Origin: Nitrospirales bacterium
GTDB taxonomy: Bacteria; Nitrospirota; Nitrospiria; Nitrospirales; UBA8639
DNA: 64,000 nucleotides
Reading direction: 5' to 3'
Assembly: GCA_031315865.1 (NCBI GenBank)
Contig: JALDRJ010000002.1
Coordinates: 951,147-1,015,146 of the forward strand
Position 1 is the stretch's first letter. Every line of letters starts with the position of its first letter. The notes under the pieces were generated by a model. The model did not search any database. It was not told where the DNA came from and saw only the letters and a program-made list of their open reading frames with translations. Of this stretch, positions 1 through 64,000 are shown in pieces. The position numbers and the translations under genes are program-made.

Positions 1-273
1 GAACCTTCCCGCACAATCAAAGGCTCTCGAAAACCGAATATTGAAATTCCCTATGGAGAAATTTTCAACAAAGAAAGTGAGAAGTTATCGTTCTATCTGC
101 AGCCGGATTTTCGCGGACTCGATGGAAGTGATCATCGGCTCGAAGTTCATCCCAATGCGGCTGCTCAACAACCAAGTATGGATCAATACAATAGACAGGT
201 GCGTCCTCCGGTAGGTCATGATATTGGTCTTTCGAGGGATCATGCATGCCGTGTAACTCCTGCTCAAAAATGA
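1..273 (+). CDS. Possible C-terminal end of an unidentified protein (partial)
   Basis: A frame is open from the first base to a TGA at 271-273, about 90 codons, so the start lies outside the window. Its stop overlaps the ATG of the next gene in an ATGA arrangement, which would fit translational coupling. The residue make-up is mixed and hydrophilic with no recognisable domain. The opposite strand is also open over much of this stretch, so the coding call is weak. I do not recognise the family. Confidence 0.35.
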   Translation, partial: EPSRTIKGSRKPNIEIPYGEIFNKESEKLSFYLQPDFRGLDGSDHRLEVHPNAAAQQPSMDQYNRQVRPPVGHDIGLSRDHACRVTPAQK

Positions 274-1244
274 TGAACTTCTTTGCTCCATTTATTTCCC
301 TTTGCATATTCTTCGCTTTCAATATTTCAGTAAGCCATGCCTTCGACACCGGCATTAGCGGCATGGCCAGGGTTAGAGACAATACGTTCCTGGTCGTCAA
401 CGACCGCAAAAATTCGCATAAAAAAGACCAGGACTTGGCGAACACCAAACCGCGGCTTGGCATTGTGACGGTGAAAAAGAAGTGGGTTGCGTACGAAGAT
501 CTCTACGTCAAATATCCTCTGAGTATGTCCGACATGCCTCCCAATGATTTGGAAGCCGTCTGCGCTCTCCCTCATCGCGAACATGAGTACCTCGTCGCGG
601 AAAGCGGGTACTATGAAGGCAGGTACGGACGGGTGTTTCACCTGCGGCTAAAAGAGAAGAAGGGAAAATGGAAAGGTGAATTGATAAGTGCAATCCGTCC
701 TTTTTCGAAAAATACCTCAACTGATACGACGCCAAAATCCCGGCAGATTGAGGGCATGAGTTGCGTAGAGAAAGCCGAAGCCCAGCTTCTGGTGATCTTC
801 GCCACACGTGGAGGCGGTGGTAAAAGAGGAAAGCTCATCTGGGGATCGTTGGACGGGTTGGATCAGAGTCAACCTGCGTTCCATCCACTCGGTGATGCGC
901 AAATCGTGACCGACCAGCAGTCGTTGGGAGATCGAGACGCCTCCGACCTGTTCCTCGAAAAGACCAAGAAAGATCAGTGGAAGGTTTGGACAATCGCGGT
1001 GGATGATCCCGGCGATGACTTTGGACCATTCCGATCGGTGATTTATAGCCCAGGCATCTTCGAGTGGGACAATGAGCAGGGACTCACATTCCATCGAACC
1101 AAGCCGGTCACAGGTTGGGTCAGAGATGGGGTCAAGGTTGAAGCCTTGGCCGAACCGGCAGAGCGGGTGAAGGGCAGCGTCTTCAGTATTGGCACCGAAG
1201 ATGAAGCGTTAGGCGGCATGTGGCAGCCTCTCTTCCAGCCATAA
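270..1244 (+). CDS. Secreted protein, possible beta-propeller of the SdiA-regulated/phytase-like type
   Basis: The chosen ATG (270, or the next codon at 273) begins a hydrophobic segment typical of a Sec signal peptide, ending near a SHA site; an in-frame ATG at 246 adds eight polar residues and is less likely. The roughly 300-residue mature part has spaced segments such as NDLEAVCALP and RQIEGMSC, where acidic DLE/IEG motifs fall at the start of blades as in SdiA-regulated and esterase-like-phytase propellers. That assignment rests on motif resemblance only. No catalytic site is claimed. It converges on the lipoprotein gene at 1253, leaving 8 bases between the stops. Confidence 0.6.
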   Translation: MMNFFAPFISLCIFFAFNISVSHAFDTGISGMARVRDNTFLVVNDRKNSHKKDQDLANTKPRLGIVTVKKKWVAYEDLYVKYPLSMSDMPPNDLEAVCALPHREHEYLVAESGYYEGRYGRVFHLRLKEKKGKWKGELISAIRPFSKNTSTDTTPKSRQIEGMSCVEKAEAQLLVIFATRGGGGKRGKLIWGSLDGLDQSQPAFHPLGDAQIVTDQQSLGDRDASDLFLEKTKKDQWKVWTIAVDDPGDDFGPFRSVIYSPGIFEWDNEQGLTFHRTKPVTGWVRDGVKVEALAEPAERVKGSVFSIGTEDEALGGMWQPLFQP

Positions 1245-1252
1245 ATGAAATC

Positions 1253-2617
1253 TCATCGGCGAGACGGGGCTTTCGCTGAGATCACCTTCCATAACATCAC
1301 GCCCATTTCTTTTCGATAAATATCGCTATGGGCTAGGCCTCCAGACCCGTAGGCATTGAAGTAGATCAGCTCATCTGCGTTGATATAGGTTTTCTGCTTC
1401 TGATTTACAGGTGAGAGTGTCAGGTCCCCGTCTTTCGAGGCTTTGATGCAATCGAATTCCGTCTCAGGCCTCTCTTTGCAATGCTCGTCATACGTGGTGT
1501 CATTCCCGACGAATGGGACGAAGGATTTATTGTCCATCGCGGTATCGTACTTTGAGGAGGTCAACACCACATGTTCCGCATTTTCACAGCCCCCCGGATA
1601 GTAAATGCCTTCGCGCCCTTGATCGGCATAATAACGGTTCATGGAATAGGCCCCTTGCAAACTAATGAGGAGCGAAATTTTGTTGCGAGGCAACAATGCA
1701 TCGCCTTTCTTCCTGACCACGGCCGGCCCCATGCACACTCCCATGCTCGACACTCTCGCACCAAAACTATGACCAAGCACGACAACGGGCACATCAGCCG
1801 GTAAGTGACGCAGGGTGTCATGCAACAACACGCCAAGCCATCCAAAGCCAACTTCATCGGCATCGTCAGCCTTATTCCCGTAACTGAAGAGAGTGATGAT
1901 CGGCGTGATCCAATCGGCAGCCCATTTACTCGGCCATGTTATCCCGATAAATAACGGCTTGAAATCATCAGCTCCAGCCTCCATCGCGGCCAGCCACACG
2001 TTTTTGGCAACTGAGTTAAAATTTCGGACAGCCTCCTCCTGGTCGGTATTCCAGCCCATCATCCCGATGACGATGTGTGTATACGGCTGACTCTGCAATT
2101 TACGGTGGATATCCCGCTTCAAGACATCCAAAGCCTCCCAACTGCTCCAATAAGCTCTTTGGGGGTTCACTTGACGAACCTCGTCCGGCTGACAGAACGG
2201 GATATGTGTCTGGGAATTTCGTTCGCGATAATACGCGTTATAGTGCGCACAGGCTCGCAAGCCATGCTGGTCACCGAAATTTTCCAGGATATGCGAAATG
2301 AATAAGAGCTTGTCATCATCACCAATGCGCGAGATGTGCTGAGCCATTTCTTCGCCAGCCTCGGGAATATTCACCGTAATGACGTCTCCATCTTGAGCGA
2401 TCAATTCTTTTGGACTTTTTTCTATGCCGATGATGTACCCTGGAAAATTCAAGCTGATTTCGGATGGATAGTACAGGGCAGAATGAAACCAAATGGGCGT
2501 ATCTTCCCAGGTATCTAAGTCTTTTTCGCCCTCTCCCAGCGTACGGACATTGTCCGTCGAGCAGGCTGTCGCAAAAAACAGGATGAACATCATAACCTTA
2601 ACTATCGGGTGCATCAT
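1253..2617 (-). CDS. Lipoprotein with alpha/beta hydrolase domain
   Basis: The start at 2617 is preferred over the upstream open codons because GAGGG lies about 6 bases before ATGATG and the protein then begins with a lipoprotein signal ending in the lipobox-like FATAC, giving about 454 residues. The C-terminal half contains VVVLGHSFGARV, a nucleophile elbow G-H-S-F-G with the presumptive catalytic serine; the preceding strand and following helix fit an alpha/beta hydrolase. Substrate is unknown, and esterase or lipase activity is an inference. It is divergent from the peptidase-hydrolase fusion at 3090, which carries a second GHSxG hydrolase, suggesting related roles at the cell envelope. 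Confidence 0.75.
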   Translation of the reverse strand: MMHPIVKVMMFILFFATACSTDNVRTLGEGEKDLDTWEDTPIWFHSALYYPSEISLNFPGYIIGIEKSPKELIAQDGDVITVNIPEAGEEMAQHISRIGDDDKLLFISHILENFGDQHGLRACAHYNAYYRERNSQTHIPFCQPDEVRQVNPQRAYWSSWEALDVLKRDIHRKLQSQPYTHIVIGMMGWNTDQEEAVRNFNSVAKNVWLAAMEAGADDFKPLFIGITWPSKWAADWITPIITLFSYGNKADDADEVGFGWLGVLLHDTLRHLPADVPVVVLGHSFGARVSSMGVCMGPAVVRKKGDALLPRNKISLLISLQGAYSMNRYYADQGREGIYYPGGCENAEHVVLTSSKYDTAMDNKSFVPFVGNDTTYDEHCKERPETEFDCIKASKDGDLTLSPVNQKQKTYINADELIYFNAYGSGGLAHSDIYRKEMGVMLWKVISAKAPSRR

Positions 2618-3089
2618 TATATCCCTCGTGTAGATGTTAATTCCCTTGAGCCTTGGCACACACTCCGTCTCTCTGACTAAAAGCAACTCGGATACCAAAC
2701 AGTCGACCGGCGAATGTCGACAAATCCATTTTCGCGATAATCGCGTTTGGCCTACCCCTACCATGCATATCAACAACATAACGCGGACAGGATACTTCGG
2801 GTGGAACGCAACGTTACATTCGATTTGTATCTTTTTTATACTTCATGGTATCAATTTCGATACACAGCACTTGGTGTTTTCTCGCAAACCCTACATGGGA
2901 ACCTAACAAAATTCCTGACATTTCGCAGCTATGAATGAAAAGCGATTTCATGGCTTCCTCATCAAAACGAATGACACACAGTTTTGGCACAATTCTCTCA
3001 TATATTCAAAGCGAGGGTTTGTGTATCCTTATGACTCAACTGTTCCCGATTTTCAGCTTAGAAATTTCCATCAGTAAAGGGAGTCGTCG
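2618..3089. other. Divergent intergenic region
   Basis: This 470-base stretch separates two divergent hydrolase-type genes. It is AT-rich in its second half and presumably holds both promoters. Short open frames exist here but none has a convincing ribosome binding site or protein-like composition. I see no RNA gene or repeat. Confidence 0.5.
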
Positions 3090-4919
3090 ATGGCAGACTA
3101 CAAACGCGTAAAAAACGTCGAACCGGATGTTCCCGACATCAGGGACTGGCCGTACCAACCTGCGCTCATTCCTCTCACAGATGCGATCGACCCGCCAGGC
3201 AATCTTCAGATTCTTGATCAGAAAAGTGAAGGAGCTTGCACAGGATTTGCCTTGGCCGCAGCGATTAATCTTCTCAATTCGCATGTGAACCGACATGTCC
3301 GCGTCAGCCCAAGAATGCTCTATGAAATGGCCAAGCGTCACGATGAATGGCCGGGAGAAAAGTACGATGGGTCCAGCCTTCGAGGCGCCATTCACGGGTG
3401 GAAACACATGGGCGTCTGTTCGGAAGATCTTTGGCCGTACCGTGTGGGAAAGAAAAACATCGGAGACCTGACAATCGAATGCGCGAAGGACGCTCGCAAA
3501 ACGACGGTCGGAGCCTACTACCGCGTCCAACCGAGTATCTCCCATTTTCATGCGGCCTTGAATGAAACAGGAGTGATCGTCGTCTCGGCCAAGGTGCACC
3601 GTGGGTGGGATGCCCCCCAAAACGGCATCATCACATTCGAGGAACAACGGGACGGAGGACACGCATTCGTGATCGTCGGATACAACGACAAGGGGTTTTG
3701 GGTACAGAATTCCTGGGGACCCAAATGGGGAAATCACGGACTCGCGTTATGGACGTACGAGGATTGGATCGTCAACGTGATGGATGCATGGGTTTTTCGG
3801 CTTGCACTGTCCACTCCACAGATTTTTGACTTGAAACCCGAAATGGCGTTAACCGCATCGCCGCAACAGGACAAGGCTGAAGCTTCTCCGACTCCACGGT
3901 CTTCAATCGCCGGACATTTTGTACATGTGGATGACGGACGGTATGCCACATCGGGACCGTACTGGAGCACGCCAGAAGACGTGGAACAAACGGCTGAACT
4001 CGTGGCCAACAGTTCAAAATACCAGCATCTTTTGTTTTACATGCATGGCGGGCTGAACTCACCGAAGGCCTCGGCTAAACGGATTGAGGCACTCAAAGAA
4101 CGATTGAAGAGCAATGGGATATACCCGTTTCACATCATGTATGACACGGGGGTGGTTGAAGAATTGAAAGATCTGATCTTTCGAAAAGAAAACGAGGCGA
4201 GCGAACGTGTGGGCGGGTTTAGTGATTGGACTGACCGCTTCATCGAAGGCGTCATTCGACGGCCAGGGACTTTACTGTGGGAAGAAATGAAACAGGACGC
4301 ACACGATGCCTTCGCGCCTGACGGCGCGGGAACCGATGCGGTGAATCGATTTACCAAACATATCAAGAAATCAAACAAGACGAAGAAAATTCATCTCGTG
4401 GGCCATAGCACCGGAGCCATCGTCATCGCCCATCTTCTTCATACATTACGACGCTACAAATTCAAGATCGAGACATGTACATTGCTTGCCCCAGCCTGCA
4501 GCGTGGACCTCTATCATTCCCATTATTTACCGGTCCTCCAAGGAAAAACCATTCTCAAGATTAACGACCTCACCATTTACAATTTGCGAGATGAACTCGA
4601 ACAAGATGATCATGTGGCAAAAATTTACAGAAAGTCTCTGCTCTACCTTGTCTCAAACGCGCTCGAGCGGCGGCCCGATCCACCATCAGACGACTCACAA
4701 TCCAAGCCCCTGTTAGGTATGGAAATCTTCGCGACACTCGTCAAAACCGTGCGGAGCAAGCCTCAGTTCATCTACTCGAACGGAGTCGAAGGGAAGAGAA
4801 CCCGAAGCACGACACATGGAGGGTTTGATAACGATATCTTTACCATGAATCATGTGCTGGAACGGGTCTTAGGTAAAAAGCCTGCCGATCCATTCACAGA
4901 AGACGACTTGGATTACTAG
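3090..4919 (+). CDS. Papain-like cysteine peptidase fused to alpha/beta hydrolase
   Basis: A 609-residue protein with two enzymatic-looking halves. Residues about 20-240 are a C1A papain-like peptidase: glutamine 44 of the oxyanion hole and cysteine 50 in LDQKSEGACTGFA, histidine 191 in GGHAFVIVGY, asparagine 207 in WVQNSWG. After a linker of roughly 35 residues rich in Pro, Ser and Ala, residues about 275-600 form an alpha/beta hydrolase with YMHGG (oxyanion loop, 318-321) and IHLVGHSTGA with the nucleophile serine near 440. No signal peptide is visible, so a cytoplasmic location is likely. GGGAG-like AAGGGAG precedes the ATG. The fusion of these two folds is unusual; the substrate is unknown. 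Confidence 0.85.
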   Translation: MADYKRVKNVEPDVPDIRDWPYQPALIPLTDAIDPPGNLQILDQKSEGACTGFALAAAINLLNSHVNRHVRVSPRMLYEMAKRHDEWPGEKYDGSSLRGAIHGWKHMGVCSEDLWPYRVGKKNIGDLTIECAKDARKTTVGAYYRVQPSISHFHAALNETGVIVVSAKVHRGWDAPQNGIITFEEQRDGGHAFVIVGYNDKGFWVQNSWGPKWGNHGLALWTYEDWIVNVMDAWVFRLALSTPQIFDLKPEMALTASPQQDKAEASPTPRSSIAGHFVHVDDGRYATSGPYWSTPEDVEQTAELVANSSKYQHLLFYMHGGLNSPKASAKRIEALKERLKSNGIYPFHIMYDTGVVEELKDLIFRKENEASERVGGFSDWTDRFIEGVIRRPGTLLWEEMKQDAHDAFAPDGAGTDAVNRFTKHIKKSNKTKKIHLVGHSTGAIVIAHLLHTLRRYKFKIETCTLLAPACSVDLYHSHYLPVLQGKTILKINDLTIYNLRDELEQDDHVAKIYRKSLLYLVSNALERRPDPPSDDSQSKPLLGMEIFATLVKTVRSKPQFIYSNGVEGKRTRSTTHGGFDNDIFTMNHVLERVLGKKPADPFTEDDLDY

Positions 4920-5177
4920 AGCACCTGTAACCCACACTGCAATGCAACGAGAGACTGGCAACGACGTGCAGCGCTCAACGGTCATGGCACAAACAACTAT
5001 CGTGCTCTAGGCTAGGGGACCTATAATCGAAACCTCAGACGGCTTAAGGCCTTCAACAAAAGATGATTATGAGGCCACTTGATCCCTACTAAACTATCGT
5101 CCCCTAGGAACAACGAGATAGAGTCATCGTGCTGAAAGTTCTATACGAGGGATAAAACTACAGAAGAACAGAAATCC

Positions 5178-5864
5178 CTACATCTGCCAATACACGAGGG
5201 CTTCTAGAGGATTGAGGCCCTCCAATCCCCAAAATACAAGCGAGACAATAGAGAGAAGGAGCACGGCAACGAGCACCAGAAGATAGACTCCTTTTTTGGG
5301 GCGAGGCCGTGAGGACAGATGCTCTTCCTCATACATGGCCTTCGCCTCTTCCCAAAGCGGACTGCGCTTACGTTCCCTTCGGGGAACGACTATACTCAAC
5401 GAATTTTGAACTTCCTGGCGCAACTCATCTTCCAAAGCGTTCGTACGACGTGAGGCCATCGGGGGGGCTGATTGCAGAGCCAACCCGTTCAGCTCTTCAA
5501 CCTCCGACTTTGAACCTTTTAGACGACGAGTATAGGGCACACCACAATTGGGGCAGAGCCAAGTTTGTTCCTCCGGTTCTGAGGAGGCAAGAGGCGTTGG
5601 CGAAGGGGATAAAATGGTTGGAGGCTCTGGGGGCCGTTCGGTTTTTGCCTGTTCCACGCTCTGTGCGATAGGCGCCCCGCAATGCGGACAGGATTGGGCA
5701 GACTTGGAAATCAGGCTTCCACAGTCCTGACACGGGAGTAGCTTCTCGGTCGCAGTCCCGTTTAGCCGCTCCTTTTTTCCCGGATAAGGAAACGCACATT
5801 TCGGACAGGAGAGGGCGAGTGAAGAAACTTCTTTTTGGCATTCAGGACATTGGACAAGTGGCAT
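5178..5864 (-). CDS. Double zinc-ribbon protein with C-terminal membrane anchor
   Basis: The 228-residue product opens with two tandem zinc ribbons, each made of two CxxC knuckles (CPECQ...CPKC, then CQDCG...CPHCG), followed by a Pro/Ser-rich linker and a third CPNC pair. Only one pair is seen in this third motif, so it may be partial. The C terminus has one strong transmembrane helix around residues 195-212. Such proteins are widespread and mostly uncharacterised; a scaffold or sensor role is possible. It is convergent with the fusion peptidase gene and stands alone. Confidence 0.75.
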   Translation of the reverse strand: MPLVQCPECQKEVSSLALSCPKCAFPYPGKKERLNGTATEKLLPCQDCGSLISKSAQSCPHCGAPIAQSVEQAKTERPPEPPTILSPSPTPLASSEPEEQTWLCPNCGVPYTRRLKGSKSEVEELNGLALQSAPPMASRRTNALEDELRQEVQNSLSIVVPRRERKRSPLWEEAKAMYEEEHLSSRPRPKKGVYLLVLVAVLLLSIVSLVFWGLEGLNPLEALVYWQM

Positions 5865-6341
5865 CTCATGGCCTCTCTTTATGTAAGCCGTCTTGATATC
5901 ATTATTCTACTTGTTGTGAGTGATTTGGAGGATTCCTACCTCATCCATAAGTTATAGCAAAGATAGTACCTACTAGAGAAATGCCAGAAATTATTTTTCA
6001 ATTCAATACGTTATAATTTGGACCTTAGATAATAAAGGTGTTTTTTCTCTCAAAGTGGATTGAAAAACCTTCAGCTATTTTCTCTATAGTGAGGTAATAA
6101 AACATCAATGTGGACTTCTACAACTACGCCAACAAACCCCGTCCTATTCCTCAACCAATGTCCATTCCCACACACAGGATGAATTCCCTCTTGTCCCTGG
6201 CCAATGAGCCATGAATACGACGGAAATTTTGTAACATTTCTGGTAGTCTCCTGACATTCTCACTTTAGAATGGATCGAATGCCATGATAAAAAGTCTAGA
6301 GAAATTACTGACACTATCAACCCATACATTGATGAGGGATC
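5865..6341. other. Divergent intergenic region upstream of arsM
   Basis: An AT-rich stretch of about 475 bases between the zinc-ribbon gene and the arsenic methyltransferase gene, expected to hold both promoters. I looked for an ArsR-type inverted repeat and found none that is convincing. No gene is supported here. Confidence 0.5.
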
Positions 6342-7532
6342 ATGGAGAATCAAACGATAACACAAGCGGTCAGTGAACGATATGCGAAGGCTGTCACGAC
6401 CGGAGAAGAAATGTGTTGCCCGACCGGGTACGATCATCAAGAGCTTGGCAAATTCATTCCGGAAGCCGTCCTAAAAGTCTCCTACGGCTGCGGAACCCCC
6501 GTAGGGCTTACCTCCGTACAAGCAGGGGAAACGGTTTTGGATATTGGGTCTGGAGGGGGCATTGACTGCTTTGAAGCTTCACGCCGCGTCGGCCCTTCCG
6601 GACGAGTCATCGGCATTGATATGACTGATGAAATGCTCGCACTGGCTCGAAGCCAGGCCCCGATCGTCGCCTCCAACTTGGGTTATGCCTCCTCCAACGT
6701 TGATTTTCGCAAAGGGTTTGCTGATGCCATGCCCGTCGAAGATCAATGCGTGGACCTCATCGTATCCAATTGCGTCATTAACCTGGCTCCAGACAAGCTC
6801 AAAGTGTTTCAGGAAATGTACCGTGTCCTCAAGCCTGGAGGCCGCTTCACCATCTCCGATATCGTGGCTGATCAACCGATTCCACAATACATGATCCACG
6901 ACAAGGAAAAATGGGGAGATTGTTTGTCTGGGGCATTACGGCTGAGCGACTATTGGGGAGGATTACGAAACGCCGGGTTTGGAGGCATTCACCGGGTTGG
7001 ATTCATCCCATGGCGCGTCATTGATGGCATCCATTTCTTATCTTTGACCCTCACCGGATATAAGCTTCCCAATGGTCAAACCGGCCAATCCTCAGGATTC
7101 GCGACATTCAAAGGTCCGTTCAGCCGCGTAACCGATGAACAGGGCCAGACCTACAGACGGGGAGAACCACAAGCGGTGAACGAAAGCACGGAACATTTGT
7201 TGAAAAGTGAACCTTACCGTGACCAGTTCATTTTTTCTGAAAACCCTGTGACGCTCAGCACCGAAGACCCGCGATGGTCTGCGGTTCTACCAGAGAACAC
7301 AGCATGTACATGGGAAGGACACTTCGCCTTACTCACCGGACCATTCGTCGAAGCCGTGGATGATGACGGCCATACTTTTACCTGTGGAGAGGCCATTGAG
7401 ATTTGCTCGAAGACATTGAAGGTTCTGGACCACGATGATTATAAAAAGTATTTCGTGATTATCAACCGTGCGAACGAAACGGTCTCAAACGATTCGTCTC
7501 CCTCCTGTGGACCAACTGATAGCTGTTGTTAA
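6342..7532 (+). CDS. arsM: Arsenite S-adenosylmethionine methyltransferase (ArsM type)
   Basis: Predicted to methylate trivalent arsenic using SAM. The Rossmann methyltransferase motif VLDIGSGGG is at residues 66-73. Cysteines typical of ArsM are present: MCCPTGY (25-26), SYGCGTP (50) and SNCVINL (144), matching the three thiols that hold As(III). A C-terminal extension of about 170 residues ends in a Cys-rich tail (CGPTDSCC), also common in this family. It lies 86 bases upstream of arsS on the same strand, the usual pairing for arsenosugar synthesis, where methylated arsenic is passed to a radical SAM enzyme. The gene pair is the strongest support for the specific role. Confidence 0.9.
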   Translation: MENQTITQAVSERYAKAVTTGEEMCCPTGYDHQELGKFIPEAVLKVSYGCGTPVGLTSVQAGETVLDIGSGGGIDCFEASRRVGPSGRVIGIDMTDEMLALARSQAPIVASNLGYASSNVDFRKGFADAMPVEDQCVDLIVSNCVINLAPDKLKVFQEMYRVLKPGGRFTISDIVADQPIPQYMIHDKEKWGDCLSGALRLSDYWGGLRNAGFGGIHRVGFIPWRVIDGIHFLSLTLTGYKLPNGQTGQSSGFATFKGPFSRVTDEQGQTYRRGEPQAVNESTEHLLKSEPYRDQFIFSENPVTLSTEDPRWSAVLPENTACTWEGHFALLTGPFVEAVDDDGHTFTCGEAIEICSKTLKVLDHDDYKKYFVIINRANETVSNDSSPSCGPTDSCC

Positions 7533-7618
7533 TCGCCACGAAATTTGTTGAAACTCGAACACTGTTTACTAATTTGGAAATGCGAAATCCAGAAGACTTG
7601 CAACCCGGCTGAACACCC

Positions 7619-8650
7619 ATGAAATCCCTGACGATCGTTAAACCGTCCTTTAAGGCAGAAAAACCATCCGATTCCAGCAACGGAAACGGAGTCCTTTCTT
7701 TCAGCCGTACACTCTCAGAACATGGCGTTCACGACTTAGCCGCCGAGAGGATCTCCACGCTTCAAGTCAACGTTGGAAAATTATGTAACCAAACCTGTCA
7801 GCATTGCCATGTGGATGCCGGACCTCATCGTACCGAGGTAATGACTCGCGAGACGATCGATCAGGTATTGGCCGTTCTCGAACGCCACCCTCAAATCTCC
7901 ACGGTGGATATTACCGGAGGAGCTCCGGAAATGAACCCCCATTTCGAGTATCTCGTTTCAGAATGCCGGAACCTCAACCGGAAAGTCATCGACCGTTGCA
8001 ATTTAACCGTGTTTTTTGTCAAAGGGAAAGGCCACCTTTCACGATTTCTCGCTGATCACCAGGTTGAAATCGTCGCTTCGCTCCCCTGTTACATAGAAGA
8101 CAATGTAGATGAACAACGAGGCCAAGGGGTCTTCGACCGAAGCATGACAGCGTTGCGACAACTCAATGCGCTGGGATATGGTCAGCAAGGTACGGGACTG
8201 ACATTGCATTTGGTGTACAATCCCATAGGTTCAAGCCTCCCACCATCCCAACAACAGCTGGAAGAGGATTACAAACGAGAGCTTCAGGCCAGGTTCGGCA
8301 TATCCTTTAATCATCTTTACACCATCACGAACATGCCTATCAGCCGATTTCTAGAAGACCTTCGAGAGAAAGGAGAAGTCGAGCAATATTACGAACTACT
8401 GACCAAGAGTTTCAATCCAGCATCCATCAATGGCCTTATGTGTCGATCACTCATTAGCGTCGGATGGGACGGCAAGCTCTACGATTGTGATTTCAATCAA
8501 ATGTTGGACCTCACGATCCAAGCGTCCAGCGGCAACACCATCACCGACTTTGACCTTCACTCTCTGGCACAGCGACCGATCATGACTGGCCCGCATTGTT
8601 ACGGGTGCACGGCAGGGTCTGGCTCTTCCTGTGGCGGAGCCCTCGCCTAG
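7619..8650 (+). CDS. arsS: Arsenosugar biosynthesis radical SAM protein
   Basis: A 343-residue radical SAM enzyme. The cluster-binding motif CNQTCQHC has cysteines 56, 60 and 63. TGGAPEMNP matches the SAM-binding GGE-like strand of the family. The C terminus holds further cysteines in HCYGCTAGSGSSC, consistent with auxiliary cluster or substrate-binding thiols. ArsS enzymes join the 5'-deoxyadenosyl group of SAM to dimethylarsinous acid, the committed step towards arsenosugars. Placement directly after arsM supports this over other radical SAM functions. The translation start is uncertain because no clear Shine-Dalgarno sequence precedes the ATG. Confidence 0.9.
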   Translation: MKSLTIVKPSFKAEKPSDSSNGNGVLSFSRTLSEHGVHDLAAERISTLQVNVGKLCNQTCQHCHVDAGPHRTEVMTRETIDQVLAVLERHPQISTVDITGGAPEMNPHFEYLVSECRNLNRKVIDRCNLTVFFVKGKGHLSRFLADHQVEIVASLPCYIEDNVDEQRGQGVFDRSMTALRQLNALGYGQQGTGLTLHLVYNPIGSSLPPSQQQLEEDYKRELQARFGISFNHLYTITNMPISRFLEDLREKGEVEQYYELLTKSFNPASINGLMCRSLISVGWDGKLYDCDFNQMLDLTIQASSGNTITDFDLHSLAQRPIMTGPHCYGCTAGSGSSCGGALA

Positions 8651-8782
8651 GAAACACGCATCGCTCCTCACTTACGACACTCTCCCTACAAGTTTAGAAC
8701 GAATCCCACCCGCGTCTATACCGCGCTATTGTAAACGCTGGGGAAAAAGAAGCTGCACACGAAGGAGAAGCTTTTAAAGGAA

Positions 8783-9031
8783 TCAAGACGGATGTTTCTC
8801 TAAGAAGCTGTTTGCACAATCCTGACTGCAGAAATAATAGGTCTGTTCATTGATCCGCTTAGTGATCGCTGAATCTGCCGTAATGTACACTTGACAAACC
8901 GGATCCTGAATCATGGCATCTTTGGCCAACAGGTTTTCGGGAGTCTCCTTTTTATTCCAATCCCGAATCGCTCGTCGAACCATATAAAACAAGATGATGA
9001 GCAGAATGAGGATGATGATAATCCGGTACAT
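8783..9031 (-). CDS. Small membrane-anchored YHS-like metal-binding protein
   Basis: An 82-residue protein: a hydrophobic N-terminal helix (about residues 3-18), a basic stop-transfer stretch, then a YHS/TRASH-like module with DPVCQVY and YFCSQDCANSF. The three cysteines and the phenylalanine spacing fit small metal-sensing or metal-binding domains seen next to metal resistance genes. It converges on arsS, 130 bases away, so a link with arsenic or metal handling is possible but not shown. Confidence 0.75.
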   Translation of the reverse strand: MYRIIIILILLIILFYMVRRAIRDWNKKETPENLLAKDAMIQDPVCQVYITADSAITKRINEQTYYFCSQDCANSFLEKHPS

Positions 9032-9302
9032 GGACCTTCACTCTTAGAATGATTGGCGATTCAACATTACGACTCACACCGTAGACAATCCTGTCTAGGA
9101 CGATACCGTATCAGGATTCTCCATAGCAATTGCGAAAGTCCAAAGAATATTGCCGCCTGACGCAGAATCTTGTTACCGTGAGAAATGCGGATCGTCATCC
9201 GGCGACGTAGAGAAGGCAGGGGAATATCACGATTGGGAGGACAACTCGGTTCCTGATCTATTCATCCATTCAGAAAGACCATATCATGAGAAGGAGAGAA
9301 CG

Positions 9303-9578
9303 ATGGTGACCATAGCCTTGATGGGAGAACTGCAAACCACTGATGGTGAACGAACGTTGGGATGTGAAATTGCCGAGTCAATTTCGGTCAAACAGCTCAT
9401 TCGCAATCAAGGCAAGCCTCTCCGAGATGTGTTCCAGCTGCTGAAAGAAAAAAAGCTCATGGTAACCGTTAATAAACGCATTGCCAGCGAGGATACGAAA
9501 GTGCATGAAGGAGATGTCGTTAATCTCGTCGCGCACGATGGAATGGGACGTAGTGGGTTGACGCCTTCTCTCTATTAA
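9303..9578 (+). CDS. MoaD/ThiS-like ubiquitin-fold small protein
   Basis: The start at 9303 is chosen because GAAGGAGA lies about 8 bases upstream, whereas the longer open frame from 9150 has no support. The 91-residue product shows the beta-grasp pattern: a first strand VTIALMG, the helix KQLIRNQ, and the late NLVAHDGMG stretch. Sulfur-carrier relatives end in Gly-Gly, used for thiocarboxylation; this protein instead continues with RSGLTPSLY, so it either needs trimming or is not a sulfur carrier. It stands alone upstream of the HU gene, which is convergent. Confidence 0.65.
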   Translation: MVTIALMGELQTTDGERTLGCEIAESISVKQLIRNQGKPLRDVFQLLKEKKLMVTVNKRIASEDTKVHEGDVVNLVAHDGMGRSGLTPSLY

Positions 9579-9632
9579 GCGGGAATCAAAAGCTCCGGCA
9601 AAGACCGGCCTGGTATGCGATAACAGAGCAAC

Positions 9633-9660
9633 GGGGCAACGCCTTCTCCAGCGTTACCCC
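9633..9660. terminator. Hairpin between convergent genes
   Basis: Ten-base arms at 9633-9642 and 9651-9660 pair with one mismatch around an eight-base loop. It lies between the convergent MoaD-like and HU genes. Neither side has a good T run, so termination function is only suggested by position. Confidence 0.35.
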
Positions 9661-9750
9661 GTGTCATAACAGAACTGATAAAAAGGTGAGCCTGGATGGT
9701 TCAAGAAATGGAGAACCAGGAAGAAGAGGTAAACTCAAAAACCTCTCAAT

Positions 9751-10041
9751 CTACTTCTTCACACCGAGGATACGATCCTTCGCGGCTTTAGCCACGCGAA
9801 ACTTCAGAACTTTCTTCGCGGGAATTTTAATCGCTGCTCCAGTTTGCGGATTTCTTCCGATTCTCGCCTTGCGATGCGCCAAGACAAGCTTTCCGATCCC
9901 AGGCAACGTGAAAGAATTTTTGGCTTCTTTGTACGACAGCTCAGCCAAATCATCCAGAATTTGCGTAGCCGTTTTCTTGGTAATGTCGGCTTTCTTCGCC
10001 ACATGATCAGCAATCTGAGACTTAGTCATTGCTTTTCCCAT
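9751..10041 (-). CDS. hup: HU-family DNA-binding protein
   Basis: A 96-residue nucleoid protein. The N-terminal helices carry MTKSQIADHVAKKADITKK, and the DNA-binding arm contains the family signature GRNPQTGAAIKIPA, where proline intercalates into DNA. Length and lysine-rich C terminus match HU rather than IHF subunits, although the distinction is not certain. AGGAGG precedes the start. It is a single gene with about 360 bases of upstream space. Confidence 0.93.
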   Translation of the reverse strand: MGKAMTKSQIADHVAKKADITKKTATQILDDLAELSYKEAKNSFTLPGIGKLVLAHRKARIGRNPQTGAAIKIPAKKVLKFRVAKAAKDRILGVKK

Positions 10042-10402
10042 GTATAGACCTCCTCCTCAGAAAAGATGTTAAAGAACCGTTACTCGCCCACTTGTCTTAA
10101 AGAATTTTCAATGGAAGGAAAGCCCCTTTCCCCTACTAAAGAGGCGAGAGTCACATGTTCGTGAACTAGAAATCACGTCCATGCTCTCTAGATGAGATAA
10201 CGGGGCGAAAGTGTACCGGATGCAAATTACCCTGTCAACACTGATGAAATCAATGATACGGCCCGATTCTCCTTGCTATGCAAGGGGAACGTTCCACCCT
10301 TAACTGTGAACATTTCAATCTTGCGAGCTCGGCGTCGGGACAGGTACAGTAGCATGTTTATCGTTTATAATTTATTATTCACTAATTGTAAAGTACTAAA
10401 CC
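10042..10402. other. Divergent intergenic region upstream of the HU gene
   Basis: About 360 bases between HU and a divergent hypothetical gene. Presumed promoters for both; the part near 10360-10390 is AT-rich. No additional gene or structured RNA is recognised. Confidence 0.5.
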
Positions 10403-10993
10403 ATGGCCAAAGAACTTCCGATTATCGCTGCTCCGCAGAGCACCGAAGAACCCGTCAAACAAGACGTGATGTACACAAGGGTGTTTTGTAAACGGGAAGA
10501 CACTCCGCCACTCAAATTGCTCCTGGATTTTCTCCGCGCAAAAAATCAAACGCCTTTGATCGCGTCGATGGACCCCGAAGCCCTCGAGGATTGGGATTGG
10601 ACGCATGTTTCAATCGGCTATCATAGAGAGCGAAAACCGCTGCAACTGTTCTGCGTCAGGAATAAAGGCACGTATAAGGACGTGTTTGAAACCGAGACCC
10701 TCACTTTCCAGAACCGTTTATCACCATTCGACCACATAGAAGCTCAAATAGCCAAAGATTTCGTCCGGAGCGCACACTTTATCGCCACCACACAGTTGCC
10801 AAAGAGCGACATCACCGACGAAGGCTATGACTTTAACGGTTGGATTCTTGAGTTCTTTCAGGAAAATTGTGACGGTATCGTCCAAATAGATGACCAAGGA
10901 TTCTATTCACCAAAAGGTGATCTGATCGTTGACATGGAAGAAGCCGACGAAACCAACCTCGATGGCTCTCCTACTAAGACTGGAGAAGCCTAG
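10403..10993 (+). CDS. Conserved-looking hypothetical protein
   Basis: A 196-residue soluble, acidic protein with no signal peptide or membrane segment and no motif I recognise. Coding nature is supported by its length, uniform codon use and isolated position. It is convergent with the amidohydrolase gene (stop to stop 33 bases). The central part has alternating strand-like segments (WTHVSIGYHRE, LQLFCVRNKG), and the C terminus is acidic. Confidence 0.65.
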   Translation: MAKELPIIAAPQSTEEPVKQDVMYTRVFCKREDTPPLKLLLDFLRAKNQTPLIASMDPEALEDWDWTHVSIGYHRERKPLQLFCVRNKGTYKDVFETETLTFQNRLSPFDHIEAQIAKDFVRSAHFIATTQLPKSDITDEGYDFNGWILEFFQENCDGIVQIDDQGFYSPKGDLIVDMEEADETNLDGSPTKTGEA

Positions 10994-11026
10994 TCGTTCG
11001 GAGCACCGTCAACCAAGGTACCGCAG

Positions 11027-12343
11027 CTACTCGTTCTTCTGATCGTCAGCACACAACGCCTCCGACACACATCCCGCGAACGTTTTCCTGGGAAATGCGG
11101 TGAGCCCGCCACGATATGCCACCCCATCCTTGATCACCTCGACAAGAGCTTGTTCCTCGAACAGTCTTGGCCGTTCGATGACATCGGACTGGCACACCAA
11201 GATGTCAGCCGGGTGACCCGCTGCAATCTTGCCTTCTCCATTCTCACCCACCAATTCACCCGCCAAGCCTGTCATACCATGCCAGGCAGACAAAGCCGGT
11301 ACTCCATCATTCATCAAAGAAACCAGCTCCATGTAATTTCGACCATGCATCCCCGGTAAAATCGGATCTGTCCCTCCAAGCATCTTTAAGCCACTCTGAA
11401 ACGCGGCCTGCACGGCCTGGGAATGCGCTTCGGCAACTTGCTGAACCTTATGTTTGACAAATTCGCTGAGATTGTCTTCCTTGACCAATTCCTGGCCAAT
11501 CCATGAGGTGGGCGTGACGGTACACCCTTTCGCGTACGCTTTTTCGGCCAGGTCCTGATCCATGAATGAAATGTGTTGAATGTCCTTCACACCATGTTGA
11601 ATGGCCAAAGCAATCCCGTTTTGGCTATGCGCATGAGCGGCCACATACATGCCCCTGGCGGCGGCCTCCTCGCAAATTGCCTCAATTTCAGCGGCCGTGA
11701 AATCCCGATGCTCCAGCTTATCCGACGGAGAGACAACTCCGGGACTCGCACAAATCTTCACCAAGTCCCCACCACAAGCGGCAATCTCACGGACTCGTTT
11801 ACGACACGCCCATGGCCCGTCAACAATACTGGAAGGACGGCCTGGCCCGGGCGGCCACAAGACCGAGACCTGCCCACAGCACCGGTCGGGTCCTAGAAAA
11901 TCCGCGTGCCCGCCAGTCGTTGAAAGCATACAAATGGCGATCTTAAGTCGCGGACCAATCATGATACCTTGATCGATGAGACGCTTAAGAACATGTGTCG
12001 CGCCACCGACATCACGTATGGTCGTTACCCCACCGTTTACCAGAGAGGCATACAGAATCCGCTCTGCATAGATCAGGCCTTCTGGTCCATTCATCCTCTC
12101 CATGTCATCCCTTCCCACGCCAAATATCGTCACATGGCCATGACAATCGATGAGGCCGGGGGTCACAGTGTACGACGAGCAGTCGATGCATATAACTTCT
12201 GACCCCTTGGGACGCTTGGGATTATGCGGCTGAACCGCTTCAATTTTTCCATTCTCAATCCACACATCCATATGCTTATGAACCGCATCTTGCGTCGCGG
12301 CCGTTCCGTCATACAGCTTCTGAATATTCGACAAAATAATCAT
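11027..12343 (-). CDS. Amidohydrolase-superfamily metal-dependent hydrolase
   Basis: A 438-residue enzyme of the imidazolonepropionase/Xaa-Pro-dipeptidase-like amidohydrolase group. The metal-binding CHGH motif (histidines about 68 and 70) follows the family lead-in VTPGLID. Downstream VAAHAHSQNG supplies further histidines, and the GGTDP segment near residue 325 provides the catalytic aspartate. The C-terminal beta domain with ILVCQSDV and VEVIKDGVAYR completes the fold. The substrate cannot be set from the sequence; a cyclic amide, peptide or xenobiotic lactam is plausible. It has an AGGGTG ribosome binding site and is divergent from gcvP. Confidence 0.85.
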   Translation of the reverse strand: MIILSNIQKLYDGTAATQDAVHKHMDVWIENGKIEAVQPHNPKRPKGSEVICIDCSSYTVTPGLIDCHGHVTIFGVGRDDMERMNGPEGLIYAERILYASLVNGGVTTIRDVGGATHVLKRLIDQGIMIGPRLKIAICMLSTTGGHADFLGPDRCCGQVSVLWPPGPGRPSSIVDGPWACRKRVREIAACGGDLVKICASPGVVSPSDKLEHRDFTAAEIEAICEEAAARGMYVAAHAHSQNGIALAIQHGVKDIQHISFMDQDLAEKAYAKGCTVTPTSWIGQELVKEDNLSEFVKHKVQQVAEAHSQAVQAAFQSGLKMLGGTDPILPGMHGRNYMELVSLMNDGVPALSAWHGMTGLAGELVGENGEGKIAAGHPADILVCQSDVIERPRLFEEQALVEVIKDGVAYRGGLTAFPRKTFAGCVSEALCADDQKNE

Positions 12344-12747
12344 GGATTCACCCTATGGATTAAATGAATAACAGGTTTAGGATGGTCTTCGCTTTCCTCT
12401 ACCCGAAATACGATACCCTTGGCAACTTATATCCCTGCCTGAACTACCATGCGTAAGGCATAATTCAGGCGTCATTCTTTGTTTTCTTTGCAGAACTTCT
12501 AAGATCATGATAGGCTGTATTCTTAAACATCAGTCCTGGAATTTTTGGAAAACCTGGGTTGTTAGACTCCATTTTCTCATACATCTCACTAGTGAAAAAT
12601 TAACGAACATTTCGGTGACCGCCTTCTTTTTCAGACAAACATCTCTCCCTTCCAGTTTGAAACATGTTCTACATTGCGATGTGATGGAAAAATCCTGGTT
12701 TTTCAGTCAGGCATGGCTTCCCATTTAACACACCCGAGCAGATCGTG
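12344..12747. other. Leader and promoter region of gcvP
   Basis: About 400 bases between the amidohydrolase gene and gcvP. I searched it for a glycine riboswitch because gcv genes often carry one, and did not find the tandem aptamer core. The stretch is T-rich and otherwise featureless. Confidence 0.45.
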
Positions 12748-15636
12748 ATGTCTAACCCTCAGAGCAGTCAAGAATTAACCTTGTTGGACACATTTCCCCG
12801 TCGGCATCTTGGCCCAACGGATTCTGACATCCAAGAGATGCTTGGGATTTTGGGCCTTTCATCTCTTGACGCCCTGATCAAGAACACGATTCCTGAAGAT
12901 ATACGTCTGAAACAGCCCCTGACACTCCATACACATCGCAGCGAGCAGGACGTACTCACCGAACTCCGAAACCTCGCCAACCAAAACCAGGTGTACCGAT
13001 CGTTTATCGGCATGGGCTATTATGACTGCATCACGCCTCCGGTCATACTCAGAAATATCCTGGAAAATCCAGCCTGGTACACGCAGTACACCCCCTATCA
13101 AGCTGAAATCGCGCAGGGGAGATTAGAAGCCCTCCTGAACTTTCAGACCATGGTGTCCGACCTGACAGGCCTTCCACTCTCCAATGCTTCCTTATTAGAC
13201 GAGGCTACCGCTGCCGCTGAGGCCATGACCATGTGCCAGGCTCTCAGTCAATCAAACCAGACATCGTTTTTTGTTTCTGAAGATTGTCATCCGCAGACGA
13301 TCGCCGTCGTCGAGACGCGAGCCAAACCGCTGGGCCTCACCATAGACATCGGAAATCCCGAAGACATTCAATGGCAAGGTTCACGATATTTTGGGATTCT
13401 TCTCCAGTACCCGACGACGGAAGGATATGTTCGAAATTATGAGCATCTGACTCACAGTGCCCATCAAGCAGGCGCTTTGGTCGTAGTTGCCACTGATTTG
13501 CTCGCGCTCACGCTGCTTCGTCCTCCAGGTGAATTTGGCGCCGATATCGCGGTTGGATCAAGTCAACGACTCGGCGTCCCTCTCGGATTCGGAGGTCCCC
13601 ATGCCGCATTCCTTTCGACAAAAGAAACATACAAGCGGCAGATGCCCGGTCGCATGGTTGGCGTATCCCGCGATGCGAATGGGAACATGGCCTATCGACT
13701 CGCCTTGCAAACACGGGAACAACACATTCGTCGAGATCGCGCGACCAGTAACATTTGCACGGCCCAAGCCCTCTTGGCCAATGTCGCCAGCATGTATGCC
13801 GTCTACCATGGCCCGGCCGGTCTCCGTCAGATTGCTCATCGAATTCGTACACTGACGTTGCGAGTCGCCGAGGGACTGAAAAAACTGGGATGCCAAGTAG
13901 AGGAAGCACTCTTCTTTGACACCGTGCGCGTGACATCGCCAGACATCCCCGCTGAACGCATTATGGCCAATTGTCAAACTCAACGAATGAACCTTCGCCT
14001 ATTCGAGAATGGGACGTTTGGAATTTCACTCGATGAAGCGACGACTTCTTCAGAAATAGAGCGCCTCTTTAAAATATTTTCACCAACCGAAACGCTCCCA
14101 TTTTCCTTAGAGGACCTTGGACAAGCTATCGACTCGACGATACCAGAACTATTTGCGCGAACATCCTCATACCTCACTCACAAAGTATTCAATCAATACC
14201 ATTCTGAGCACGAATTGCTTCGATACATGTATTATCTTCAGAATCGGGACTTATCCTTAGTACATTCGATGATTCCGTTGGGATCATGCACGATGAAGCT
14301 GAACGCGACCGTCGAGATGACTCCGGTTACCTGGCCTGAGTTTGGAAGGCTTCATCCTTTTATTCCACGAGATCAATCACAGGGGTACGAAAAATTATTT
14401 CGACAACTGGAGGAATGGTTAGCGGAAATTTCGGGGTTTTCCGCCGTCTCACTTCAACCCAACGCCGGCTCCCAGGGTGAATACGCTGGTCTCATGGCTA
14501 TTCAGGCATATCATGAACAGCGGGGGCAGGCTCAGCGGAAGGTTTGCCTGATTCCAGTCTCAGCGCACGGCACGAATCCGGCCAGTGCTGTGATCGCCGG
14601 TCTCAAAGTCGTTCCCGTCGCGTGCGACGACCGGGGGAACATCGATCTCGCGGATTTAGAAGCCAAAGCCTCGGAACACCAAGACGCCTTATCCGCACTC
14701 ATGGTGACCTACCCCTCGACTCATGGGGTGTTTGAAGAAACGATTCGTCAAGTTTGTCAGATCGTCCACCGCTATGGTGGACAGGTGTACATGGATGGCG
14801 CAAATATGAATGCGATGGTCGGTCTATGCCGTCCGGGAGACATAGGCGCGGACGTGTGTCATCTCAACCTGCACAAAACCTTTTGCATCCCGCATGGTGG
14901 AGGCGGTCCCGGCATGGGTCCCATCGGAGTCGCCGCTCATCTCGCTCCATTCCTCCCAGGGCATCCCATTCATAATCCAAGCGGGTTTCAAGCTATTGGT
15001 CCAATCGCCGCCGCACCGTATGGCAGTCCGAGTATTCTCCCCATTTCTTGGGCGTTTATCGCGCTCATGGGAGAGGACGGATTGACCAAGGCGACCCAAG
15101 TAGCCATTCTCAACGCCAACTACATGGCCAAACGCCTCGAAAAACATTACGATGTGCTCTATACGGGAAAGCATAACCTTTCGGCTCACGAATTTATCCT
15201 GGATTTACGGCCCTTCAAGAAAAGTGCCGATATTGAGGTGGAAGATATCGCCAAACGTCTCATGGATTTTGGGTTTCATGCTCCAACGGTGTCCTGGCCA
15301 GTTCCGGGAACCATGATGATCGAACCGACCGAAAGCGAATCCAAGTCTGAGCTGGACCGGTATTGTGAAGCCCTCATCACGATCAGAAAAGAAATCGCAG
15401 AGGTTGAGGACGGACAATTTCCCCGAGACAATAACCCGCTCAAACATGCCCCACATACCATCGAGCAGATTGCATCGTCAGAGTGGAATCATCCCTACTC
15501 CCGTGAACAGGCCGCATTTCCTCAACCGTGGTTAAGACACAGAAAATTCTGGCCGGCTGTTTCGCGCATCGACAATGCCTATGGCGATCGTAACCTGGTC
15601 TGCACCTGCCCACCCATGGAAAGTTATCAAACGTAA
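12748..15636 (+). CDS. gcvP: Glycine dehydrogenase (decarboxylating), P protein
   Basis: A full-length 962-residue single-chain P protein that decarboxylates glycine and passes the aminomethyl group to the lipoyl arm of GcvH. The N-terminal FPRRHLGP motif and the PLP lysine 710 in [16 protein letters not shown] are both intact, as are TYPSTHG and LLPISWAF-type segments. ATG 12748 is preferred; an adjacent GTG at 12745 is an alternative, and the ribosome binding site is weak. GcvT lies separately at 25.7 kb on the other strand and no gcvH is in the window, so the system is dispersed. In Nitrospira, glycine cleavage can serve C1 metabolism; running direction is not deducible. Confidence 0.96.
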
Positions 15637-15766
15637 CTTTTCAGGAATCGATGGATTCACTTTCTCCTTCACGGCCCCCATTCACGACTCTTCCTGATCG
15701 CCCATCGCAGAACACCATGATTTCGTCGGCACGTACCAAACGAATATTCTCTCCCTTGTAATTCTC

Positions 15767-17023
15767 GTGGCCTCCAACTCCTCCAATCGACTGCTGATAC
15801 TCATCATACTGGGCATTGTCGGCGGAATCATGCTTGGTGGATTCATCCCGAAAGCGGGACATGCCGTGGCGTTTCTCGGAGAGCTTTTTCTTCGTGCGCT
15901 GTTTGTCATGGTCGTGCCGTTGGTCATGAGTTCCATGGTCGTGGGAGTCAGTAGCCTGGGTGACGTTCGACAATTGGGACAGCTGGGCGGTCGGACGGTC
16001 CTATTTTTCATGACCACGACCGCCATCGCCGTTTCGATCGGACTGGTATTGGTGTTGGTTATCCATCCTGGCGTTCCCACGGAAAACTTGCAGGCAAGTA
16101 GTGAAGCCATGGAAACCGTATCCGAGCGTATGGAAGACAAGCCGACGACCCTTGGTGATTTACTCAAAACCATCCTCACCAGTCTGGTGCCCAAGAATTT
16201 ATTTTCGGCCATGGCCAACACCGAGATTCTGCCATTAATCGTCTTCTCACTCATATTCGGCGGCATTCTCACGACTATAGGCGAAAAAGGCAGCATCGTG
16301 ATTCGATTCTTCGAAGGGATCAACGAAGCTATCATGGGCATCGTCCATTTACTGATGTGGGTTGCGCCGCTCGGCATAGGCGCCTTAGTCGCGGGTCGTC
16401 TTGGAGAAGCGGGAGGTTTCTCCGGGTTTTGGCCGCAGCTTCAATCCCTGGGAGCCTATGCAGGCACTGTTATTCTGGCACTGTTCCTTCACGGGATGAT
16501 CGTGCTGCCTGTGATACTTCAATTCGTCGCGCGACAATCTGTTCCAGCCTTCGCCAAAACCATGAGCGCACCACTGATGACCGCTTTTTCCACGAGTTCG
16601 AGCTCGGCGACTATGCCTCTGACCATCGACAGCCTGATCGAGAAGGGCAATATTTCCAGAAGAACCGTCAGCTTCGTCATTCCGTTGGGGGCGACGATCA
16701 ATATGAATGGCACGGCACTCTATGAAGCCGTGGCGGCAGTGTTTATCGCGCAGAGTTATGGGATTGAGCTGGGGTTGGGAGAAACCATCATCGTCCTGCT
16801 CACGGCCACGCTTTCGGCTATCGGAGCAGCCGGGATTCCGGAAGCCGGATTAGTGACCATGGTCATCGTGCTCAAAGCCGTCAACCTTCCGATAGAAGGT
16901 ATTTCTCTCATCCTGGTGATTGATTGGTTTCTGGACCGCTGCCGGACGACCGTCAATGTATGGGGGGATGCGGTTGGTGCCGCCGTGATCGACAGGTTGG
17001 AAGGGAATCAAGACAAAAATTGA
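15767..17023 (+). CDS. Sodium:dicarboxylate symporter family transporter (SDF)
   Basis: A 418-residue secondary transporter of the glutamate/aspartate/dicarboxylate type. Hallmarks are the serine-rich re-entrant loop FSTSSSSATMP, the cation-site sequence NMNGTALYEA (NMDGT in many relatives, here with Asn in place of Asp) and AAGIPEAGLVTM in the second hairpin. Around eight membrane segments are apparent. It would import an anionic amino acid or dicarboxylate with Na+ or H+. The start is a GTG, chosen because no earlier in-frame start exists; no strong Shine-Dalgarno sequence is seen. Confidence 0.9.
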   Translation: MASNSSNRLLILIILGIVGGIMLGGFIPKAGHAVAFLGELFLRALFVMVVPLVMSSMVVGVSSLGDVRQLGQLGGRTVLFFMTTTAIAVSIGLVLVLVIHPGVPTENLQASSEAMETVSERMEDKPTTLGDLLKTILTSLVPKNLFSAMANTEILPLIVFSLIFGGILTTIGEKGSIVIRFFEGINEAIMGIVHLLMWVAPLGIGALVAGRLGEAGGFSGFWPQLQSLGAYAGTVILALFLHGMIVLPVILQFVARQSVPAFAKTMSAPLMTAFSTSSSSATMPLTIDSLIEKGNISRRTVSFVIPLGATINMNGTALYEAVAAVFIAQSYGIELGLGETIIVLLTATLSAIGAAGIPEAGLVTMVIVLKAVNLPIEGISLILVIDWFLDRCRTTVNVWGDAVGAAVIDRLEGNQDKN

Positions 17024-17026
17024 TAG

Positions 17027-17953
17027 TCACAACCCGCTTCGATCTTCTCGCGAAATGGTCAGCTTCGCTTCGATGAAGTCCTGATGACCCAGCTCCAGAC
17101 TGTTGGCGATCGAACGAATTTCTTCGATTTCTTCGCTTGAAGTCTTACCGGCGGCGTTCGCGATGGCAAACAAGCCTTTGAGAAACGCTTTACGCTCAGG
17201 AATCGTCGTATAGGCGCGAAACCCTTTGGACAATTGGACGAAATCCAGCCCTTTCATGATGCGTTGATAACTGATCTCCATGATCAATTGAGCTTCTTCC
17301 TTTGGGAGCTGCCAGCCTTCGGCCAAGGCACGGACGATGGAATGTTGCTCTTGCTCACTGAACGCTTTATCCACCCAGGCAACGCGAGCCATTAATCCAG
17401 CCGCTAAACAGACCTTTCGAATTTTATCCTCTGGTAACGAAAGCGTCAGACCCCGTTCTTTCATTTCCGACACCAATTGGTAGTAAACCGTATTTTTGAT
17501 GAAATCATCTAGCCGGCTTTCTCGCCCGCCGTCATTCCCGTAATAACTCGTGCGGGCACTGATAGCCCGACGAAGGGGATTGCCGAGATGCGCAAACAGT
17601 CCTGTGCTTTTTGCCTCAATGTCCTGCCGAAGTGTTTCCACCACAGCCACCTCAGCTTCCTGCGTGGTCCCGTCGACATGAACGAGTTTCTCCAACGTGG
17701 ACAGGGCCAACGTTTTCTCCTCACCTGTCGACATCCTGTTTAAGACATCCGCCAACAGCGTCTCCCGTTCCTCTTCACTGACAGGCGAGTCCATGTACAT
17801 CTCCAATTTCATCCATTCTTCACCGGAAATCTCCGGCAGGAGAAAGAGCAGTTCCTTCAACGCATTGATCTCGCTCTGTTCCAAACGCCCATCCGCCCAG
17901 GCCGCCGCGATCAGGAGTTTGCCGAGATCAAACACAAATTCTTTATTAGCCAT
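17027..17953 (-). CDS. TerB-domain (tellurite-resistance-like) protein
   Basis: A 308-residue soluble protein with two TerB-like helical modules, one near residues 5-125 (LLIAAAWADGRLEQSEI) and one near 175-300 (MARVAWVDKAFSEQEQ). The repeated A-x-DG/DK-x-E-x-E pattern marks the acidic metal-binding turns of TerB folds. It is compact and without membrane segments. TerB proteins occur in stress response and phage-defence contexts, but the molecular role is unclear. It is convergent with the SDF transporter, stops three bases apart. Confidence 0.8.
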   Translation of the reverse strand: MANKEFVFDLGKLLIAAAWADGRLEQSEINALKELLFLLPEISGEEWMKLEMYMDSPVSEEERETLLADVLNRMSTGEEKTLALSTLEKLVHVDGTTQEAEVAVVETLRQDIEAKSTGLFAHLGNPLRRAISARTSYYGNDGGRESRLDDFIKNTVYYQLVSEMKERGLTLSLPEDKIRKVCLAAGLMARVAWVDKAFSEQEQHSIVRALAEGWQLPKEEAQLIMEISYQRIMKGLDFVQLSKGFRAYTTIPERKAFLKGLFAIANAAGKTSSEEIEEIRSIANSLELGHQDFIEAKLTISREDRSGL

Positions 17954-18460
17954 AAGTCAAATTCCTATTCTTTAGCGATTTTCATCATAGCGAGTGAATT
18001 TTCTGCATGAAACGTACACAAAATGGAACAGCAGGGAAAAAGGGTACGCATGCTCTGGGTCAAAATCAAGTCCCGACCCATAATGGGAATGTTGAATAAT
18101 GGGATGTGTTTTCTAAAAGGCGTATACGTGGATCAAGCGGGAAACTAAACCGACGCAGAAACGATCAGGGGGGAATGACTAGCTATTGGGAGGTTCACTT
18201 GAGAAGCGAATAGGCAAGTCATCGATAAAAGTCCCCGGTACGCTGGCCTGGCACGCTGGATAGAAGACTCCATTCCTTCTCTAAAGAATGCTCCTGGAAC
18301 CGACCTCTGCAGTTCCGAATTTCCCATCCAGCCCAGGGTTTGACGACCTTTCCACTTCATACACGATGAAACAGCAAAAAGTATTCCATGAAAAAATGCT
18401 CAATCTCGATAGAATGTTCTCGCTCGCAAATGCTTCACCTTTTTCCAGTAACATGTTGTT
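17954..18460. other. Gene-free stretch
   Basis: About 500 bases with short open frames on both strands but none with a ribosome binding site or recognisable protein. It should contain the promoter of the TerB gene. I see no structured RNA. Confidence 0.4.
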
Positions 18461-18616
18461 TCACGCCGCTTTTTTATCAATAGCCTTGTCAGGTTTTTCC
18501 TGTGACGTCTCTTCATCTTCAGGCATGCTCGGCCCTTGGGAACTTGTCAAAGTCATCACGAACATCGTCAAAAGAGCCAACAGATACATGCCTCCTGCGA
18601 TAAATCCCCACTCCAT
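18461..18616 (-). CDS. 51-residue single-pass membrane protein
   Basis: A short gene with a strong ribosome binding site (GGGAGG about 8 bases before the ATG). The product starts MEWGFIAGGMYLLALL, a hydrophobic helix of about 22 residues ending near MTLTSS, followed by a short charged tail rich in Glu and Lys. Such small tail proteins often partner larger membrane complexes, but no partner is evident here. Coding call rests on the ribosome binding site, helix amphiphilicity and polar tail; homology is unchecked. Confidence 0.6.
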   Translation of the reverse strand: MEWGFIAGGMYLLALLTMFVMTLTSSQGPSMPEDEETSQEKPDKAIDKKAA

Positions 18617-18982
18617 AGGCGCTCCCTCCCATGAATACGCACGATGACAATAAAGAAGACCACATCATGACTATCTCAGTCGTACAGACCCTTAAGTTGT
18701 AGTCCCAAGTTTCCATCAAGTTCCCCTCGCTAGCTATTTCAAGATGGAGCAAAGTTCGCACCACTTTGGAAACAGAATGGTCATCATGGTTGCCCGTCGT
18801 AATGACTTTAAAAATGCAGAAATGGAGTAGGTCAACGTGAGTTAAAGAGCGAAAAAACAGGAGAGTCAACTATCTCAGAGAGGAAATGTATCTCTTCAGA
18901 TTCAATGGGTATTGAAACCGATACAGGTCGAGAAGAAGATCGTAGAAATCCAGCAGACAAGCCACTCGACGGCTGACGAGGT
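18617..18982. other. Gene-free stretch
   Basis: A 366-base stretch between the small membrane protein gene and the CBS gene, both on the minus strand. Nothing beyond a presumed promoter for the small gene is recognised. Confidence 0.4.
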
Positions 18983-19399
18983 TTATTCTGTGGGAACCTT
19001 GCCAAGTAGGGCGCGAAAAATATCTTTCCACGTCACGATGCCTTCGATCATCCCGTCAGGTGAAAGGACCGGGAGGCAGGAAATTCCTTTATCGAGGAGC
19101 ATGTGGGCTGCATCTTCAATCGACGTCTGTTGCGTGACTGTCGGATGTTTTCTGGTCATGATCTGATGCGCGCGTTTTTGTAACGTCGCCGAATCTCGTT
19201 CGGTTTCTGACAGGGTCCCGACATATGGACTGACGGCTTTCCAGAGATCTTTTTCCGTAATGACCCCTGCAAACTTGCCCTCACTCCCTACCAGAAGGTG
19301 ATGAAAACTGGCCCTCTGAAATATGGCTCTTATGTCTTCAAGCGTGTCGTCCATTTCTACGGTGACCACATTCGAGATCATCACTAAGCCTACCGTCAT
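18983..19399 (-). CDS. Tandem CBS-domain protein
   Basis: A 138-residue protein made only of two CBS domains. The first spans about residues 8-65 (ending FAGVITEKDL) and the second about 78-132 (MTRKHPTVTQ to IEGIVTWKDI). Paired CBS domains form a Bateman module that binds adenosyl ligands such as AMP, ATP or SAM and regulates a partner protein. No effector domain is fused. It is divergent from the decarboxylase gene, 127 bases away, which could be a target, though this is only positional. Confidence 0.9.
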   Translation of the reverse strand: MTVGLVMISNVVTVEMDDTLEDIRAIFQRASFHHLLVGSEGKFAGVITEKDLWKAVSPYVGTLSETERDSATLQKRAHQIMTRKHPTVTQQTSIEDAAHMLLDKGISCLPVLSPDGMIEGIVTWKDIFRALLGKVPTE

Positions 19400-19526
19400 T
19401 TTAGTGCCCTTGTTTCATGAGACATAGGAACCAACTGATTAACAGACACCTGCATCTTCTTTTTTCTCACCTACTCTGTTTTTTTCGGTATAATGAAGAA
19501 ATTCATTAAATAGAAGGCATTCGATC

Positions 19527-21167
19527 ATGTCAGACACCATCGGTACTTTCCTCCTCACCCGTTTACATCAACTCGGGCTCAACCACATATTCGGGATCCC
19601 GGGGGACTATGTCCTGACGTTGTACAAACTGCTGGACGAATCTCCCATTCGGCATATTGGCACGACACGTGAAGATTGCGCTGGATTTGCTGCTGATGCG
19701 TATGCCCGAATCAAAGGAATCGGTGGAATTTGCGTCACCTACTGTGTCGGTGGACTGAACATCGTGAATGCCGTCGCGTGCGCGTATGCCGAGCGGTCAC
19801 CCGTAGTGGTGCTCTCTGGATCGCCTGGTGTGGCCGAGCGAAGTCAAAATCCTTTTCTCCACCACATGGTGCGAGATCACACCACGCAACGAGAAGTCTT
19901 TGACAAAATCACGGTCGCCTCAGTCATTCTTGATGATCCCCTCACTGCCGAACGTGAAATCGATAGAGCCCTGGCAGCCTTACGACGTTATAAGCGTCCG
20001 ATCTATTTGGAAATTCCTCGCGATAAGGTCCTGACTCCTATCGAAGTGGAATCATCGACGCTGCCACAAGAAACCGAATGTTCCAGTGATCCCACAGCCG
20101 TGAAAGAAGCCGTCGCAGAGGTTCGGACCATTCTTGCGAACTCTGAACGACCCGTGCTGTTAGCTGGTGCAGAAATCTATCGGTACGGACTTCAGGATGA
20201 CTTACGGCATCTGGTTGAACGGATGAATACGCCATTCGCCACGACCCTCCTCGGAAAGTCCGTGATACAAGAAGACCACCCCCTGTATATTGGAGTCTAT
20301 GGGGGATTGGTGGGTCGAGAAGAAGTTCTGACATTCGTCGACAACGCCGACTGCCTCATGACGCTGGGAACCGTCTTTACAGACATCGATGATGTGAAGG
20401 TGCATACCCGGCTCTTGGCTTCGGGACGAACGATTCATGCGACCGCCGATGCGATTACCATCAAACATCATCGCTATGATGGCGTGCGATTTGAAGACTT
20501 TGTCCGGGCATTGACCGCTGCGCCTTTGCCATCGTTTCCATCCCAACAACTCCCGAAGCACGATCCCTTTTTATTCGAAGCCTCACCGCCATCAACACCC
20601 GTGACATTACACAGTCTCTTTGGCCATCTCGACAGTCAACTAACCGACGAATCCATGGTCATCGCCGACATCGGTGAATCCCTTTTTGCGTCAGCCGATA
20701 TACATGTGCATGAAAGTGCGAGATTTCTCTCACCAGCCTATTACACATCGATGGGCTTCAGCGTGCCCGCCGCGCTGGGCGCAGGCTTTGCCGATCCATC
20801 AAAACGGATCATCGTCCTGGTCGGAGATGGCGCGTTTCAAATGACCGGAACTGAGCTTGCCACATGCTTCCGGTATGGACAAACGCCAATCGTCATCGTC
20901 CTGAACAATCGTGGATATACGACAGAACGAGAAATCCTCGACGGCCCGTTTAACGATATTCACGAATGGCAGTATGAAAAAATCTGTACCTTGATGGGCG
21001 GGGGAGTGGGCATGGTCGTCCGTACATTTGGCGAATTGGTGGAGAATCTAAAAACAGCCATGACCGATGTGAATAATATCTATGTATTGAATGTTCTGCT
21101 TGAACCTAAAGACCGTTCTACGGCGATGACGAGGGTCGCTCAGCGACTGGCTAAGCGGCTCAATTGA
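19527..21167 (+). CDS. Thiamine-diphosphate 2-oxoacid decarboxylase (pyruvate/indolepyruvate type)
   Basis: A 546-residue enzyme of the PDC/IPDC family, which decarboxylates a 2-oxoacid to an aldehyde. The conserved N-terminal glutamate is in TTREDCAGFAADAYAR, the adjacent histidine pair in NPFLHHMVRDH, and the ThDP-binding motif runs from GDGAF to LNNRGYTTE. Substrate range (pyruvate, phenylpyruvate, indolepyruvate) cannot be read reliably. No alcohol or aldehyde dehydrogenase gene is next to it. In a nitrite oxidiser this could serve fermentative survival or amino acid catabolism. Confidence 0.9.
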   Translation: MSDTIGTFLLTRLHQLGLNHIFGIPGDYVLTLYKLLDESPIRHIGTTREDCAGFAADAYARIKGIGGICVTYCVGGLNIVNAVACAYAERSPVVVLSGSPGVAERSQNPFLHHMVRDHTTQREVFDKITVASVILDDPLTAEREIDRALAALRRYKRPIYLEIPRDKVLTPIEVESSTLPQETECSSDPTAVKEAVAEVRTILANSERPVLLAGAEIYRYGLQDDLRHLVERMNTPFATTLLGKSVIQEDHPLYIGVYGGLVGREEVLTFVDNADCLMTLGTVFTDIDDVKVHTRLLASGRTIHATADAITIKHHRYDGVRFEDFVRALTAAPLPSFPSQQLPKHDPFLFEASPPSTPVTLHSLFGHLDSQLTDESMVIADIGESLFASADIHVHESARFLSPAYYTSMGFSVPAALGAGFADPSKRIIVLVGDGAFQMTGTELATCFRYGQTPIVIVLNNRGYTTEREILDGPFNDIHEWQYEKICTLMGGGVGMVVRTFGELVENLKTAMTDVNNIYVLNVLLEPKDRSTAMTRVAQRLAKRLN

Positions 21168-21288
21168 CATGGACGCTGTGGCAGAACGTCACTTGCGTAT
21201 CTTCCGTAGTTGACGTATAAAAATCGCTTAAAGCTTAATACCCTGACTCTTTTTCTCAAGCGAATGAATGTGGGAATGACCTCGGATT

Positions 21289-21939
21289 ATGATCATTTCG
21301 CTTTCTGAATTCGATCCAACGACATTTTCCTTTCACGACGATCCAGTGCTCGTTGTAGAAAATTTTTGGAATGCAGAGGAAAGAAGCCGCTTTCGAAAAG
21401 CCATGGAACAATCAACATGGACGGCCCTGGCTGAAATGCCGCCTGTGGCCGCCGCCTTCAAGGATTGTGGCAACTGGCTTAAGAGCGAAATCGGACCGGA
21501 AGAGGGCAACTATTTCATGAGCCGGGTAGGGCTCTCCTGTATCGCTGAATACGTCGAGTCATTCCCGAACATCAAAAGCCGCCATATCAACTTCAATTAT
21601 TACTCCTACGGAGTCGGCGATTGCCTCTCGACGCACGATGACACAGACGAGGCCTACGCCTATGCCGAAGGGAAGACACCACCCACGAGGCGCTTGGCCT
21701 TGGCGACGTACTTCCATGAACGGTGGGAATCTGATTGGGGAGGAGAGTTAATCATTTACCGGGAAAAACCGGACTTTCAAGAAACCCATCAATTAGAAGT
21801 CGTTCAATGTATTCCTCCCATGCCAGGCTCCCTGGCTGTTTTTTCCGTTCCACGTCACCATCGCGTCTGCCGTGTCGATCCGCTCGCAGGCAACCACACA
21901 CGCCTCTCCATCGCCGGCTGGTTCATGACTGCCTCCTAG
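21289..21939 (+). CDS. 2-oxoglutarate/Fe(II)-dependent oxygenase-like protein
   Basis: A 216-residue protein with the double-stranded beta-helix iron motif: HDD in GDCLSTHDDTDEAY gives the H-x-D pair, and a distal histidine with a nearby arginine occurs in FSVPRHHRVCRVDP and NHTRLSIAGWF. The GGELIIY strand matches prolyl-4-hydroxylase-type relatives. It probably hydroxylates a protein or small metabolite, substrate unknown. It stands alone, 120 bases after the decarboxylase gene on the same strand. Confidence 0.78.
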   Translation: MIISLSEFDPTTFSFHDDPVLVVENFWNAEERSRFRKAMEQSTWTALAEMPPVAAAFKDCGNWLKSEIGPEEGNYFMSRVGLSCIAEYVESFPNIKSRHINFNYYSYGVGDCLSTHDDTDEAYAYAEGKTPPTRRLALATYFHERWESDWGGELIIYREKPDFQETHQLEVVQCIPPMPGSLAVFSVPRHHRVCRVDPLAGNHTRLSIAGWFMTAS

Positions 21940-22285
21940 ACACCTGTAACTTTTAATACGCCAACCAAATCTATACCTGAAAATTAACTCTGTGGGCTCG
22001 TGAACTAGGTTCCCGCATGGGGCTTCATTACCTACCTCCATTAATCAACTACTTCGAAAGTATTCCAAGCAGCTCGCAGGATACTGGAAGTCAGTAACTG
22101 GGCCAATATTAGGAAAAGTAGTCTGCAATCACAGGCGTATTAGAAGGACACCTCTATTCACCTGCTGTGCATGTTTTTCATCCACGTGCCCATAATTCTT
22201 GCTCATTGACAAAGCTTTTAATCTCTCGCATAGTCTTAAACCAAACCCCTTCTTCGATCGGCTTTTGGCAGTTTCATGTATTCAG
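21940..22285. other. Intergenic region at the edge of an AT-rich accessory stretch
   Basis: About 345 bases. Base composition shifts towards AT from about 22.2 kb onward and stays so through the next genes. No mobile-element ends, tRNA or integrase gene is seen that would define the border. Confidence 0.4.
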
Positions 22286-23014
22286 ATGATAAAAACTGTG
22301 AGAATGAGATTAAAAGATATAATTGAGAGGGATGATACGACGGCGGGTCGGGTTTTCGATTTACTCGTCCAATTTTTAATAGTTGTCTCAATAGTTACAT
22401 TTTCTATTGAAACGTTACCAAATTTGGGGAAGAACACGAGGGAATTATTGTCAGCTTTAGAGACACTCATCGTTGCTATTTTCACCGCAGAATATTTTCT
22501 CAGAATTTACGTTGCGGATAAGAAAAGAGACTATATCTTAAGTTGCTATGGAATTGTTGATTTCATCGCAATTATTCCTTTTTATCTATCTCTTGGGACA
22601 GACCTAAGGTCAGTAAGAATCTTACGCATGTTGCGTCTTTTCAGAGTATTTAAGTTGGGTAGATACAACGCCGCGATGCAAAGATTTTACAAGGCGTTCT
22701 TAATGGCAAAGGAAGAAATGCTTTTATTTGGAGTCGTGACATTAATGTTGCTATACCTAGCGGCTATTGGGATTTATTACTTCGAGAATGAAGCACAACC
22801 TGAAAAATTTAATAGTATTTTTCACAGCATTTGGTGGGCTGTTGCCACACTTACGACAGTAGGCTACGGTGATATTTACCCCATAACAGCGGGAGGGAGG
22901 ACATTTACATTTATCATTCTTATGATCGGGCTAGGAATAGTGGCAATACCAGCCGGCCTTCTGGCCTCCGCTCTATCAAAAGTACGGACAGATGACTATG
23001 AAGAGGGTAAATGA
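22286..23014 (+). CDS. Voltage-gated-type potassium channel
   Basis: A six-segment K+ channel subunit of about 242 residues. The S4 voltage sensor is visible as regularly spaced arginines in RSVRILRMLRLFRVFKLGRY, and the pore carries the selectivity filter TTVGYGD. The final helix with GLGIVAIPAGLL is the gating helix. A longer frame from 22199 is open, but ATG 22286 (or 22304) sits just before the first cytoplasmic helix. The gene is AT-rich relative to its surroundings, which suggests acquisition. Its stop overlaps the next start in ATGA. Confidence 0.9.
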   Translation: MIKTVRMRLKDIIERDDTTAGRVFDLLVQFLIVVSIVTFSIETLPNLGKNTRELLSALETLIVAIFTAEYFLRIYVADKKRDYILSCYGIVDFIAIIPFYLSLGTDLRSVRILRMLRLFRVFKLGRYNAAMQRFYKAFLMAKEEMLLFGVVTLMLLYLAAIGIYYFENEAQPEKFNSIFHSIWWAVATLTTVGYGDIYPITAGGRTFTFIILMIGLGIVAIPAGLLASALSKVRTDDYEEGK

Positions 23015-23196
23015 AAGGTGAATGCAAATACTGTAGGCAGCAGGCAGGCTTTCTCCGCAAAAAACATAGTAATTGCCATAAAAAACATCTAGAGGGTAAA
23101 AATTGGTCATTTCCATATTTTTACTTGGCAATTACTCCCAATCAAAGCGATGTCCCGTCAACCAAACTATCTCAAAGACAGTATTTCCAACGGTAA
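23011..23196 (+). pseudogene. Truncated TerB-type N-terminal finger fragment
   Basis: The frame begins with ATG overlapping the channel stop. Its first 30 residues (CKYCRQQAGFLRKKH then NCHKKHLEG) resemble the cysteine/histidine module that precedes TerB domains in some proteins. After that the sequence is unrelated and stops at 61 residues, so the TerB domain itself is missing. It is more likely a broken remnant translationally coupled to the channel than a working protein, although a small stand-alone finger cannot be excluded. Confidence 0.5.
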
Positions 23197-23515
23197 TCCA
23201 CGAGAGCAAGCTTTGATCCGCCGTTGGTGGGCTGAAGAACAGGGCTCAAAAGGACTTCTTGTCTGGGAATATTACATAGATGGCAGATATGCTGACTGTC
23301 TTTGGTTTCTCGACGACATACGAGATGGGCAGGAAGCTTCGGGGAAACAGTCCTCTGGAACATTTCCGTTAACAGGCCGACGTATTGTGCTATGTGAAGC
23401 AAAGCACGATCTCAATCCTGAAGTTATAGGCCAAGCTCTCGTCTATTCAAGATTTGCCATAGCCGCAGGTGGACATTTGGAGAAGACCATCATATTTTCT
23501 GAAACCGCATCTTAA
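23150..23515 (+). CDS. PD-(D/E)XK nuclease-like protein
   Basis: A 121-residue protein. The segment DGRYADCLWFL followed by IVLCEAKHDLNPEVIGQALVY fits the aspartate, then E-x-K, layout of the PD-(D/E)XK nuclease fold, with a downstream glutamine-containing helix typical of this superfamily. It overlaps the end of the preceding fragment by 47 bases in another frame. Nuclease activity is inferred from motif order only. A uracil-glycosylase-like gene follows 55 bases later, which suggests a joint role on DNA. Confidence 0.6.
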   Translation: MSRQPNYLKDSISNGNPREQALIRRWWAEEQGSKGLLVWEYYIDGRYADCLWFLDDIRDGQEASGKQSSGTFPLTGRRIVLCEAKHDLNPEVIGQALVYSRFAIAAGGHLEKTIIFSETAS

Positions 23516-23570
23516 CCTATTCCCCAGACATTTCATCTTTGTGACATTTTCTCCAGTCGGTTAATCAACA

Positions 23571-24293
23571 ATGCCTGAAAATTTGAACACAGCTTTCGAA
23601 CAATTTCTCTCAGACATTGAGCGGGCTTATGAGCAATTGGGGCACACCCTGGGCTGGCGGTTCTTGAATGTTTCTCGAAATGTGCTTCATCAAGATCCAC
23701 CCATTGCGCTCATCACACTCAATCCCGGGGGAAGGACAATTCCACACGACCATCCACCTGCAAGTTGCGAGTCGGGATGTTCCTATATTGTGGAAAGTTG
23801 GAACGAGAAACGTCCAGGCCACAGCCCATTGCAAGTTCAAGTGCAGCGGCTGTTTTCAAAAATCTCCGAGCATTCCGCATTAGAAAGTTGTGGGATCGAA
23901 CTCCTTGAACGCACTCTCATAGGATATTTTATTCCATTTCGGTCACCCCGTTTGAAAGATCTCAATAATAGAATGAGTTCCCTGGAATTTGGCAAACAAC
24001 TCTGGATGAAGGTTTTCTCGTTGGTGCATCCGAAGCTCACTATCTGCATTGACAGGGATACGTTCTCAAATTTATCTACGATGATTCCTCAAGCTTTCAA
24101 CTGCCACGAAATACATCGGCAAGAGATGAATACTGGGTGGGGAAATACCAAGGCAAAGATCGTAGATTATGGAAATCACAGGAATATCAAATTATTGCGG
24201 CTTCCCCATCTGTCCACCTTCAAAGTCTTTTCTCGGCCGCAATGTGAAGGGCCCATGAATCGCATATTGAACTATTCATGCAAGGACCTTTAA
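23571..24293 (+). CDS. Uracil-DNA-glycosylase-like fold protein
   Basis: A 240-residue protein. ALITLNPGG (about residues 46-54) resembles the first active-site strand of the uracil-DNA glycosylase superfamily, and LRLPHLSTFKVFS near the C terminus could correspond to the second motif, where a His-Pro-Ser is normal. The second motif deviates (His-Leu-Ser), so catalytic ability is uncertain. It sits after the PD-(D/E)XK-like gene on the same strand, in an AT-rich accessory stretch. Confidence 0.5.
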   Translation: MPENLNTAFEQFLSDIERAYEQLGHTLGWRFLNVSRNVLHQDPPIALITLNPGGRTIPHDHPPASCESGCSYIVESWNEKRPGHSPLQVQVQRLFSKISEHSALESCGIELLERTLIGYFIPFRSPRLKDLNNRMSSLEFGKQLWMKVFSLVHPKLTICIDRDTFSNLSTMIPQAFNCHEIHRQEMNTGWGNTKAKIVDYGNHRNIKLLRLPHLSTFKVFSRPQCEGPMNRILNYSCKDL

Positions 24294-24312
24294 CCATCCC
24301 CCTGCCGCTAAA

Positions 24313-24453
24313 TAATCGTCTTTTCATCACGGATTGTCCCCTTCTTAATCTCCGCAATGGCTTTTTCAAGCGGCCACTCAAGGATTTCGAGCACTTCTCC
24401 GATATCAAGCTGCTATTGTCCTATCTGTAGGTCCGTTACCTGATAAATGCGTA
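24313..24453 (-). pseudogene. Decayed C-terminal fragment of a Nudix ADP-ribose pyrophosphatase
   Basis: Read on the minus strand this stretch encodes VLEILEWPLEKAIAEIKK and flanking residues, nearly the same as the C terminus of the intact Nudix protein at 25131-25640, codon for codon. It is broken by an in-frame TAG where the intact copy has glutamine and by an early stop after KTII. The DNA match by eye is about 75-80 percent, so it is an old copy. Together with the intact gene it brackets the toxin-antitoxin operon. Confidence 0.8.
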
Positions 24454-24494
24454 ATTTTCATCCCTGTGGTCCATAAGTTGAGACATAAAACAAT

Positions 24495-24515
24495 TCTGGC
24501 TATAATTTAGCCAGA
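24495..24515. promoter_or_regulatory. Inverted repeat operator over the -10 box of the toxin-antitoxin operon
   Basis: Arms TCTGGCTA (24495-24502) and TAGCCAGA (24508-24515) are perfect inverted repeats around a five-base spacer. The hexamer TATAAT at 24501-24506, a consensus -10 box, lies inside it, and the toxin GTG begins at 24516. This suits autorepression by an antitoxin dimer. With the -10 so near the start codon the message would be leaderless or nearly so. Confidence 0.6.
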
Positions 24516-24809
24516 GTGAATTACGAAATTATTTTGGCTCAGGAAGCGGTTGAAGATTTACACAAACTGACAGCATTCCGGCGAAAGATTATCAGGGAGG
24601 CACTTGAAACGCATTTGCGGAATGAGCCAACGAAGGTCAGTCGTAGTCGAGTTAAACGACTTCGCGGGATTTCCAAGCCGCAATATCGACTAAGAGTCGA
24701 TGATACACGTGTCTTCTATGATGTCTCTGGTTCAACTGTTGAAATATTGGCGATCGTATCTAAATCGGAGGCAAACTCATGGCTAGCCCGATTCGGAAGT
24801 CACGGATAA
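24516..24809 (+). CDS. RelE/ParE-family toxin
   Basis: A 97-residue small basic protein with the RelE-fold pattern: an early strand and helix (EIILAQEAVEDLHKL), a basic middle region, then the paired strands YRLRVDDTRVFYDV and EILAIVSK. Arg residues near RLR and TRVFY fit the mRNA-interferase or gyrase-inhibitor group; which one is not clear. It begins with GTG and precedes the antitoxin, overlapping it by 31 bases. The toxin-first order resembles HigBA more than canonical RelBE. Confidence 0.85.
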   Translation: MNYEIILAQEAVEDLHKLTAFRRKIIREALETHLRNEPTKVSRSRVKRLRGISKPQYRLRVDDTRVFYDVSGSTVEILAIVSKSEANSWLARFGSHG

Positions 24810-25048
24810 AGGAAGTTCCCTTGTCTGAGGTAAAGGACGATTTGTCACGTCTGCTCCGGGAGGCAGAAAAGCAAGAAATCGTCATTACTCGTCATGGCAA
24901 ACCGGCTGGAGTGTTAATCGGCTTCGAATCCGAAGATGATTGGTTTGATTACCGGCTTGAAAATGATCCACGATTTCTTCAGCGAGTGCAGACCGCACGA
25001 AAAAGCTTACGTGCTGGACACGGAGTCAAACTCGAGCATCTCAAGTGA
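24779..25048 (+). CDS. Phd/YefM-family antitoxin
   Basis: An 89-residue protein whose N-terminal half has the Phd/YefM pattern: PLSEVKDDLSRLLREAEK then IVITRHGKPAGVLIGF, the strand-turn-strand of the DNA-binding dimer. The C-terminal tail would neutralise the overlapping upstream toxin. The 31-base overlap implies coupled translation. The inverted repeat at 24495-24515 is the likely operator. Confidence 0.88.
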   Translation: MASPIRKSRIKEVPLSEVKDDLSRLLREAEKQEIVITRHGKPAGVLIGFESEDDWFDYRLENDPRFLQRVQTARKSLRAGHGVKLEHLK

Positions 25049-25130
25049 CCGTGTTTGACGACGACCTGCTTTCACCTTCGCCGTCAGAAAATGTCGTAGC
25101 GCGGCTAAGCGAGTCTTTCATTGATTTTTG

Positions 25131-25640
25131 TTAGAAAGCTAAAAACACCATCTGCAACCCGATGATCGTCTTCGCATCGCGAATCGTTCCATTTTTAATC
25201 TCCGCAATGGCTTTCTCAAGGGGCCAGTCCAATATCTCGAGCACTTCGTCCTGATCCAATTGCTGTTGCCCGATCTCTAAGTCCGTGGCCTTATAGATAT
25301 GGATGACTTCGTCGGTGAATCCCGGCGCGGTAAAAATGCTCGTCAACAGCTCCAGGTTTCCTGGACGATACCCAATTTCTTCCTCGAGCTCACGAAACGC
25401 GCAATCGCGGGGATCTTCCCCGGCATTCAATTTTCCCGCCGGTATTTCATAGATAAATCCGTCTGCCGCATGTCTGAACTGCCGAATCAGTATGACATGC
25501 CCATCGTCCTTGATTGGCACAATCGCCGATGCGCCGGGATGGCGGATCATTTCTAAATCTGCCGTCGTTCCATTGGGAAGGGTGACGGTATCGACGTTGT
25601 AGGTAAGGAATTTTCCCGTATGGATGTGTTTCACGCTCAT
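25131..25640 (-). CDS. nudF: Nudix hydrolase, ADP-ribose pyrophosphatase-like
   Basis: A 169-residue enzyme with a full Nudix box, GEDPRDCAFRELEEEIG, in which the REXXEE core binds Mg2+. The following PGFTDEVIHIYKA strand is typical of ADP-ribose pyrophosphatases, which split ADP-ribose to AMP and ribose 5-phosphate. It lies 21 bases downstream of gcvT on the same strand and may be cotranscribed. A degenerate copy of its C terminus lies at 24313-24453. The symbol is by family resemblance. Confidence 0.88.
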   Translation of the reverse strand: MSVKHIHTGKFLTYNVDTVTLPNGTTADLEMIRHPGASAIVPIKDDGHVILIRQFRHAADGFIYEIPAGKLNAGEDPRDCAFRELEEEIGYRPGNLELLTSIFTAPGFTDEVIHIYKATDLEIGQQQLDQDEVLEILDWPLEKAIAEIKNGTIRDAKTIIGLQMVFLAF

Positions 25641-25661
25641 GGGCCGAAAAGATTAAAAGGA

Positions 25662-26765
25662 TTAATTGGAAGGTGTTCGTTTATAAAAAGGGAGTTTGAC
25701 GACGACCGCCGGAACCTTCTTGCCACGTATGTGAATGTCAAACCGCGTACCCTCTGCCGAATGCTGTGGCGTGACATACCCTAGGCCAATGCCTTTCTGA
25801 AGAATCGGCGACAAATTTCCACTGGTGACCTGTCCGATTTGTTCATGTTCCACAAAGATCCCCATATCATGCCGTGGGACGGCTTTTTCGAGCAGCTCGA
25901 ACGCGACAAGACGTTTGGCCGGACCATCGTGTTTTTGCTGTTTGAGCACATCTGAACCAATAAATACTGGCTTTTCAAATCCAACAACCCATTCGGCACC
26001 CGCTTCCACCGGCGTGGTTTCTTCTGTCAGGTCGTTGCCGTATAGAAAGTAGCCCATATCGAGTCGCAAGAGGTCGCGCGCGCCAAGGCCTGCGGGCTTT
26101 AACCCATGTGACGCGCCAACTTCCATGATACGTTTCCACAAATCGACAGCTCGTTCCGCCGAGAGATAGAGCTCATACCCTAACTCGCCGGTATAGCCCG
26201 TCCTTGTGATCAGGACATTCCCATCGAAGATTCTGGCGTCCAAGCACCAGCGCGGCTTGAGGCTGTCGAGTGAGTCGTCATTCAAAAGCTCACCTAATAT
26301 TGTTTTTGACGACGGGCCTTGCAAGGCCAATTGCGCCATGTGAGCAGAACAGTCCTGAAGATTAAAGGCACTGGGCCTGTTGGCTTTCTGTTCGGATAAC
26401 CATTGGCTGATTTTCTCCCGGTTCGACGCATTCACACACAGAAGATAGGTATCCGAACCCGTGCGATACACAAAGACATCGTCTTTGATCCCACCGGAAG
26501 GATTACACACCATCGAATACTGCGCCTGCCTCACCGCCAGTTTACTCACATCATTCGTCGTTACGAATTGAAGAAACTCGAGAGCTCCTTTTCCCGAGAA
26601 CTGCAAGCGCCCCATATGACTCACATCGAATAGCCCGGCTTGCCCCCGTATGGCATGATACTCGTCGATCACTCCTGAGTATTGGAGCGGCATTGACCAA
26701 CCGGCGAAGTCCACCAATTTGGCGCCGCACGACTGATGCGTTTCGTAGAGCGGAGTTTTATTCAT
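25662..26765 (-). CDS. gcvT: Aminomethyltransferase, T protein of the glycine cleavage system
   Basis: A 367-residue T protein that moves the methylene group from aminomethyl-lipoyl GcvH to tetrahydrofolate, freeing ammonia. Family landmarks are LYETHQSCGAKLVDFAGW at the N terminus, GLFDVSHMG, GGIKDDVFVYR and RTGYTGELGYELY. The aspartate in IKDD is the expected catalytic residue. It is the first of a minus-strand run followed by the Nudix gene, and starts 27 bases after the FKBP gene ends. GcvP is 10 kb away on the other strand. Confidence 0.96.
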   Translation of the reverse strand: MNKTPLYETHQSCGAKLVDFAGWSMPLQYSGVIDEYHAIRGQAGLFDVSHMGRLQFSGKGALEFLQFVTTNDVSKLAVRQAQYSMVCNPSGGIKDDVFVYRTGSDTYLLCVNASNREKISQWLSEQKANRPSAFNLQDCSAHMAQLALQGPSSKTILGELLNDDSLDSLKPRWCLDARIFDGNVLITRTGYTGELGYELYLSAERAVDLWKRIMEVGASHGLKPAGLGARDLLRLDMGYFLYGNDLTEETTPVEAGAEWVVGFEKPVFIGSDVLKQQKHDGPAKRLVAFELLEKAVPRHDMGIFVEHEQIGQVTSGNLSPILQKGIGLGYVTPQHSAEGTRFDIHIRGKKVPAVVVKLPFYKRTPSN

Positions 26766-26792
26766 GGATTATGATGGTACACTTCTTTAATC

Positions 26793-27215
26793 CTATCGAA
26801 CTTCGAGTAGCTCCACGTCAAAAACCAGAGTCGCATTGGGCGGGATCACTCCTCCCGCTCCATGTGCGCCGTACCCCAAATCTGGCGGAATGGTCAGCGT
26901 CCGCTTTCCCCCAACTTTCATCCCCGCCACACCTTCATCCCAGCCTTTAATGACGCGCCCGGCACCCAGTGGGAAGGAAAACGGATCATTTCGGTCTTTG
27001 GAACTGTCAAACTTTTTTCCGTCCGTTAACGTACCGGTATAATGGACGACGACTAGATCACCCTTGACCGCTTCTCGCCCGTCACCAACCACCACATCGA
27101 CATACTGTAGACCGGAAGGCGTCGTGATAACTTTCCCTTCTTCAGCCTGAATGACGCCAAAGCTCAGGATTACGAAACTCGCGACACAACACCACATCAA
27201 GCTTGCTTTCAACAT
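26793..27215 (-). CDS. FKBP-type peptidyl-prolyl isomerase, exported
   Basis: A 140-residue protein with a signal peptide (about residues 1-24, ending VIQA) and one FKBP domain. The motif [21 protein letters not shown] and the later [46 protein letters not shown] are classical FKBP strands, with the active-site Tyr, Phe and Trp in place. It should assist protein folding in the periplasm. It is upstream of gcvT in the same orientation, though a functional link is unlikely. Confidence 0.94.
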
Positions 27216-27264
27216 CGTTTCTCTCCTTTGATTCTAGATCATGTTACACATATGATGTATGGTT

Positions 27265-28455
27265 TCAATGTTCATGGCTGGCAGCTTCACAAAATAATGC
27301 CATGCTCGCTGTATAGCCATGGAGATAATTCTGTCCTCCCACGGGACCAATTTCTCCTCCCGCAAAAAATCCCGCGACCGGCAAGTCACCCATTTCATTC
27401 CGCAAGACGGTAATGTCATGGTGAGCGTCAGGAAATAATCGCTTCCCTCGACAATAGCAACTGAAGAGCAGCGCTCCCTTCGCAGCACTCTCACCATGCG
27501 TCTGACGAAAGTCCTGTAAGAGCTTTTTCAGTTCTTCATCGGCGGCCCTGGCATCACGAAGGTGAAACTGAAGCGTTTGCCCTTCACGGACCACATCGGA
27601 AATCGCGACGCCACCGGACTTCTCGTCCGCGCCCATTAAATCACGAATGAGGAAATCACCTCGCCCGAATTTTCCCATATACTCATTCATGAGAAGACCT
27701 ACCTGAATCGACCGGGCTATGGACTGATCCCCTGCCTGACGTATCTCATGCATGATCGCTTTCAACCGCTCCAGCATCGAAGTCCCACCCAACTCATAGA
27801 TAATGTTTCGATGGGCCTTCGTGATGACATATGGTTCGCCGATGGGCTGACACCCTTGCGAAACCACGGTGCGAAGAGTGATTTTTCCACTGAGAGCTAC
27901 GCCGACAATTCCATCATCAAAAATTTCTTGATTGAGAATCAATCGATTTTCTCCACTGTCAGTTCCCCCGCTAGCAATCCCGCCGATGGCCAAGGTACCT
28001 GGACAACGCTGCGCAATCTCACTAAACATCTTGTCAATCGGAGTTGAAAATGGATCGGCAAAAAGGAAAAAATCGTGGCGCGATGCCTCGCATGCGAATG
28101 ATTCCGGCCATCCGCGAAGGGAGACGCCGCCTTGTCCTTCATGAGCGACTAATCGAATGGGGAAAATCGTGACGTTAGGAAGGACAGCCGACCACAAGAC
28201 GATGGCAGGCTGCTCCTCGAACTCTTCCGTCCCACCGATTACTCCATTGTTCATACACCCCAACAATACCTGAGGCGCTATGCGTTCTTGAATTCGCGCA
28301 TGGAGAGTTTCCGCTTCTTCAGAGAAATAGGAAGAAAAAAAGAGAAAGGCCAGATGTGGACGATCATCCCCCAGTGAGCGAGACGTCGAATCATGGAGAG
28401 CTTCTATCGCCCGGTCTAGATCGGTTTCTGTTGAAATGGCTACATGACACTTCAT
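27265..28455 (-). CDS. FIST-domain sensory protein
   Basis: A 396-residue soluble protein with FIST-N (about 30-230, including VLLGCMNNGVIGG) and FIST-C (about 235-385, including PVAGFFAGGEIGPVGG). FIST domains are thought to bind small ligands such as amino acids and often feed signal-transduction proteins; here no output domain is fused and no kinase gene is adjacent. It precedes the FKBP gene on the same strand with a 49-base gap. Confidence 0.9.
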   Translation of the reverse strand: MKCHVAISTETDLDRAIEALHDSTSRSLGDDRPHLAFLFFSSYFSEEAETLHARIQERIAPQVLLGCMNNGVIGGTEEFEEQPAIVLWSAVLPNVTIFPIRLVAHEGQGGVSLRGWPESFACEASRHDFFLFADPFSTPIDKMFSEIAQRCPGTLAIGGIASGGTDSGENRLILNQEIFDDGIVGVALSGKITLRTVVSQGCQPIGEPYVITKAHRNIIYELGGTSMLERLKAIMHEIRQAGDQSIARSIQVGLLMNEYMGKFGRGDFLIRDLMGADEKSGGVAISDVVREGQTLQFHLRDARAADEELKKLLQDFRQTHGESAAKGALLFSCYCRGKRLFPDAHHDITVLRNEMGDLPVAGFFAGGEIGPVGGQNYLHGYTASMALFCEAASHEH

Positions 28456-28515
28456 AACGTGTTCGATTCAACCTCTTCAAACCGCAATGGATGACATGCT
28501 CTGTACCCTGACTGC

Positions 28516-29046
28516 TCAAGGAGTGTCTTTTGAGTCTACCAGTTTTGCGGACAGCACAAAGTCACGTTCTAAGAATCGATAGGACGTGGCGTGTAGACCC
28601 ATTTTGGCATAGACAGTTTGCGCAAGAGCATTATTCTTTTCTACGTATAATCTTACCCCACAAACATCGGCCCGCGCCTGTGCCTGCGTCAGCACATAGC
28701 GATACAAAGCCCGAAAGATTCCTTGCTTTCTCCAATTCTGATGAACGTAGACACTTTGAATCCACCAGAAATTCCCATTGCGCCAATCGCTCCATTCATA
28801 AGTGATCAACAATTGCCCACCTAACACCGGATACGTCTGTTCTTGTGGAATCTCCCCTACGAGATAAAAACCGCGGGACGGATCTTCAAAAACTCCTTGG
28901 ATTCCAGCCTCGAGAGTTTCTAAGTTGAGCGATCGCTCTTCTGTTTCTCGTGCCATCGCGGCGTTGAATTCAACAAGCAGAGGAATATCAGCCTGTACAG
29001 CACGTCTCACCACGATATCGTTGTATGAGTGAGCGGTCATAGACAA
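28516..29046 (-). CDS. GNAT-family N-acetyltransferase
   Basis: A 176-residue acetyltransferase. The acetyl-CoA pyrophosphate loop is in VYVHQNWRKQGIFRALY (R/Q-x-x-G-x pattern), followed by a helix and the VRLYVEKNNALAQTVYAKMGL segment that marks GNAT motif B. The substrate is unknown. It lies between the FIST and DUF502 genes on the minus strand, with 60 and 19 base gaps, so cotranscription with DUF502 is plausible. Confidence 0.88.
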   Translation of the reverse strand: MSMTAHSYNDIVVRRAVQADIPLLVEFNAAMARETEERSLNLETLEAGIQGVFEDPSRGFYLVGEIPQEQTYPVLGGQLLITYEWSDWRNGNFWWIQSVYVHQNWRKQGIFRALYRYVLTQAQARADVCGVRLYVEKNNALAQTVYAKMGLHATSYRFLERDFVLSAKLVDSKDTP

Positions 29047-29065
29047 GGTGAATGCTGGACGGTCG

Positions 29066-29692
29066 TTAGGATGATATCCGAGGCGGAGGATTCAACCAGC
29101 CAGGCGACGGATGGTAGAGGCCAGCTGAAAACTCCAGCTTCATGGCTTCTTCTGGACGCAGTTGCACAAGGTGAAGTTTGTACTCGGGAATAAAGGCAAG
29201 GTAACCCGTAAAGGGATGTATGGCTGTTGGTACGAACACCATGATTAAGACACCCTCATGGGAAATTTGTAGCCATCTTGGCGCATACCCCATGATGAAC
29301 CCTAATCCCCAAAGTCCCTCACGAGGAAACGGAAATACCGCGACTTTACTCTGACCGAAGCGTTCTCGGAAATTGATGACATCTGCCATCCCCTTCAAGA
29401 TAGTATAGATGCTTCGGACTAACGGCACTTTTTCGACTGACTCCTCAATATGAGTATGGATACGATGTCCGACAAAATGCGTCATCCCAACACCCACGAA
29501 CAGGACCAAGATCACAAATGACGCAATACCTGACCCTGGCACCTTTACATGAAACGCGGTCTGAAACACATCCACTGTCATGTGGTCCAGTGCATCGAAC
29601 AAGGTGTAAAGAATTAAGAACGTTCCCCAGGCCGGAACGATGATAAATAAACCAGTCCAGAAGTATCGCTGAATTTGCGAAGAATACGTCAT
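29066..29692 (-). CDS. DUF502 family membrane protein
   Basis: A 208-residue protein with two N-terminal transmembrane helices (YFWTGLFIIVPAWGTFLIL and ASFVILVLFVGVGM) and a soluble C-terminal part. The stretch VEKVPLVRSIYTILKGMADVI and VMVFVPTAIHPFTGYL-like sequence are characteristic of DUF502, found across bacteria and plant organelles with undefined function. It starts a minus-strand run that continues with the GNAT gene. Confidence 0.9.
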   Translation of the reverse strand: MTYSSQIQRYFWTGLFIIVPAWGTFLILYTLFDALDHMTVDVFQTAFHVKVPGSGIASFVILVLFVGVGMTHFVGHRIHTHIEESVEKVPLVRSIYTILKGMADVINFRERFGQSKVAVFPFPREGLWGLGFIMGYAPRWLQISHEGVLIMVFVPTAIHPFTGYLAFIPEYKLHLVQLRPEEAMKLEFSAGLYHPSPGWLNPPPRISS

Positions 29693-29847
29693 TGACAGGA
29701 AAGAGTCCTCATGCGCCCACTCTACCAGAAGACGAGATATTCTTCCTATAACAGAGCCTCAAATGATTGAGGCCCTGCCTTGTGCAAAGGTCAATAGAGT
29801 GATACATTTTTCCTTTATCCTTTTAGTGTACCGCAAAGGAGCAGACA

Positions 29848-30129
29848 ATGGGAAAAACATCAGATTTGTCTAATAAAGGTTCAATCGATTCTAGCCTCTT
29901 AAGTATTCTCTGCTGTCCGGATACGAAACAACAGGTCACGATGGCAGATTCTCAACTGATTGAAGAAGTCAATTCAGGGATCGAAAAGGGTGAGATACTC
30001 AATAGGGCGGGCGGGCAAGTGAAGGAAAAACTTGACGGTGGAATTCTCCGGGAAGATAAGAAAGTACTCTATCCTATACGAGATCGCATTCCTATCATGC
30101 TCATCGAAGAGGCGATTGTGTTAAACTAA
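29848..30129 (+). CDS. Trm112-like small protein
   Basis: A 93-residue protein with the Trm112/YcaR layout: LLSILCCPDTKQQV near the N terminus and LYPIRDRIPIMLIEEA near the C terminus. Trm112 proteins are zinc-ribbon helpers of methyltransferases or unknown factors. Here only the first pair of cysteines (adjacent, CC) is visible and no second CxxC precedes YPI, so zinc binding is doubtful. A GCAAAGGAG site precedes the ATG. Confidence 0.8.
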   Translation: MGKTSDLSNKGSIDSSLLSILCCPDTKQQVTMADSQLIEEVNSGIEKGEILNRAGGQVKEKLDGGILREDKKVLYPIRDRIPIMLIEEAIVLN

Positions 30130-30176
30130 CGCAGGCTCTCAGGTTTATCACTACCGTTTCCAAAACATTCGGATCT

Positions 30177-30413
30177 CTATTCAATGCTTTCCTCTCTGGT
30201 TTCACCTTTTACGATCCACCAGATTGACCGAATGAGTTGAACAACCACGTAGAGGGCAAGACTGACGATAATACCGTAGAACCCGGATGTCTGGGCAGGC
30301 CAAGATTCAGCATCATGAAGAACGAGGCCCAACGTCACATGCGCGCCGAGTCCAAGGCACAGCGCAAAGATGATCCATTCTCTGACAGCTTTCGTATTTT
30401 TCCGATCATCCAT
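30177..30413 (-). CDS. Two-helix small membrane protein
   Basis: A 78-residue protein with two hydrophobic helices (WIIFALCLGLGAHVTLGLVL and GIIVSLALYVVVQLI) and a charged C-terminal tail. No family is recognised. It lies in a minus-strand row with two other small genes at 30494 and 30996, separated by short gaps, upstream of none of the nxr genes. Coding is supported by clean membrane topology and composition. Confidence 0.6.
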   Translation of the reverse strand: MDDRKNTKAVREWIIFALCLGLGAHVTLGLVLHDAESWPAQTSGFYGIIVSLALYVVVQLIRSIWWIVKGETREESIE

Positions 30414-30493
30414 TTTCTAGCCAAATCCTGCGTAAGGCTTGTAGAGACCGGCATGGATCCCGCCGTATCATACATCGAATTTTCGTGATCTTC

Positions 30494-30862
30494 TTACACG
30501 GGGCTTTTACTGGACTCAATCCCGGTGGCGGTGATAAGACTGGTCAGATAATCGCTCACAAAGATGAGCGCTTCTTCCCGTCCATCTGCACGGCGCCCTT
30601 TTTCCCGGCGCTGAATAGAAAGTTCGTGTTCGAGGTCAGACTTCACATCTCCTAATAATTTTTGGAGCGAGGCTGTCGTGAGATTAACATCAACATCTTC
30701 TATTTCTTGACAACGGTCAAGCACCCAATTCAGACCTTCTACTCGCCCAAAGTATCGCTCTTGATCTGCCGTATCAATACGGCCCATACTACTCGCAAAC
30801 GCTTGCCCCTCGTAAATGAGGTTATAAAAACTCGAAACAGCCTTGTGTAAAGTTGAATTCAT
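30494..30862 (-). CDS. Hypothetical helical protein
   Basis: A 122-residue soluble protein, mainly helical with many charged residues (VKSDLEHELSIQRREKGRR). The early part (AVSSFYNLIYEGQAF) and the middle (VEGLNWVLDRCQEI) look amphipathic, and a four-helix bundle is possible. No motif or family is recognised. Length, codon composition and the row of minus-strand neighbours support a real gene. Confidence 0.55.
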   Translation of the reverse strand: MNSTLHKAVSSFYNLIYEGQAFASSMGRIDTADQERYFGRVEGLNWVLDRCQEIEDVDVNLTTASLQKLLGDVKSDLEHELSIQRREKGRRADGREEALIFVSDYLTSLITATGIESSKSPV

Positions 30863-30995
30863 CCCTGTTCTCCCACCTTAAACTGCCATACAATTAACCG
30901 ATGATATCTTCACGCTCAAAAACCGATACCCTGTCATTACCAGCCATGCAATTCAGTAGCAACTGTCGGACACATTTCACGAATTACTCGCATGC

Positions 30996-31388
30996 TTATG
31001 TAAACAGCAGTGGGTGAAATTCGGCCATAAACCCATAATACAGCGGTGCAAAATGCTTTAAACTTTCCGGACTATTTTCCTTCAAGCGTTTAAAAAAGAA
31101 CACTTGATGAGTGGGATCAAGTTGCTCCAAAAGTGCAGCCAACTTTGGCATGGCATAACTTGTCCCTGGAACACTTAAGACGTAATGAACTAAGCGTTCA
31201 ACCCATTGCTGTGTCACATATTCGCTGACAAGATATTCTTTTGGAATTTTTCCTGAAACCAGAATCTCGTCAAAGCGAACGGCTTGAGCTGCAAAGGGAA
31301 TATCAGCGTTACCTGGCACCGCTACCACTGTATTTATGCATGAATTGAAATGAACAGACAATCGCTTCAAATTACCATTGATTCCCAA
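30996..31388 (-). CDS. Hypothetical protein downstream of nxrB
   Basis: A 130-residue protein with no recognised domain. It has an N-terminal stretch with two cysteines or fewer, then amphipathic helices (WVERLVHYVLSV, LAALLEQLD, FFFKRLKENS). It lies 380 bases beyond nxrB on the same strand but a strong terminator-like hairpin separates them, so cotranscription is unlikely. Function unknown. Confidence 0.55.
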   Translation of the reverse strand: MGINGNLKRLSVHFNSCINTVVAVPGNADIPFAAQAVRFDEILVSGKIPKEYLVSEYVTQQWVERLVHYVLSVPGTSYAMPKLAALLEQLDPTHQVFFFKRLKENSPESLKHFAPLYYGFMAEFHPLLFT

Positions 31389-31701
31389 AAATAGCTACCT
31401 ATATTTCAGGTTTTTTAATGGAAAAAACTAGAAGGCGTTTCAGATGATTTTCATTGACAAAGTGAAAGGAGCATATTTTATACATGTTTTGACATTTTCC
31501 TACGAGTGTTCGTACAGAAATCAATCATGTTGCGACACCCCAATGTTTATACGGAATTCCACTAATTCAGTTCCTTTGGATTTACTGTGATCTAGTGAGA
31601 AAATTCTTAGAGTGAAAATTTCACACACATTGGAAATGCCAAATGCCATTGGGAAAGACATAGATAAGGATGGTGAACACAGAAATGAACATGAAACGAC
31701 G

Positions 31702-31733
31702 CACGGCCGAGAGGGTTGCCCCCCTCGGCCGTG
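31702..31733 (-). terminator. Rho-independent-type terminator after nxrB
   Basis: Arms at 31702-31715 and 31720-31733 form a 14-pair stem with one mismatch and a four-base loop. On the minus strand it lies about 40 bases after the nxrB stop and is followed by a moderately T-rich stretch, so it probably ends the nxrAB transcript. The stem is very GC-rich. Confidence 0.75.
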
Positions 31734-31772
31734 TCGCTACCGCTCTGGCCCCTCGTGGCCCAGACTGCGCTC

Positions 31773-33062
31773 CTACAACCAGTTGACCCGTTCGGCCGGC
31801 CGGATGTAGATCGGCTCCTCCACCTGCTGCCGCACCGCTTCCTTGCCCGACTTGTTGAACCCCAACACGGTGTCATTGTACATCTCAAACTTCTTCCCGT
31901 GAATCATGGTTTCAAACACTTTCGGACCCGGAATCACATCATAGCGGAACAGGATCTGCTGGCTCGCCCGCCACAACTGCAGCACCGCCAACAACTCCCG
32001 ACTCGGCACCAGGTACTTCTCGATCGCATTATCCACCCCTGGCCCAAACATCTGCCGCGTATACCCTCGCGGCGCCTGTCGGGGCGGGATATAGTACCCG
32101 TTCGGCTCCGTCCCCCATTGCGGGTACAGCGGCAACGCCACCTGTTCCACCCGAATGGCATAGTACAACGGATTCCACCGGTCTTCCGCCCACAGCCCAT
32201 CTTCCCCTACTTTCACCAGGCTCTGTAACCGGATCTTCCCCACACAGGCCGCCATACACCGCGTCTCCATCGGCTCGCCACCGGTCAACGGGTCTTTGCC
32301 CTCCACCCGCGGATAACACGCAATACACTTCTCCGTCACCCGCGTCGTCCCCCGGTACATCGGCTTCTTAAACGGGCACTGCTCCACACACTTCTTATAC
32401 CCCCGGCACCGGTTCTGGTCGATCAACACGATCCCGTCTTCCGGCCGCTTGTAGATCGCCTTGCGCGGACACGCCGCCAAACACCCCGGGTACGTACAGT
32501 GGTTACAGATCCGTTGCAGGTAGAAGAAGTACGTCTCATGCTCCGGCAAACTGCTTCCCGTCATCTTCCACGGCTCTTCCTTCGTAAACCCCGTCTTATC
32601 CACGCCTTCCACGATCGCTCGCATCGACGTCGCCGTGTCTTCATAGATGTTCACAAACCGCCATTCCTGGTCCGTCGGAATATACCCGATCGCCGCTTGC
32701 CCAATCTTGGCGCCCGCGTCAAAGATCGTCATCCCTTCGAACACCCCGTACGGCGCATGGTGCTTCCGCCCCACCCGCACGTTCCACACCTGCCCCCCGG
32801 GGTTCACCTGCTCGATCAACTGCGTGATCTTCACGTCGTAGAACTGCGGATACCCCCCATACGGCTTCGTCTCCACGTTGTTCCACCACATGTACTCCTG
32901 CCCCTTCGAGAACAACCATGTCGACTTATCCGCCATCGAACACGTTTGACAGGCTAAACACCGATTAATATTAAACACAAAGGCAAATTGCCATTTCGGA
33001 TGCCGCTCCTCATACGGATACAGCATCTTCCGTCCTAGGTGCCAATTATAAACCTCTGGCAT
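31773..33062 (-). CDS. nxrB: Nitrite oxidoreductase beta subunit
   Basis: The electron-transfer subunit of nitrite oxidoreductase, 429 residues, the length usual in Nitrospira. Four cysteine groups for iron-sulfur clusters are seen: CLACQTCSMADKSTW (from residue 35), CNHCTYPGCLAACPRKAIYK, CRGYKKCVEQCPFKK, and CIACYPRV with CMAACVG. Electrons pass through these clusters from NxrA. There is no signal peptide, so export is presumed by co-transport with the Tat-bearing NxrA. GGAGGG precedes the ATG. It follows nxrA by 107 bases on the same strand. Codons end mostly in C, unlike neighbouring genes, consistent with very high expression. Confidence 0.97.
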   Translation of the reverse strand: MPEVYNWHLGRKMLYPYEERHPKWQFAFVFNINRCLACQTCSMADKSTWLFSKGQEYMWWNNVETKPYGGYPQFYDVKITQLIEQVNPGGQVWNVRVGRKHHAPYGVFEGMTIFDAGAKIGQAAIGYIPTDQEWRFVNIYEDTATSMRAIVEGVDKTGFTKEEPWKMTGSSLPEHETYFFYLQRICNHCTYPGCLAACPRKAIYKRPEDGIVLIDQNRCRGYKKCVEQCPFKKPMYRGTTRVTEKCIACYPRVEGKDPLTGGEPMETRCMAACVGKIRLQSLVKVGEDGLWAEDRWNPLYYAIRVEQVALPLYPQWGTEPNGYYIPPRQAPRGYTRQMFGPGVDNAIEKYLVPSRELLAVLQLWRASQQILFRYDVIPGPKVFETMIHGKKFEMYNDTVLGFNKSGKEAVRQQVEEPIYIRPAERVNWL

Positions 33063-33129
33063 AGTTCCCTCCGTTTCTTCTAATGAATTTCAGAATTCAA
33101 GGTTATCAAGTCGTTACCAACAATTCCTC

Positions 33130-33160
33130 AATGAGGCCCAGGAAAACCCTGGGCCTCATT
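33130..33160. terminator. Perfect hairpin in the nxrA-nxrB gap, U-tract on the opposite strand
   Basis: Arms at 33130-33142 and 33148-33160 pair perfectly over 13 bases around a five-base loop. On the plus strand the stem is followed by TTCTTATTTTT, a proper terminator tail, but no plus-strand gene ends here. On the minus strand, which carries nxrAB, the tail is absent. It could therefore stop antisense transcription entering nxrA, or act on the nxrAB message as a processing or stability stem that sets the A:B ratio. Confidence 0.7.
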
Positions 33161-33169
33161 TTCTTATTT

Positions 33170-36100
33170 TTACACCTTAATCTTAATATGGTCGCCTTTG
33201 AGCCATTTGATCATGAACTCATTTTCCTGACCCGGCGTAAACCCGGTCCGAACCGGCTCCCAGGGGCCCCGCCCCCCGATCCCGCCGTCTTCCGCCTTCG
33301 TGATCCGCATCAGACATTCTTTCGGGACCGTATTGATCGCATGGTTATCCACTTGATACCCGAATTTAAACTTCCACGCCACCGCATGTTTGCCCGGCAG
33401 CGAGTCCAACTGATGTATTGGCATCAACCAATCCCGTGTAAAGGACTGTTGCGCCCCATACCGGAAGTTCGACTGATACCCCGTATCCATCGCAATCGCC
33501 CGCCCATCCGGCCGCGTCTCATGCCCCTTCACCGACTTCGCCGTCGACACATAGGGCGCATGCTTCGCCATCGTCACATGGTACGGATACGCCGGGTTAT
33601 ACTTCGCCCGAATCATCAACCGCGCCACCTTGTAGTACGGGTCACTGGGCTTCCAGCCCCGGTACGGCCGATCCACCGGGTTCCCATCGACGTAGACATA
33701 GTCCCCGTCATTGATCCCCCGATCTTTCGCCGCCTGCGGGTTCATGTGCAACTGATGCTCCCCGACGCCCGGCGTCCGTTTATCCATCCGGTAGGGGTCC
33801 CCGAAGTTCGACTCATACATCTGCACCCAGTCGTTGACCGACCACTGACTGTGCACCCGATGCCGCGTCTTCGGCGTCACACAATAGAACTGATACCCTT
33901 TCTCCCACAACGGATTCGAGTACCGCTTGATCTCCTGCCACGGCAGCGCAATGTTCCGCACCGTCTTATCATCATGGTGCTGCGCCGTGATCGGGATCCC
34001 GTAGTCATCCGGCCGCACATACGGGTTCGTCGTCATGATCGCATTCGGCAAGTACGGCGTCGCTTCCGTCCCTTCCCGGTGCGAGATGAAGTTCTCCCCA
34101 TACTCAATACACTCCGGCTCGATGCGGTAATTCTCATACCGCCCCGTCCGCGTCCACTGCGGCTTCGACTCGTTGGTCTCTTCCCAGAACGGATGCCGGG
34201 GGTACGTCCGACACATCACCATCCACCCCTTCTCCGACTTGAGCATCGTATCCACACTGTACCCATACCCCGTCGTACTGGCATCCAACAACCGCTGCAG
34301 ATACACATCCACCCGGTTGTCGTACACAAACTTGAAGTAATCCCGGAACCGCCCATCCCCGGTCATCTCCGTCAACTTCGCGGCTACCCCGGCCACCGTA
34401 TCCAGGTCATTCCGCGTGTCATACAAGGGCCGAATGCCCCCCTTCCACACTTGGAACCACGGATTCGACACCGTCGCCGTATGCTCCGGGTACGTAAACT
34501 CCATCCACGTATTCACCCCCATCGCCACATCGTTATGATTGACGTCCGAGGTCATCTCCACATCCTGCGTGACTAACGTCTCAATGTGCGGATCCACGTT
34601 CTTCACCATGTCATAGTGGTGCTTCGCGTTGTTCAACACGTTCACGTTGGCCACCCACCGGAACTTCGACGGCGTCGGCATATGCGTCTTCCCCGTAAAC
34701 ACCCGTCGTCCATACTTGGGCGTGTTCACGATCAACGCCGTATCCCCGTGGTTCCAATACCCCACTTCTTCGCCGTAGTAGTACCCTCGCACATGGATCT
34801 CTTTGCCATGCACGTTCGGGTCCGTCGTAATCTTAAACGGGTCTTCCCCGGTATGGGTCCCTAAGCCCCCGCCACCCCACGGGGTCGAGTTCCAGATCCC
34901 CGCTTTGTAGTTGCCGGCCCAGGTATGTTGGCCCGTCCCGAACTTCCCGACATTGCCCGTCACGATCAGCACCATCGCCGCACCCCGGGCAATAATCGTC
35001 TGATGGAAGTAGTGGTTCGTCCCTTCTCCGTTATGGATCGCATGGGGCTTAACCGTCCCAGCATCCCGCGCCCAGCGCACGATCAGGTCCTTCGGCGCCC
35101 GATTGATCTGATGCACCGTATCCAGATCATAATCCTGTAAATGCGCTTGATACATCTGGAAGATCGGCATCACATCCACTTCCCGCCCGCTCAGCAACTT
35201 CACCCGGTACGTCCCGGTCAGGGCCGATTCAATCCCACTGTTGCGATAGTGCCAGCCCACCAACTCCCGGTGAATCGGCACCGCTTGATTCTTGTTCGTA
35301 TCCCACACCATGAACCCGCCTAACCGCGCGATCTCAGCCGGGCTCAGCGTCTGCACTTTCCCCGAATACGTCTGTGAGAAGTCCGGCATCTGATACCCTT
35401 TGATCACTTCCCGCGGGTCCAGGTACTGGAGCGTATCCGTCCGCACCAACAACGGCATGTCCGTGTAGGCCTGACAGAAGTCATAATCGTACATGTTCTC
35501 ATCGAAGATGATCTTTAAGGCCCCCAGGAACAACGCCCCGTCTGTGGCCGGCCGGACCGGAATCCAGTAGTCCGCCCGATACGCCGTCGGGTTGTACTCC
35601 GGCGTGATTACCACCACGCGGGCCCCCCGCTCAATGCTCTCGAGCTTCCAGTGCGCCTCCGGCATCTTATTCTCCACGAAGTTCTTCCCCCAACTCGTGT
35701 TGAGCTTCGAGAACCGCATGTCGTTCATGTCCACATCGGAGCCCTGCACGCCGTTCCAGAACGGATGCGCCGGGTTTTGGTCCCCGTGCCACGTGTAGTT
35801 CGACCAATACCGGCCCCCTTGCGCCTGGTTCGGCTTCACCTTCCGCACCCACGTATCCAACAACGCCCCACAACCCCCGTTCATCCGCGTAATGCCCATC
35901 TTCCCAATCACGCCCAGGATCGGCATCCCCGCTCGGAACTTAAAGCACCGGATCGCCGAGCCCTTCGTCATCTCGATCATTTCCGGCGGATACCCTTGCT
36001 CCCGCATCCGGCGCGCCCCGGCTTCCCCACTGTACCGCTTCGCGATGATGATCATCGCTTTGGCGATGTAGGTAAACGCCGTATCCCAGCTCACCCGCAG

Positions 36101-36607
36101 CATATCATCCAGGTACCGCGCATTGAATTTATACATCGTCATCACGTCATTGGTGAATTCCGGACTCCCGGCATCCATCCACGCTTTCCACCCCCGGCGC
36201 ATCAACGGCCCCTTCAGCCGATATGGGCCATACACCCGCCGATGCATCGTGTACCCCTTCAAACACATCCGCGGATTGTGCGCAAACGTCCCCCGGTTGC
36301 CGTATAAGTCTTCGTACGTCTGATGGTCGTAGTTCTGCTCCACCCGCATCACCACCCCGTTACGCACAAAGGCCCGAATCCGGCACGCATGCGTGTCGTT
36401 GGGTGAACAACACCACGTAAACGAGGAGTCATACCGATATTGGTCGTGATACACCCGCTCCCACGACCGGTCCGGGTACTCGCCCAGGGGGTTGCCCACT
36501 TCGACCACCGGCTGCAGCGCCGTCAAGGCCAACGCCTTGTCCGCTAACGCCACCGCCGCCACGGTCCCCGCGGAGACTTTTAAAAATTGCCGTCTGGAAA
36601 GAAACAT
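33170..36607 (-). CDS. nxrA: Nitrite oxidoreductase alpha subunit, molybdopterin-binding catalytic chain
   Basis: The catalytic subunit that oxidises nitrite to nitrate at a molybdenum bis-MGD centre, about 1145 residues, the usual size in Nitrospira. ATG 36607 is chosen over an upstream GTG because AGGAGG is about 8 bases before it. The N terminus has a twin-arginine signal (SRRQFLKVSAG), so the holoenzyme is exported to the periplasm, as reported for Nitrospira. The iron-sulfur segment near the N terminus, TWCCSPNDTHACRIRAF and MCLKGYTMHRRVYG, fits type II DMSO-reductase-family enzymes. It is followed by nxrB. Upstream is a 770-base AT-rich region without a clear gene. Confidence 0.98.
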   Translation of the reverse strand: MFLSRRQFLKVSAGTVAAVALADKALALTALQPVVEVGNPLGEYPDRSWERVYHDQYRYDSSFTWCCSPNDTHACRIRAFVRNGVVMRVEQNYDHQTYEDLYGNRGTFAHNPRMCLKGYTMHRRVYGPYRLKGPLMRRGWKAWMDAGSPEFTNDVMTMYKFNARYLDDMLRVSWDTAFTYIAKAMIIIAKRYSGEAGARRMREQGYPPEMIEMTKGSAIRCFKFRAGMPILGVIGKMGITRMNGGCGALLDTWVRKVKPNQAQGGRYWSNYTWHGDQNPAHPFWNGVQGSDVDMNDMRFSKLNTSWGKNFVENKMPEAHWKLESIERGARVVVITPEYNPTAYRADYWIPVRPATDGALFLGALKIIFDENMYDYDFCQAYTDMPLLVRTDTLQYLDPREVIKGYQMPDFSQTYSGKVQTLSPAEIARLGGFMVWDTNKNQAVPIHRELVGWHYRNSGIESALTGTYRVKLLSGREVDVMPIFQMYQAHLQDYDLDTVHQINRAPKDLIVRWARDAGTVKPHAIHNGEGTNHYFHQTIIARGAAMVLIVTGNVGKFGTGQHTWAGNYKAGIWNSTPWGGGGLGTHTGEDPFKITTDPNVHGKEIHVRGYYYGEEVGYWNHGDTALIVNTPKYGRRVFTGKTHMPTPSKFRWVANVNVLNNAKHHYDMVKNVDPHIETLVTQDVEMTSDVNHNDVAMGVNTWMEFTYPEHTATVSNPWFQVWKGGIRPLYDTRNDLDTVAGVAAKLTEMTGDGRFRDYFKFVYDNRVDVYLQRLLDASTTGYGYSVDTMLKSEKGWMVMCRTYPRHPFWEETNESKPQWTRTGRYENYRIEPECIEYGENFISHREGTEATPYLPNAIMTTNPYVRPDDYGIPITAQHHDDKTVRNIALPWQEIKRYSNPLWEKGYQFYCVTPKTRHRVHSQWSVNDWVQMYESNFGDPYRMDKRTPGVGEHQLHMNPQAAKDRGINDGDYVYVDGNPVDRPYRGWKPSDPYYKVARLMIRAKYNPAYPYHVTMAKHAPYVSTAKSVKGHETRPDGRAIAMDTGYQSNFRYGAQQSFTRDWLMPIHQLDSLPGKHAVAWKFKFGYQVDNHAINTVPKECLMRITKAEDGGIGGRGPWEPVRTGFTPGQENEFMIKWLKGDHIKIKV

Positions 36608-37378
36608 TGCATGCACCTCCTAAAGTAATGACCGATCATTCGGCCAAATGATAATGCCTTCACCTAACAGCAACACTGAAAAACCTAGCACCTCCTTTGT
36701 AAATTTGTATTTATTTTCAATCATTTGTAATAAAATCATCGAATTTTCGCGAAGAAATAGCAACGTGACTATGGCAAGCAATATCTGATCCAAAAGAAAT
36801 ACTCTCTTCATGAAATTCATAACTATTTGATATATCTATAAAAATTATGAAAATCTGCCATAAATATGACAAAATGCCTCCTAGCTAATTCGTGAAGTAT
36901 TAGTAACATTATGGACCTGTAAAATGGCACAAAGTAAATTCATCATTAAATTAAAGCTTTAAATACATTCATGATGCTACTTAAATGTAACATAAAATCT
37001 ATTTCGTAACACTCATAGCCGTTTCAGTGATACCGGAATGATCCAGCGCTCGCTTGCACGCTTTGCCTCTTCAAGACGTGAGAGAAAAAACCAAGCTTGT
37101 CAGGACACCCGAGCGGGTATTACCTTCCGTCTAGTTCAACGTCGTACCGCGCGGGGTGTGTCGTCTGTATCGATGGGAACGTATGTGGATTCGCTATAAT
37201 ATCCGCTTTTAAATAAATCCCGCACTTTCGAAATATTCCTTCGAATGGAATTATGTAGATTTTTTCAACTGAAATGCATTGAGATTCCCCATAATTTGGC
37301 TGACAAAAAACGGCGCAGCGAGAAAACTTCAAGAGGAGCAAGATGGAAGAATGCTTACAAAAACAGACCCTTAACGGC
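36608..37378. promoter_or_regulatory. Long AT-rich upstream region of nxrA
   Basis: About 770 bases, strongly AT-rich compared with flanking genes. It should contain the nxrAB promoter. An open frame of 66 codons on the minus strand (36620-36820) has a hydrophobic N terminus and ends just at the nxrA ribosome binding site, but lacks its own ribosome binding site. I did not identify a specific regulator site. A long leader for nxrAB is possible. Confidence 0.55.
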
Positions 37379-38041
37379 CTAACGATAAGCGGTCACATTC
37401 ACTCTCTTACAGTATTTTTCCGCTAAACTGCAGCGACTACAGAAGGGAGAAATGGGCTTGCAGAGGTTTTGCCCAAAAGGCACGAGGAGATCATTAAACG
37501 TGATCCAATAACGGGAGGGAAGTTTCTGCCTTAACAACTGTTCAGTTTCATCAGGACTCTTGGATAAAAGGTACCCCCATCGATTGCAAATTCGATGGAC
37601 ATGTACATCGACGCAAATTCCAGGCTTTCTAAACCCAATCGTCACGACCAAGTTGGCCGTCTTTCGTCCAACACCGTTCAGCGTCAGCAATTCTTCAATA
37701 TTATTAGGCACTTTCCCTCTATATGTCTCGATAAGTCTGAGACAAATATGGCGAATTTGCCTGGCCTTTGTCTTGTAAAACCCAACAGGATAGATAGCCC
37801 GCTCAAGTTCGACTTCTTTTAACTTGCTCATTTTCAAGGGATCTTTAGCGAGAGAAAAAAGTTGACTGGCTGCTTCGGCGGTAGTTTGATCTTTAGTTCG
37901 AAGACTTAAAATGCACGCGATGAGTATCTGAAATGGGCTTGCATTTTCTTGTTTTGCGAGGACTCCTAGCACAGGAGAAGGCCACTGATGGACCTCTTTT
38001 TTCACGATTCGCATTACTATATGAATGTCCTTATCCCTCAT
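37379..38041 (-). CDS. nth: Endonuclease III, DNA glycosylase/AP lyase
   Basis: A 220-residue base-excision repair enzyme removing oxidised pyrimidines. The helix-hairpin-helix and catalytic lysine are in LNGVGRKTANLVV, the catalytic aspartate in VDVHVHRICNR, and the C-terminal 4Fe-4S loop has C-x6-C-x2-C-x5-C (CKPISPFCSRCSLAEKYC). The first ATG (38041) or one nine codons later (38014) may be used. It is a single gene facing the nxr region. Confidence 0.95.
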   Translation of the reverse strand: MRDKDIHIVMRIVKKEVHQWPSPVLGVLAKQENASPFQILIACILSLRTKDQTTAEAASQLFSLAKDPLKMSKLKEVELERAIYPVGFYKTKARQIRHICLRLIETYRGKVPNNIEELLTLNGVGRKTANLVVTIGFRKPGICVDVHVHRICNRWGYLLSKSPDETEQLLRQKLPSRYWITFNDLLVPFGQNLCKPISPFCSRCSLAEKYCKRVNVTAYR

Positions 38042-38147
38042 AAGTGTGGCGGGATTATAAGCCAGACGATGAGTGATAGACTACGAAGGATCGAATCTGA
38101 AAGAGGAGGAAAACGAGAGGCGTGTGGGGTATGGAGCCGTCAGGCAG

Positions 38148-38342
38148 TTAAAAAACTCTGTGCTTTGCCAACCACTTTTGGCGACGACGGGCGGCTTCCC
38201 GTTCCTTGGCTTTCCGCTTGACACTAGGTTTTTGGTAAAAGCGCCTGGCCTTTAATTCTCTGAAGAGACCATCAGCAGCAAGCTTTTTCTTTGCGACTTT
38301 CAAGGCTTTTTCAACATTGTTATTGATTACTCGAACTTCCAT
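38148..38342 (-). CDS. rpsU: 30S ribosomal protein S21
   Basis: A 64-residue, highly basic protein with the bS21 start EVRVINNNVEKALKVAKKKL, followed by FRELKARRFYQKPSVKRK. S21 binds the small subunit near the anti-Shine-Dalgarno region during initiation. It lies between the transhydrogenase operon and nth, both on the same strand, and likely has its own promoter. Confidence 0.95.
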   Translation of the reverse strand: MEVRVINNNVEKALKVAKKKLAADGLFRELKARRFYQKPSVKRKAKEREAARRRQKWLAKHRVF

Positions 38343-38487
38343 GATAATTGCCTTATTTTTTCTATAAAATTAATGAGCTAAGACCCTTACTTTACCACGC
38401 CCACAGAACCCCTGCAAGAGTGGATTCTACAATTTAACAAATTAATTTAAATCCTTATTTATCAATACCTTACGAACATTTTTTAAA

Positions 38488-39876
38488 TCATGAATCTTTT
38501 AATGCTGCGACCATATCCAGGACCATTTTTTTGCCATCTCCGAACATCATTAAGGAATTATCCAAGGCAAATAAGGGGTTGGGAATACCAGCAAATCCTG
38601 GGCTTAAACTTCGTTTTATGACAACCACAGTCTTGGCTTTATCGACGTCAATAATTGGCATTCCCGCAATTGGACTCGAAGGGTCAGTACGGGCTACCGG
38701 GTTCACAACATCGTTTGCGCCAATGACCAACGCGACATCGATTTGGTCAAAAGTTTCATTGATCTCATCCATATCTTTTAATGCTTCATAGGGCACATCC
38801 GCTTCGGCCAAAAGAACATTCATATGTCCCGGCATACGACCAGCGACCGGATGAATGGCATATTCGACCGTGACACCTCGACTTTCCAATAATGCCGCTA
38901 AACTTGCCACAGGGTGTTGCGCTTGGGAAACCGCCATTCCATAGCCAGGAACAATGGCAACTCGACGGGCAGCATCGAACAGTAGCGCGACTTCTTCCGG
39001 TGACGCAGACTTGACCTTGCCAGCATAAACATCATCCGCGCTCGGGCCGCCTCCGACTGGAGCTAGCACTCCAAACAAGACATTGGAAAGCGAGCGATTC
39101 ATGGCTTTACACATGATTTGGGTCAAAATAAGACCTGACGCTCCGACCAGCGAACCAGTGATGATCAATACATTATTGGATAAGACAAAGCCGTTGGCAG
39201 CGGCAGCAAGACCAGAGTAGGAATTCAACAAGGCCACGACCACGGGCATATCTGCGCCACCGATCGGCATCACAAGTAAGACACCGAGAATCGATGCAAC
39301 ACCGACCAGCCCCCAATAGGCCATGCTATTTGAGGGGTCCATAACTACCAAAACTGTCAGGATAAGCGTGATCACCCCGAGCACAGCGTTGATGACTTGT
39401 TGACCTGAAAACAAAAAAGCGTTCTCATTGACCAAACCCTTGAGCTTTCCAAAAGCCACCAAACTTCCCCAGAACGTTACGGCCCCAATCAGTCCAGAGA
39501 CCGCGATGGCGATCGTTAACTGTATCATTGGAACATCGGCTCCACCGACACTCTCGAACAAGGCTGCTCCAGCCACCAATACAGATGCCGCTCCACCGAA
39601 TCCATTGAATAAGGCCACTAATTCTGGCATTTCCGTCATCTGTATTTTGATAGCGAGCAAGGCCCCAATCGTACCGCCAATCACGATACCGAGCAGGATC
39701 ATTTCAAAACTGATTATCCGTTGACTCGTGAGTGTCAACAACACGGCGATGAACATCCCCGCCGCCCCCATGAGGTTGCCACGTACAGCCGTACGGGGAT
39801 GAGTCAGTCCCTTAAGGCCCAAGATGAAGAGAACGGAAGCTGCAAGGTATCCAATATTTATAAGAACGCCTGACAT
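38488..39876 (-). CDS. pntB: NAD(P) transhydrogenase subunit beta
   Basis: A 462-residue membrane subunit. The N-terminal portion has about eight hydrophobic segments, and the C-terminal NADP-binding domain starts around residue 290 with VAIVPGYGMAVSQAQHPV and later VNPVARTDPSSPIAGMP and KRSLSPGFAGI, all typical. With PntAA and PntAB it couples hydride transfer from NADH to NADP+ to proton inflow. It is last in the operon pntAA-pntAB-pntB. Confidence 0.96.
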   Translation of the reverse strand: MSGVLINIGYLAASVLFILGLKGLTHPRTAVRGNLMGAAGMFIAVLLTLTSQRIISFEMILLGIVIGGTIGALLAIKIQMTEMPELVALFNGFGGAASVLVAGAALFESVGGADVPMIQLTIAIAVSGLIGAVTFWGSLVAFGKLKGLVNENAFLFSGQQVINAVLGVITLILTVLVVMDPSNSMAYWGLVGVASILGVLLVMPIGGADMPVVVALLNSYSGLAAAANGFVLSNNVLIITGSLVGASGLILTQIMCKAMNRSLSNVLFGVLAPVGGGPSADDVYAGKVKSASPEEVALLFDAARRVAIVPGYGMAVSQAQHPVASLAALLESRGVTVEYAIHPVAGRMPGHMNVLLAEADVPYEALKDMDEINETFDQIDVALVIGANDVVNPVARTDPSSPIAGMPIIDVDKAKTVVVIKRSLSPGFAGIPNPLFALDNSLMMFGDGKKMVLDMVAALKDS

Positions 39877-39925
39877 AAGAGTTCTGTTATTCCTTTGTTT
39901 AGTCCTATCTGTTCTGTGTTCGGTA

Positions 39926-40204
39926 CTATTTTTTCTTAAACATCGAAAGCATGCGGTTCGTCACCATGAACCCACCGACGACATTGATAGTGGCGAAAAT
40001 CACCGCCAGCACGCCTAAAATCGTCGTCAATGTGGTGTGTTGCGCACCAGCCGACAGAACAGCACCCACGAGGGTAATGCCAGATATCGCATTCGAGCCT
40101 GACATCAAGGGGGTGTGAAGCGTCGGTGGAATTTTGGTGATAATCTCGAATCCGACAAAGATGGCCAGGACAAAAATCGTCAAGGCCATAATGAACATAT
40201 CCAT
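39926..40204 (-). CDS. pntAB: NAD(P) transhydrogenase membrane segment, alpha-2 subunit
   Basis: A 92-residue subunit with three hydrophobic helices (MALTIFVLAIFVGFEII, SGITLVGAVL, LGVLAVIFATINVVGGFMV) and the PLMSGSNAISG motif of the family. It corresponds to the C-terminal membrane part of the fused E. coli PntA. The separate three-gene arrangement is the Rhodospirillum-like type. It sits 31 bases after pntAA. Confidence 0.95.
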   Translation of the reverse strand: MDMFIMALTIFVLAIFVGFEIITKIPPTLHTPLMSGSNAISGITLVGAVLSAGAQHTTLTTILGVLAVIFATINVVGGFMVTNRMLSMFKKK

Positions 40205-40235
40205 CGTACGAACTCCTTACCGAAAAAAGTGAACG

Positions 40236-41393
40236 CTAGGCGGTTATCCCTAACGCTTCTCGAATTGTCGGATGAATCACACCTTTATCGCGAGTCAAAA
40301 GCGTTCCCTGGGTGATTTCATCCTCCAAATCAATCTTCAGCTCACCCTTCTTCACTAGATGCTGTAAGAACGTCGCGATATTTTTGGCATACATCTGACT
40401 TGAATGATAGGGGACCGTGCTGGGAAGATTTTCTGGCCCCAAAATAGTTACCCCCTTCGTCACGATCGTTTGATTCAGCTTCGTCAATTCGCAATTTCCC
40501 CCTCGCTCAGCAGCCAGATCAACGATCACAGAGCCAGAAGCCATACCGGAAACCATATCGACGGTTATCAGGATGGGAGCCTTTTTCCCTGGAACAGCAG
40601 CCGTCGAAATCACAACATCGCTATTGGCAATAACTTTACCCAGAAGCTCTCGCTGTTTTTGATAAAACGACTCATCCTGGGCCTTTGCATACCCGCCCTT
40701 ATCTTCAGAATCTTTGGTCTCTAGTGGCAGTTCTACAAATCTGGCTCCAAGACTGAGGATCTGCTCCTTGACAGCTGGACGAATGTCATAGGCTTCCACT
40801 TTTGCACCCAACCGACGAGCCACTGAAATTGCCTGAAGTCCGGCAACACCCGCGCCAATCACCAAAACTCGGGCAGGCGTAACCGTACCGGCCGCAGTCA
40901 TCAACATCGGAAACATTTTTGGCAACGCATTCGCAGCCAAAATCACTGCCTTATACCCAGCCACCGTACCCATAGATGACAAGACATCCATGCTCTGCGC
41001 CCGGGTAATACGAGGCATCAGCTCCATCGCAAAGGTTAAGACGCCACAATCTGCCAATAATTTGATGGAATTGGGGTCCGTTAGGGCCTCGGCCATACCA
41101 ATGACAATTTGACCGGGTCGGTAGAGGGGTAAATCAGACTTTCCCTGCTCGGGGTTCGCTCCCAATAACCTGATCTGTACGATAAAATCTGACTTTTCAA
41201 ATAGTTGCCCTCGACTTCCTGCGATAGTGGCTCCCTTTTCAGTAAAAGAGGAATCCGGATACCCGGCTTCATCGCCTGCGCCACTTTCCACCAGCACTTC
41301 AAGGCCTGTTTTCTTGAGAGAGTCAAGGACCCCAGGTACGAGAGCTACTCGATGCTCGCCAGGGTAGGATTCTTTTGGAACACCAACAATCAT
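40236..41393 (-). CDS. pntAA: NAD(P) transhydrogenase NAD-binding alpha-1 subunit
   Basis: The NADH-binding subunit, 385 residues, peripheral and cytoplasmic. The start ATG 41393 is preferred over a TTG two codons earlier. IVGVPKESYPGEHRVALVP opens the protein as in alanine dehydrogenase relatives, and VLVIGAGVAGLQAI gives the Rossmann dinucleotide loop. VAGYKAVILAAN and LPSTVPYHSSQMYAKNI are further family landmarks. First gene of the pnt operon. Confidence 0.96.
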   Translation of the reverse strand: MIVGVPKESYPGEHRVALVPGVLDSLKKTGLEVLVESGAGDEAGYPDSSFTEKGATIAGSRGQLFEKSDFIVQIRLLGANPEQGKSDLPLYRPGQIVIGMAEALTDPNSIKLLADCGVLTFAMELMPRITRAQSMDVLSSMGTVAGYKAVILAANALPKMFPMLMTAAGTVTPARVLVIGAGVAGLQAISVARRLGAKVEAYDIRPAVKEQILSLGARFVELPLETKDSEDKGGYAKAQDESFYQKQRELLGKVIANSDVVISTAAVPGKKAPILITVDMVSGMASGSVIVDLAAERGGNCELTKLNQTIVTKGVTILGPENLPSTVPYHSSQMYAKNIATFLQHLVKKGELKIDLEDEITQGTLLTRDKGVIHPTIREALGITA

Positions 41394-41547
41394 AGCCAAT
41401 CCAGTGTATCGTTTAAGATTTATACTAATATTCCTGTTGTGAGGATAAGCAAAGATCGAAGGAATACCACAGGATTTTCCTAAGAATCAATGTGTCTTTA
41501 GACTCGTCTGGCTGGTTCAATCGGCCTAATCAACAAGAATTTTCTAT

Positions 41548-42810
41548 TCAGCGTGAATAAAACTGACTTACGATTTGCGAGTGATGGAACAACATCGTAC
41601 GCACTTGGGTATAGTAGCCATGACCATAGAGGTGGGTCCTAGGGTTGGATTCTCCGCTGACCTGATAATCAACGAGAAGGCAGGTTCCATCGTTGTGACA
41701 ACGTGTCCCTCGGCGGACGCATTCCAACCAACGCTCAAATCCATCGTAGGGTTCAAGAATTTCCCGAATTTCCTGATTGACGAACTCTTGCGCTGATGAC
41801 TCCAACGAATGATCCGTGCCAGCGACAGCTAGCTGCTGAATGTAATCACCACCCGACAGCATTGGAATTTCCCAGGCAATTTGCGGCAACTCCATTTTTG
41901 CTAACCATTTTTTCCCGTCCCCTCGAACCGGACGGTGATTCACGATATGCAATAACTTCCCTATTCCGGATGTTTCCCAGCCTCCACGAACCGGCGTGCC
42001 GTAGGTCACGACGTCTAACAGGGCACCGCCCAAAAAGGTCTGCTCGGTCAATCTACGGTAGAGACGCTCCAAGCGATCGGGGTTCAGATCGGGGTCTCCA
42101 GTACGGTCATGATGCGCGGACAATACTTGGAAAAGAATTTGGCGGTTGGAGGACTCTTCGGACATCACCAAGTTTGACAGAATGCTCAAAAGCTGCCCGG
42201 CATGACCATGGGCCTGCACGAGCAACCGTTCGTTGGGTTGGAAAGACTGTTCTTTCGCCCAATCTTCGAGATATTCCAGCAGTTCAAGGACAGCCTTAGC
42301 ACGACCAAGATGGTGGTTCACGTTAGACCACAAATAGCGTGCGACACGCAACGATCCTTGGGCTGTGCTGTCAACTGTCCCTTGAAAGGCATTGATATAC
42401 GCCGACGAGAAATTCCCCACGTCTTGAACCGCATTGTCCAATTTCCCCCAGCATTCAGGAGCATTGCGGAGAGGAAGCTGCACATCATCAGCATTTCCAA
42501 TCCCGTTAGAATCAGGACGAAGAAGGCTCAATAACGATTCGATTCCTGGTATACCCCGTGAATACCCCCGTTTGAGCCCTCCCACTTCATCAAGCCTCCC
42601 ACTTCCAAACAGATCACTGTATGGATTTCCACTCATGAACAAAACGCCCCGCACTCCCGACTTGATCATCCGATCGATGGATTCACCCATGCCCGCGATC
42701 CATCCAGGACTCCCAACGCTTTTTCCTTCTTGATACACCGGGTAGAGAACACGCTCCCCCGGATTTGTACGGGAGTATTTTGAATGTTGGAAATTATTGT
42801 CGTGTGGCAT
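41548..42810 (-). CDS. Alpha/beta-hydrolase-like protein lacking the nucleophile serine
   Basis: A 420-residue soluble protein. LLVQAHGHAGQLLSIL (residues 196-211) aligns with the nucleophile elbow GHSHGGQ of bacterial lipases, but the serine position is glycine 202 and the flanking glycines are alanine. VVTYGTPVRGGW later in the protein is the usual post-elbow strand of lipase-like folds, which supports the fold. It is thus likely a non-catalytic member. It is divergent from a similarly degraded phosphodiesterase-type gene at 43040. Confidence 0.6.
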   Translation of the reverse strand: MPHDNNFQHSKYSRTNPGERVLYPVYQEGKSVGSPGWIAGMGESIDRMIKSGVRGVLFMSGNPYSDLFGSGRLDEVGGLKRGYSRGIPGIESLLSLLRPDSNGIGNADDVQLPLRNAPECWGKLDNAVQDVGNFSSAYINAFQGTVDSTAQGSLRVARYLWSNVNHHLGRAKAVLELLEYLEDWAKEQSFQPNERLLVQAHGHAGQLLSILSNLVMSEESSNRQILFQVLSAHHDRTGDPDLNPDRLERLYRRLTEQTFLGGALLDVVTYGTPVRGGWETSGIGKLLHIVNHRPVRGDGKKWLAKMELPQIAWEIPMLSGGDYIQQLAVAGTDHSLESSAQEFVNQEIREILEPYDGFERWLECVRRGTRCHNDGTCLLVDYQVSGESNPRTHLYGHGYYTQVRTMLFHHSQIVSQFYSR

Positions 42811-43039
42811 AACGAGTGGCCTTTTCCTTACTCAATTCCGCCTTGGCTGTCTTAACTGGAACGTACAGTCATACGCAAGGGGAGCCGAGAGGTTTTTGCC
42901 CAACCGACCCATATCGTACCAGTACTAAATTCCTGGATTATGCGGGCCTTCTTGTTGGTTGACCGCCTGAAAATTCACATGCTAATGTTGAGAAATTTGA
43001 CGAAGCTATTATTAATACAGTCATACCGGATGATGAAAC

Positions 43040-44101
43040 ATGAACGCTCAAGTAACGTATACAACTCAATCGACAAAACTCTCTTCCTCTGGCTTTCGTA
43101 GACTCTGCCTATCTTTCTCTGTTTTTGCGTTGACACTCCTAACCGGCATTCCTTATGTAGCGGCGACGCAGCCTGACCATGTCATCATGATCGTTCTGGA
43201 GGGCGTTGGAAAGGAGGGGATCTTATCTGGATCCATGCCTGTCGTAGCCAACCTTGCCAAAGAAGGTGCGGTTTCCTGGTCAGCTGAATCGCTCTCTCCT
43301 CCCTTAACTGTTCCGGCTATGGCTTCGTTATTGACAGGACTCCCCATCAGCAAACATCGTGTGACTTCAGCGTGGGAAGAATATGATTTTGCTCGATCTT
43401 TTTTACGATCCCCTACAGTCTTCGATTACATGGACCTTGCCGGAGGACGTGATAGCGCCGTCTTTTTCATGGATGAACGTTTCTATCAACTTTCCAGGCC
43501 TGAAATCTATGTAGACTCTCAAACCTGCGGTATCGCCAAACCACAATGTAATCCCGATACGATCGCCATATACGTGCGTGACTACCTCAAAAAAGTCACG
43601 AGTGAGAAGGGATATGGATTCCGCTTGATCGAAGTCCCCAACCTTCTTCTTGTTCATATGCCAACCGCTTTACGGAGCGGGAAGAAATATGGTTGGAATT
43701 CTGAGCAATACAAACAGTCACTTAGCGAAATTGATTCTGCGATAGGTAAAATTCGAGACAATTATCGAGAACTCGATGTTCTCGACAAGACCATGTTCCT
43801 CATTACAAGTCTGAATGCAGCGGGACCTACCGACACAGGCAAGAATGGCAATAGTGCCATATCTCAACAGTCGGCCGAAGCTCTTAGCCCCAAGGTGCCT
43901 TGGATTGCGTCAGGCAATAATGTCAAGAAGGGAATAACCATTTCCCGAAAGATCTCTTTACAAGACACCGGTGCCACCATTCTGTATGCCCTGGGTTTGA
44001 AGACGCATACCGAGTGGGAAAGCCAGGCAATTGATGAAATCTTCAAAACAGTGCCTGAACACCGAACAACTGAAAATGAAATGCCCGCAAGTTTATACTA
44101 G
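43040..44101 (+). CDS. Alkaline-phosphatase-superfamily (PDE/NPP-type) protein, metal ligands lost
   Basis: A 353-residue exported protein with a signal segment at about residues 20-42. The fold is recognisable: HVIMIVLEGVGK at the first metal site, PPLTVPAMASLLTGLP around the nucleophile threonine, KYGWNSEQYKQSLSEIDSAIGKI, FLITSLNAAG, and QDTGATILYALGL. Expected metal-binding residues are missing: the first Asp is Glu 54, the D-x-x-x-H pair before KYGW is gone, and the usual Ser-Asp-His-Gly is SLNAAG. A catalytic role therefore looks doubtful. It heads a plus-strand run with the small exported protein and a HEAT-repeat gene. Confidence 0.65.
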   Translation: MNAQVTYTTQSTKLSSSGFRRLCLSFSVFALTLLTGIPYVAATQPDHVIMIVLEGVGKEGILSGSMPVVANLAKEGAVSWSAESLSPPLTVPAMASLLTGLPISKHRVTSAWEEYDFARSFLRSPTVFDYMDLAGGRDSAVFFMDERFYQLSRPEIYVDSQTCGIAKPQCNPDTIAIYVRDYLKKVTSEKGYGFRLIEVPNLLLVHMPTALRSGKKYGWNSEQYKQSLSEIDSAIGKIRDNYRELDVLDKTMFLITSLNAAGPTDTGKNGNSAISQQSAEALSPKVPWIASGNNVKKGITISRKISLQDTGATILYALGLKTHTEWESQAIDEIFKTVPEHRTTENEMPASLY

Positions 44102-44123
44102 GCGGAAGAGGGAGCCTTTTACC

Positions 44124-44537
44124 GTGAGACCTGTTCTATTCTTGGCCTTGCTTACCGTAAGCTGTCTTGGGTTCAACTCAACGATCCTGGCGGATGAACC
44201 CACGAACCCGTTACTCCGTAAGTTTTCGATCACCGTTGATCCCAGCGCCCTTAATCCACCGACCAAATGGCAAGTGCCAGGGATCACTCCGCTCATCTGG
44301 ATTCACGATCCAGTGAGCACTGTCGCGTATTCCACCACTGAAAGCAAAGAATTACAGCTTAAACCAGGAAAATACCAATTTGGGACTTATACATTCAGCT
44401 TTTTCTTTACGGTCTCGTTGACTGGAATGCTGGAATATGACAAATCTCTGGACCAGTGCGTCCAAGGCCGTGGGGCTCAAAAATTGACCATAATTTGTAG
44501 CCACACGCAACCCTACTCACAGGACCCAGACTATTAA
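44124..44537 (+). CDS. Small exported hypothetical protein
   Basis: The GTG at 44124 is chosen: GAGGGAG lies about 9 bases upstream and the product then starts with a Sec signal (VLFLALLTVSCLGFNSTILA). An open frame from 44031 overlaps the preceding gene and lacks this support. The mature part, about 115 residues, has a Pro-rich beginning and beta-like segments (YSTTESKELQLKPGKYQFGTYTF). Two cysteines near the C terminus may form a disulfide. No family is recognised. It sits between the phosphodiesterase-like and HEAT genes. Confidence 0.65.
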   Translation: MRPVLFLALLTVSCLGFNSTILADEPTNPLLRKFSITVDPSALNPPTKWQVPGITPLIWIHDPVSTVAYSTTESKELQLKPGKYQFGTYTFSFFFTVSLTGMLEYDKSLDQCVQGRGAQKLTIICSHTQPYSQDPDY

Positions 44538-44564
44538 ATTCATCTTACGATAAAAAGGAACACT

Positions 44565-45947
44565 ATGCCCCAGACAGTTGAAGAGTGGCTTGAGGCACTA
44601 GAAGATATCGATGATGCGACGCGTGAGGAGGCCGCGACCGCCTTGTCAAAATTGGGTGATCCCAGCACCATCGACTCGATTTTATCGGCGATTGAAGATG
44701 ACTACTGGGCCGTGCGTGCAAAACTCGGATGGGCACTCGCCAAGATCGGAGGTCCAAAGGCCATTGATGGTCTCGTCACATTGTTTAATGACAGCATGAT
44801 GGAGGTACAGAGCGAGGCCGTTCAAGCCATGTCTTCGATGGGCCAATCCGTTGCCCCACGCATGATAACCTGTTTGAAAGATACGAGATGGAAGGTCAGA
44901 GAACAGGCGGCTAAAGTTCTCGGTGAAATTAAAGATCCACAGGCGGTTCAGGCATTGAGTATAGCCTGTCGTGACCGGGATGGCGCAGTCAAGAGCGCTG
45001 CCGCGGAAGCATTGGGGAAGATAGGAGACTCCAAGGGCATTCCCACACTCATCAAACTTTTCAAAGACACTTCTAAAATCGTTCGGGAAACCGCTGGGAC
45101 CGCCCTCGTGTACATCGGGCCCGCGTCGGTTGATGCCTTACTCGAAACCCTTAAAGATCCGCACTTCGTGGTCCGTTGCCATGGGGTCCGAGCGTTGGGT
45201 GGCATGACAACGGACTATCAAATAGGCCGGGCTTGGGTAAAAGAGCCACGTGTCGTCGAAGCCTTGATTGCACTCCTCAAAGACCCTGACCGGGCCGTTC
45301 GGGAAGATGCGACGATTGCCTTAGGAAATATCGGTGATCCAGCGGCTGTCGATGCCTTGATTGAAACCATGAAAGATGGAGCGGTCAAACGGCATGCGAT
45401 CGCTTCACTTGGCATGATCGGTGACCCGCGTGCTCTTCCTGCCGTCCTCGACGCTTTGAAAGGGAAAGGCATTCACCAGGAGGGTACTCCAACACCAGGC
45501 TGTATCATCAGCGAAGAACAGCTCGTCAAAGAAGCCGCGGCTACGGCGTTAGGGCATTTCAGACATCCCAGAGTTATTCCTGACCTCATACTGCTCCTTA
45601 AGGATATTGTGCTGCGCGACTATGCCGCCGCCTCCCTCGTGCTCGTCGGGGACAATGCCGTCGAGCCTCTTGTTTCTTTCCTGCACGACCCTGAAATTTC
45701 AAAAGTTGGAAAAGAGAGCGAACGGGTACTTGCTTTTGCGACTACGCGACTCACTGCGTCAAGCGCCCTTAAGAAAGTCGTACGAGAGACACTTGAAAAG
45801 TTGGGATGGGAACCTGCCCTTGAGGAGAAAGACCCCACAAAGGACATCGAGTACACAGATACTTCGAATGTCTTAGGGCTCGAAGGACGTTTTGGAACAT
45901 CTGGAGACTTTGCCAAACCTGCCAAAGAATTAAAAATAGAGCGGTAA
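44565..45947 (+). CDS. HEAT-repeat (PBS-lyase-type) protein, 460 residues
   Basis: A protein built of about ten HEAT-like repeats with the common core D-x-x-V-R-x-x-A-A-x-A-L-G-x-I-G-D-P-x-A (for example VREQAAKVLGEIKDPQAVQAL). The final 60 residues diverge into an acidic tail. Such proteins act as protein-binding scaffolds; phycobilin lyase relatives share the fold, but no lyase role is implied. AAGGA precedes the ATG. It is separated from four related genes at 49.7-53.4 kb by the osmoadaptation pair. Confidence 0.9.
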   Translation: MPQTVEEWLEALEDIDDATREEAATALSKLGDPSTIDSILSAIEDDYWAVRAKLGWALAKIGGPKAIDGLVTLFNDSMMEVQSEAVQAMSSMGQSVAPRMITCLKDTRWKVREQAAKVLGEIKDPQAVQALSIACRDRDGAVKSAAAEALGKIGDSKGIPTLIKLFKDTSKIVRETAGTALVYIGPASVDALLETLKDPHFVVRCHGVRALGGMTTDYQIGRAWVKEPRVVEALIALLKDPDRAVREDATIALGNIGDPAAVDALIETMKDGAVKRHAIASLGMIGDPRALPAVLDALKGKGIHQEGTPTPGCIISEEQLVKEAAATALGHFRHPRVIPDLILLLKDIVLRDYAAASLVLVGDNAVEPLVSFLHDPEISKVGKESERVLAFATTRLTASSALKKVVRETLEKLGWEPALEEKDPTKDIEYTDTSNVLGLEGRFGTSGDFAKPAKELKIER

Positions 45948-46028
45948 GTTTCTCTTAGTCACCACATTGAGCGGTGCTTTCGTTTCCAGCCTTTGGCCGG
46001 CTATCCACCCGTTTTTTCGCTTTATTCC

Positions 46029-47681
46029 CTACTCTTTCTGAAAATGCAGAATCCCCCAGGTTAAGTGACCTGCGGTTCCTCCATCAATCCAATGCTGGAG
46101 GCCTTCCTTCATTTTCTCAATATACTCTTCACTGCAAACACGAATGAGCGTATTGCGGTTGGCCGTAATTTCATCGAGCACTCGCGCATAATGATTGGCC
46201 AGTTGTTCTGAAAGGTCTACCACTTGGATTTCTTTCAGACCCAGCTCAGCGGCCATTTTTTGATAGTAGGGTATTGAGCCTAATGAATCGAGGTGAATAC
46301 GATCAAGGATCGGTTGAAGAGTGGACGCAGGACAACCTTCACGTTGCATCGGATCAGTGAATATAAATTGGCCACCTTTCGCCAACACCCGAACAACTTC
46401 CTCCAGAACTTTTCGCCTATTCCCACTATGCAATATGGCATCTTGCGACCAGACAATATCGACTGATCCATCGGGTAATGAAATATCCTCAAAACTCCCA
46501 TCAACCACGTTAATCGCCAAACTCAGCCCTTGCGTCCGGTTGAGTTCACGATTCCGTTTATTTTGAATTTCGCTGAGATTCAGACACCCAACCTGACATC
46601 CATACGTCTTCGCCAAATACCGCGCCGACCCTCCATACCCCGATCCAATATCGAGTACATGGCTCCTTGAGTCCAGTCCCCTCACCAAAGAGGCCATTTT
46701 TTCGACTGTCCGCCGACTGGCATCAAAAATCGTATCACTCTCTTTTTTATAAAGGCCGACGTGAATATCCTCCCCTCCCCAAATCATGGCGTAAAACCGA
46801 TCAGCATCCGAACTATTATAATAATCTCTCGCGACATCAACGGCTTGGGAATAACCGACCGCTGACACCGGGTTCAGCGATCTTTCCTCGTTTTTATACC
46901 GCTTTTCCGCGACATGGATAAAAAAGTCCGGATCTTCGACTCGATGCGTTTCTTGAAAATCGGCATAGGTTTTGATCTGTTGAAAGCCTACTTCATGCAT
47001 TAACCGACGCGTATATTCTTTTCGAAGCGGGTACATATTGAGATGATACTGAGAGCCGTCTGGAAACTGATACTCAAATCGTGCAAGTCCTTCGTCTACG
47101 TATTCGGGCTTGGCGCTCACATTGTCGCCGCAATAATAATAGACGTGCTTGGACGTGAACCCATTTTCGAGAATCCCGTCATAGTTTCGCTGATCCAGGA
47201 TCAGCACGCCTTCATGGGTGAGCGCAGTATAAAACTCGGCTAAGGCCTTACGCCGATCCTGCTCTGAAAACAGATGAGTCAGGGAATTTCCTAAGCAAAT
47301 TACTGCGTCAAACTTATTGTGAATATCGCGGCTGAGCCATCGCCAATCGGCATGGACCGTTCGCATGATGAAACCGGCCCTTCTGGCATTTTCAAACGCT
47401 TGGGCTAACATTTCAGGACTGCCATCAGCACTCGTGACGTCAAAGCCAGCCCGGAGAAGCCGGATAGAGTGAAATCCCGTCCCCGTGGCCACATCAAGAA
47501 CGCGCCTCACTCCTCGTTCCTGCAGAATTCGAATGAAAAAATCCCCCTCGCTTGAAGCTCGAGCTTCCCAATCGATTAAGGCATCCCATTTCTTGACAAA
47601 CCCATGGACGTATTCCTTTTTGTATTGATCAGTTTTTCGTTGCGCAATGGGGTTATCGCCATACTGTTGTTCTTTCGCCAT
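46029..47681 (-). CDS. Glycine/sarcosine and dimethylglycine N-methyltransferase fusion
   Basis: A 550-residue protein joining two SAM-dependent methyltransferases. Residues 1-270 match glycine/sarcosine N-methyltransferase (YGDNPIAQRKTDQYKKEYV, VLDVATGTGFHSIRLL, ICLGNSLTHLF). Residues 280-550 match sarcosine/dimethylglycine methyltransferase (ADRFYAMIWGGEDIHVGLY, VLDIGSGYGGSARYLAK, WSQDAILHSGNR). Together they convert glycine to glycine betaine in three methyl transfers. GGAGG precedes the ATG. It is divergent from a BCCT transporter, so synthesis and uptake of the compatible solute share a control region. Confidence 0.92.
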   Translation of the reverse strand: MAKEQQYGDNPIAQRKTDQYKKEYVHGFVKKWDALIDWEARASSEGDFFIRILQERGVRRVLDVATGTGFHSIRLLRAGFDVTSADGSPEMLAQAFENARRAGFIMRTVHADWRWLSRDIHNKFDAVICLGNSLTHLFSEQDRRKALAEFYTALTHEGVLILDQRNYDGILENGFTSKHVYYYCGDNVSAKPEYVDEGLARFEYQFPDGSQYHLNMYPLRKEYTRRLMHEVGFQQIKTYADFQETHRVEDPDFFIHVAEKRYKNEERSLNPVSAVGYSQAVDVARDYYNSSDADRFYAMIWGGEDIHVGLYKKESDTIFDASRRTVEKMASLVRGLDSRSHVLDIGSGYGGSARYLAKTYGCQVGCLNLSEIQNKRNRELNRTQGLSLAINVVDGSFEDISLPDGSVDIVWSQDAILHSGNRRKVLEEVVRVLAKGGQFIFTDPMQREGCPASTLQPILDRIHLDSLGSIPYYQKMAAELGLKEIQVVDLSEQLANHYARVLDEITANRNTLIRVCSEEYIEKMKEGLQHWIDGGTAGHLTWGILHFQKE

Positions 47682-47753
47682 AATTGGCCTCCAGTTTTGC
47701 TACGCCCAATCCAAGCACCGGGCTTGAGGTAAAGAAATGAGGCAGAAACACAA

Positions 47754-47790
47754 AAGGCTTCTTGCGATCCTACGTGTCGCAGGAAGCCTT
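47754..47790 (-). terminator. Terminator-like hairpin in the leader of the GSMT/SDMT gene
   Basis: Arms at 47754-47767 and 47777-47790 pair over 14 positions with one G-U wobble, loop of nine. On the minus strand it is followed by TTGTGTTTC directly after a TT in the stem, a usable U-tract, and lies about 75 bases before the GSMT/SDMT start. It could be a transcription attenuator in the leader. It could also just end transcription from upstream. Confidence 0.55.
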
Positions 47791-47966
47791 AAACACCGAA
47801 TTCCAGTCTAACGGCTCTCAGATGATCCCGCAACCCTCAAGCTGGCAATTCATCAAGCCCTTATGGATATTTTCTTAAAAAACACCTTATATTTAATAGA
47901 TTTTGGCCAGCTTTCTATTTCAATGGTCATCACCACAAACCCATACCCGATCTTTCGTGAGAATAG

Positions 47967-47982
47967 AAAACTGATCAGTTTT
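47967..47982. promoter_or_regulatory. Sixteen-base perfect palindrome
   Basis: AAAACTGATCAGTTTT is an exact palindrome, 57 bases before the BCCT start. It is a candidate operator for a dimeric regulator in the shared control region. Identity of the regulator is unknown. Confidence 0.4.
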
Positions 47983-48038
47983 TAAAGGGATAGTACCAGT
48001 CACGAAATCATCACTTGGCTTGTACCGACCCTGGATTT

Positions 48039-49553
48039 ATGCTATCCCCAAAAGATCCTATGAGCATTCGCGACACGACCATCGTTTTTAAAGCTTCGTT
48101 TCTGCTGGCTTTAGCCTTTCTCATCTGGGGAGCGTTGGCCCCGCAGAACCTCGCAGAAGTCACCGGGTCTATTCAACAATCTCTCCTGAATGCTTTTGGC
48201 TGGTTCTATGTCCTTTCTGCATCAGCATTTTTGCTTACGTCGTTTGCCCTTATTTTCTCCAGATATGGCAACATTCCTCTGGGCAAGGACAGGGCCAAAC
48301 CAGAATTTCCATTACCGACCTGGTTTGCCATGCTTTTCTGTGCAGGCATGGGAATTGGCCTGGTGTTTTGGGGGGTAGCGGAACCCCTTTCTCACCTTTA
48401 TGATCCTCCCAAAGGATTGCCTGATACGCCAGAAGCCGCACGAATGGCGATCCGTTATAGCTTTTTCCATTGGGGCTTACACCCATGGGGAATCTACACC
48501 ATGGTGGCCTTGGTGTTAGCGTATTTCCAATTCCGGAAAAATATGCCAGGCCTAATCAGTCTGAGCTGCAAGCCCATCCTGGGAACTCAAAGCGAAGGCG
48601 TAGCTGGGGCCGTCATTGACATTATTGCGGTATTTGCGACGGTCTTCGGGGTGGCAACCTCGTTAGGGTTCGGCGCTGTTCAGATTAGCGGGGGACTTTC
48701 ATACTTATTCGGCACTCCAAATACGTTAACCACTCAATTGCTCTTGATAGGCATCGTGACGGTTTTGTACATGCTGTCGGCTCAGACCGGATTACAGCGT
48801 GGCATTAAATACCTGAGTAATCTGAATATGGCCTTGGCATCCACTCTCCTCTGTTTCGTGCTTTTCTTAGGACCCACACAATTCATCTTGGAAGTCTTTT
48901 CTTCAGCCCTCGGAGGCTACCTGCAAAATTTACCGACCATGAGCCTCAATTTGGCTCCGCTTACGGATTCGACCTGGATTCATAACTGGACCCTCTTCTA
49001 TTGGGCTTGGTGGATTGCATGGGCCCCATTCGTCGGAACGTTCATCGCAAGGATTTCCAAAGGCCGCACTGTGAGAGAGTTTGTTTCAGGGGTTCTCCTT
49101 GTGCCAACGCTGTTTTGCGCATTCTGGTTTTCGGTCTTTGGCGGAACGACGATTTCACTCGAAATGTTCGACCATGTCGCCATTAAAGAGGCCATCGACG
49201 AGAATGGGATTGAAGTGGCGTTATTCACGGTCCTCGAGCAGTTTCCCATGGGTACGCTCATGTCCATGATTGCCATTTTTCTCATCGGCACTTTTTTTAT
49301 TACATCGGCTGACTCGGCTACCTTTGTGCTCGGGACTTTGACCACCCATGGGAATCTCAACCCCCCGAATCGCATCAAATTCACATGGGGGATCATTCAA
49401 TCAGTTTCTGCAGCCGTCTTACTGTGGTCGGGCGGGCTGAAAGCGCTTCAGACGGGGTCTATCATCGCGGCCTTCCCTTTCGCATTTATCATCGTACTGA
49501 TGATTATTTCGCTACTGAAATCTTTCTCTCAAGAACCTATACGTACCGGGTAA
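48039..49553 (+). CDS. BCCT-family betaine/carnitine/choline transporter
   Basis: A secondary transporter of about 505 residues with twelve hydrophobic segments. The BCCT signature tryptophan motif appears as YWAWWIAWAPFVGTFIARIS, and GMGIGLVFWGVAEP is another landmark. It likely takes up glycine betaine with Na+ or H+. ATG 48039 or 48060 are both possible starts; neither has a clear ribosome binding site. It is divergent from the GSMT/SDMT fusion gene. The short cytoplasmic tails lack the long osmosensory C-terminal extension of BetP. Confidence 0.9.
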   Translation: MLSPKDPMSIRDTTIVFKASFLLALAFLIWGALAPQNLAEVTGSIQQSLLNAFGWFYVLSASAFLLTSFALIFSRYGNIPLGKDRAKPEFPLPTWFAMLFCAGMGIGLVFWGVAEPLSHLYDPPKGLPDTPEAARMAIRYSFFHWGLHPWGIYTMVALVLAYFQFRKNMPGLISLSCKPILGTQSEGVAGAVIDIIAVFATVFGVATSLGFGAVQISGGLSYLFGTPNTLTTQLLLIGIVTVLYMLSAQTGLQRGIKYLSNLNMALASTLLCFVLFLGPTQFILEVFSSALGGYLQNLPTMSLNLAPLTDSTWIHNWTLFYWAWWIAWAPFVGTFIARISKGRTVREFVSGVLLVPTLFCAFWFSVFGGTTISLEMFDHVAIKEAIDENGIEVALFTVLEQFPMGTLMSMIAIFLIGTFFITSADSATFVLGTLTTHGNLNPPNRIKFTWGIIQSVSAAVLLWSGGLKALQTGSIIAAFPFAFIIVLMIISLLKSFSQEPIRTG

Positions 49554-49712
49554 CCGCCGGTTGTTTGAGAGTTTCCGGAAGTTGACCGTCCCAAAAACCC
49601 TGTGCTACCGTGAATGGCCGTTTTTGGGTTGTCATACCCATCACAAAATGGCTCATGAAAGCTGTGTGGTCGATCCTGGTCTACCCCGAATGCGACTTAG
49701 GAATGTCTATTT

Positions 49713-50804
49713 ATGGCGGACAGCGTGGCGGAACATATTTCAGCTCTCAACGACCACGACTGGGGTGTCCGTGAAGACGCCGCAGCCGCCCTTGGACAGT
49801 TTCAAGATCCTCGAAGTGTCCTGCCACTTATTCGCGCGCTGAGAGATTCAGACCGATCGGTACGCGTCGCGGCCACCACTTCGCTGACCGCGCTTGGCGA
49901 ACTCGCTGTTCCACCGCTCGGACAGTCTTTACAAGATCAAGACACCAACGTCCAGGAAATTGCGGCATCGATTCTTGCCGTCAACGGCGATGAACGTGTC
50001 GTTGATGCGCTGGTTTCTGCGCTCTTGAACCCAAATTGGATTGTCCGGAGCCATGCGGCCAAGGCCCTCGGCAAAATTGGAGACCCTCGAGCAATCGATA
50101 CCCTGCTCCTCTTACTCCAAGATACAGTCCCAGCCGTGCGTGATAATGCCGGCGAAGCCATCTGTGCATTGGGAGAAACCTCAATACCTCCACTCTTAGA
50201 ACTCCTTCAGCACAAAGACTGGAAAATTCGCCTACGCGCCATTGAAGCTTTAGCCTTGCTGAAGCCACCAACTGCCGTGGAGCCTTTGCTGGATCGGATA
50301 ACGAATGATCCTGACACCGCTGTTCGACAAGACGCGATTCGAGCGATTGGCGAGATAGGTGACCGGAAGGCTATTGACACTCTGTTATCGGTCATGGATC
50401 AACCGTCCCTACGAAGCCAGGCCATTATGGCTCTTGGCAAGATCGGTGACCCCAGGGCACTTCCAACTTTGACCAAGATTGTGGAAGGTTTAATCACGAA
50501 GAACTACGAAGGCCGGATGGCTGCCTGTGAAGATGCGTTGTACCAAGAAGAACTTCCAACGGTCGAAGCAGCGGTGAAAGCGCTGGCACAAATCGGAGAC
50601 GAACGCGCGATTCCGACACTCCAACAAGCGCTCAGAAGCACTTTAATCCGCGTTGAAGCCGCCGATGCCTTGACCCTCTTCGGGAAGACGGCACTCTCCC
50701 CGCTCGTGGCCATGTATAAACATGAAACGGATGACAATATTCGATTTCATGTCAAGGAAACACTGGCTCGTCTAGGGTGGAGACCAGGGCAAGTACGGTT
50801 ATAA
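49713..50804 (+). CDS. HEAT-repeat protein, 363 residues
   Basis: A protein consisting almost wholly of about eleven HEAT-like repeats, for example VREDAAAALGQFQDPRSV and VRSHAAKALGKIGDPRAID. No signal peptide or catalytic domain is present. First of four tandem HEAT genes; the next starts 25 bases after its stop, consistent with one operon. Likely a scaffold or assembly factor by family; partner unknown. Confidence 0.88.
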   Translation: MADSVAEHISALNDHDWGVREDAAAALGQFQDPRSVLPLIRALRDSDRSVRVAATTSLTALGELAVPPLGQSLQDQDTNVQEIAASILAVNGDERVVDALVSALLNPNWIVRSHAAKALGKIGDPRAIDTLLLLLQDTVPAVRDNAGEAICALGETSIPPLLELLQHKDWKIRLRAIEALALLKPPTAVEPLLDRITNDPDTAVRQDAIRAIGEIGDRKAIDTLLSVMDQPSLRSQAIMALGKIGDPRALPTLTKIVEGLITKNYEGRMAACEDALYQEELPTVEAAVKALAQIGDERAIPTLQQALRSTLIRVEAADALTLFGKTALSPLVAMYKHETDDNIRFHVKETLARLGWRPGQVRL

Positions 50805-50829
50805 ATGCGTTAAGACACCAGCACTCACT

Positions 50830-51915
50830 ATGCCGAAAGAAACTCTAGAAACCCTCATTTCCGAGCTCAATCACGAAGAAGACTGGCGTCGTATGCGGTC
50901 AACCGTGGCCTGCCTGAAGGGTGGTCCGAAGGCCGTCACTGGACTGATTGAAGCCATGAAGGGCGGAACTCCAGAGTATAAAGTTGAAGCGGTCAAAATG
51001 TTAGCTCGCATCCGAGATCCCCATGCCGGCCCCGCGATGGTTGACATGATCACGGATCATAATGAGGCTGTAAGCCATGCCGCTATTGCTTCGCTGGAAC
51101 AAATGGCTGGCATTGTGGATGAACCCACCGCAACGGCCCTCGTCGAACTCTTGAAGGATGAACGCTATCGAGAACGGGTAACCGCTTTGCTTGGAGAGAT
51201 TCCGACATCGATTGATCCTCTGACACACATGCTTCGCGATCCCGAGGAATCAGCCCGTGTTACCGCTGCGACTATACTCGACTCTCTGCTAGACCCACGC
51301 TCTGCCGATGCCTTGATCGACGTGATGGGAGATTCAGCCATTCGTCACATGGCCATTGAAACGCTTCGAAAACTTGGGGCCATACGAGATCGTATCGATG
51401 AAATCATGAACGAACTCGCCAATGTTGAGGAATCGGAACTCAGGGAAGGCGCAAGGCAGGAGGCGGTCATTAAACTCCACCCCCTCGGGAGGCCTGCGGT
51501 TGAAATCTTAATTGAATATTTAGAAGACGATGACTGGGTCGTTAGAGAAGCGGCGGCGGATGTCTTAGGCAAAATCGCCGATATTCGAGCGGTTGAACCG
51601 CTCATGGAGCGACTACGCGTAGACCGCGATACCGGCGTCAAAGAGCTGGCGACCAAATCCTTGGGACTGCTGGGTGATGCACGTCCTGTGGATTTATTGG
51701 TCGAAAGCATTCCTATTCGCCCGCTTCGCGTATTAGCGGTCGAAGCCCTCGAGAAAATCAAGGACGTGGAAGTCTTACGCCCGCATGCTGAGCTTTTCAA
51801 AAAATTGAAAAATGATCGAGATGGACTCATTTCCTACAACTCTGGAATCATCCTTGACAAATTGGCAGCCCTTGACGCTCAATTGGATGAAGAGGCTTGG
51901 GCCGGAAAGGAATAG
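50830..51915 (+). CDS. HEAT-repeat protein, 361 residues
   Basis: Second of the tandem set. HEAT repeats such as VREAAADVLGKIADIRAVE and VKELATKSLGLLGDARPVD are clearest in the C-terminal half, while the N-terminal half holds more degenerate repeats. A helical, acidic stretch rich in Glu around residue 195-210 breaks the repeat rhythm. The last codons run into the next gene, whose ATG lies two bases after this stop. No ribosome binding site is obvious for its own start, again suggesting coupling. Confidence 0.85.
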   Translation: MPKETLETLISELNHEEDWRRMRSTVACLKGGPKAVTGLIEAMKGGTPEYKVEAVKMLARIRDPHAGPAMVDMITDHNEAVSHAAIASLEQMAGIVDEPTATALVELLKDERYRERVTALLGEIPTSIDPLTHMLRDPEESARVTAATILDSLLDPRSADALIDVMGDSAIRHMAIETLRKLGAIRDRIDEIMNELANVEESELREGARQEAVIKLHPLGRPAVEILIEYLEDDDWVVREAAADVLGKIADIRAVEPLMERLRVDRDTGVKELATKSLGLLGDARPVDLLVESIPIRPLRVLAVEALEKIKDVEVLRPHAELFKKLKNDRDGLISYNSGIILDKLAALDAQLDEEAWAGKE

Positions 51916-51917
51916 CG

Positions 51918-52688
51918 ATGGAGGAATCTAACCGCGTTGAACAACTCTTAGCCTCGCTGCGTGATGACAACGAGGAGCTTCGTAATCATGCTGCGACGAA
52001 CCTGAGCCAAATCGGAGAAGTCGCCATCCCTAAGCTGATCAATCTCTTTTTGGAAGGTGATCTGGTCATTCGAGAGGCGGCGGCGAGTGCTGTCGCGCAA
52101 ATGGGTGAGCCTGCCGTTGATCCCCTCATCGAAGCATTGGCCGAAGATGAAGAATGGATGGTGAGAGAACAAGCCGCCTCGGCGCTGGGCAAGATTAAAT
52201 CACCTCGAGGAGTGCAACCGCTCATTCAAGCTTTGCAAAATGATAAAGATGGGGCAGTCCGCAATGCTGCCATATGGGCATTGGAGCGGATTGGAGACCC
52301 CGAAGCCGTACCAGCGCTCGTGGGCGCCCTGATGGACGCCACACTTCGGGAAGATGCCGCACGGGTCTTGAAAAAGGTTGGCGACTCTCGGGCGACTGAC
52401 GCATTGATTCAAGAATTGCAAGGATCCAGTTGGATCGTTCGACGGCATGCCGCTGAGGCATTAGGGAAAATAGGCGACCCCCGGTGCATTGACCCCTTGG
52501 TGCAATCTCTTGCCGATGAAGATTGGCTTGTCCGGCGAAATGCCGCGGAATCACTAGCCCGGTTAGGAGACAAACGAGTCGTAACCGCCCTTGTCCCATT
52601 GTTAGAAGATGAAAATGAGATGGTTCGAGACACGGCAGAAGGCGCGTTGAGCAGTCTTGGCTGGATACCAGATTCAACAAAATCATAA
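51918..52688 (+). CDS. HEAT-repeat protein, 256 residues
   Basis: Third of the tandem set. The ATG at 51918 is preferred over a TTG at 51897 inside the preceding gene. At least seven well-kept HEAT repeats are present, such as VREQAASALGKIKSPRGVQ and VRRHAAEALGKIGDPRCID. The product is almost entirely repeat, without extra domains. Very close spacing to the previous gene points to an operon. Confidence 0.88.
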   Translation: MEESNRVEQLLASLRDDNEELRNHAATNLSQIGEVAIPKLINLFLEGDLVIREAAASAVAQMGEPAVDPLIEALAEDEEWMVREQAASALGKIKSPRGVQPLIQALQNDKDGAVRNAAIWALERIGDPEAVPALVGALMDATLREDAARVLKKVGDSRATDALIQELQGSSWIVRRHAAEALGKIGDPRCIDPLVQSLADEDWLVRRNAAESLARLGDKRVVTALVPLLEDENEMVRDTAEGALSSLGWIPDSTKS

Positions 52689-52720
52689 ATGAGTTTCACA
52701 TCAATCATGAAGGAGTCATC

Positions 52721-53392
52721 ATGGCAGACGAATCACCTGTACAACTCGTTCAAATCGGCCCGAAAGGCGGGACCAAAAAGGATGGGTTTAATCTCGTAAC
52801 GGAAAACGTCACCGCGATCAATATTGAGGCGAAGCAGATAGAAGTTGAATTGTTAGCGTATGACGGGAAAACGGTTTTGCTCGATGTCGCAGACGAAGCG
52901 TTAGAAGACCTTCAGAAGATCAAAGTAGGCGACGGCGCAACCCTTCGCGTCATTGAAGAAGACGGAAAGCGATTCGTCAAGCAGTTTCGCATTCGCGCTA
53001 AAGATCCTAACGTCCAAAAAGTGGAAGCGGCGTTGTTGGACCTGTCCGACACACACTGGTTAAACAGAAAGTATGCAGCCGAAATCTTGGGTGAGCTCAA
53101 AGCTGAAGAAGCGGTCAAGCCCTTAGTGCATGCACTGGAAGATGAGGTGGGAGATGTCCGGCATCGCGCCTACGATGCCCTTATTAAAATCGGGGCACCA
53201 TCCGTCACCGAAGTCATTCCGCTGCTGGTTTCTGAAGAAGATGAAATGCGGCAATCAGCAACAGAGATCTTAAGAAAAATAGGAAAGCCTGCCGTCGCGC
53301 CCCTGGCTGATGCGCTCGGTGATGCCGATCCGAAACTCACGAAGCGCATCATGAAAGTCCTGGACCGGATGGGCTACAAACCGAAGTCCTGA
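52721..53392 (+). CDS. HEAT-repeat protein with a beta-rich N-terminal domain
   Basis: Fourth of the tandem set, 223 residues. About the first 85 residues are a beta-rich module (TAINIEAKQIEVELLAYD, GDGATLRVIEEDGKRFV), possibly a small barrel with RNA- or protein-binding potential; it has no repeat character. Residues 100-220 are HEAT repeats (NRKYAAEILGELKAEEA, MRQSATEILRKIGKPAV). AAGGAG precedes the ATG. It closes the HEAT operon; nothing follows for 250 bases. Confidence 0.86.
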   Translation: MADESPVQLVQIGPKGGTKKDGFNLVTENVTAINIEAKQIEVELLAYDGKTVLLDVADEALEDLQKIKVGDGATLRVIEEDGKRFVKQFRIRAKDPNVQKVEAALLDLSDTHWLNRKYAAEILGELKAEEAVKPLVHALEDEVGDVRHRAYDALIKIGAPSVTEVIPLLVSEEDEMRQSATEILRKIGKPAVAPLADALGDADPKLTKRIMKVLDRMGYKPKS

Positions 53393-53640
53393 TTCGTGGA
53401 ACGTTATTCATCGCTGGCTTCTGGGCTGACTTCTGGAATATATTTCTCGGAGCCATACGCGAAATACGAGAAATGATCGCAAGCCGACAGATGTTCCAAC
53501 GAGTTTAATGCGACGATCCTGACACGGAAGCGTATTTGTCCGTGAGGAGATCACTCAGACAGCGTTAGCCACCCGACCCACGAACAATCCTTAGAAGACA
53601 TGGCTCATGGCGAGCTTTCACCATTTCTCTACCTATCGTC

Positions 53641-54963
53641 TCAGGAAGGTCGAGCGCCAGCGGGTGGTCGCCCGACAGAAACGTAGTAAAAGCCCTTCTC
53701 CGCCACCCGACCTGGGTCATAAACATTCCTCAAGTCAATTAAACAAGGAGACTTGACAAGGGTCTTGAGCTGCTCAAAGTCGAGGTTTCGAAACTGGTTC
53801 CATTCCGTGACAAGGATGAGCGCATCTGTCCCTTCAGCCGTATGATAGGCGTCTTGACATGGAACAAGGCCATTGACCGCCTTTAATGACTCTTCCATCG
53901 CCTCGGGATCATACGCACGAACCGTACAGCCTTCCTTCAACAATTGCTCCGCGATCGCTAAGGCTGGAGAATCTCGAATATCATCGGTATTCGGCTTGAA
54001 CGACAGGCCTAGCATGCCCACCGTCTTACCTTGTACCGTTCCAAGCGTTTCGCGAATCTTGTCGAGCATGCGGCCCCGCTGTTGTTCATTCACGAGCTTG
54101 GTAGCTTTGGCCACCTTCATTTCATACCCGGCCTGCTCACCGATATGAATTAACGCGGCTGTGTCCTTTCCAAAGCAGGATCCGCCATAGCCCGGTCCCG
54201 CATGGAGAAACTTTGACCCAACCCGTTTATCCAGTCCCATGCCTTTCGCGACGACCTGAACATCCGCCCCGACCTTCTCGCAGAGATTCGCCATTTCATT
54301 GATGAAGGAGATTTTCGTCGCGAGAAAGACATTGGACGCATACTTGATCATTTCAGCAGTCGGAACATCGGTAATGACGATCGGAGTCTCGATCAGATAC
54401 AAGGGACGATAGAGATCTTTCATGATGGCGATGGACGCGTCGCTATCAGCACCGATTACGACGCGATTGGGCCGCATGAAATCTTCTATGGCCGAACCTT
54501 CCCGTAAAAATTCAGGATTGGAACAAACGCCAAACTTTTGTGGCGTTGTCTGATTTTCCTCGATTAATTTATGCACTCGCTGCGCCGTGCCCACTGGGAC
54601 CGTGGATTTGGTCACGACCACCTTGTAGCCGGTCATTCGGCTACCAATACTTCTCGCCACCTCATCGACAAATGACAAGTCTGCGGACCCATCTTCCCGT
54701 GATGGCGTTCCCACGGCAATGAAGATGACCAGCGCTTCATCGACGGCTTTCGTGAGATCCGTAGTAAAATGCAGTCGTCCAGCATTGGCATTTTTGATCA
54801 CCAATTCAGCCAATCCAGGTTCAAAAAATGGGATTTCGCCTTTCTCTAATTTTTCAATCCGTTTGGAATCAACATCCATACAGGTCACATCAATGCCATA
54901 CTCGGCAAAACATGCTCCGGTGACCAAACCAACATAACCTGTTCCAATAACACTCACATGCAT
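53641..54963 (-). CDS. ugd: UDP-glucose 6-dehydrogenase
   Basis: A 440-residue NAD-dependent enzyme making UDP-glucuronate for polysaccharides. The N-terminal Rossmann motif is VIGTGYVGLVTGACFAE, the catalytic cysteine lies in GPGYGGSCFGKDTAAL, and SNPEFLREGSAI plus LGLSFKPNTDDIRDSPAL are family signatures. Length is standard. No other capsule or exopolysaccharide gene is adjacent; it is a single gene. Confidence 0.96.
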   Translation of the reverse strand: MHVSVIGTGYVGLVTGACFAEYGIDVTCMDVDSKRIEKLEKGEIPFFEPGLAELVIKNANAGRLHFTTDLTKAVDEALVIFIAVGTPSREDGSADLSFVDEVARSIGSRMTGYKVVVTKSTVPVGTAQRVHKLIEENQTTPQKFGVCSNPEFLREGSAIEDFMRPNRVVIGADSDASIAIMKDLYRPLYLIETPIVITDVPTAEMIKYASNVFLATKISFINEMANLCEKVGADVQVVAKGMGLDKRVGSKFLHAGPGYGGSCFGKDTAALIHIGEQAGYEMKVAKATKLVNEQQRGRMLDKIRETLGTVQGKTVGMLGLSFKPNTDDIRDSPALAIAEQLLKEGCTVRAYDPEAMEESLKAVNGLVPCQDAYHTAEGTDALILVTEWNQFRNLDFEQLKTLVKSPCLIDLRNVYDPGRVAEKGFYYVSVGRPPAGARPS

Positions 54964-55404
54964 GATGACCCCTCCAATGATTTCTAGGATAGAAAAACTT
55001 CTATTATTGATTATTGTATGAGTTTTTCAAATAATCGCAAGGTTGAGAAAAGAGAATTATCCTGAACGTCTTTAACGTCAAACATACGGCATGAAAGATC
55101 GCAGCGATCAACTAAATGATTCTACTCAGAAGGAAGGAAATCTGACGATAACAGACGTTACTATCATTATATTCCTATATTCCCCGAGCAACCAAGCGCT
55201 TTAATCAAAAAGTAACACAAGTACATGTGAATCGCACTCAACGGACTCCACGGAATCCAGCGATGAGGCCACCGATCAGGACTATGGTATTCTCGGTCAG
55301 AGTCTCTAGCATCATAATACTCGTGTAAGGCAACTTGAGATCCCAGGCTTGCTTGACACCTTTCGGACGCAATACTAGAATCGAAACTCATACCGAATCC
55401 GAGA
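54964..55404. other. Intergenic region between ugd and tRNA-Gly
   Basis: About 440 bases holding the ugd promoter and the promoter of the tRNA gene. Short open frames are present but unsupported. No repeat or RNA besides the tRNA is recognised. Confidence 0.45.
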
Positions 55405-55479
55405 GCGGGAATAGCTCAGTGGTAGAGCATCGCCTTGCCAAGGCGAGGGTCGGGGGTTCAAATCCCCTTTCCCGCTCCA
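55405..55479 (+). tRNA. tRNA-Gly (anticodon GCC)
   Basis: A full cloverleaf: acceptor stem GCGGGAA at 55405-55411 pairs with TTCCCGC at 55469-55475, followed by the discriminator base and an encoded CCA. The anticodon loop TTGCCAA gives GCC, for glycine codons GGC/GGU. The T-arm GGGGTTCAAATCCCC and the D-arm TAGCTCAGT are canonical. It is an isolated tRNA gene, a common integration target, though no integrase is seen nearby. Confidence 0.97.
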
Positions 55480-56810
55480 ATATCCCTTCAGTGTCCCATC
55501 AACAAGCACAAGGCCTTATCGGCTAAACTACCTCTCGATTTAAGCCTACAACCAGGGATTTCGAAAAGGGTATGTCTCTTTTGTAGTGAGTTACCAGAGG
55601 GGACTAGTGCTGTCTGTCTGCGGGAGCCAGCAAAAACTCTACTCTTGACTCAAGGATAAGTCACCATCACTGCCTATCACGGCATACCCTCCTAGGAACT
55701 TAGGAAGAAACTTCGTCTGTACGGTAATCTCGAAGTTGCACAATACTATGGGAGGATCCATTAAAAATGTCAAACGTGTCAGCTCGATGTTACTCATATA
55801 GGTTCGCTCTTGCATCGTGACGTCTCTTCCTTATCTTAAGGGTTGCTCTCAGTATGGCAGGCAACACCCATTTATCCGAGAAGCAGCGTCGGTTCAACTT
55901 ACCTCGAACATTGCTTTCGAATGGTCTAAATACACGGGCAATGCCTCATCAAGATGACCACCTTTGCCAAGAGTGACAAACGTCGTTAGGCCCGAGTCAC
56001 ACATTCTGGGGAAGCAAGACTCGAACAACCTTCGAGGCTAAAGCGTGGAATCTTTTTATTGACTATGGGCGGTGGTTGACTTCTGTTCAGATCTACATCG
56101 AATGTGGGAAGTGTCATTGGATTAGCATCGTACAGAGGAGCACGTGGACAAGCTCTTTCTGGATAAGCGAAATCCTCTCGGCCTTCTACAAGAAACCACA
56201 GCAACCCCTTTACGGATGAGAGCCGTCGACTGATGCAATGTACTTGCAGCTTCTTCCAGGATCGCCACGGAAGTGATGAGCTGGAAATGACCGTGTAGAG
56301 CAAGTAGATACGCTTGCTCTGTGTTCCCTAATCACTCCTTTTCCTTTCCCATTTTTCCTCATAGCTCTCAGCTCCTCTACTCGGCTTCTTATGTATCTAA
56401 TTTTAGATCAATTGTATCGTTTTAGATAATAAGTCACCAGCTACTTTCGTATCTGAAATAACTAAATTCAGCACCACACTTCAATAGAAACACCAGTTTT
56501 TGAGAGCCTTGGGATAACCAATTCGCTAGCGGCTTTCTTGGAACAACTTCTGCAACTTACACATTCATGAATTAAGACGACAGAGTTTCTAGAAGTTCTG
56601 CGCTCCGGCACAGTCATTTTACCACCCAAGGTTCCCTCAGGATTATTGCGCTTTGAGATCAACACCAGAAAGGAGGTGAATAGATATCATTTTATTCTCA
56701 ACCCAATTACCAGTGAACGGATAAGCGCAAACTGTGCTGGGGATGTTTCATTTTCCTTCTCTTGATAATCAATTCATTTGCTAAGGTATGAATGCTCAGG
56801 AGGACATCGT
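55480..56810. other. Gene-poor 1.3 kb stretch after tRNA-Gly
   Basis: No large gene is supported. It contains one plausible small gene (55639-55815) and a minus-strand part near 55870-56300 where protein-like sequence appears in shifting frames, as expected of a decayed gene. A sequence matching the full anti-Shine-Dalgarno complement (AAAGGAGGTGA, ending near 56679) lies 130 bases before the subtilase gene but no ATG follows it. The last 400 bases are AT-rich and presumably hold the subtilase promoter. Confidence 0.5.
55639..55815 (-). CDS. Possible 58-residue hypothetical protein
   Basis: An ATG at 55815 is preceded by AAGGAAGAG about 8 bases upstream. The 58-residue product has hydrophobic stretches alternating with charged ones (RLTFLMDPPIVLCNFEITV, KFLPKFLGGYAVIGSD) and looks protein-like, but no family is recognised. 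The surrounding 1.3 kb is otherwise poor in genes and may be decayed, so this could also be a remnant. Confidence 0.4.
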   Translation of the reverse strand: MQERTYMSNIELTRLTFLMDPPIVLCNFEITVQTKFLPKFLGGYAVIGSDGDLSLSQE

Positions 56811-59237
56811 ATGGATAATGTGGGAAACAGTCATGATATGCCAATGGGAGAAGAGCCCGAGAATCAACAAAAACAGGATATGCCGACTGGCAGCATGAGT
56901 CGAGAGGCTCGTAGCTATGAGATGCCGAACGGAAATTCGAGCACTTTATCTGCTGGTGGGGACATGCCCAATGGTGGTCCAACCAAACAGCACAGCTCCC
57001 GTGACATGCCAAGCGGCATGATGGAAAGCGAGAAGAAGTCAGACTCTATGCCTACTGGTGATATGGGAGAGACCGCGTCTGAAAATTTGATGGAAGCGGA
57101 CGACGGATTGGACCGCTTCGGTCCTATTAGTGACTCTCCCGAAACGAGTATGTCTGATACTTTTGAACCTGGAATGGTAGAAGTCGAATTCCGTGATGGA
57201 GTCCAACCACAGCTCAGTAGTTTACCAACCGGGCGATCTGGCATGATTGCAAGCCCATCAGCTGGCACCCTTTCGAACCTCAATCAAAAATTGCAAGATT
57301 ACGGGCTGCTCCATGCAGAGCCCAGCATTCAAATGTCTGAACAAGATGCCATGACAGCACAAGCATTTGCTCGGGGGCAAGATTCCAATATTCCTAACTT
57401 GAGCAGCTTTATCACGTTACATTTCCCTGATACGGCTAATACGGAAAACATTGCCCGTGAATTAAGTCAGTTACCCGAAATTGAACGAGCCGTCGCCGTG
57501 CCACGCGCGATTCCTCCGCTCAGTCCACTGAATGAACCGCTCGTCGGTACTTCTGATCAAGTCGCGGTAAATCCCGTTACTGGTCATGAAAATCAATGGT
57601 ACATCTTTCGATGTCGTGCCAATCAAGCATGGGATGTTGCCAGTGGAAAAAATGTAGTCATTGCCGACATTGACTGGGGATACCGCACAACCCACCAAGA
57701 CCTTTCCAGCCGACTTGATCTGAATCGTGCCTACAATTCATATGATGGAGGGACGAATGTCTCCACAGGTCCATCCGTGTCCCATGGGACGGCGGTCATG
57801 GGTATCGCGGGTGGGGCTGACAACAACTTGGGAATGGCTGGATTCGCATTTAATTCAACCTTGTGGCCAGTCCAGGCGGATAGTGGACCAGGCCCTTCTC
57901 TTGGTGGCAATGCCTGGGCACGAGGTATCGATTGGGTCCGTACAGCTAACAGCAATGGTCGGCGAAAGGTCATTATTCTCGAAGTACAAACCAGTACATT
58001 TGGGAATTATGAAATGGTGCCTTCGGTGAATGCCGCGATTCGCACCGCCATTGCTCATGGTGTCGTCGTTTGTGTCGCGGCCGGCAACGGCAACCGCGAC
58101 GCTGGCGTGGATGACTCTGGCAATCCTATCCCAGCAACAGGCTCCATTCTGGTGGGCGCAACAGAATATCATCCCACAGAAAACCGACGAGCCGGGTTTA
58201 GCAACTTTGGAAACCGTGTCGTTGTTTGTGCTCCTGGTGACTCATCTCACGATGTGACCGCCAGTAGTTCCTCCGACACCGCAGTTCGAAACGGGTTTGG
58301 TGGAACATCTGGGGCCACTCCGAAAGTTGCGGGTACCGCTGCTCTATTGTTGGAGGCCAATCCCAATCTCACACATGCTGAGATTCGAACAATCCTTCGA
58401 AATACAGGAACTGCCGTTGTCACAGACCCAAACAAACCGATTGGGACATTCCTCAACGCAGAAGCTGCGGTTCGGCAAGCGGCACGCCCCATGCCCTCTG
58501 GTCCAGTTGTTTCTTGGGGTGCGAATCGATTGGATGCCTTCGTGATCGGGACGAATTCGGCGTTGTACCACAAATGGTGGAACGGTTCGGCCTGGGGTCC
58601 ATCAGTCACCGGGTATGAAAACATGGGCGGCACGATTACCAGCAATCCTGAAGCTGTCGCCTGGGGCCCGAATCGTCTCGATGTATTCGTCCTGGGCACC
58701 AATTCGGCGTTGTACCACAAATGGTGGAACGGTTCGGCCTGGGGCCCATCAGTCACCGGGTATGAAAACATGGGCGGCACAATCATCGGTCAACCCAAGG
58801 CTGTGGCTTGGGGCCCGAATCGTCTCGATGTATTCGTCCTGGGCACGAATTCGGCGTTGTACCACAAATGGTGGAACGGTTCGGCCTGGGGCCCATCAGT
58901 CACCGGGTATGAGTACATGGGAGGTACGCTAAGCAGTAGTCCTGAAGTTGTGGCCTGGGGTCCAAATCGTCTTGATGTGTTTGCCATTGGGACCAACAAA
59001 CGTCTCTATCACAAGTGGTGGAACGGCTCGGCGTGGGGGCCCTCACTCACCGGATGGGAAGATCTTGGTGGCACAATTATAGGACAGCCGAGGGTGGTCT
59101 CTTGGGGTCCGAATCGATTGGATATTTTCGCCCGGGGAACCAATTCTCGTCTCTACCATAAGTGGTGGAATGGTTCGGCCTGGGGACCTTCAGTGACCGG
59201 GTGGGAAAATCTTGGTGGAACAATTATCCGTATGTAA
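56811..59237 (+). CDS. Subtilisin-like serine protease with MPxG repeats and lectin-like propeller
   Basis: An 808-residue multidomain protein; ATG 56811 follows CAGGAGGA. Residues 1-100 carry six short motifs of the form MPxG (MPMG, MPTG, MPNG twice, MPSG, MPTG), spaced 14-23 residues apart in Ser/Gly/Glu-rich sequence. A propeptide-like part follows. The S8 catalytic domain has the aspartate in [17 protein letters not shown], the histidine in [10 protein letters not shown] and the serine in [14 protein letters not shown] (Met to Gly after the Ser). The C terminus has five repeats of about 47 residues (core [24 protein letters not shown]) like PLL/fucolectin propellers, implying sugar binding. 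No ordinary signal peptide is seen. Confidence 0.88.
58500..59237 (+). repeat. Five tandem lectin-propeller repeats within the subtilase gene
   Basis: Near-identical units of about 141 bases, the second and third differing by only a few bases over most of their length, each encoding WGPNRLDVF...[14 protein letters not shown]. High DNA identity between neighbouring units suggests recent duplication or gene conversion. The last two units are more diverged. Confidence 0.85.
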
Positions 59238-59282
59238 GTCCGAAGAAATCCATCTTACTCATACACGAACATCTGAAAAAGA

Positions 59283-59313
59283 GAGTCCAGTGTCTTCCTC
59301 AGGCACTGGACTC
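59283..59313 (+). terminator. Terminator-like hairpin after the subtilase gene
   Basis: Arms GAGTCCAGTG (59283-59292) and CACTGGACTC (59304-59313) pair perfectly around an 11-base loop, 45 bases after the stop. The tail is only weakly T-rich. Position favours a terminator. Confidence 0.6.
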
Positions 59314-59356
59314 GTCCTATCGTGTTGCCTACCACATCCTCTGACAGCACGTCTAC

Positions 59357-59657
59357 TTATATTTTCCAGGAACGACTATACAAAGCGGATGCAAATGTAG
59401 CGGGCAGACGAAGGCCTGCACCATAGAAGTGCACACAGACGTCTGGCAACGATTGGACGTTCAGACTTGCCAATCGTGGAGCGATGACCAAAGCGACACC
59501 GAGGTAGGCAAAATAAAAAGGAAGTGAATACACGAAGAAGGTGGAGATTCCCTCTAGGTATGCTGTTTCCGATGAACCAAACGTCACGTCCAAGCCGTAA
59601 TATGTGGCGACTAACGAGCCGACGAGGTAAACACCAACAATAGCAGTATCAACCGAT
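59357..59657 (-). pseudogene. Relic of a sodium:solute symporter (SSS family)
   Basis: Minus-strand reading gives an N-terminal segment VDTAIVGVYLVGSLVATYYG like helix 1 of SSS transporters, then TFGSSETAYLEG and ALVIAPRLASLNVQSLPD, which resemble the region after helix 2. The intervening helix-2 part is missing, the start is out of frame with an ATG about 10 bases upstream, and the sequence ends after about 100 codons where a full protein has over 450. An 78-residue open frame within it is therefore not a functional gene. It sits downstream of the SulP gene. Confidence 0.65.
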
Positions 59658-59711
59658 GAAATTTCATTCCCTCACGTGTAAGACAATGATCTCTCCGTTT
59701 GGATTGAAGGA

Positions 59712-61382
59712 TTATGCCTGCGTCACCGGTTGATCATCTGGGTGGGTTGAGCCAGCAGCCTGCGCAGCGTGACGCAGAGCATCGAGTCGCTTAGCATACC
59801 GGTGCCCCGGGCGAATCTCTGAGAGGACACCGAGTCCATTCAAGACTTTGGTCACGTGGGGTTGCATGCCAACAAAGAACAAATGCTGCTTGTGAGCGCG
59901 AATGATACCAAGCATATCGTCAATGGCCATCGCCGAGGTTCCGTCGATGGCAGGGACATCTGATACGTCCAACACGCAGCTTGAAAATTCCCTCAGTCCT
60001 GGAACGGTTTCTAAGCGACGAACCATATTTTTGGCAGACCCAAAACTCATGGGTCCATCGACATGAATCAACACAATTTTCCCGGCATTCCTTTCTAATA
60101 TCGAATTTTCTTCCGGAGTGAGGGGAATTTCCGGATGCTCCTCCGTGATGATTCGCATGTTCGCAAGCTCGAGATCAGCCATTTCCTTGACGAACAGGAT
60201 ACTCGCCAACACCACGCCCACTCCTACAGCCGTGATTAAATCCACAGCCACCGTCACGACCAGTACGATCGTCATGATGACCACATCAGCTCGAGGGGCT
60301 TGAAACACATGTCGAAGAAACCGCCAATCGATGATATCGACGCCAACCTTCAACAAAATCCCCGCAAGGACAGCTAAGGGAATTTGCTCAGCGAGTGGCC
60401 CGAGCCAGAGAAGCGTGACGAGCAACACCACACCCATCAACATGCCCGACAACGGCGTCCGTCCACCCGACCGAATGTTAGCCACTGATCGCACGGTCGC
60501 GCCTGCGCCAGGCAGTCCGCCAAACAAACCGGCAATCATATTTCCGATGCCCTGGCCAATGAGTTCGCGATTTGAATCATGTTGGGTTCTCGTCATGTTG
60601 TCACACACGAGTGAGGTCAACAAACTATCGATCGCGCAAAGAAAGGCGATCACACAGGCTTCTTCGACCATGACGGTTAACGCATCAACGTGAAATGTCG
60701 GAACGATGATCGAGGGAAATCCCTGCGGAATCTCTCCGATCACAGGTGCATCGGGGAAAAAGAGCCTGGCGACAGGTGTGCAAACAAGCAACGCGAGAAG
60801 AGATGGCGGAATATACTTCCCGATCATGGCTGGAGTCCCATACATGATAACCAACGCCAGGCATCCGATGGCCGTAGCATGGACTTTTGGGGAACTGACG
60901 ATCTCCGGAATAGCCATCAAATTGCCTACGACTCCAGCAGCCGATTGATATCCGAGAACAGGAGCGACTTGCAGAATGATGATAATCGCGCCAATGCCAC
61001 TCATGAACCCTGAAATCACTGGGTAGGGAACGAGACTGATATATCGCCCGATGCCCAGCGCTCCCATCAGGATAAGAACGCCTCCGCCAAGGATAACCGT
61101 CGTGAACACAAGGGCTGGTTCGTCGGAAAATAAAACAAACATCCCTGCAAAGACGACTGTCATAGGGCCGGTCGGACCAGAAGCCTGGGCAGGAGTACCA
61201 CCGAACATGGCGGCAAAGAAACCCAGGAATATGGCTCCATACAGTCCAGTAACCGCTCCCGCTCCGGAAGAAACTCCAAACGCCAGGGCAAGTGGCAACG
61301 CGATTACCGCCGCGACAAGACCTCCGAAGAAATCACCTCGGAGGTTATAAAAATGCAGACCATGGATCACTTTGGAAATCAT
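59712..61382 (-). CDS. SulP-family anion transporter with STAS domain
   Basis: A 556-residue transporter of the SLC26/SulP family. Ten or more hydrophobic segments cover residues 15-400, with the family sequence GLYGAIFLGFFAAMFGGTPAQASGPTGPM near the start. A C-terminal STAS domain (about 425-530) contains VLIHVDGPMSFGSAKNM and CVLDVSDVPAIDGTSAM. Substrates in the family include sulfate, bicarbonate and other anions; in an autotroph, bicarbonate uptake is a reasonable inference but not shown. It is a single gene followed by the SSS relic. Confidence 0.92.
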   Translation of the reverse strand: MISKVIHGLHFYNLRGDFFGGLVAAVIALPLALAFGVSSGAGAVTGLYGAIFLGFFAAMFGGTPAQASGPTGPMTVVFAGMFVLFSDEPALVFTTVILGGGVLILMGALGIGRYISLVPYPVISGFMSGIGAIIIILQVAPVLGYQSAAGVVGNLMAIPEIVSSPKVHATAIGCLALVIMYGTPAMIGKYIPPSLLALLVCTPVARLFFPDAPVIGEIPQGFPSIIVPTFHVDALTVMVEEACVIAFLCAIDSLLTSLVCDNMTRTQHDSNRELIGQGIGNMIAGLFGGLPGAGATVRSVANIRSGGRTPLSGMLMGVVLLVTLLWLGPLAEQIPLAVLAGILLKVGVDIIDWRFLRHVFQAPRADVVIMTIVLVVTVAVDLITAVGVGVVLASILFVKEMADLELANMRIITEEHPEIPLTPEENSILERNAGKIVLIHVDGPMSFGSAKNMVRRLETVPGLREFSSCVLDVSDVPAIDGTSAMAIDDMLGIIRAHKQHLFFVGMQPHVTKVLNGLGVLSEIRPGHRYAKRLDALRHAAQAAGSTHPDDQPVTQA

Positions 61383-61731
61383 GATTACTTTCGATCGTTG
61401 AGCACTCGAGGGGTATTCTTATAGGCCGGTCTTAGTGTTCCCGCAGCACATGGAACAGGCTTTCGATGGCAGGCACGATAGTGGATGATAGTACTTGTAC
61501 GGTAGATTGGCCATGTCATCATCTCAAACATTTCTATCGACGCCGGCATTACTCTGCCAGACTTGAAGCGGTCCCACAATATATGAGACATTCACTCGTC
61601 ACTATCAGTCGATTCGTGACGATTTTTTGGAAGGAATTACTTCGAATAGTCGCGGGCTGTTCTCATTATTACGTATTTCCCGTATTTCTAAAACTGCGGT
61701 GAAACGACCTTATTCCAAGGGATAGTTTGTC
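61383..61731. other. Divergent region between SulP and secreted-protein genes
   Basis: About 350 bases, presumably promoters for both flanking genes. Short open frames lack support, and no RNA or repeat is recognised. Confidence 0.45.
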
Positions 61732-62220
61732 ATGGATGACCATATCACACGAGAGACCCGGTACAGAACGATCATTCTTTCCCTTGTTCTTGTTCTCTTT
61801 TCATCAACGACGACTCTGCATGGCCAGCCACAGCTTAGCGTCGAGGTGCTCGAGCCTGCCTTAGATGGTCATGAAGTCGGAGCCCAGATGAAAATCAAAG
61901 GCACGGCCCATCTGCCAAAAGGCAATTATCTGTGGATTTTTGTTCATCGCATTAAAGGATTCGAAGACAAATGGTGGCCGCAGGGAATGGTCAGGATTAA
62001 CTCCGAAAATTCAACATGGGCCAAAACCATACGGTTTGGTGAAAAAATCGACGTGGGGTATCAGTTCGAAATCGCCATAGTGACCGTCAACAAGGCGGAA
62101 CACGAAAAATTACGCCTCTACGAGTTTCGAAGCAAAAAAACCGGCGTGTGGGACCCTATCGCGATTCCACCAACCACCTCTCCAACTACGTACCGGATCG
62201 TGAAAAAAATCAGTTCATAG
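61732..62220 (+). CDS. Exported hypothetical protein
   Basis: A 162-residue protein with a signal segment (TIILSLVLVLFSSTTTLHG, about residues 14-32). The mature part has beta-sandwich-like strands (MKIKGTAHLPKGNYLWIFVH, WWPQGMVRI, FEIAIVTVNKAEHEKL) that suggest an immunoglobulin-type fold. No catalytic motif is visible. AAGGGA precedes the ATG. It is upstream of the MscS gene by 224 bases on the same strand. Confidence 0.7.
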   Translation: MDDHITRETRYRTIILSLVLVLFSSTTTLHGQPQLSVEVLEPALDGHEVGAQMKIKGTAHLPKGNYLWIFVHRIKGFEDKWWPQGMVRINSENSTWAKTIRFGEKIDVGYQFEIAIVTVNKAEHEKLRLYEFRSKKTGVWDPIAIPPTTSPTTYRIVKKISS

Positions 62221-62444
62221 CCATATTCTTGTATTTCCATCACCACAGACCCTGAGCGTTTCCAGCAGACGGTATTCACCTCACCATAAAAAATAGTAGA
62301 CTTTTACCGTTTTTCATTCCATAGTTCCTCTATAGTCAATACAGTCGTATCTCCCCCTCGTTTCTCTATCAAACTTGCAGAGAGCCACGGCTCCTAGCCG
62401 TGGGTGAATGTTCCACTCACCTTAACCAAACGAGGAGTCGCATC

Positions 62445-63272
62445 ATGGAGCAATTAGAGTACACGACGAATTGGGCAAGAGATCTGGTATTGATGTATGG
62501 CCCCAAGTTCTTACTGTCAGTCTTCACGCTGATTATCGGCTGGTGGCTCACGAAACGGGTCGTTGCCCTCATTGAGCGAGCCATGGAACGAGGCCAGGTT
62601 GAGGTCACGTTGCGAGGATTTTTGGCCAGCATGGCGGGCATTCTGCTCAAGGCCTTGCTGCTCATCAGCGTCGCCTCGATGATCGGAATAGAAACCACAT
62701 CCTTCATCGCCATGCTCGGTGCGGCAGGCCTGGCGGTGGGCCTCGCGCTCCAAGGCAGTCTCGCCAATTTCGCCGGTGGTGTTCTTATTCTCTTTTTTCG
62801 CCCCTTTAAAGTCGGAGATTTGATCGAAGCCCAAGGGTTTTTAGGAGTCGTCAAAGAAATTCAGATATTCGTGACGATTCTCACCACATTAGACAACCGG
62901 CGCATTATCATCCCCAATGGCCCTCTATCCAATGGCTGCATTACCAACCTCAATGCCGAATCGCTTCGTCGCGTGGACATGAAGTTCGGGATTAGTTACG
63001 GAGATGATGTGCTGAAAGCCAAAGAAGTCATTCAACGAACGCTCGTCGCCGATGATCGAATCCTGAAAAGTCCTGCGCCAGATGTGTTTGTATCGGAACA
63101 TGCCGATAGCTCTATCAATTTCGTCGTTCGCCCCTGGGTCCATCCGAACGATTATTGGGACGTCTATTTTCATGTGCACGAACAACTGAAACTGGCGTTC
63201 GATCGTGAAGGCATCACGATTCCGTTCCCACAACGGGATGTCCATCTTTTTAAAGAAATTGTTTCTGCCTAG
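62445..63272 (+). CDS. mscS: Small-conductance mechanosensitive channel (MscS family)
   Basis: A 275-residue channel. The start at 62445 follows GAGGAG; earlier codons from 62400 are unlikely. It has three membrane helices, the pore helix reading MLGAAGLAVGLALQGSLANFAGGVLIL with the Gly/Ala pattern of the MscS pore, then the beta domain motif PFKVGDLIEAQGFLGVVKEI and IIIPNGPLSNGCITN. It opens on hypo-osmotic shock, complementing the betaine synthesis and uptake genes elsewhere in the window. Confidence 0.95.
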   Translation: MEQLEYTTNWARDLVLMYGPKFLLSVFTLIIGWWLTKRVVALIERAMERGQVEVTLRGFLASMAGILLKALLLISVASMIGIETTSFIAMLGAAGLAVGLALQGSLANFAGGVLILFFRPFKVGDLIEAQGFLGVVKEIQIFVTILTTLDNRRIIIPNGPLSNGCITNLNAESLRRVDMKFGISYGDDVLKAKEVIQRTLVADDRILKSPAPDVFVSEHADSSINFVVRPWVHPNDYWDVYFHVHEQLKLAFDREGITIPFPQRDVHLFKEIVSA

Positions 63273-63666
63273 TTCTTTCCGAACAGCGAAGCATCTACGA
63301 GTTTCCGCCTTGGCGATCGAAATGCTGCCTGGATAAGTCCCAGGACTAGAACTCTTACCTCGAACGCCTAGCCTGGGCTTTGGAGTTCATGGATCGAAAT
63401 CTCAAGGGGCAAGAGGTGCCTTCTAACATAGACACCTCTTGCCTTATGTTCCCTCTCGAGACGAACGATTATCGTTCTCCTAGCCGCGTTACGCCCACTT
63501 GATGTTGGACTCTGTTCCCAGGAACTGACTGACAGCTCCACCACGAGCTACAGACTGTCGAGACCCCGCTAATCATCAGGAAGAACACGTTCGCCTTCCC
63601 CACGGTCCCTTCCAATTTCCTCGAATTCCTTATACATTGAAAGGACATCGAAGAGAGATCGGCCGT
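63273..63666. other. Intergenic region with terminator
   Basis: About 395 bases between mscS and the TPR gene. It contains the hairpin at 63408-63443 and otherwise no recognisable gene. Confidence 0.5.
63408..63443 (+). terminator. Terminator-like hairpin after mscS
   Basis: Arms GGCAAGAGGTG (63408-63418) and CACCTCTTGCC (63433-63443) pair perfectly over 11 bases with a 14-base loop. The tail TTATGTTCC is weakly T-rich. It is about 135 bases after the mscS stop. Confidence 0.6.
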
Positions 63667-64000
63667 ATGAAATCTTGGATTCGTTCCTGTCAATCGCAAA
63701 GCTGCCGAACACCGACGTTGGGCATATTCCTCTGGATAGTCACGGTTTTTGGGTCACTGACGATGCCCCAATGCTTGCTAGCTCAGACCGTAGAATCAGA
63801 GAGTGAAGAGGCCCGTCGGCCCGAAGAAGATCACCTGAGATTAGGAATCGACTTCTACTTAACGGACGAGCTCGAAATCGCTATCGATGAATTTCGAGAG
63901 GCATCCCGTCTCCAATCCGGCTATGCCGATGCTCATTTCAATCTTGGTGTTGCGCTCGCCAAAATTGGGGATTTGACCGGCGCGATTGCCCAATGGTCGG
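63667..64000 (+). CDS. Exported TPR-repeat protein, N-terminal part
   Basis: The frame starts at an ATG preceded by GAAGAGAG and continues past the window end, so only about 111 residues are visible. A signal segment (LGIFLWIVTVFGSLTMPQCLLAQ) is followed by a short acidic linker and the first TPR motifs (AIDEFREASRLQSGYADAHFNLGVALAKIGD). TPR proteins act as periplasmic scaffolds. The number of repeats and any further domain cannot be judged. Confidence 0.85.
   Translation, partial: MKSWIRSCQSQSCRTPTLGIFLWIVTVFGSLTMPQCLLAQTVESESEEARRPEEDHLRLGIDFYLTDELEIAIDEFREASRLQSGYADAHFNLGVALAKIGDLTGAIAQWS

Follow-up and report, generated by a model that had tools for sequence, protein, structure and literature searches.

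The window, that is, the whole stretch of 64,000 nucleotides that was analyzed, encodes on its forward strand (56811–59237) an 808-residue protein that combines, from the N terminus onward, an array of MPxG motifs, a linker, a propeptide-like region, an S8 subtilase, and a five-bladed PLL-like lectin. We consider the annotated N terminus of this protein to be real, because the ATG at 56811 is preceded, 7 nt upstream, by a perfect Shine-Dalgarno sequence, AGGAGG (56798–56803, forward strand), that is conserved in the ortholog. The latter, the only ortholog found, is encoded by the MAG 'Nitrospirales bacterium NPIRA01' (L034; the same gene as in genome G002) and shares 81% overall identity with the 808-residue protein.

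The array spans residues 9–83 (56835–57059, forward strand) and contains the six motifs listed in the initial annotation, all in the place and order given there: MPMG (residue 10; 56838–56849), MPTG (residue 24; 56880–56891), MPNG (residue 38; 56922–56933), MPNG (residue 52; 56964–56975), MPSG (residue 66; 57006–57017), and MPTG (residue 80; 57048–57059). The period between them, which had gone unmentioned, is exactly 14 residues (42 bp). In the window as a whole, the pattern ATGCCNNNNGG was counted 23 times, where 9.2 occurrences would be expected. An isolated MPSG at residues 561–564 (58491–58502, forward strand), which had been put forward as a seventh motif, is present immediately before the lectin, but it reads TPSG in the ortholog and was therefore excluded from the array. 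The array is followed by an acidic linker (residues 84–121; 57060–57173) that is 54% identical to the ortholog over residues 87–121.

As the initial annotation had recognized, an ordinary signal peptide is missing: no hydrophobic 11-mer is found in the first 60 residues, and residues 1–121 have a GRAVY value of −1.21 and a net charge of −16. Judged by this composition, the tail is of the disordered, acidic, extended type. A whole-protein AlphaFold2 model built from two sequences reached a pLDDT of 32.5, too low to place the tail.

The motifs had been regarded as a real element, a view that a lack of conservation would have undermined; six MPxG motifs are, however, also kept in the NPIRA01 ortholog, at a spacing of 15, 14, 14, 14, and 14 residues. 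Across the 18 array codons for M, P, and G, all 18 residues are the same in the two proteins, without a single nonsynonymous change, while nine synonymous changes have accumulated in about 12 synonymous sites. Conversely, the remaining array codons are only 18% identical at the protein level (pN 0.46), as compared with 87% identity for the protease and 92% for the lectin. The consensus over the 12 units of both orthologs is [D/N/E/S]-M-P-[T/N/S/M]-G, in which Met is invariant (12 of 12 units), with drift at most other positions outside the motif. Since the M, P, and G residues have remained fixed despite synonymous change and spacer divergence, we conclude that the MPxG motifs are held by selection at the protein level and that the spacers are little constrained; this conclusion draws on a single comparison, between the two orthologs in the data.

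These results also dispose of several simpler accounts of the array. When residues 2–100 were shuffled 300,000 times, the maximum was three MPxG motifs (37 shuffles) and never more, which, together with the retention of M, P, and G in the ortholog, rules out chance or composition bias. A DNA or RNA element was likewise ruled out, because the wobble bases of the Pro and Gly codons vary freely while the residues stay unchanged; an Rfam scan recovered only the upstream tRNA and no RNA element at the array. Internal start codons, one ATG being present in every unit, would leave Pro and Gly unexplained.

In NPIRA01 a 42-bp tandem repeat is still detectable in the array DNA (3.4 copies, 80% matches), whereas a tandem-repeat search no longer finds one in the array of the window. 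The array thus probably grew by 42-bp tandem duplication, after which selection retained only M, P, and G. Because units 2–4 of NPIRA01 are near copies of one another, the two orthologs could have arrived at six units independently.

The propeptide-like region (residues 122–262; 57174–57596, forward strand) has no Pfam match but is common to the relatives of the protease from Mesorhizobium and Microvirga; in its position and its conservation in these relatives, it resembles a subtilase propeptide, putatively an I9-like one. It is followed by the Peptidase_S8 domain (residues 279–535; 57645–58415, forward strand; Pfam E-value 3.7e-32), whose PF00082 score of 112.2 bits against a cut-off of 21.8 places it in the subtilase family. 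The triad, D288 (DWG), H325 (HGT), and S500 (GTSGATP), is kept in both the Mesorhizobium and the Microvirga relative. The score for the T7SS mycosin model TIGR03921 (98.7 bits) is below the NCBIfam cut-off of 278.75. Membership in a defence system was rejected, as a PADLOC search returned nothing beyond a generic subtilase match.

Outside the genus, the protease is most closely related to plasmid-borne S8 subtilases of Mesorhizobium (IHQ72_RS36805) and Microvirga (JO965_RS44450), which are 41–48% identical over the propeptide-like region and protease. Like the window protein, they have no signal peptide; they differ from it in having neither MPxG motifs nor a lectin, and the Mesorhizobium protein carries an S41 peptidase domain in place of the lectin. 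Each of the two genes lies upstream of an uncharacterized gene and a PLD-like gene. The resulting three-gene plasmid cluster (L033:5833–13365 in Mesorhizobium and L113:5845–11282 in Microvirga) comprises the signal-less S8 protease, with its S41 fusion in Mesorhizobium, a protein of about 550 residues with no significant Pfam match, and a PLD-like protein; by its gene content, it looks like an uncharacterized system.

The C-terminal part of the protein (residues 565–808; 58503–59234, forward strand) consists of five 49-residue blades matching PF03984 (DUF346) with 125.2 bits against a cut-off of 22, and it matches the Photorhabdus PLL lectin (E-value 5.8e-57). A two-sequence AlphaFold model of the lectin on its own reached a pLDDT of 82.7 and a pTM of 0.82; a fold search with this model returned PLL and PHL at the top, and PLL, PHL, and PLL2–5 overlay it with a TM score of about 0.8 at 2.5 Å. 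With PF03984 repeats above the cut-off and a predicted PLL fold, the domain can be assigned as a PLL-like lectin. It does not form a closed seven-bladed propeller within one chain, there being exactly five repeats; the model overlays five of the seven PLL blades and does not decide between ring closure and an oligomer. A stand-alone relative from Nostoc has five blades as well. The window protein thus resembles the PLL family (Photorhabdus PLL, PLL2–5, and PHL; PF03984/DUF346) in blade sequence, fold, lack of a signal peptide, and a flexible N-terminal tail, whereas the family members have seven repeats and no subtilase, rather than five repeats, a fused subtilase, and a tail with six MPxG motifs. 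At the DNA level, the blades are 147-bp tandem repeats (58551–59228, 79% matches); the near-identity of the blades at the protein level suggests homogenization.

The protease-lectin gene is found in two of the five members of the genus and is, on this distribution, accessory. Among 98 relatives, a DUF346 lectin was detected in three: the two orthologs and one weak, unrelated case. The gene neighbors differ between the window genome and NPIRA01; in the window, the protease-lectin gene is flanked, as identified by eye, by a UDP-glucose dehydrogenase-like gene and a SulP transporter-like gene. A search of 55300–59720 for flanking direct repeats revealed none.

The search for MPxG arrays in other genomes that had been suggested did yield a second array, that of NPIRA01, but none otherwise in the 98 relatives or in 396 Nitrospirota genomes apart from non-tail repeats and chance matches. 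Within the genomes of the two orthologs (G000 and G002), the protease-lectin is the only protein to carry an N-terminal MPxG tag, and a genome-wide MPxG sorting tag was rejected for lack of a second tagged protein in either. A wider MPxG family reached through viruses was also rejected: the 23 viral stretches retrieved are unrelated Met/Pro/Gly-rich sequences or simple repeats, and scanning viral contigs with the ortholog alignment revealed no relative. Searching plasmids with the tails by tblastn, and the PDB by phmmer, returned nothing meaningful, and a literature search on MPxG and MPTG motifs found nothing relevant. We consider the protein to be lineage-restricted, joining, as far as its sequence tells, a known protease and a known lectin to an undescribed, selected short-motif array.

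A contractile injection locus was not found, and the candidate role of an injection-system effector was rejected for that reason. The genome does encode, outside the window (L082:15555–16703), a lone 382-residue protein with a sub-threshold match to a phage tail sheath; no tail or injection genes were recognized beside it.

Because the fixed residues sit on a disordered, regularly spaced, and drifting tail, we tentatively favor, with somewhat less than even confidence, the reading that the array is an intrinsically disordered, multivalent N-terminal docking tail, in which six short linear motifs are carried on a hydrophilic 14-residue repeat. In each unit, a Pro-x-Gly turn would expose the Met side chain for uptake by a pocket that recurs in the partner, and many weak MPxG contacts would add up to avidity. 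A structural spacer, that is, a periodic Pro-x-Gly turn repeat that provides surface stand-off or elasticity and has no specific ligand, would account for the exact 14-residue phase equally well, and the turns and the acidic, hydrophilic composition agree with it; resilin- and elastin-type Pro-Gly repeat proteins are likewise built from short and hydrophilic units that recur periodically and form turns at Pro and Gly. The array differs from these in its invariant Met, its mere six units, and its attached enzyme, and a spacer needs no Met in every unit, yet Met is the residue that stays while most non-motif positions drift, so that we regard this explanation as possible but unlikely. It is barely credible that tandem duplication or composition bias left the array behind as a neutral by-product: although 42-bp duplications are visible in NPIRA01, synonymous sites are saturated with M, P, and G unchanged and the spacers almost fully diverged, and the shuffled sequences contained at most three motifs. 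The tandem units, with their constant motif and variable spacers, and the adjoining subtilase might also recall a multi-core peptide precursor, fused to its own protease, from which small peptides would be excised and released. However, genes for modifying or transporting such a product do not adjoin, the flanks being the two genes named above, and the spacers are featureless polar sequence. Furthermore, subtilases would be expected to cut a Met-Pro bond poorly, which counts against self-cleavage as well as against a precursor. We regard the precursor as very improbable.

The roles proposed in the initial annotation, namely self-cleavage, export, and substrate mimicry, found no direct support; the motif is no genome-wide tag, and a propeptide-like region already precedes the protease. 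In favor of an autoinhibitory mimic, a ligand with Met at P1 and Pro at P1′ would be uncleavable by subtilases, and the protein shares with the intracellular subtilisins both the lack of a signal peptide and an N-terminal extension that contains a hydrophobic-Pro motif. In the intracellular subtilisins, a LIPY/F motif of the N-terminal extension is positioned over the active site, where its Pro keeps the bond from the catalytic serine (PMC6220982). That motif is, however, a single copy near the catalytic domain with an aromatic residue after Pro, whereas the window protein has six motifs, with Gly, about 200 residues away; MPxG does not match the LIPY/F-type pattern [LVI]-[IFLV]-P-[YFH], the propeptide-like region intervenes between array and protease, and the Mesorhizobium and Microvirga relatives have the same protease without MPxG. 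We therefore consider a mimic improbable. An unconventional export or sorting signal, taking the place of a signal peptide, would suit the extreme N-terminal position of the array and a lectin-protease that is expected to work outside the cell, and PLLs, which themselves lack signal peptides, have been found outside cells (PMC12203525). We nevertheless give it little credence, as other proteins of either genome carry no comparable tag, a signal peptide is equally missing from the Mesorhizobium and Microvirga relatives, which have no MPxG, and the sub-threshold sheath match stands alone, with no contractile locus.

If the array is a docking tail, its partner might be the lectin of the same or a neighboring molecule, although we hold this identification to be decidedly doubtful. 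In the PLL family, the pocket that binds fucose or hydrophobic ligands is formed by two Trp residues, and a Met side chain occupies it in several crystals (PMC5584973, PMC6943638): sites 2F and 7F of PHL hold Met60 and Met1 (PMC5584973), and site 3H of PLL3 holds Met1 between Trp203 and Trp218, the authors inferring that the pockets may accept more than sugars (PMC6943638). By analogy, a Met-presenting array and a ring of Met-accepting pockets on one chain form a suggestive combination. The MPxG units would then be pseudo-ligands for the protein's own lectin pockets, and the array a multivalent, protease-removable latch that hides or cross-links the lectin, a scheme that we consider quite unlikely as it stands. 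A PLL-type ring of two-aromatic pockets would accept the Met side chains of the array; the tail could cover the lectin or tie subunits together, and the protease would then clip the N-terminal part away, ending either effect. In favor of a lectin partner, alignment mapping shows that the blades of the window lectin retain Thr and a pair of aromatic residues at the pocket positions, Tyr/Tyr in blades 1–3 and Tyr/Trp in blades 4–5. Against it, the pocket residues that are Trp in PLL and PHL are mostly Tyr in the window lectin. Moreover, MPxG occurs in none of six plasmid reading frames examined for other PLL-like lectins, and the motif thus does not appear to be a general companion of the lectin. 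Met binding in PLL3 and PHL takes place partly between crystal neighbors and may also reflect packing.

To our knowledge, bacterial examples of short-linear-motif arrays that selection maintains in otherwise freely drifting, disordered tails have seldom been documented. At minimum, the array supplies a well-defined motif, open to mutation, in what standard annotation would label a plain S8 peptidase. If the motifs were to bind the attached lectin, this would be a new way of gating lectin activity, and it would suggest a role for the flexible N-terminal tails of PLL lectins, whose function has been called unclear (PMC12203525).

The DNA upstream of the gene has features of its own. A tRNA-Gly (gcc) gene lies at 55405–55479 (forward strand), about 1.3 kb 5′ of the accessory protease-lectin gene. 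Non-coding DNA at 56361–56439, approximately 375–450 bp upstream, is 79% identical to NPIRA01 over 80 bp, and a second strong Shine-Dalgarno sequence, GAAAGGAGGTGA, is present at 56668–56679, about 130 bp 5′ of the gene and without an obvious open reading frame. Together, the upstream conservation and GAAAGGAGGTGA may mark a leader or regulatory element.
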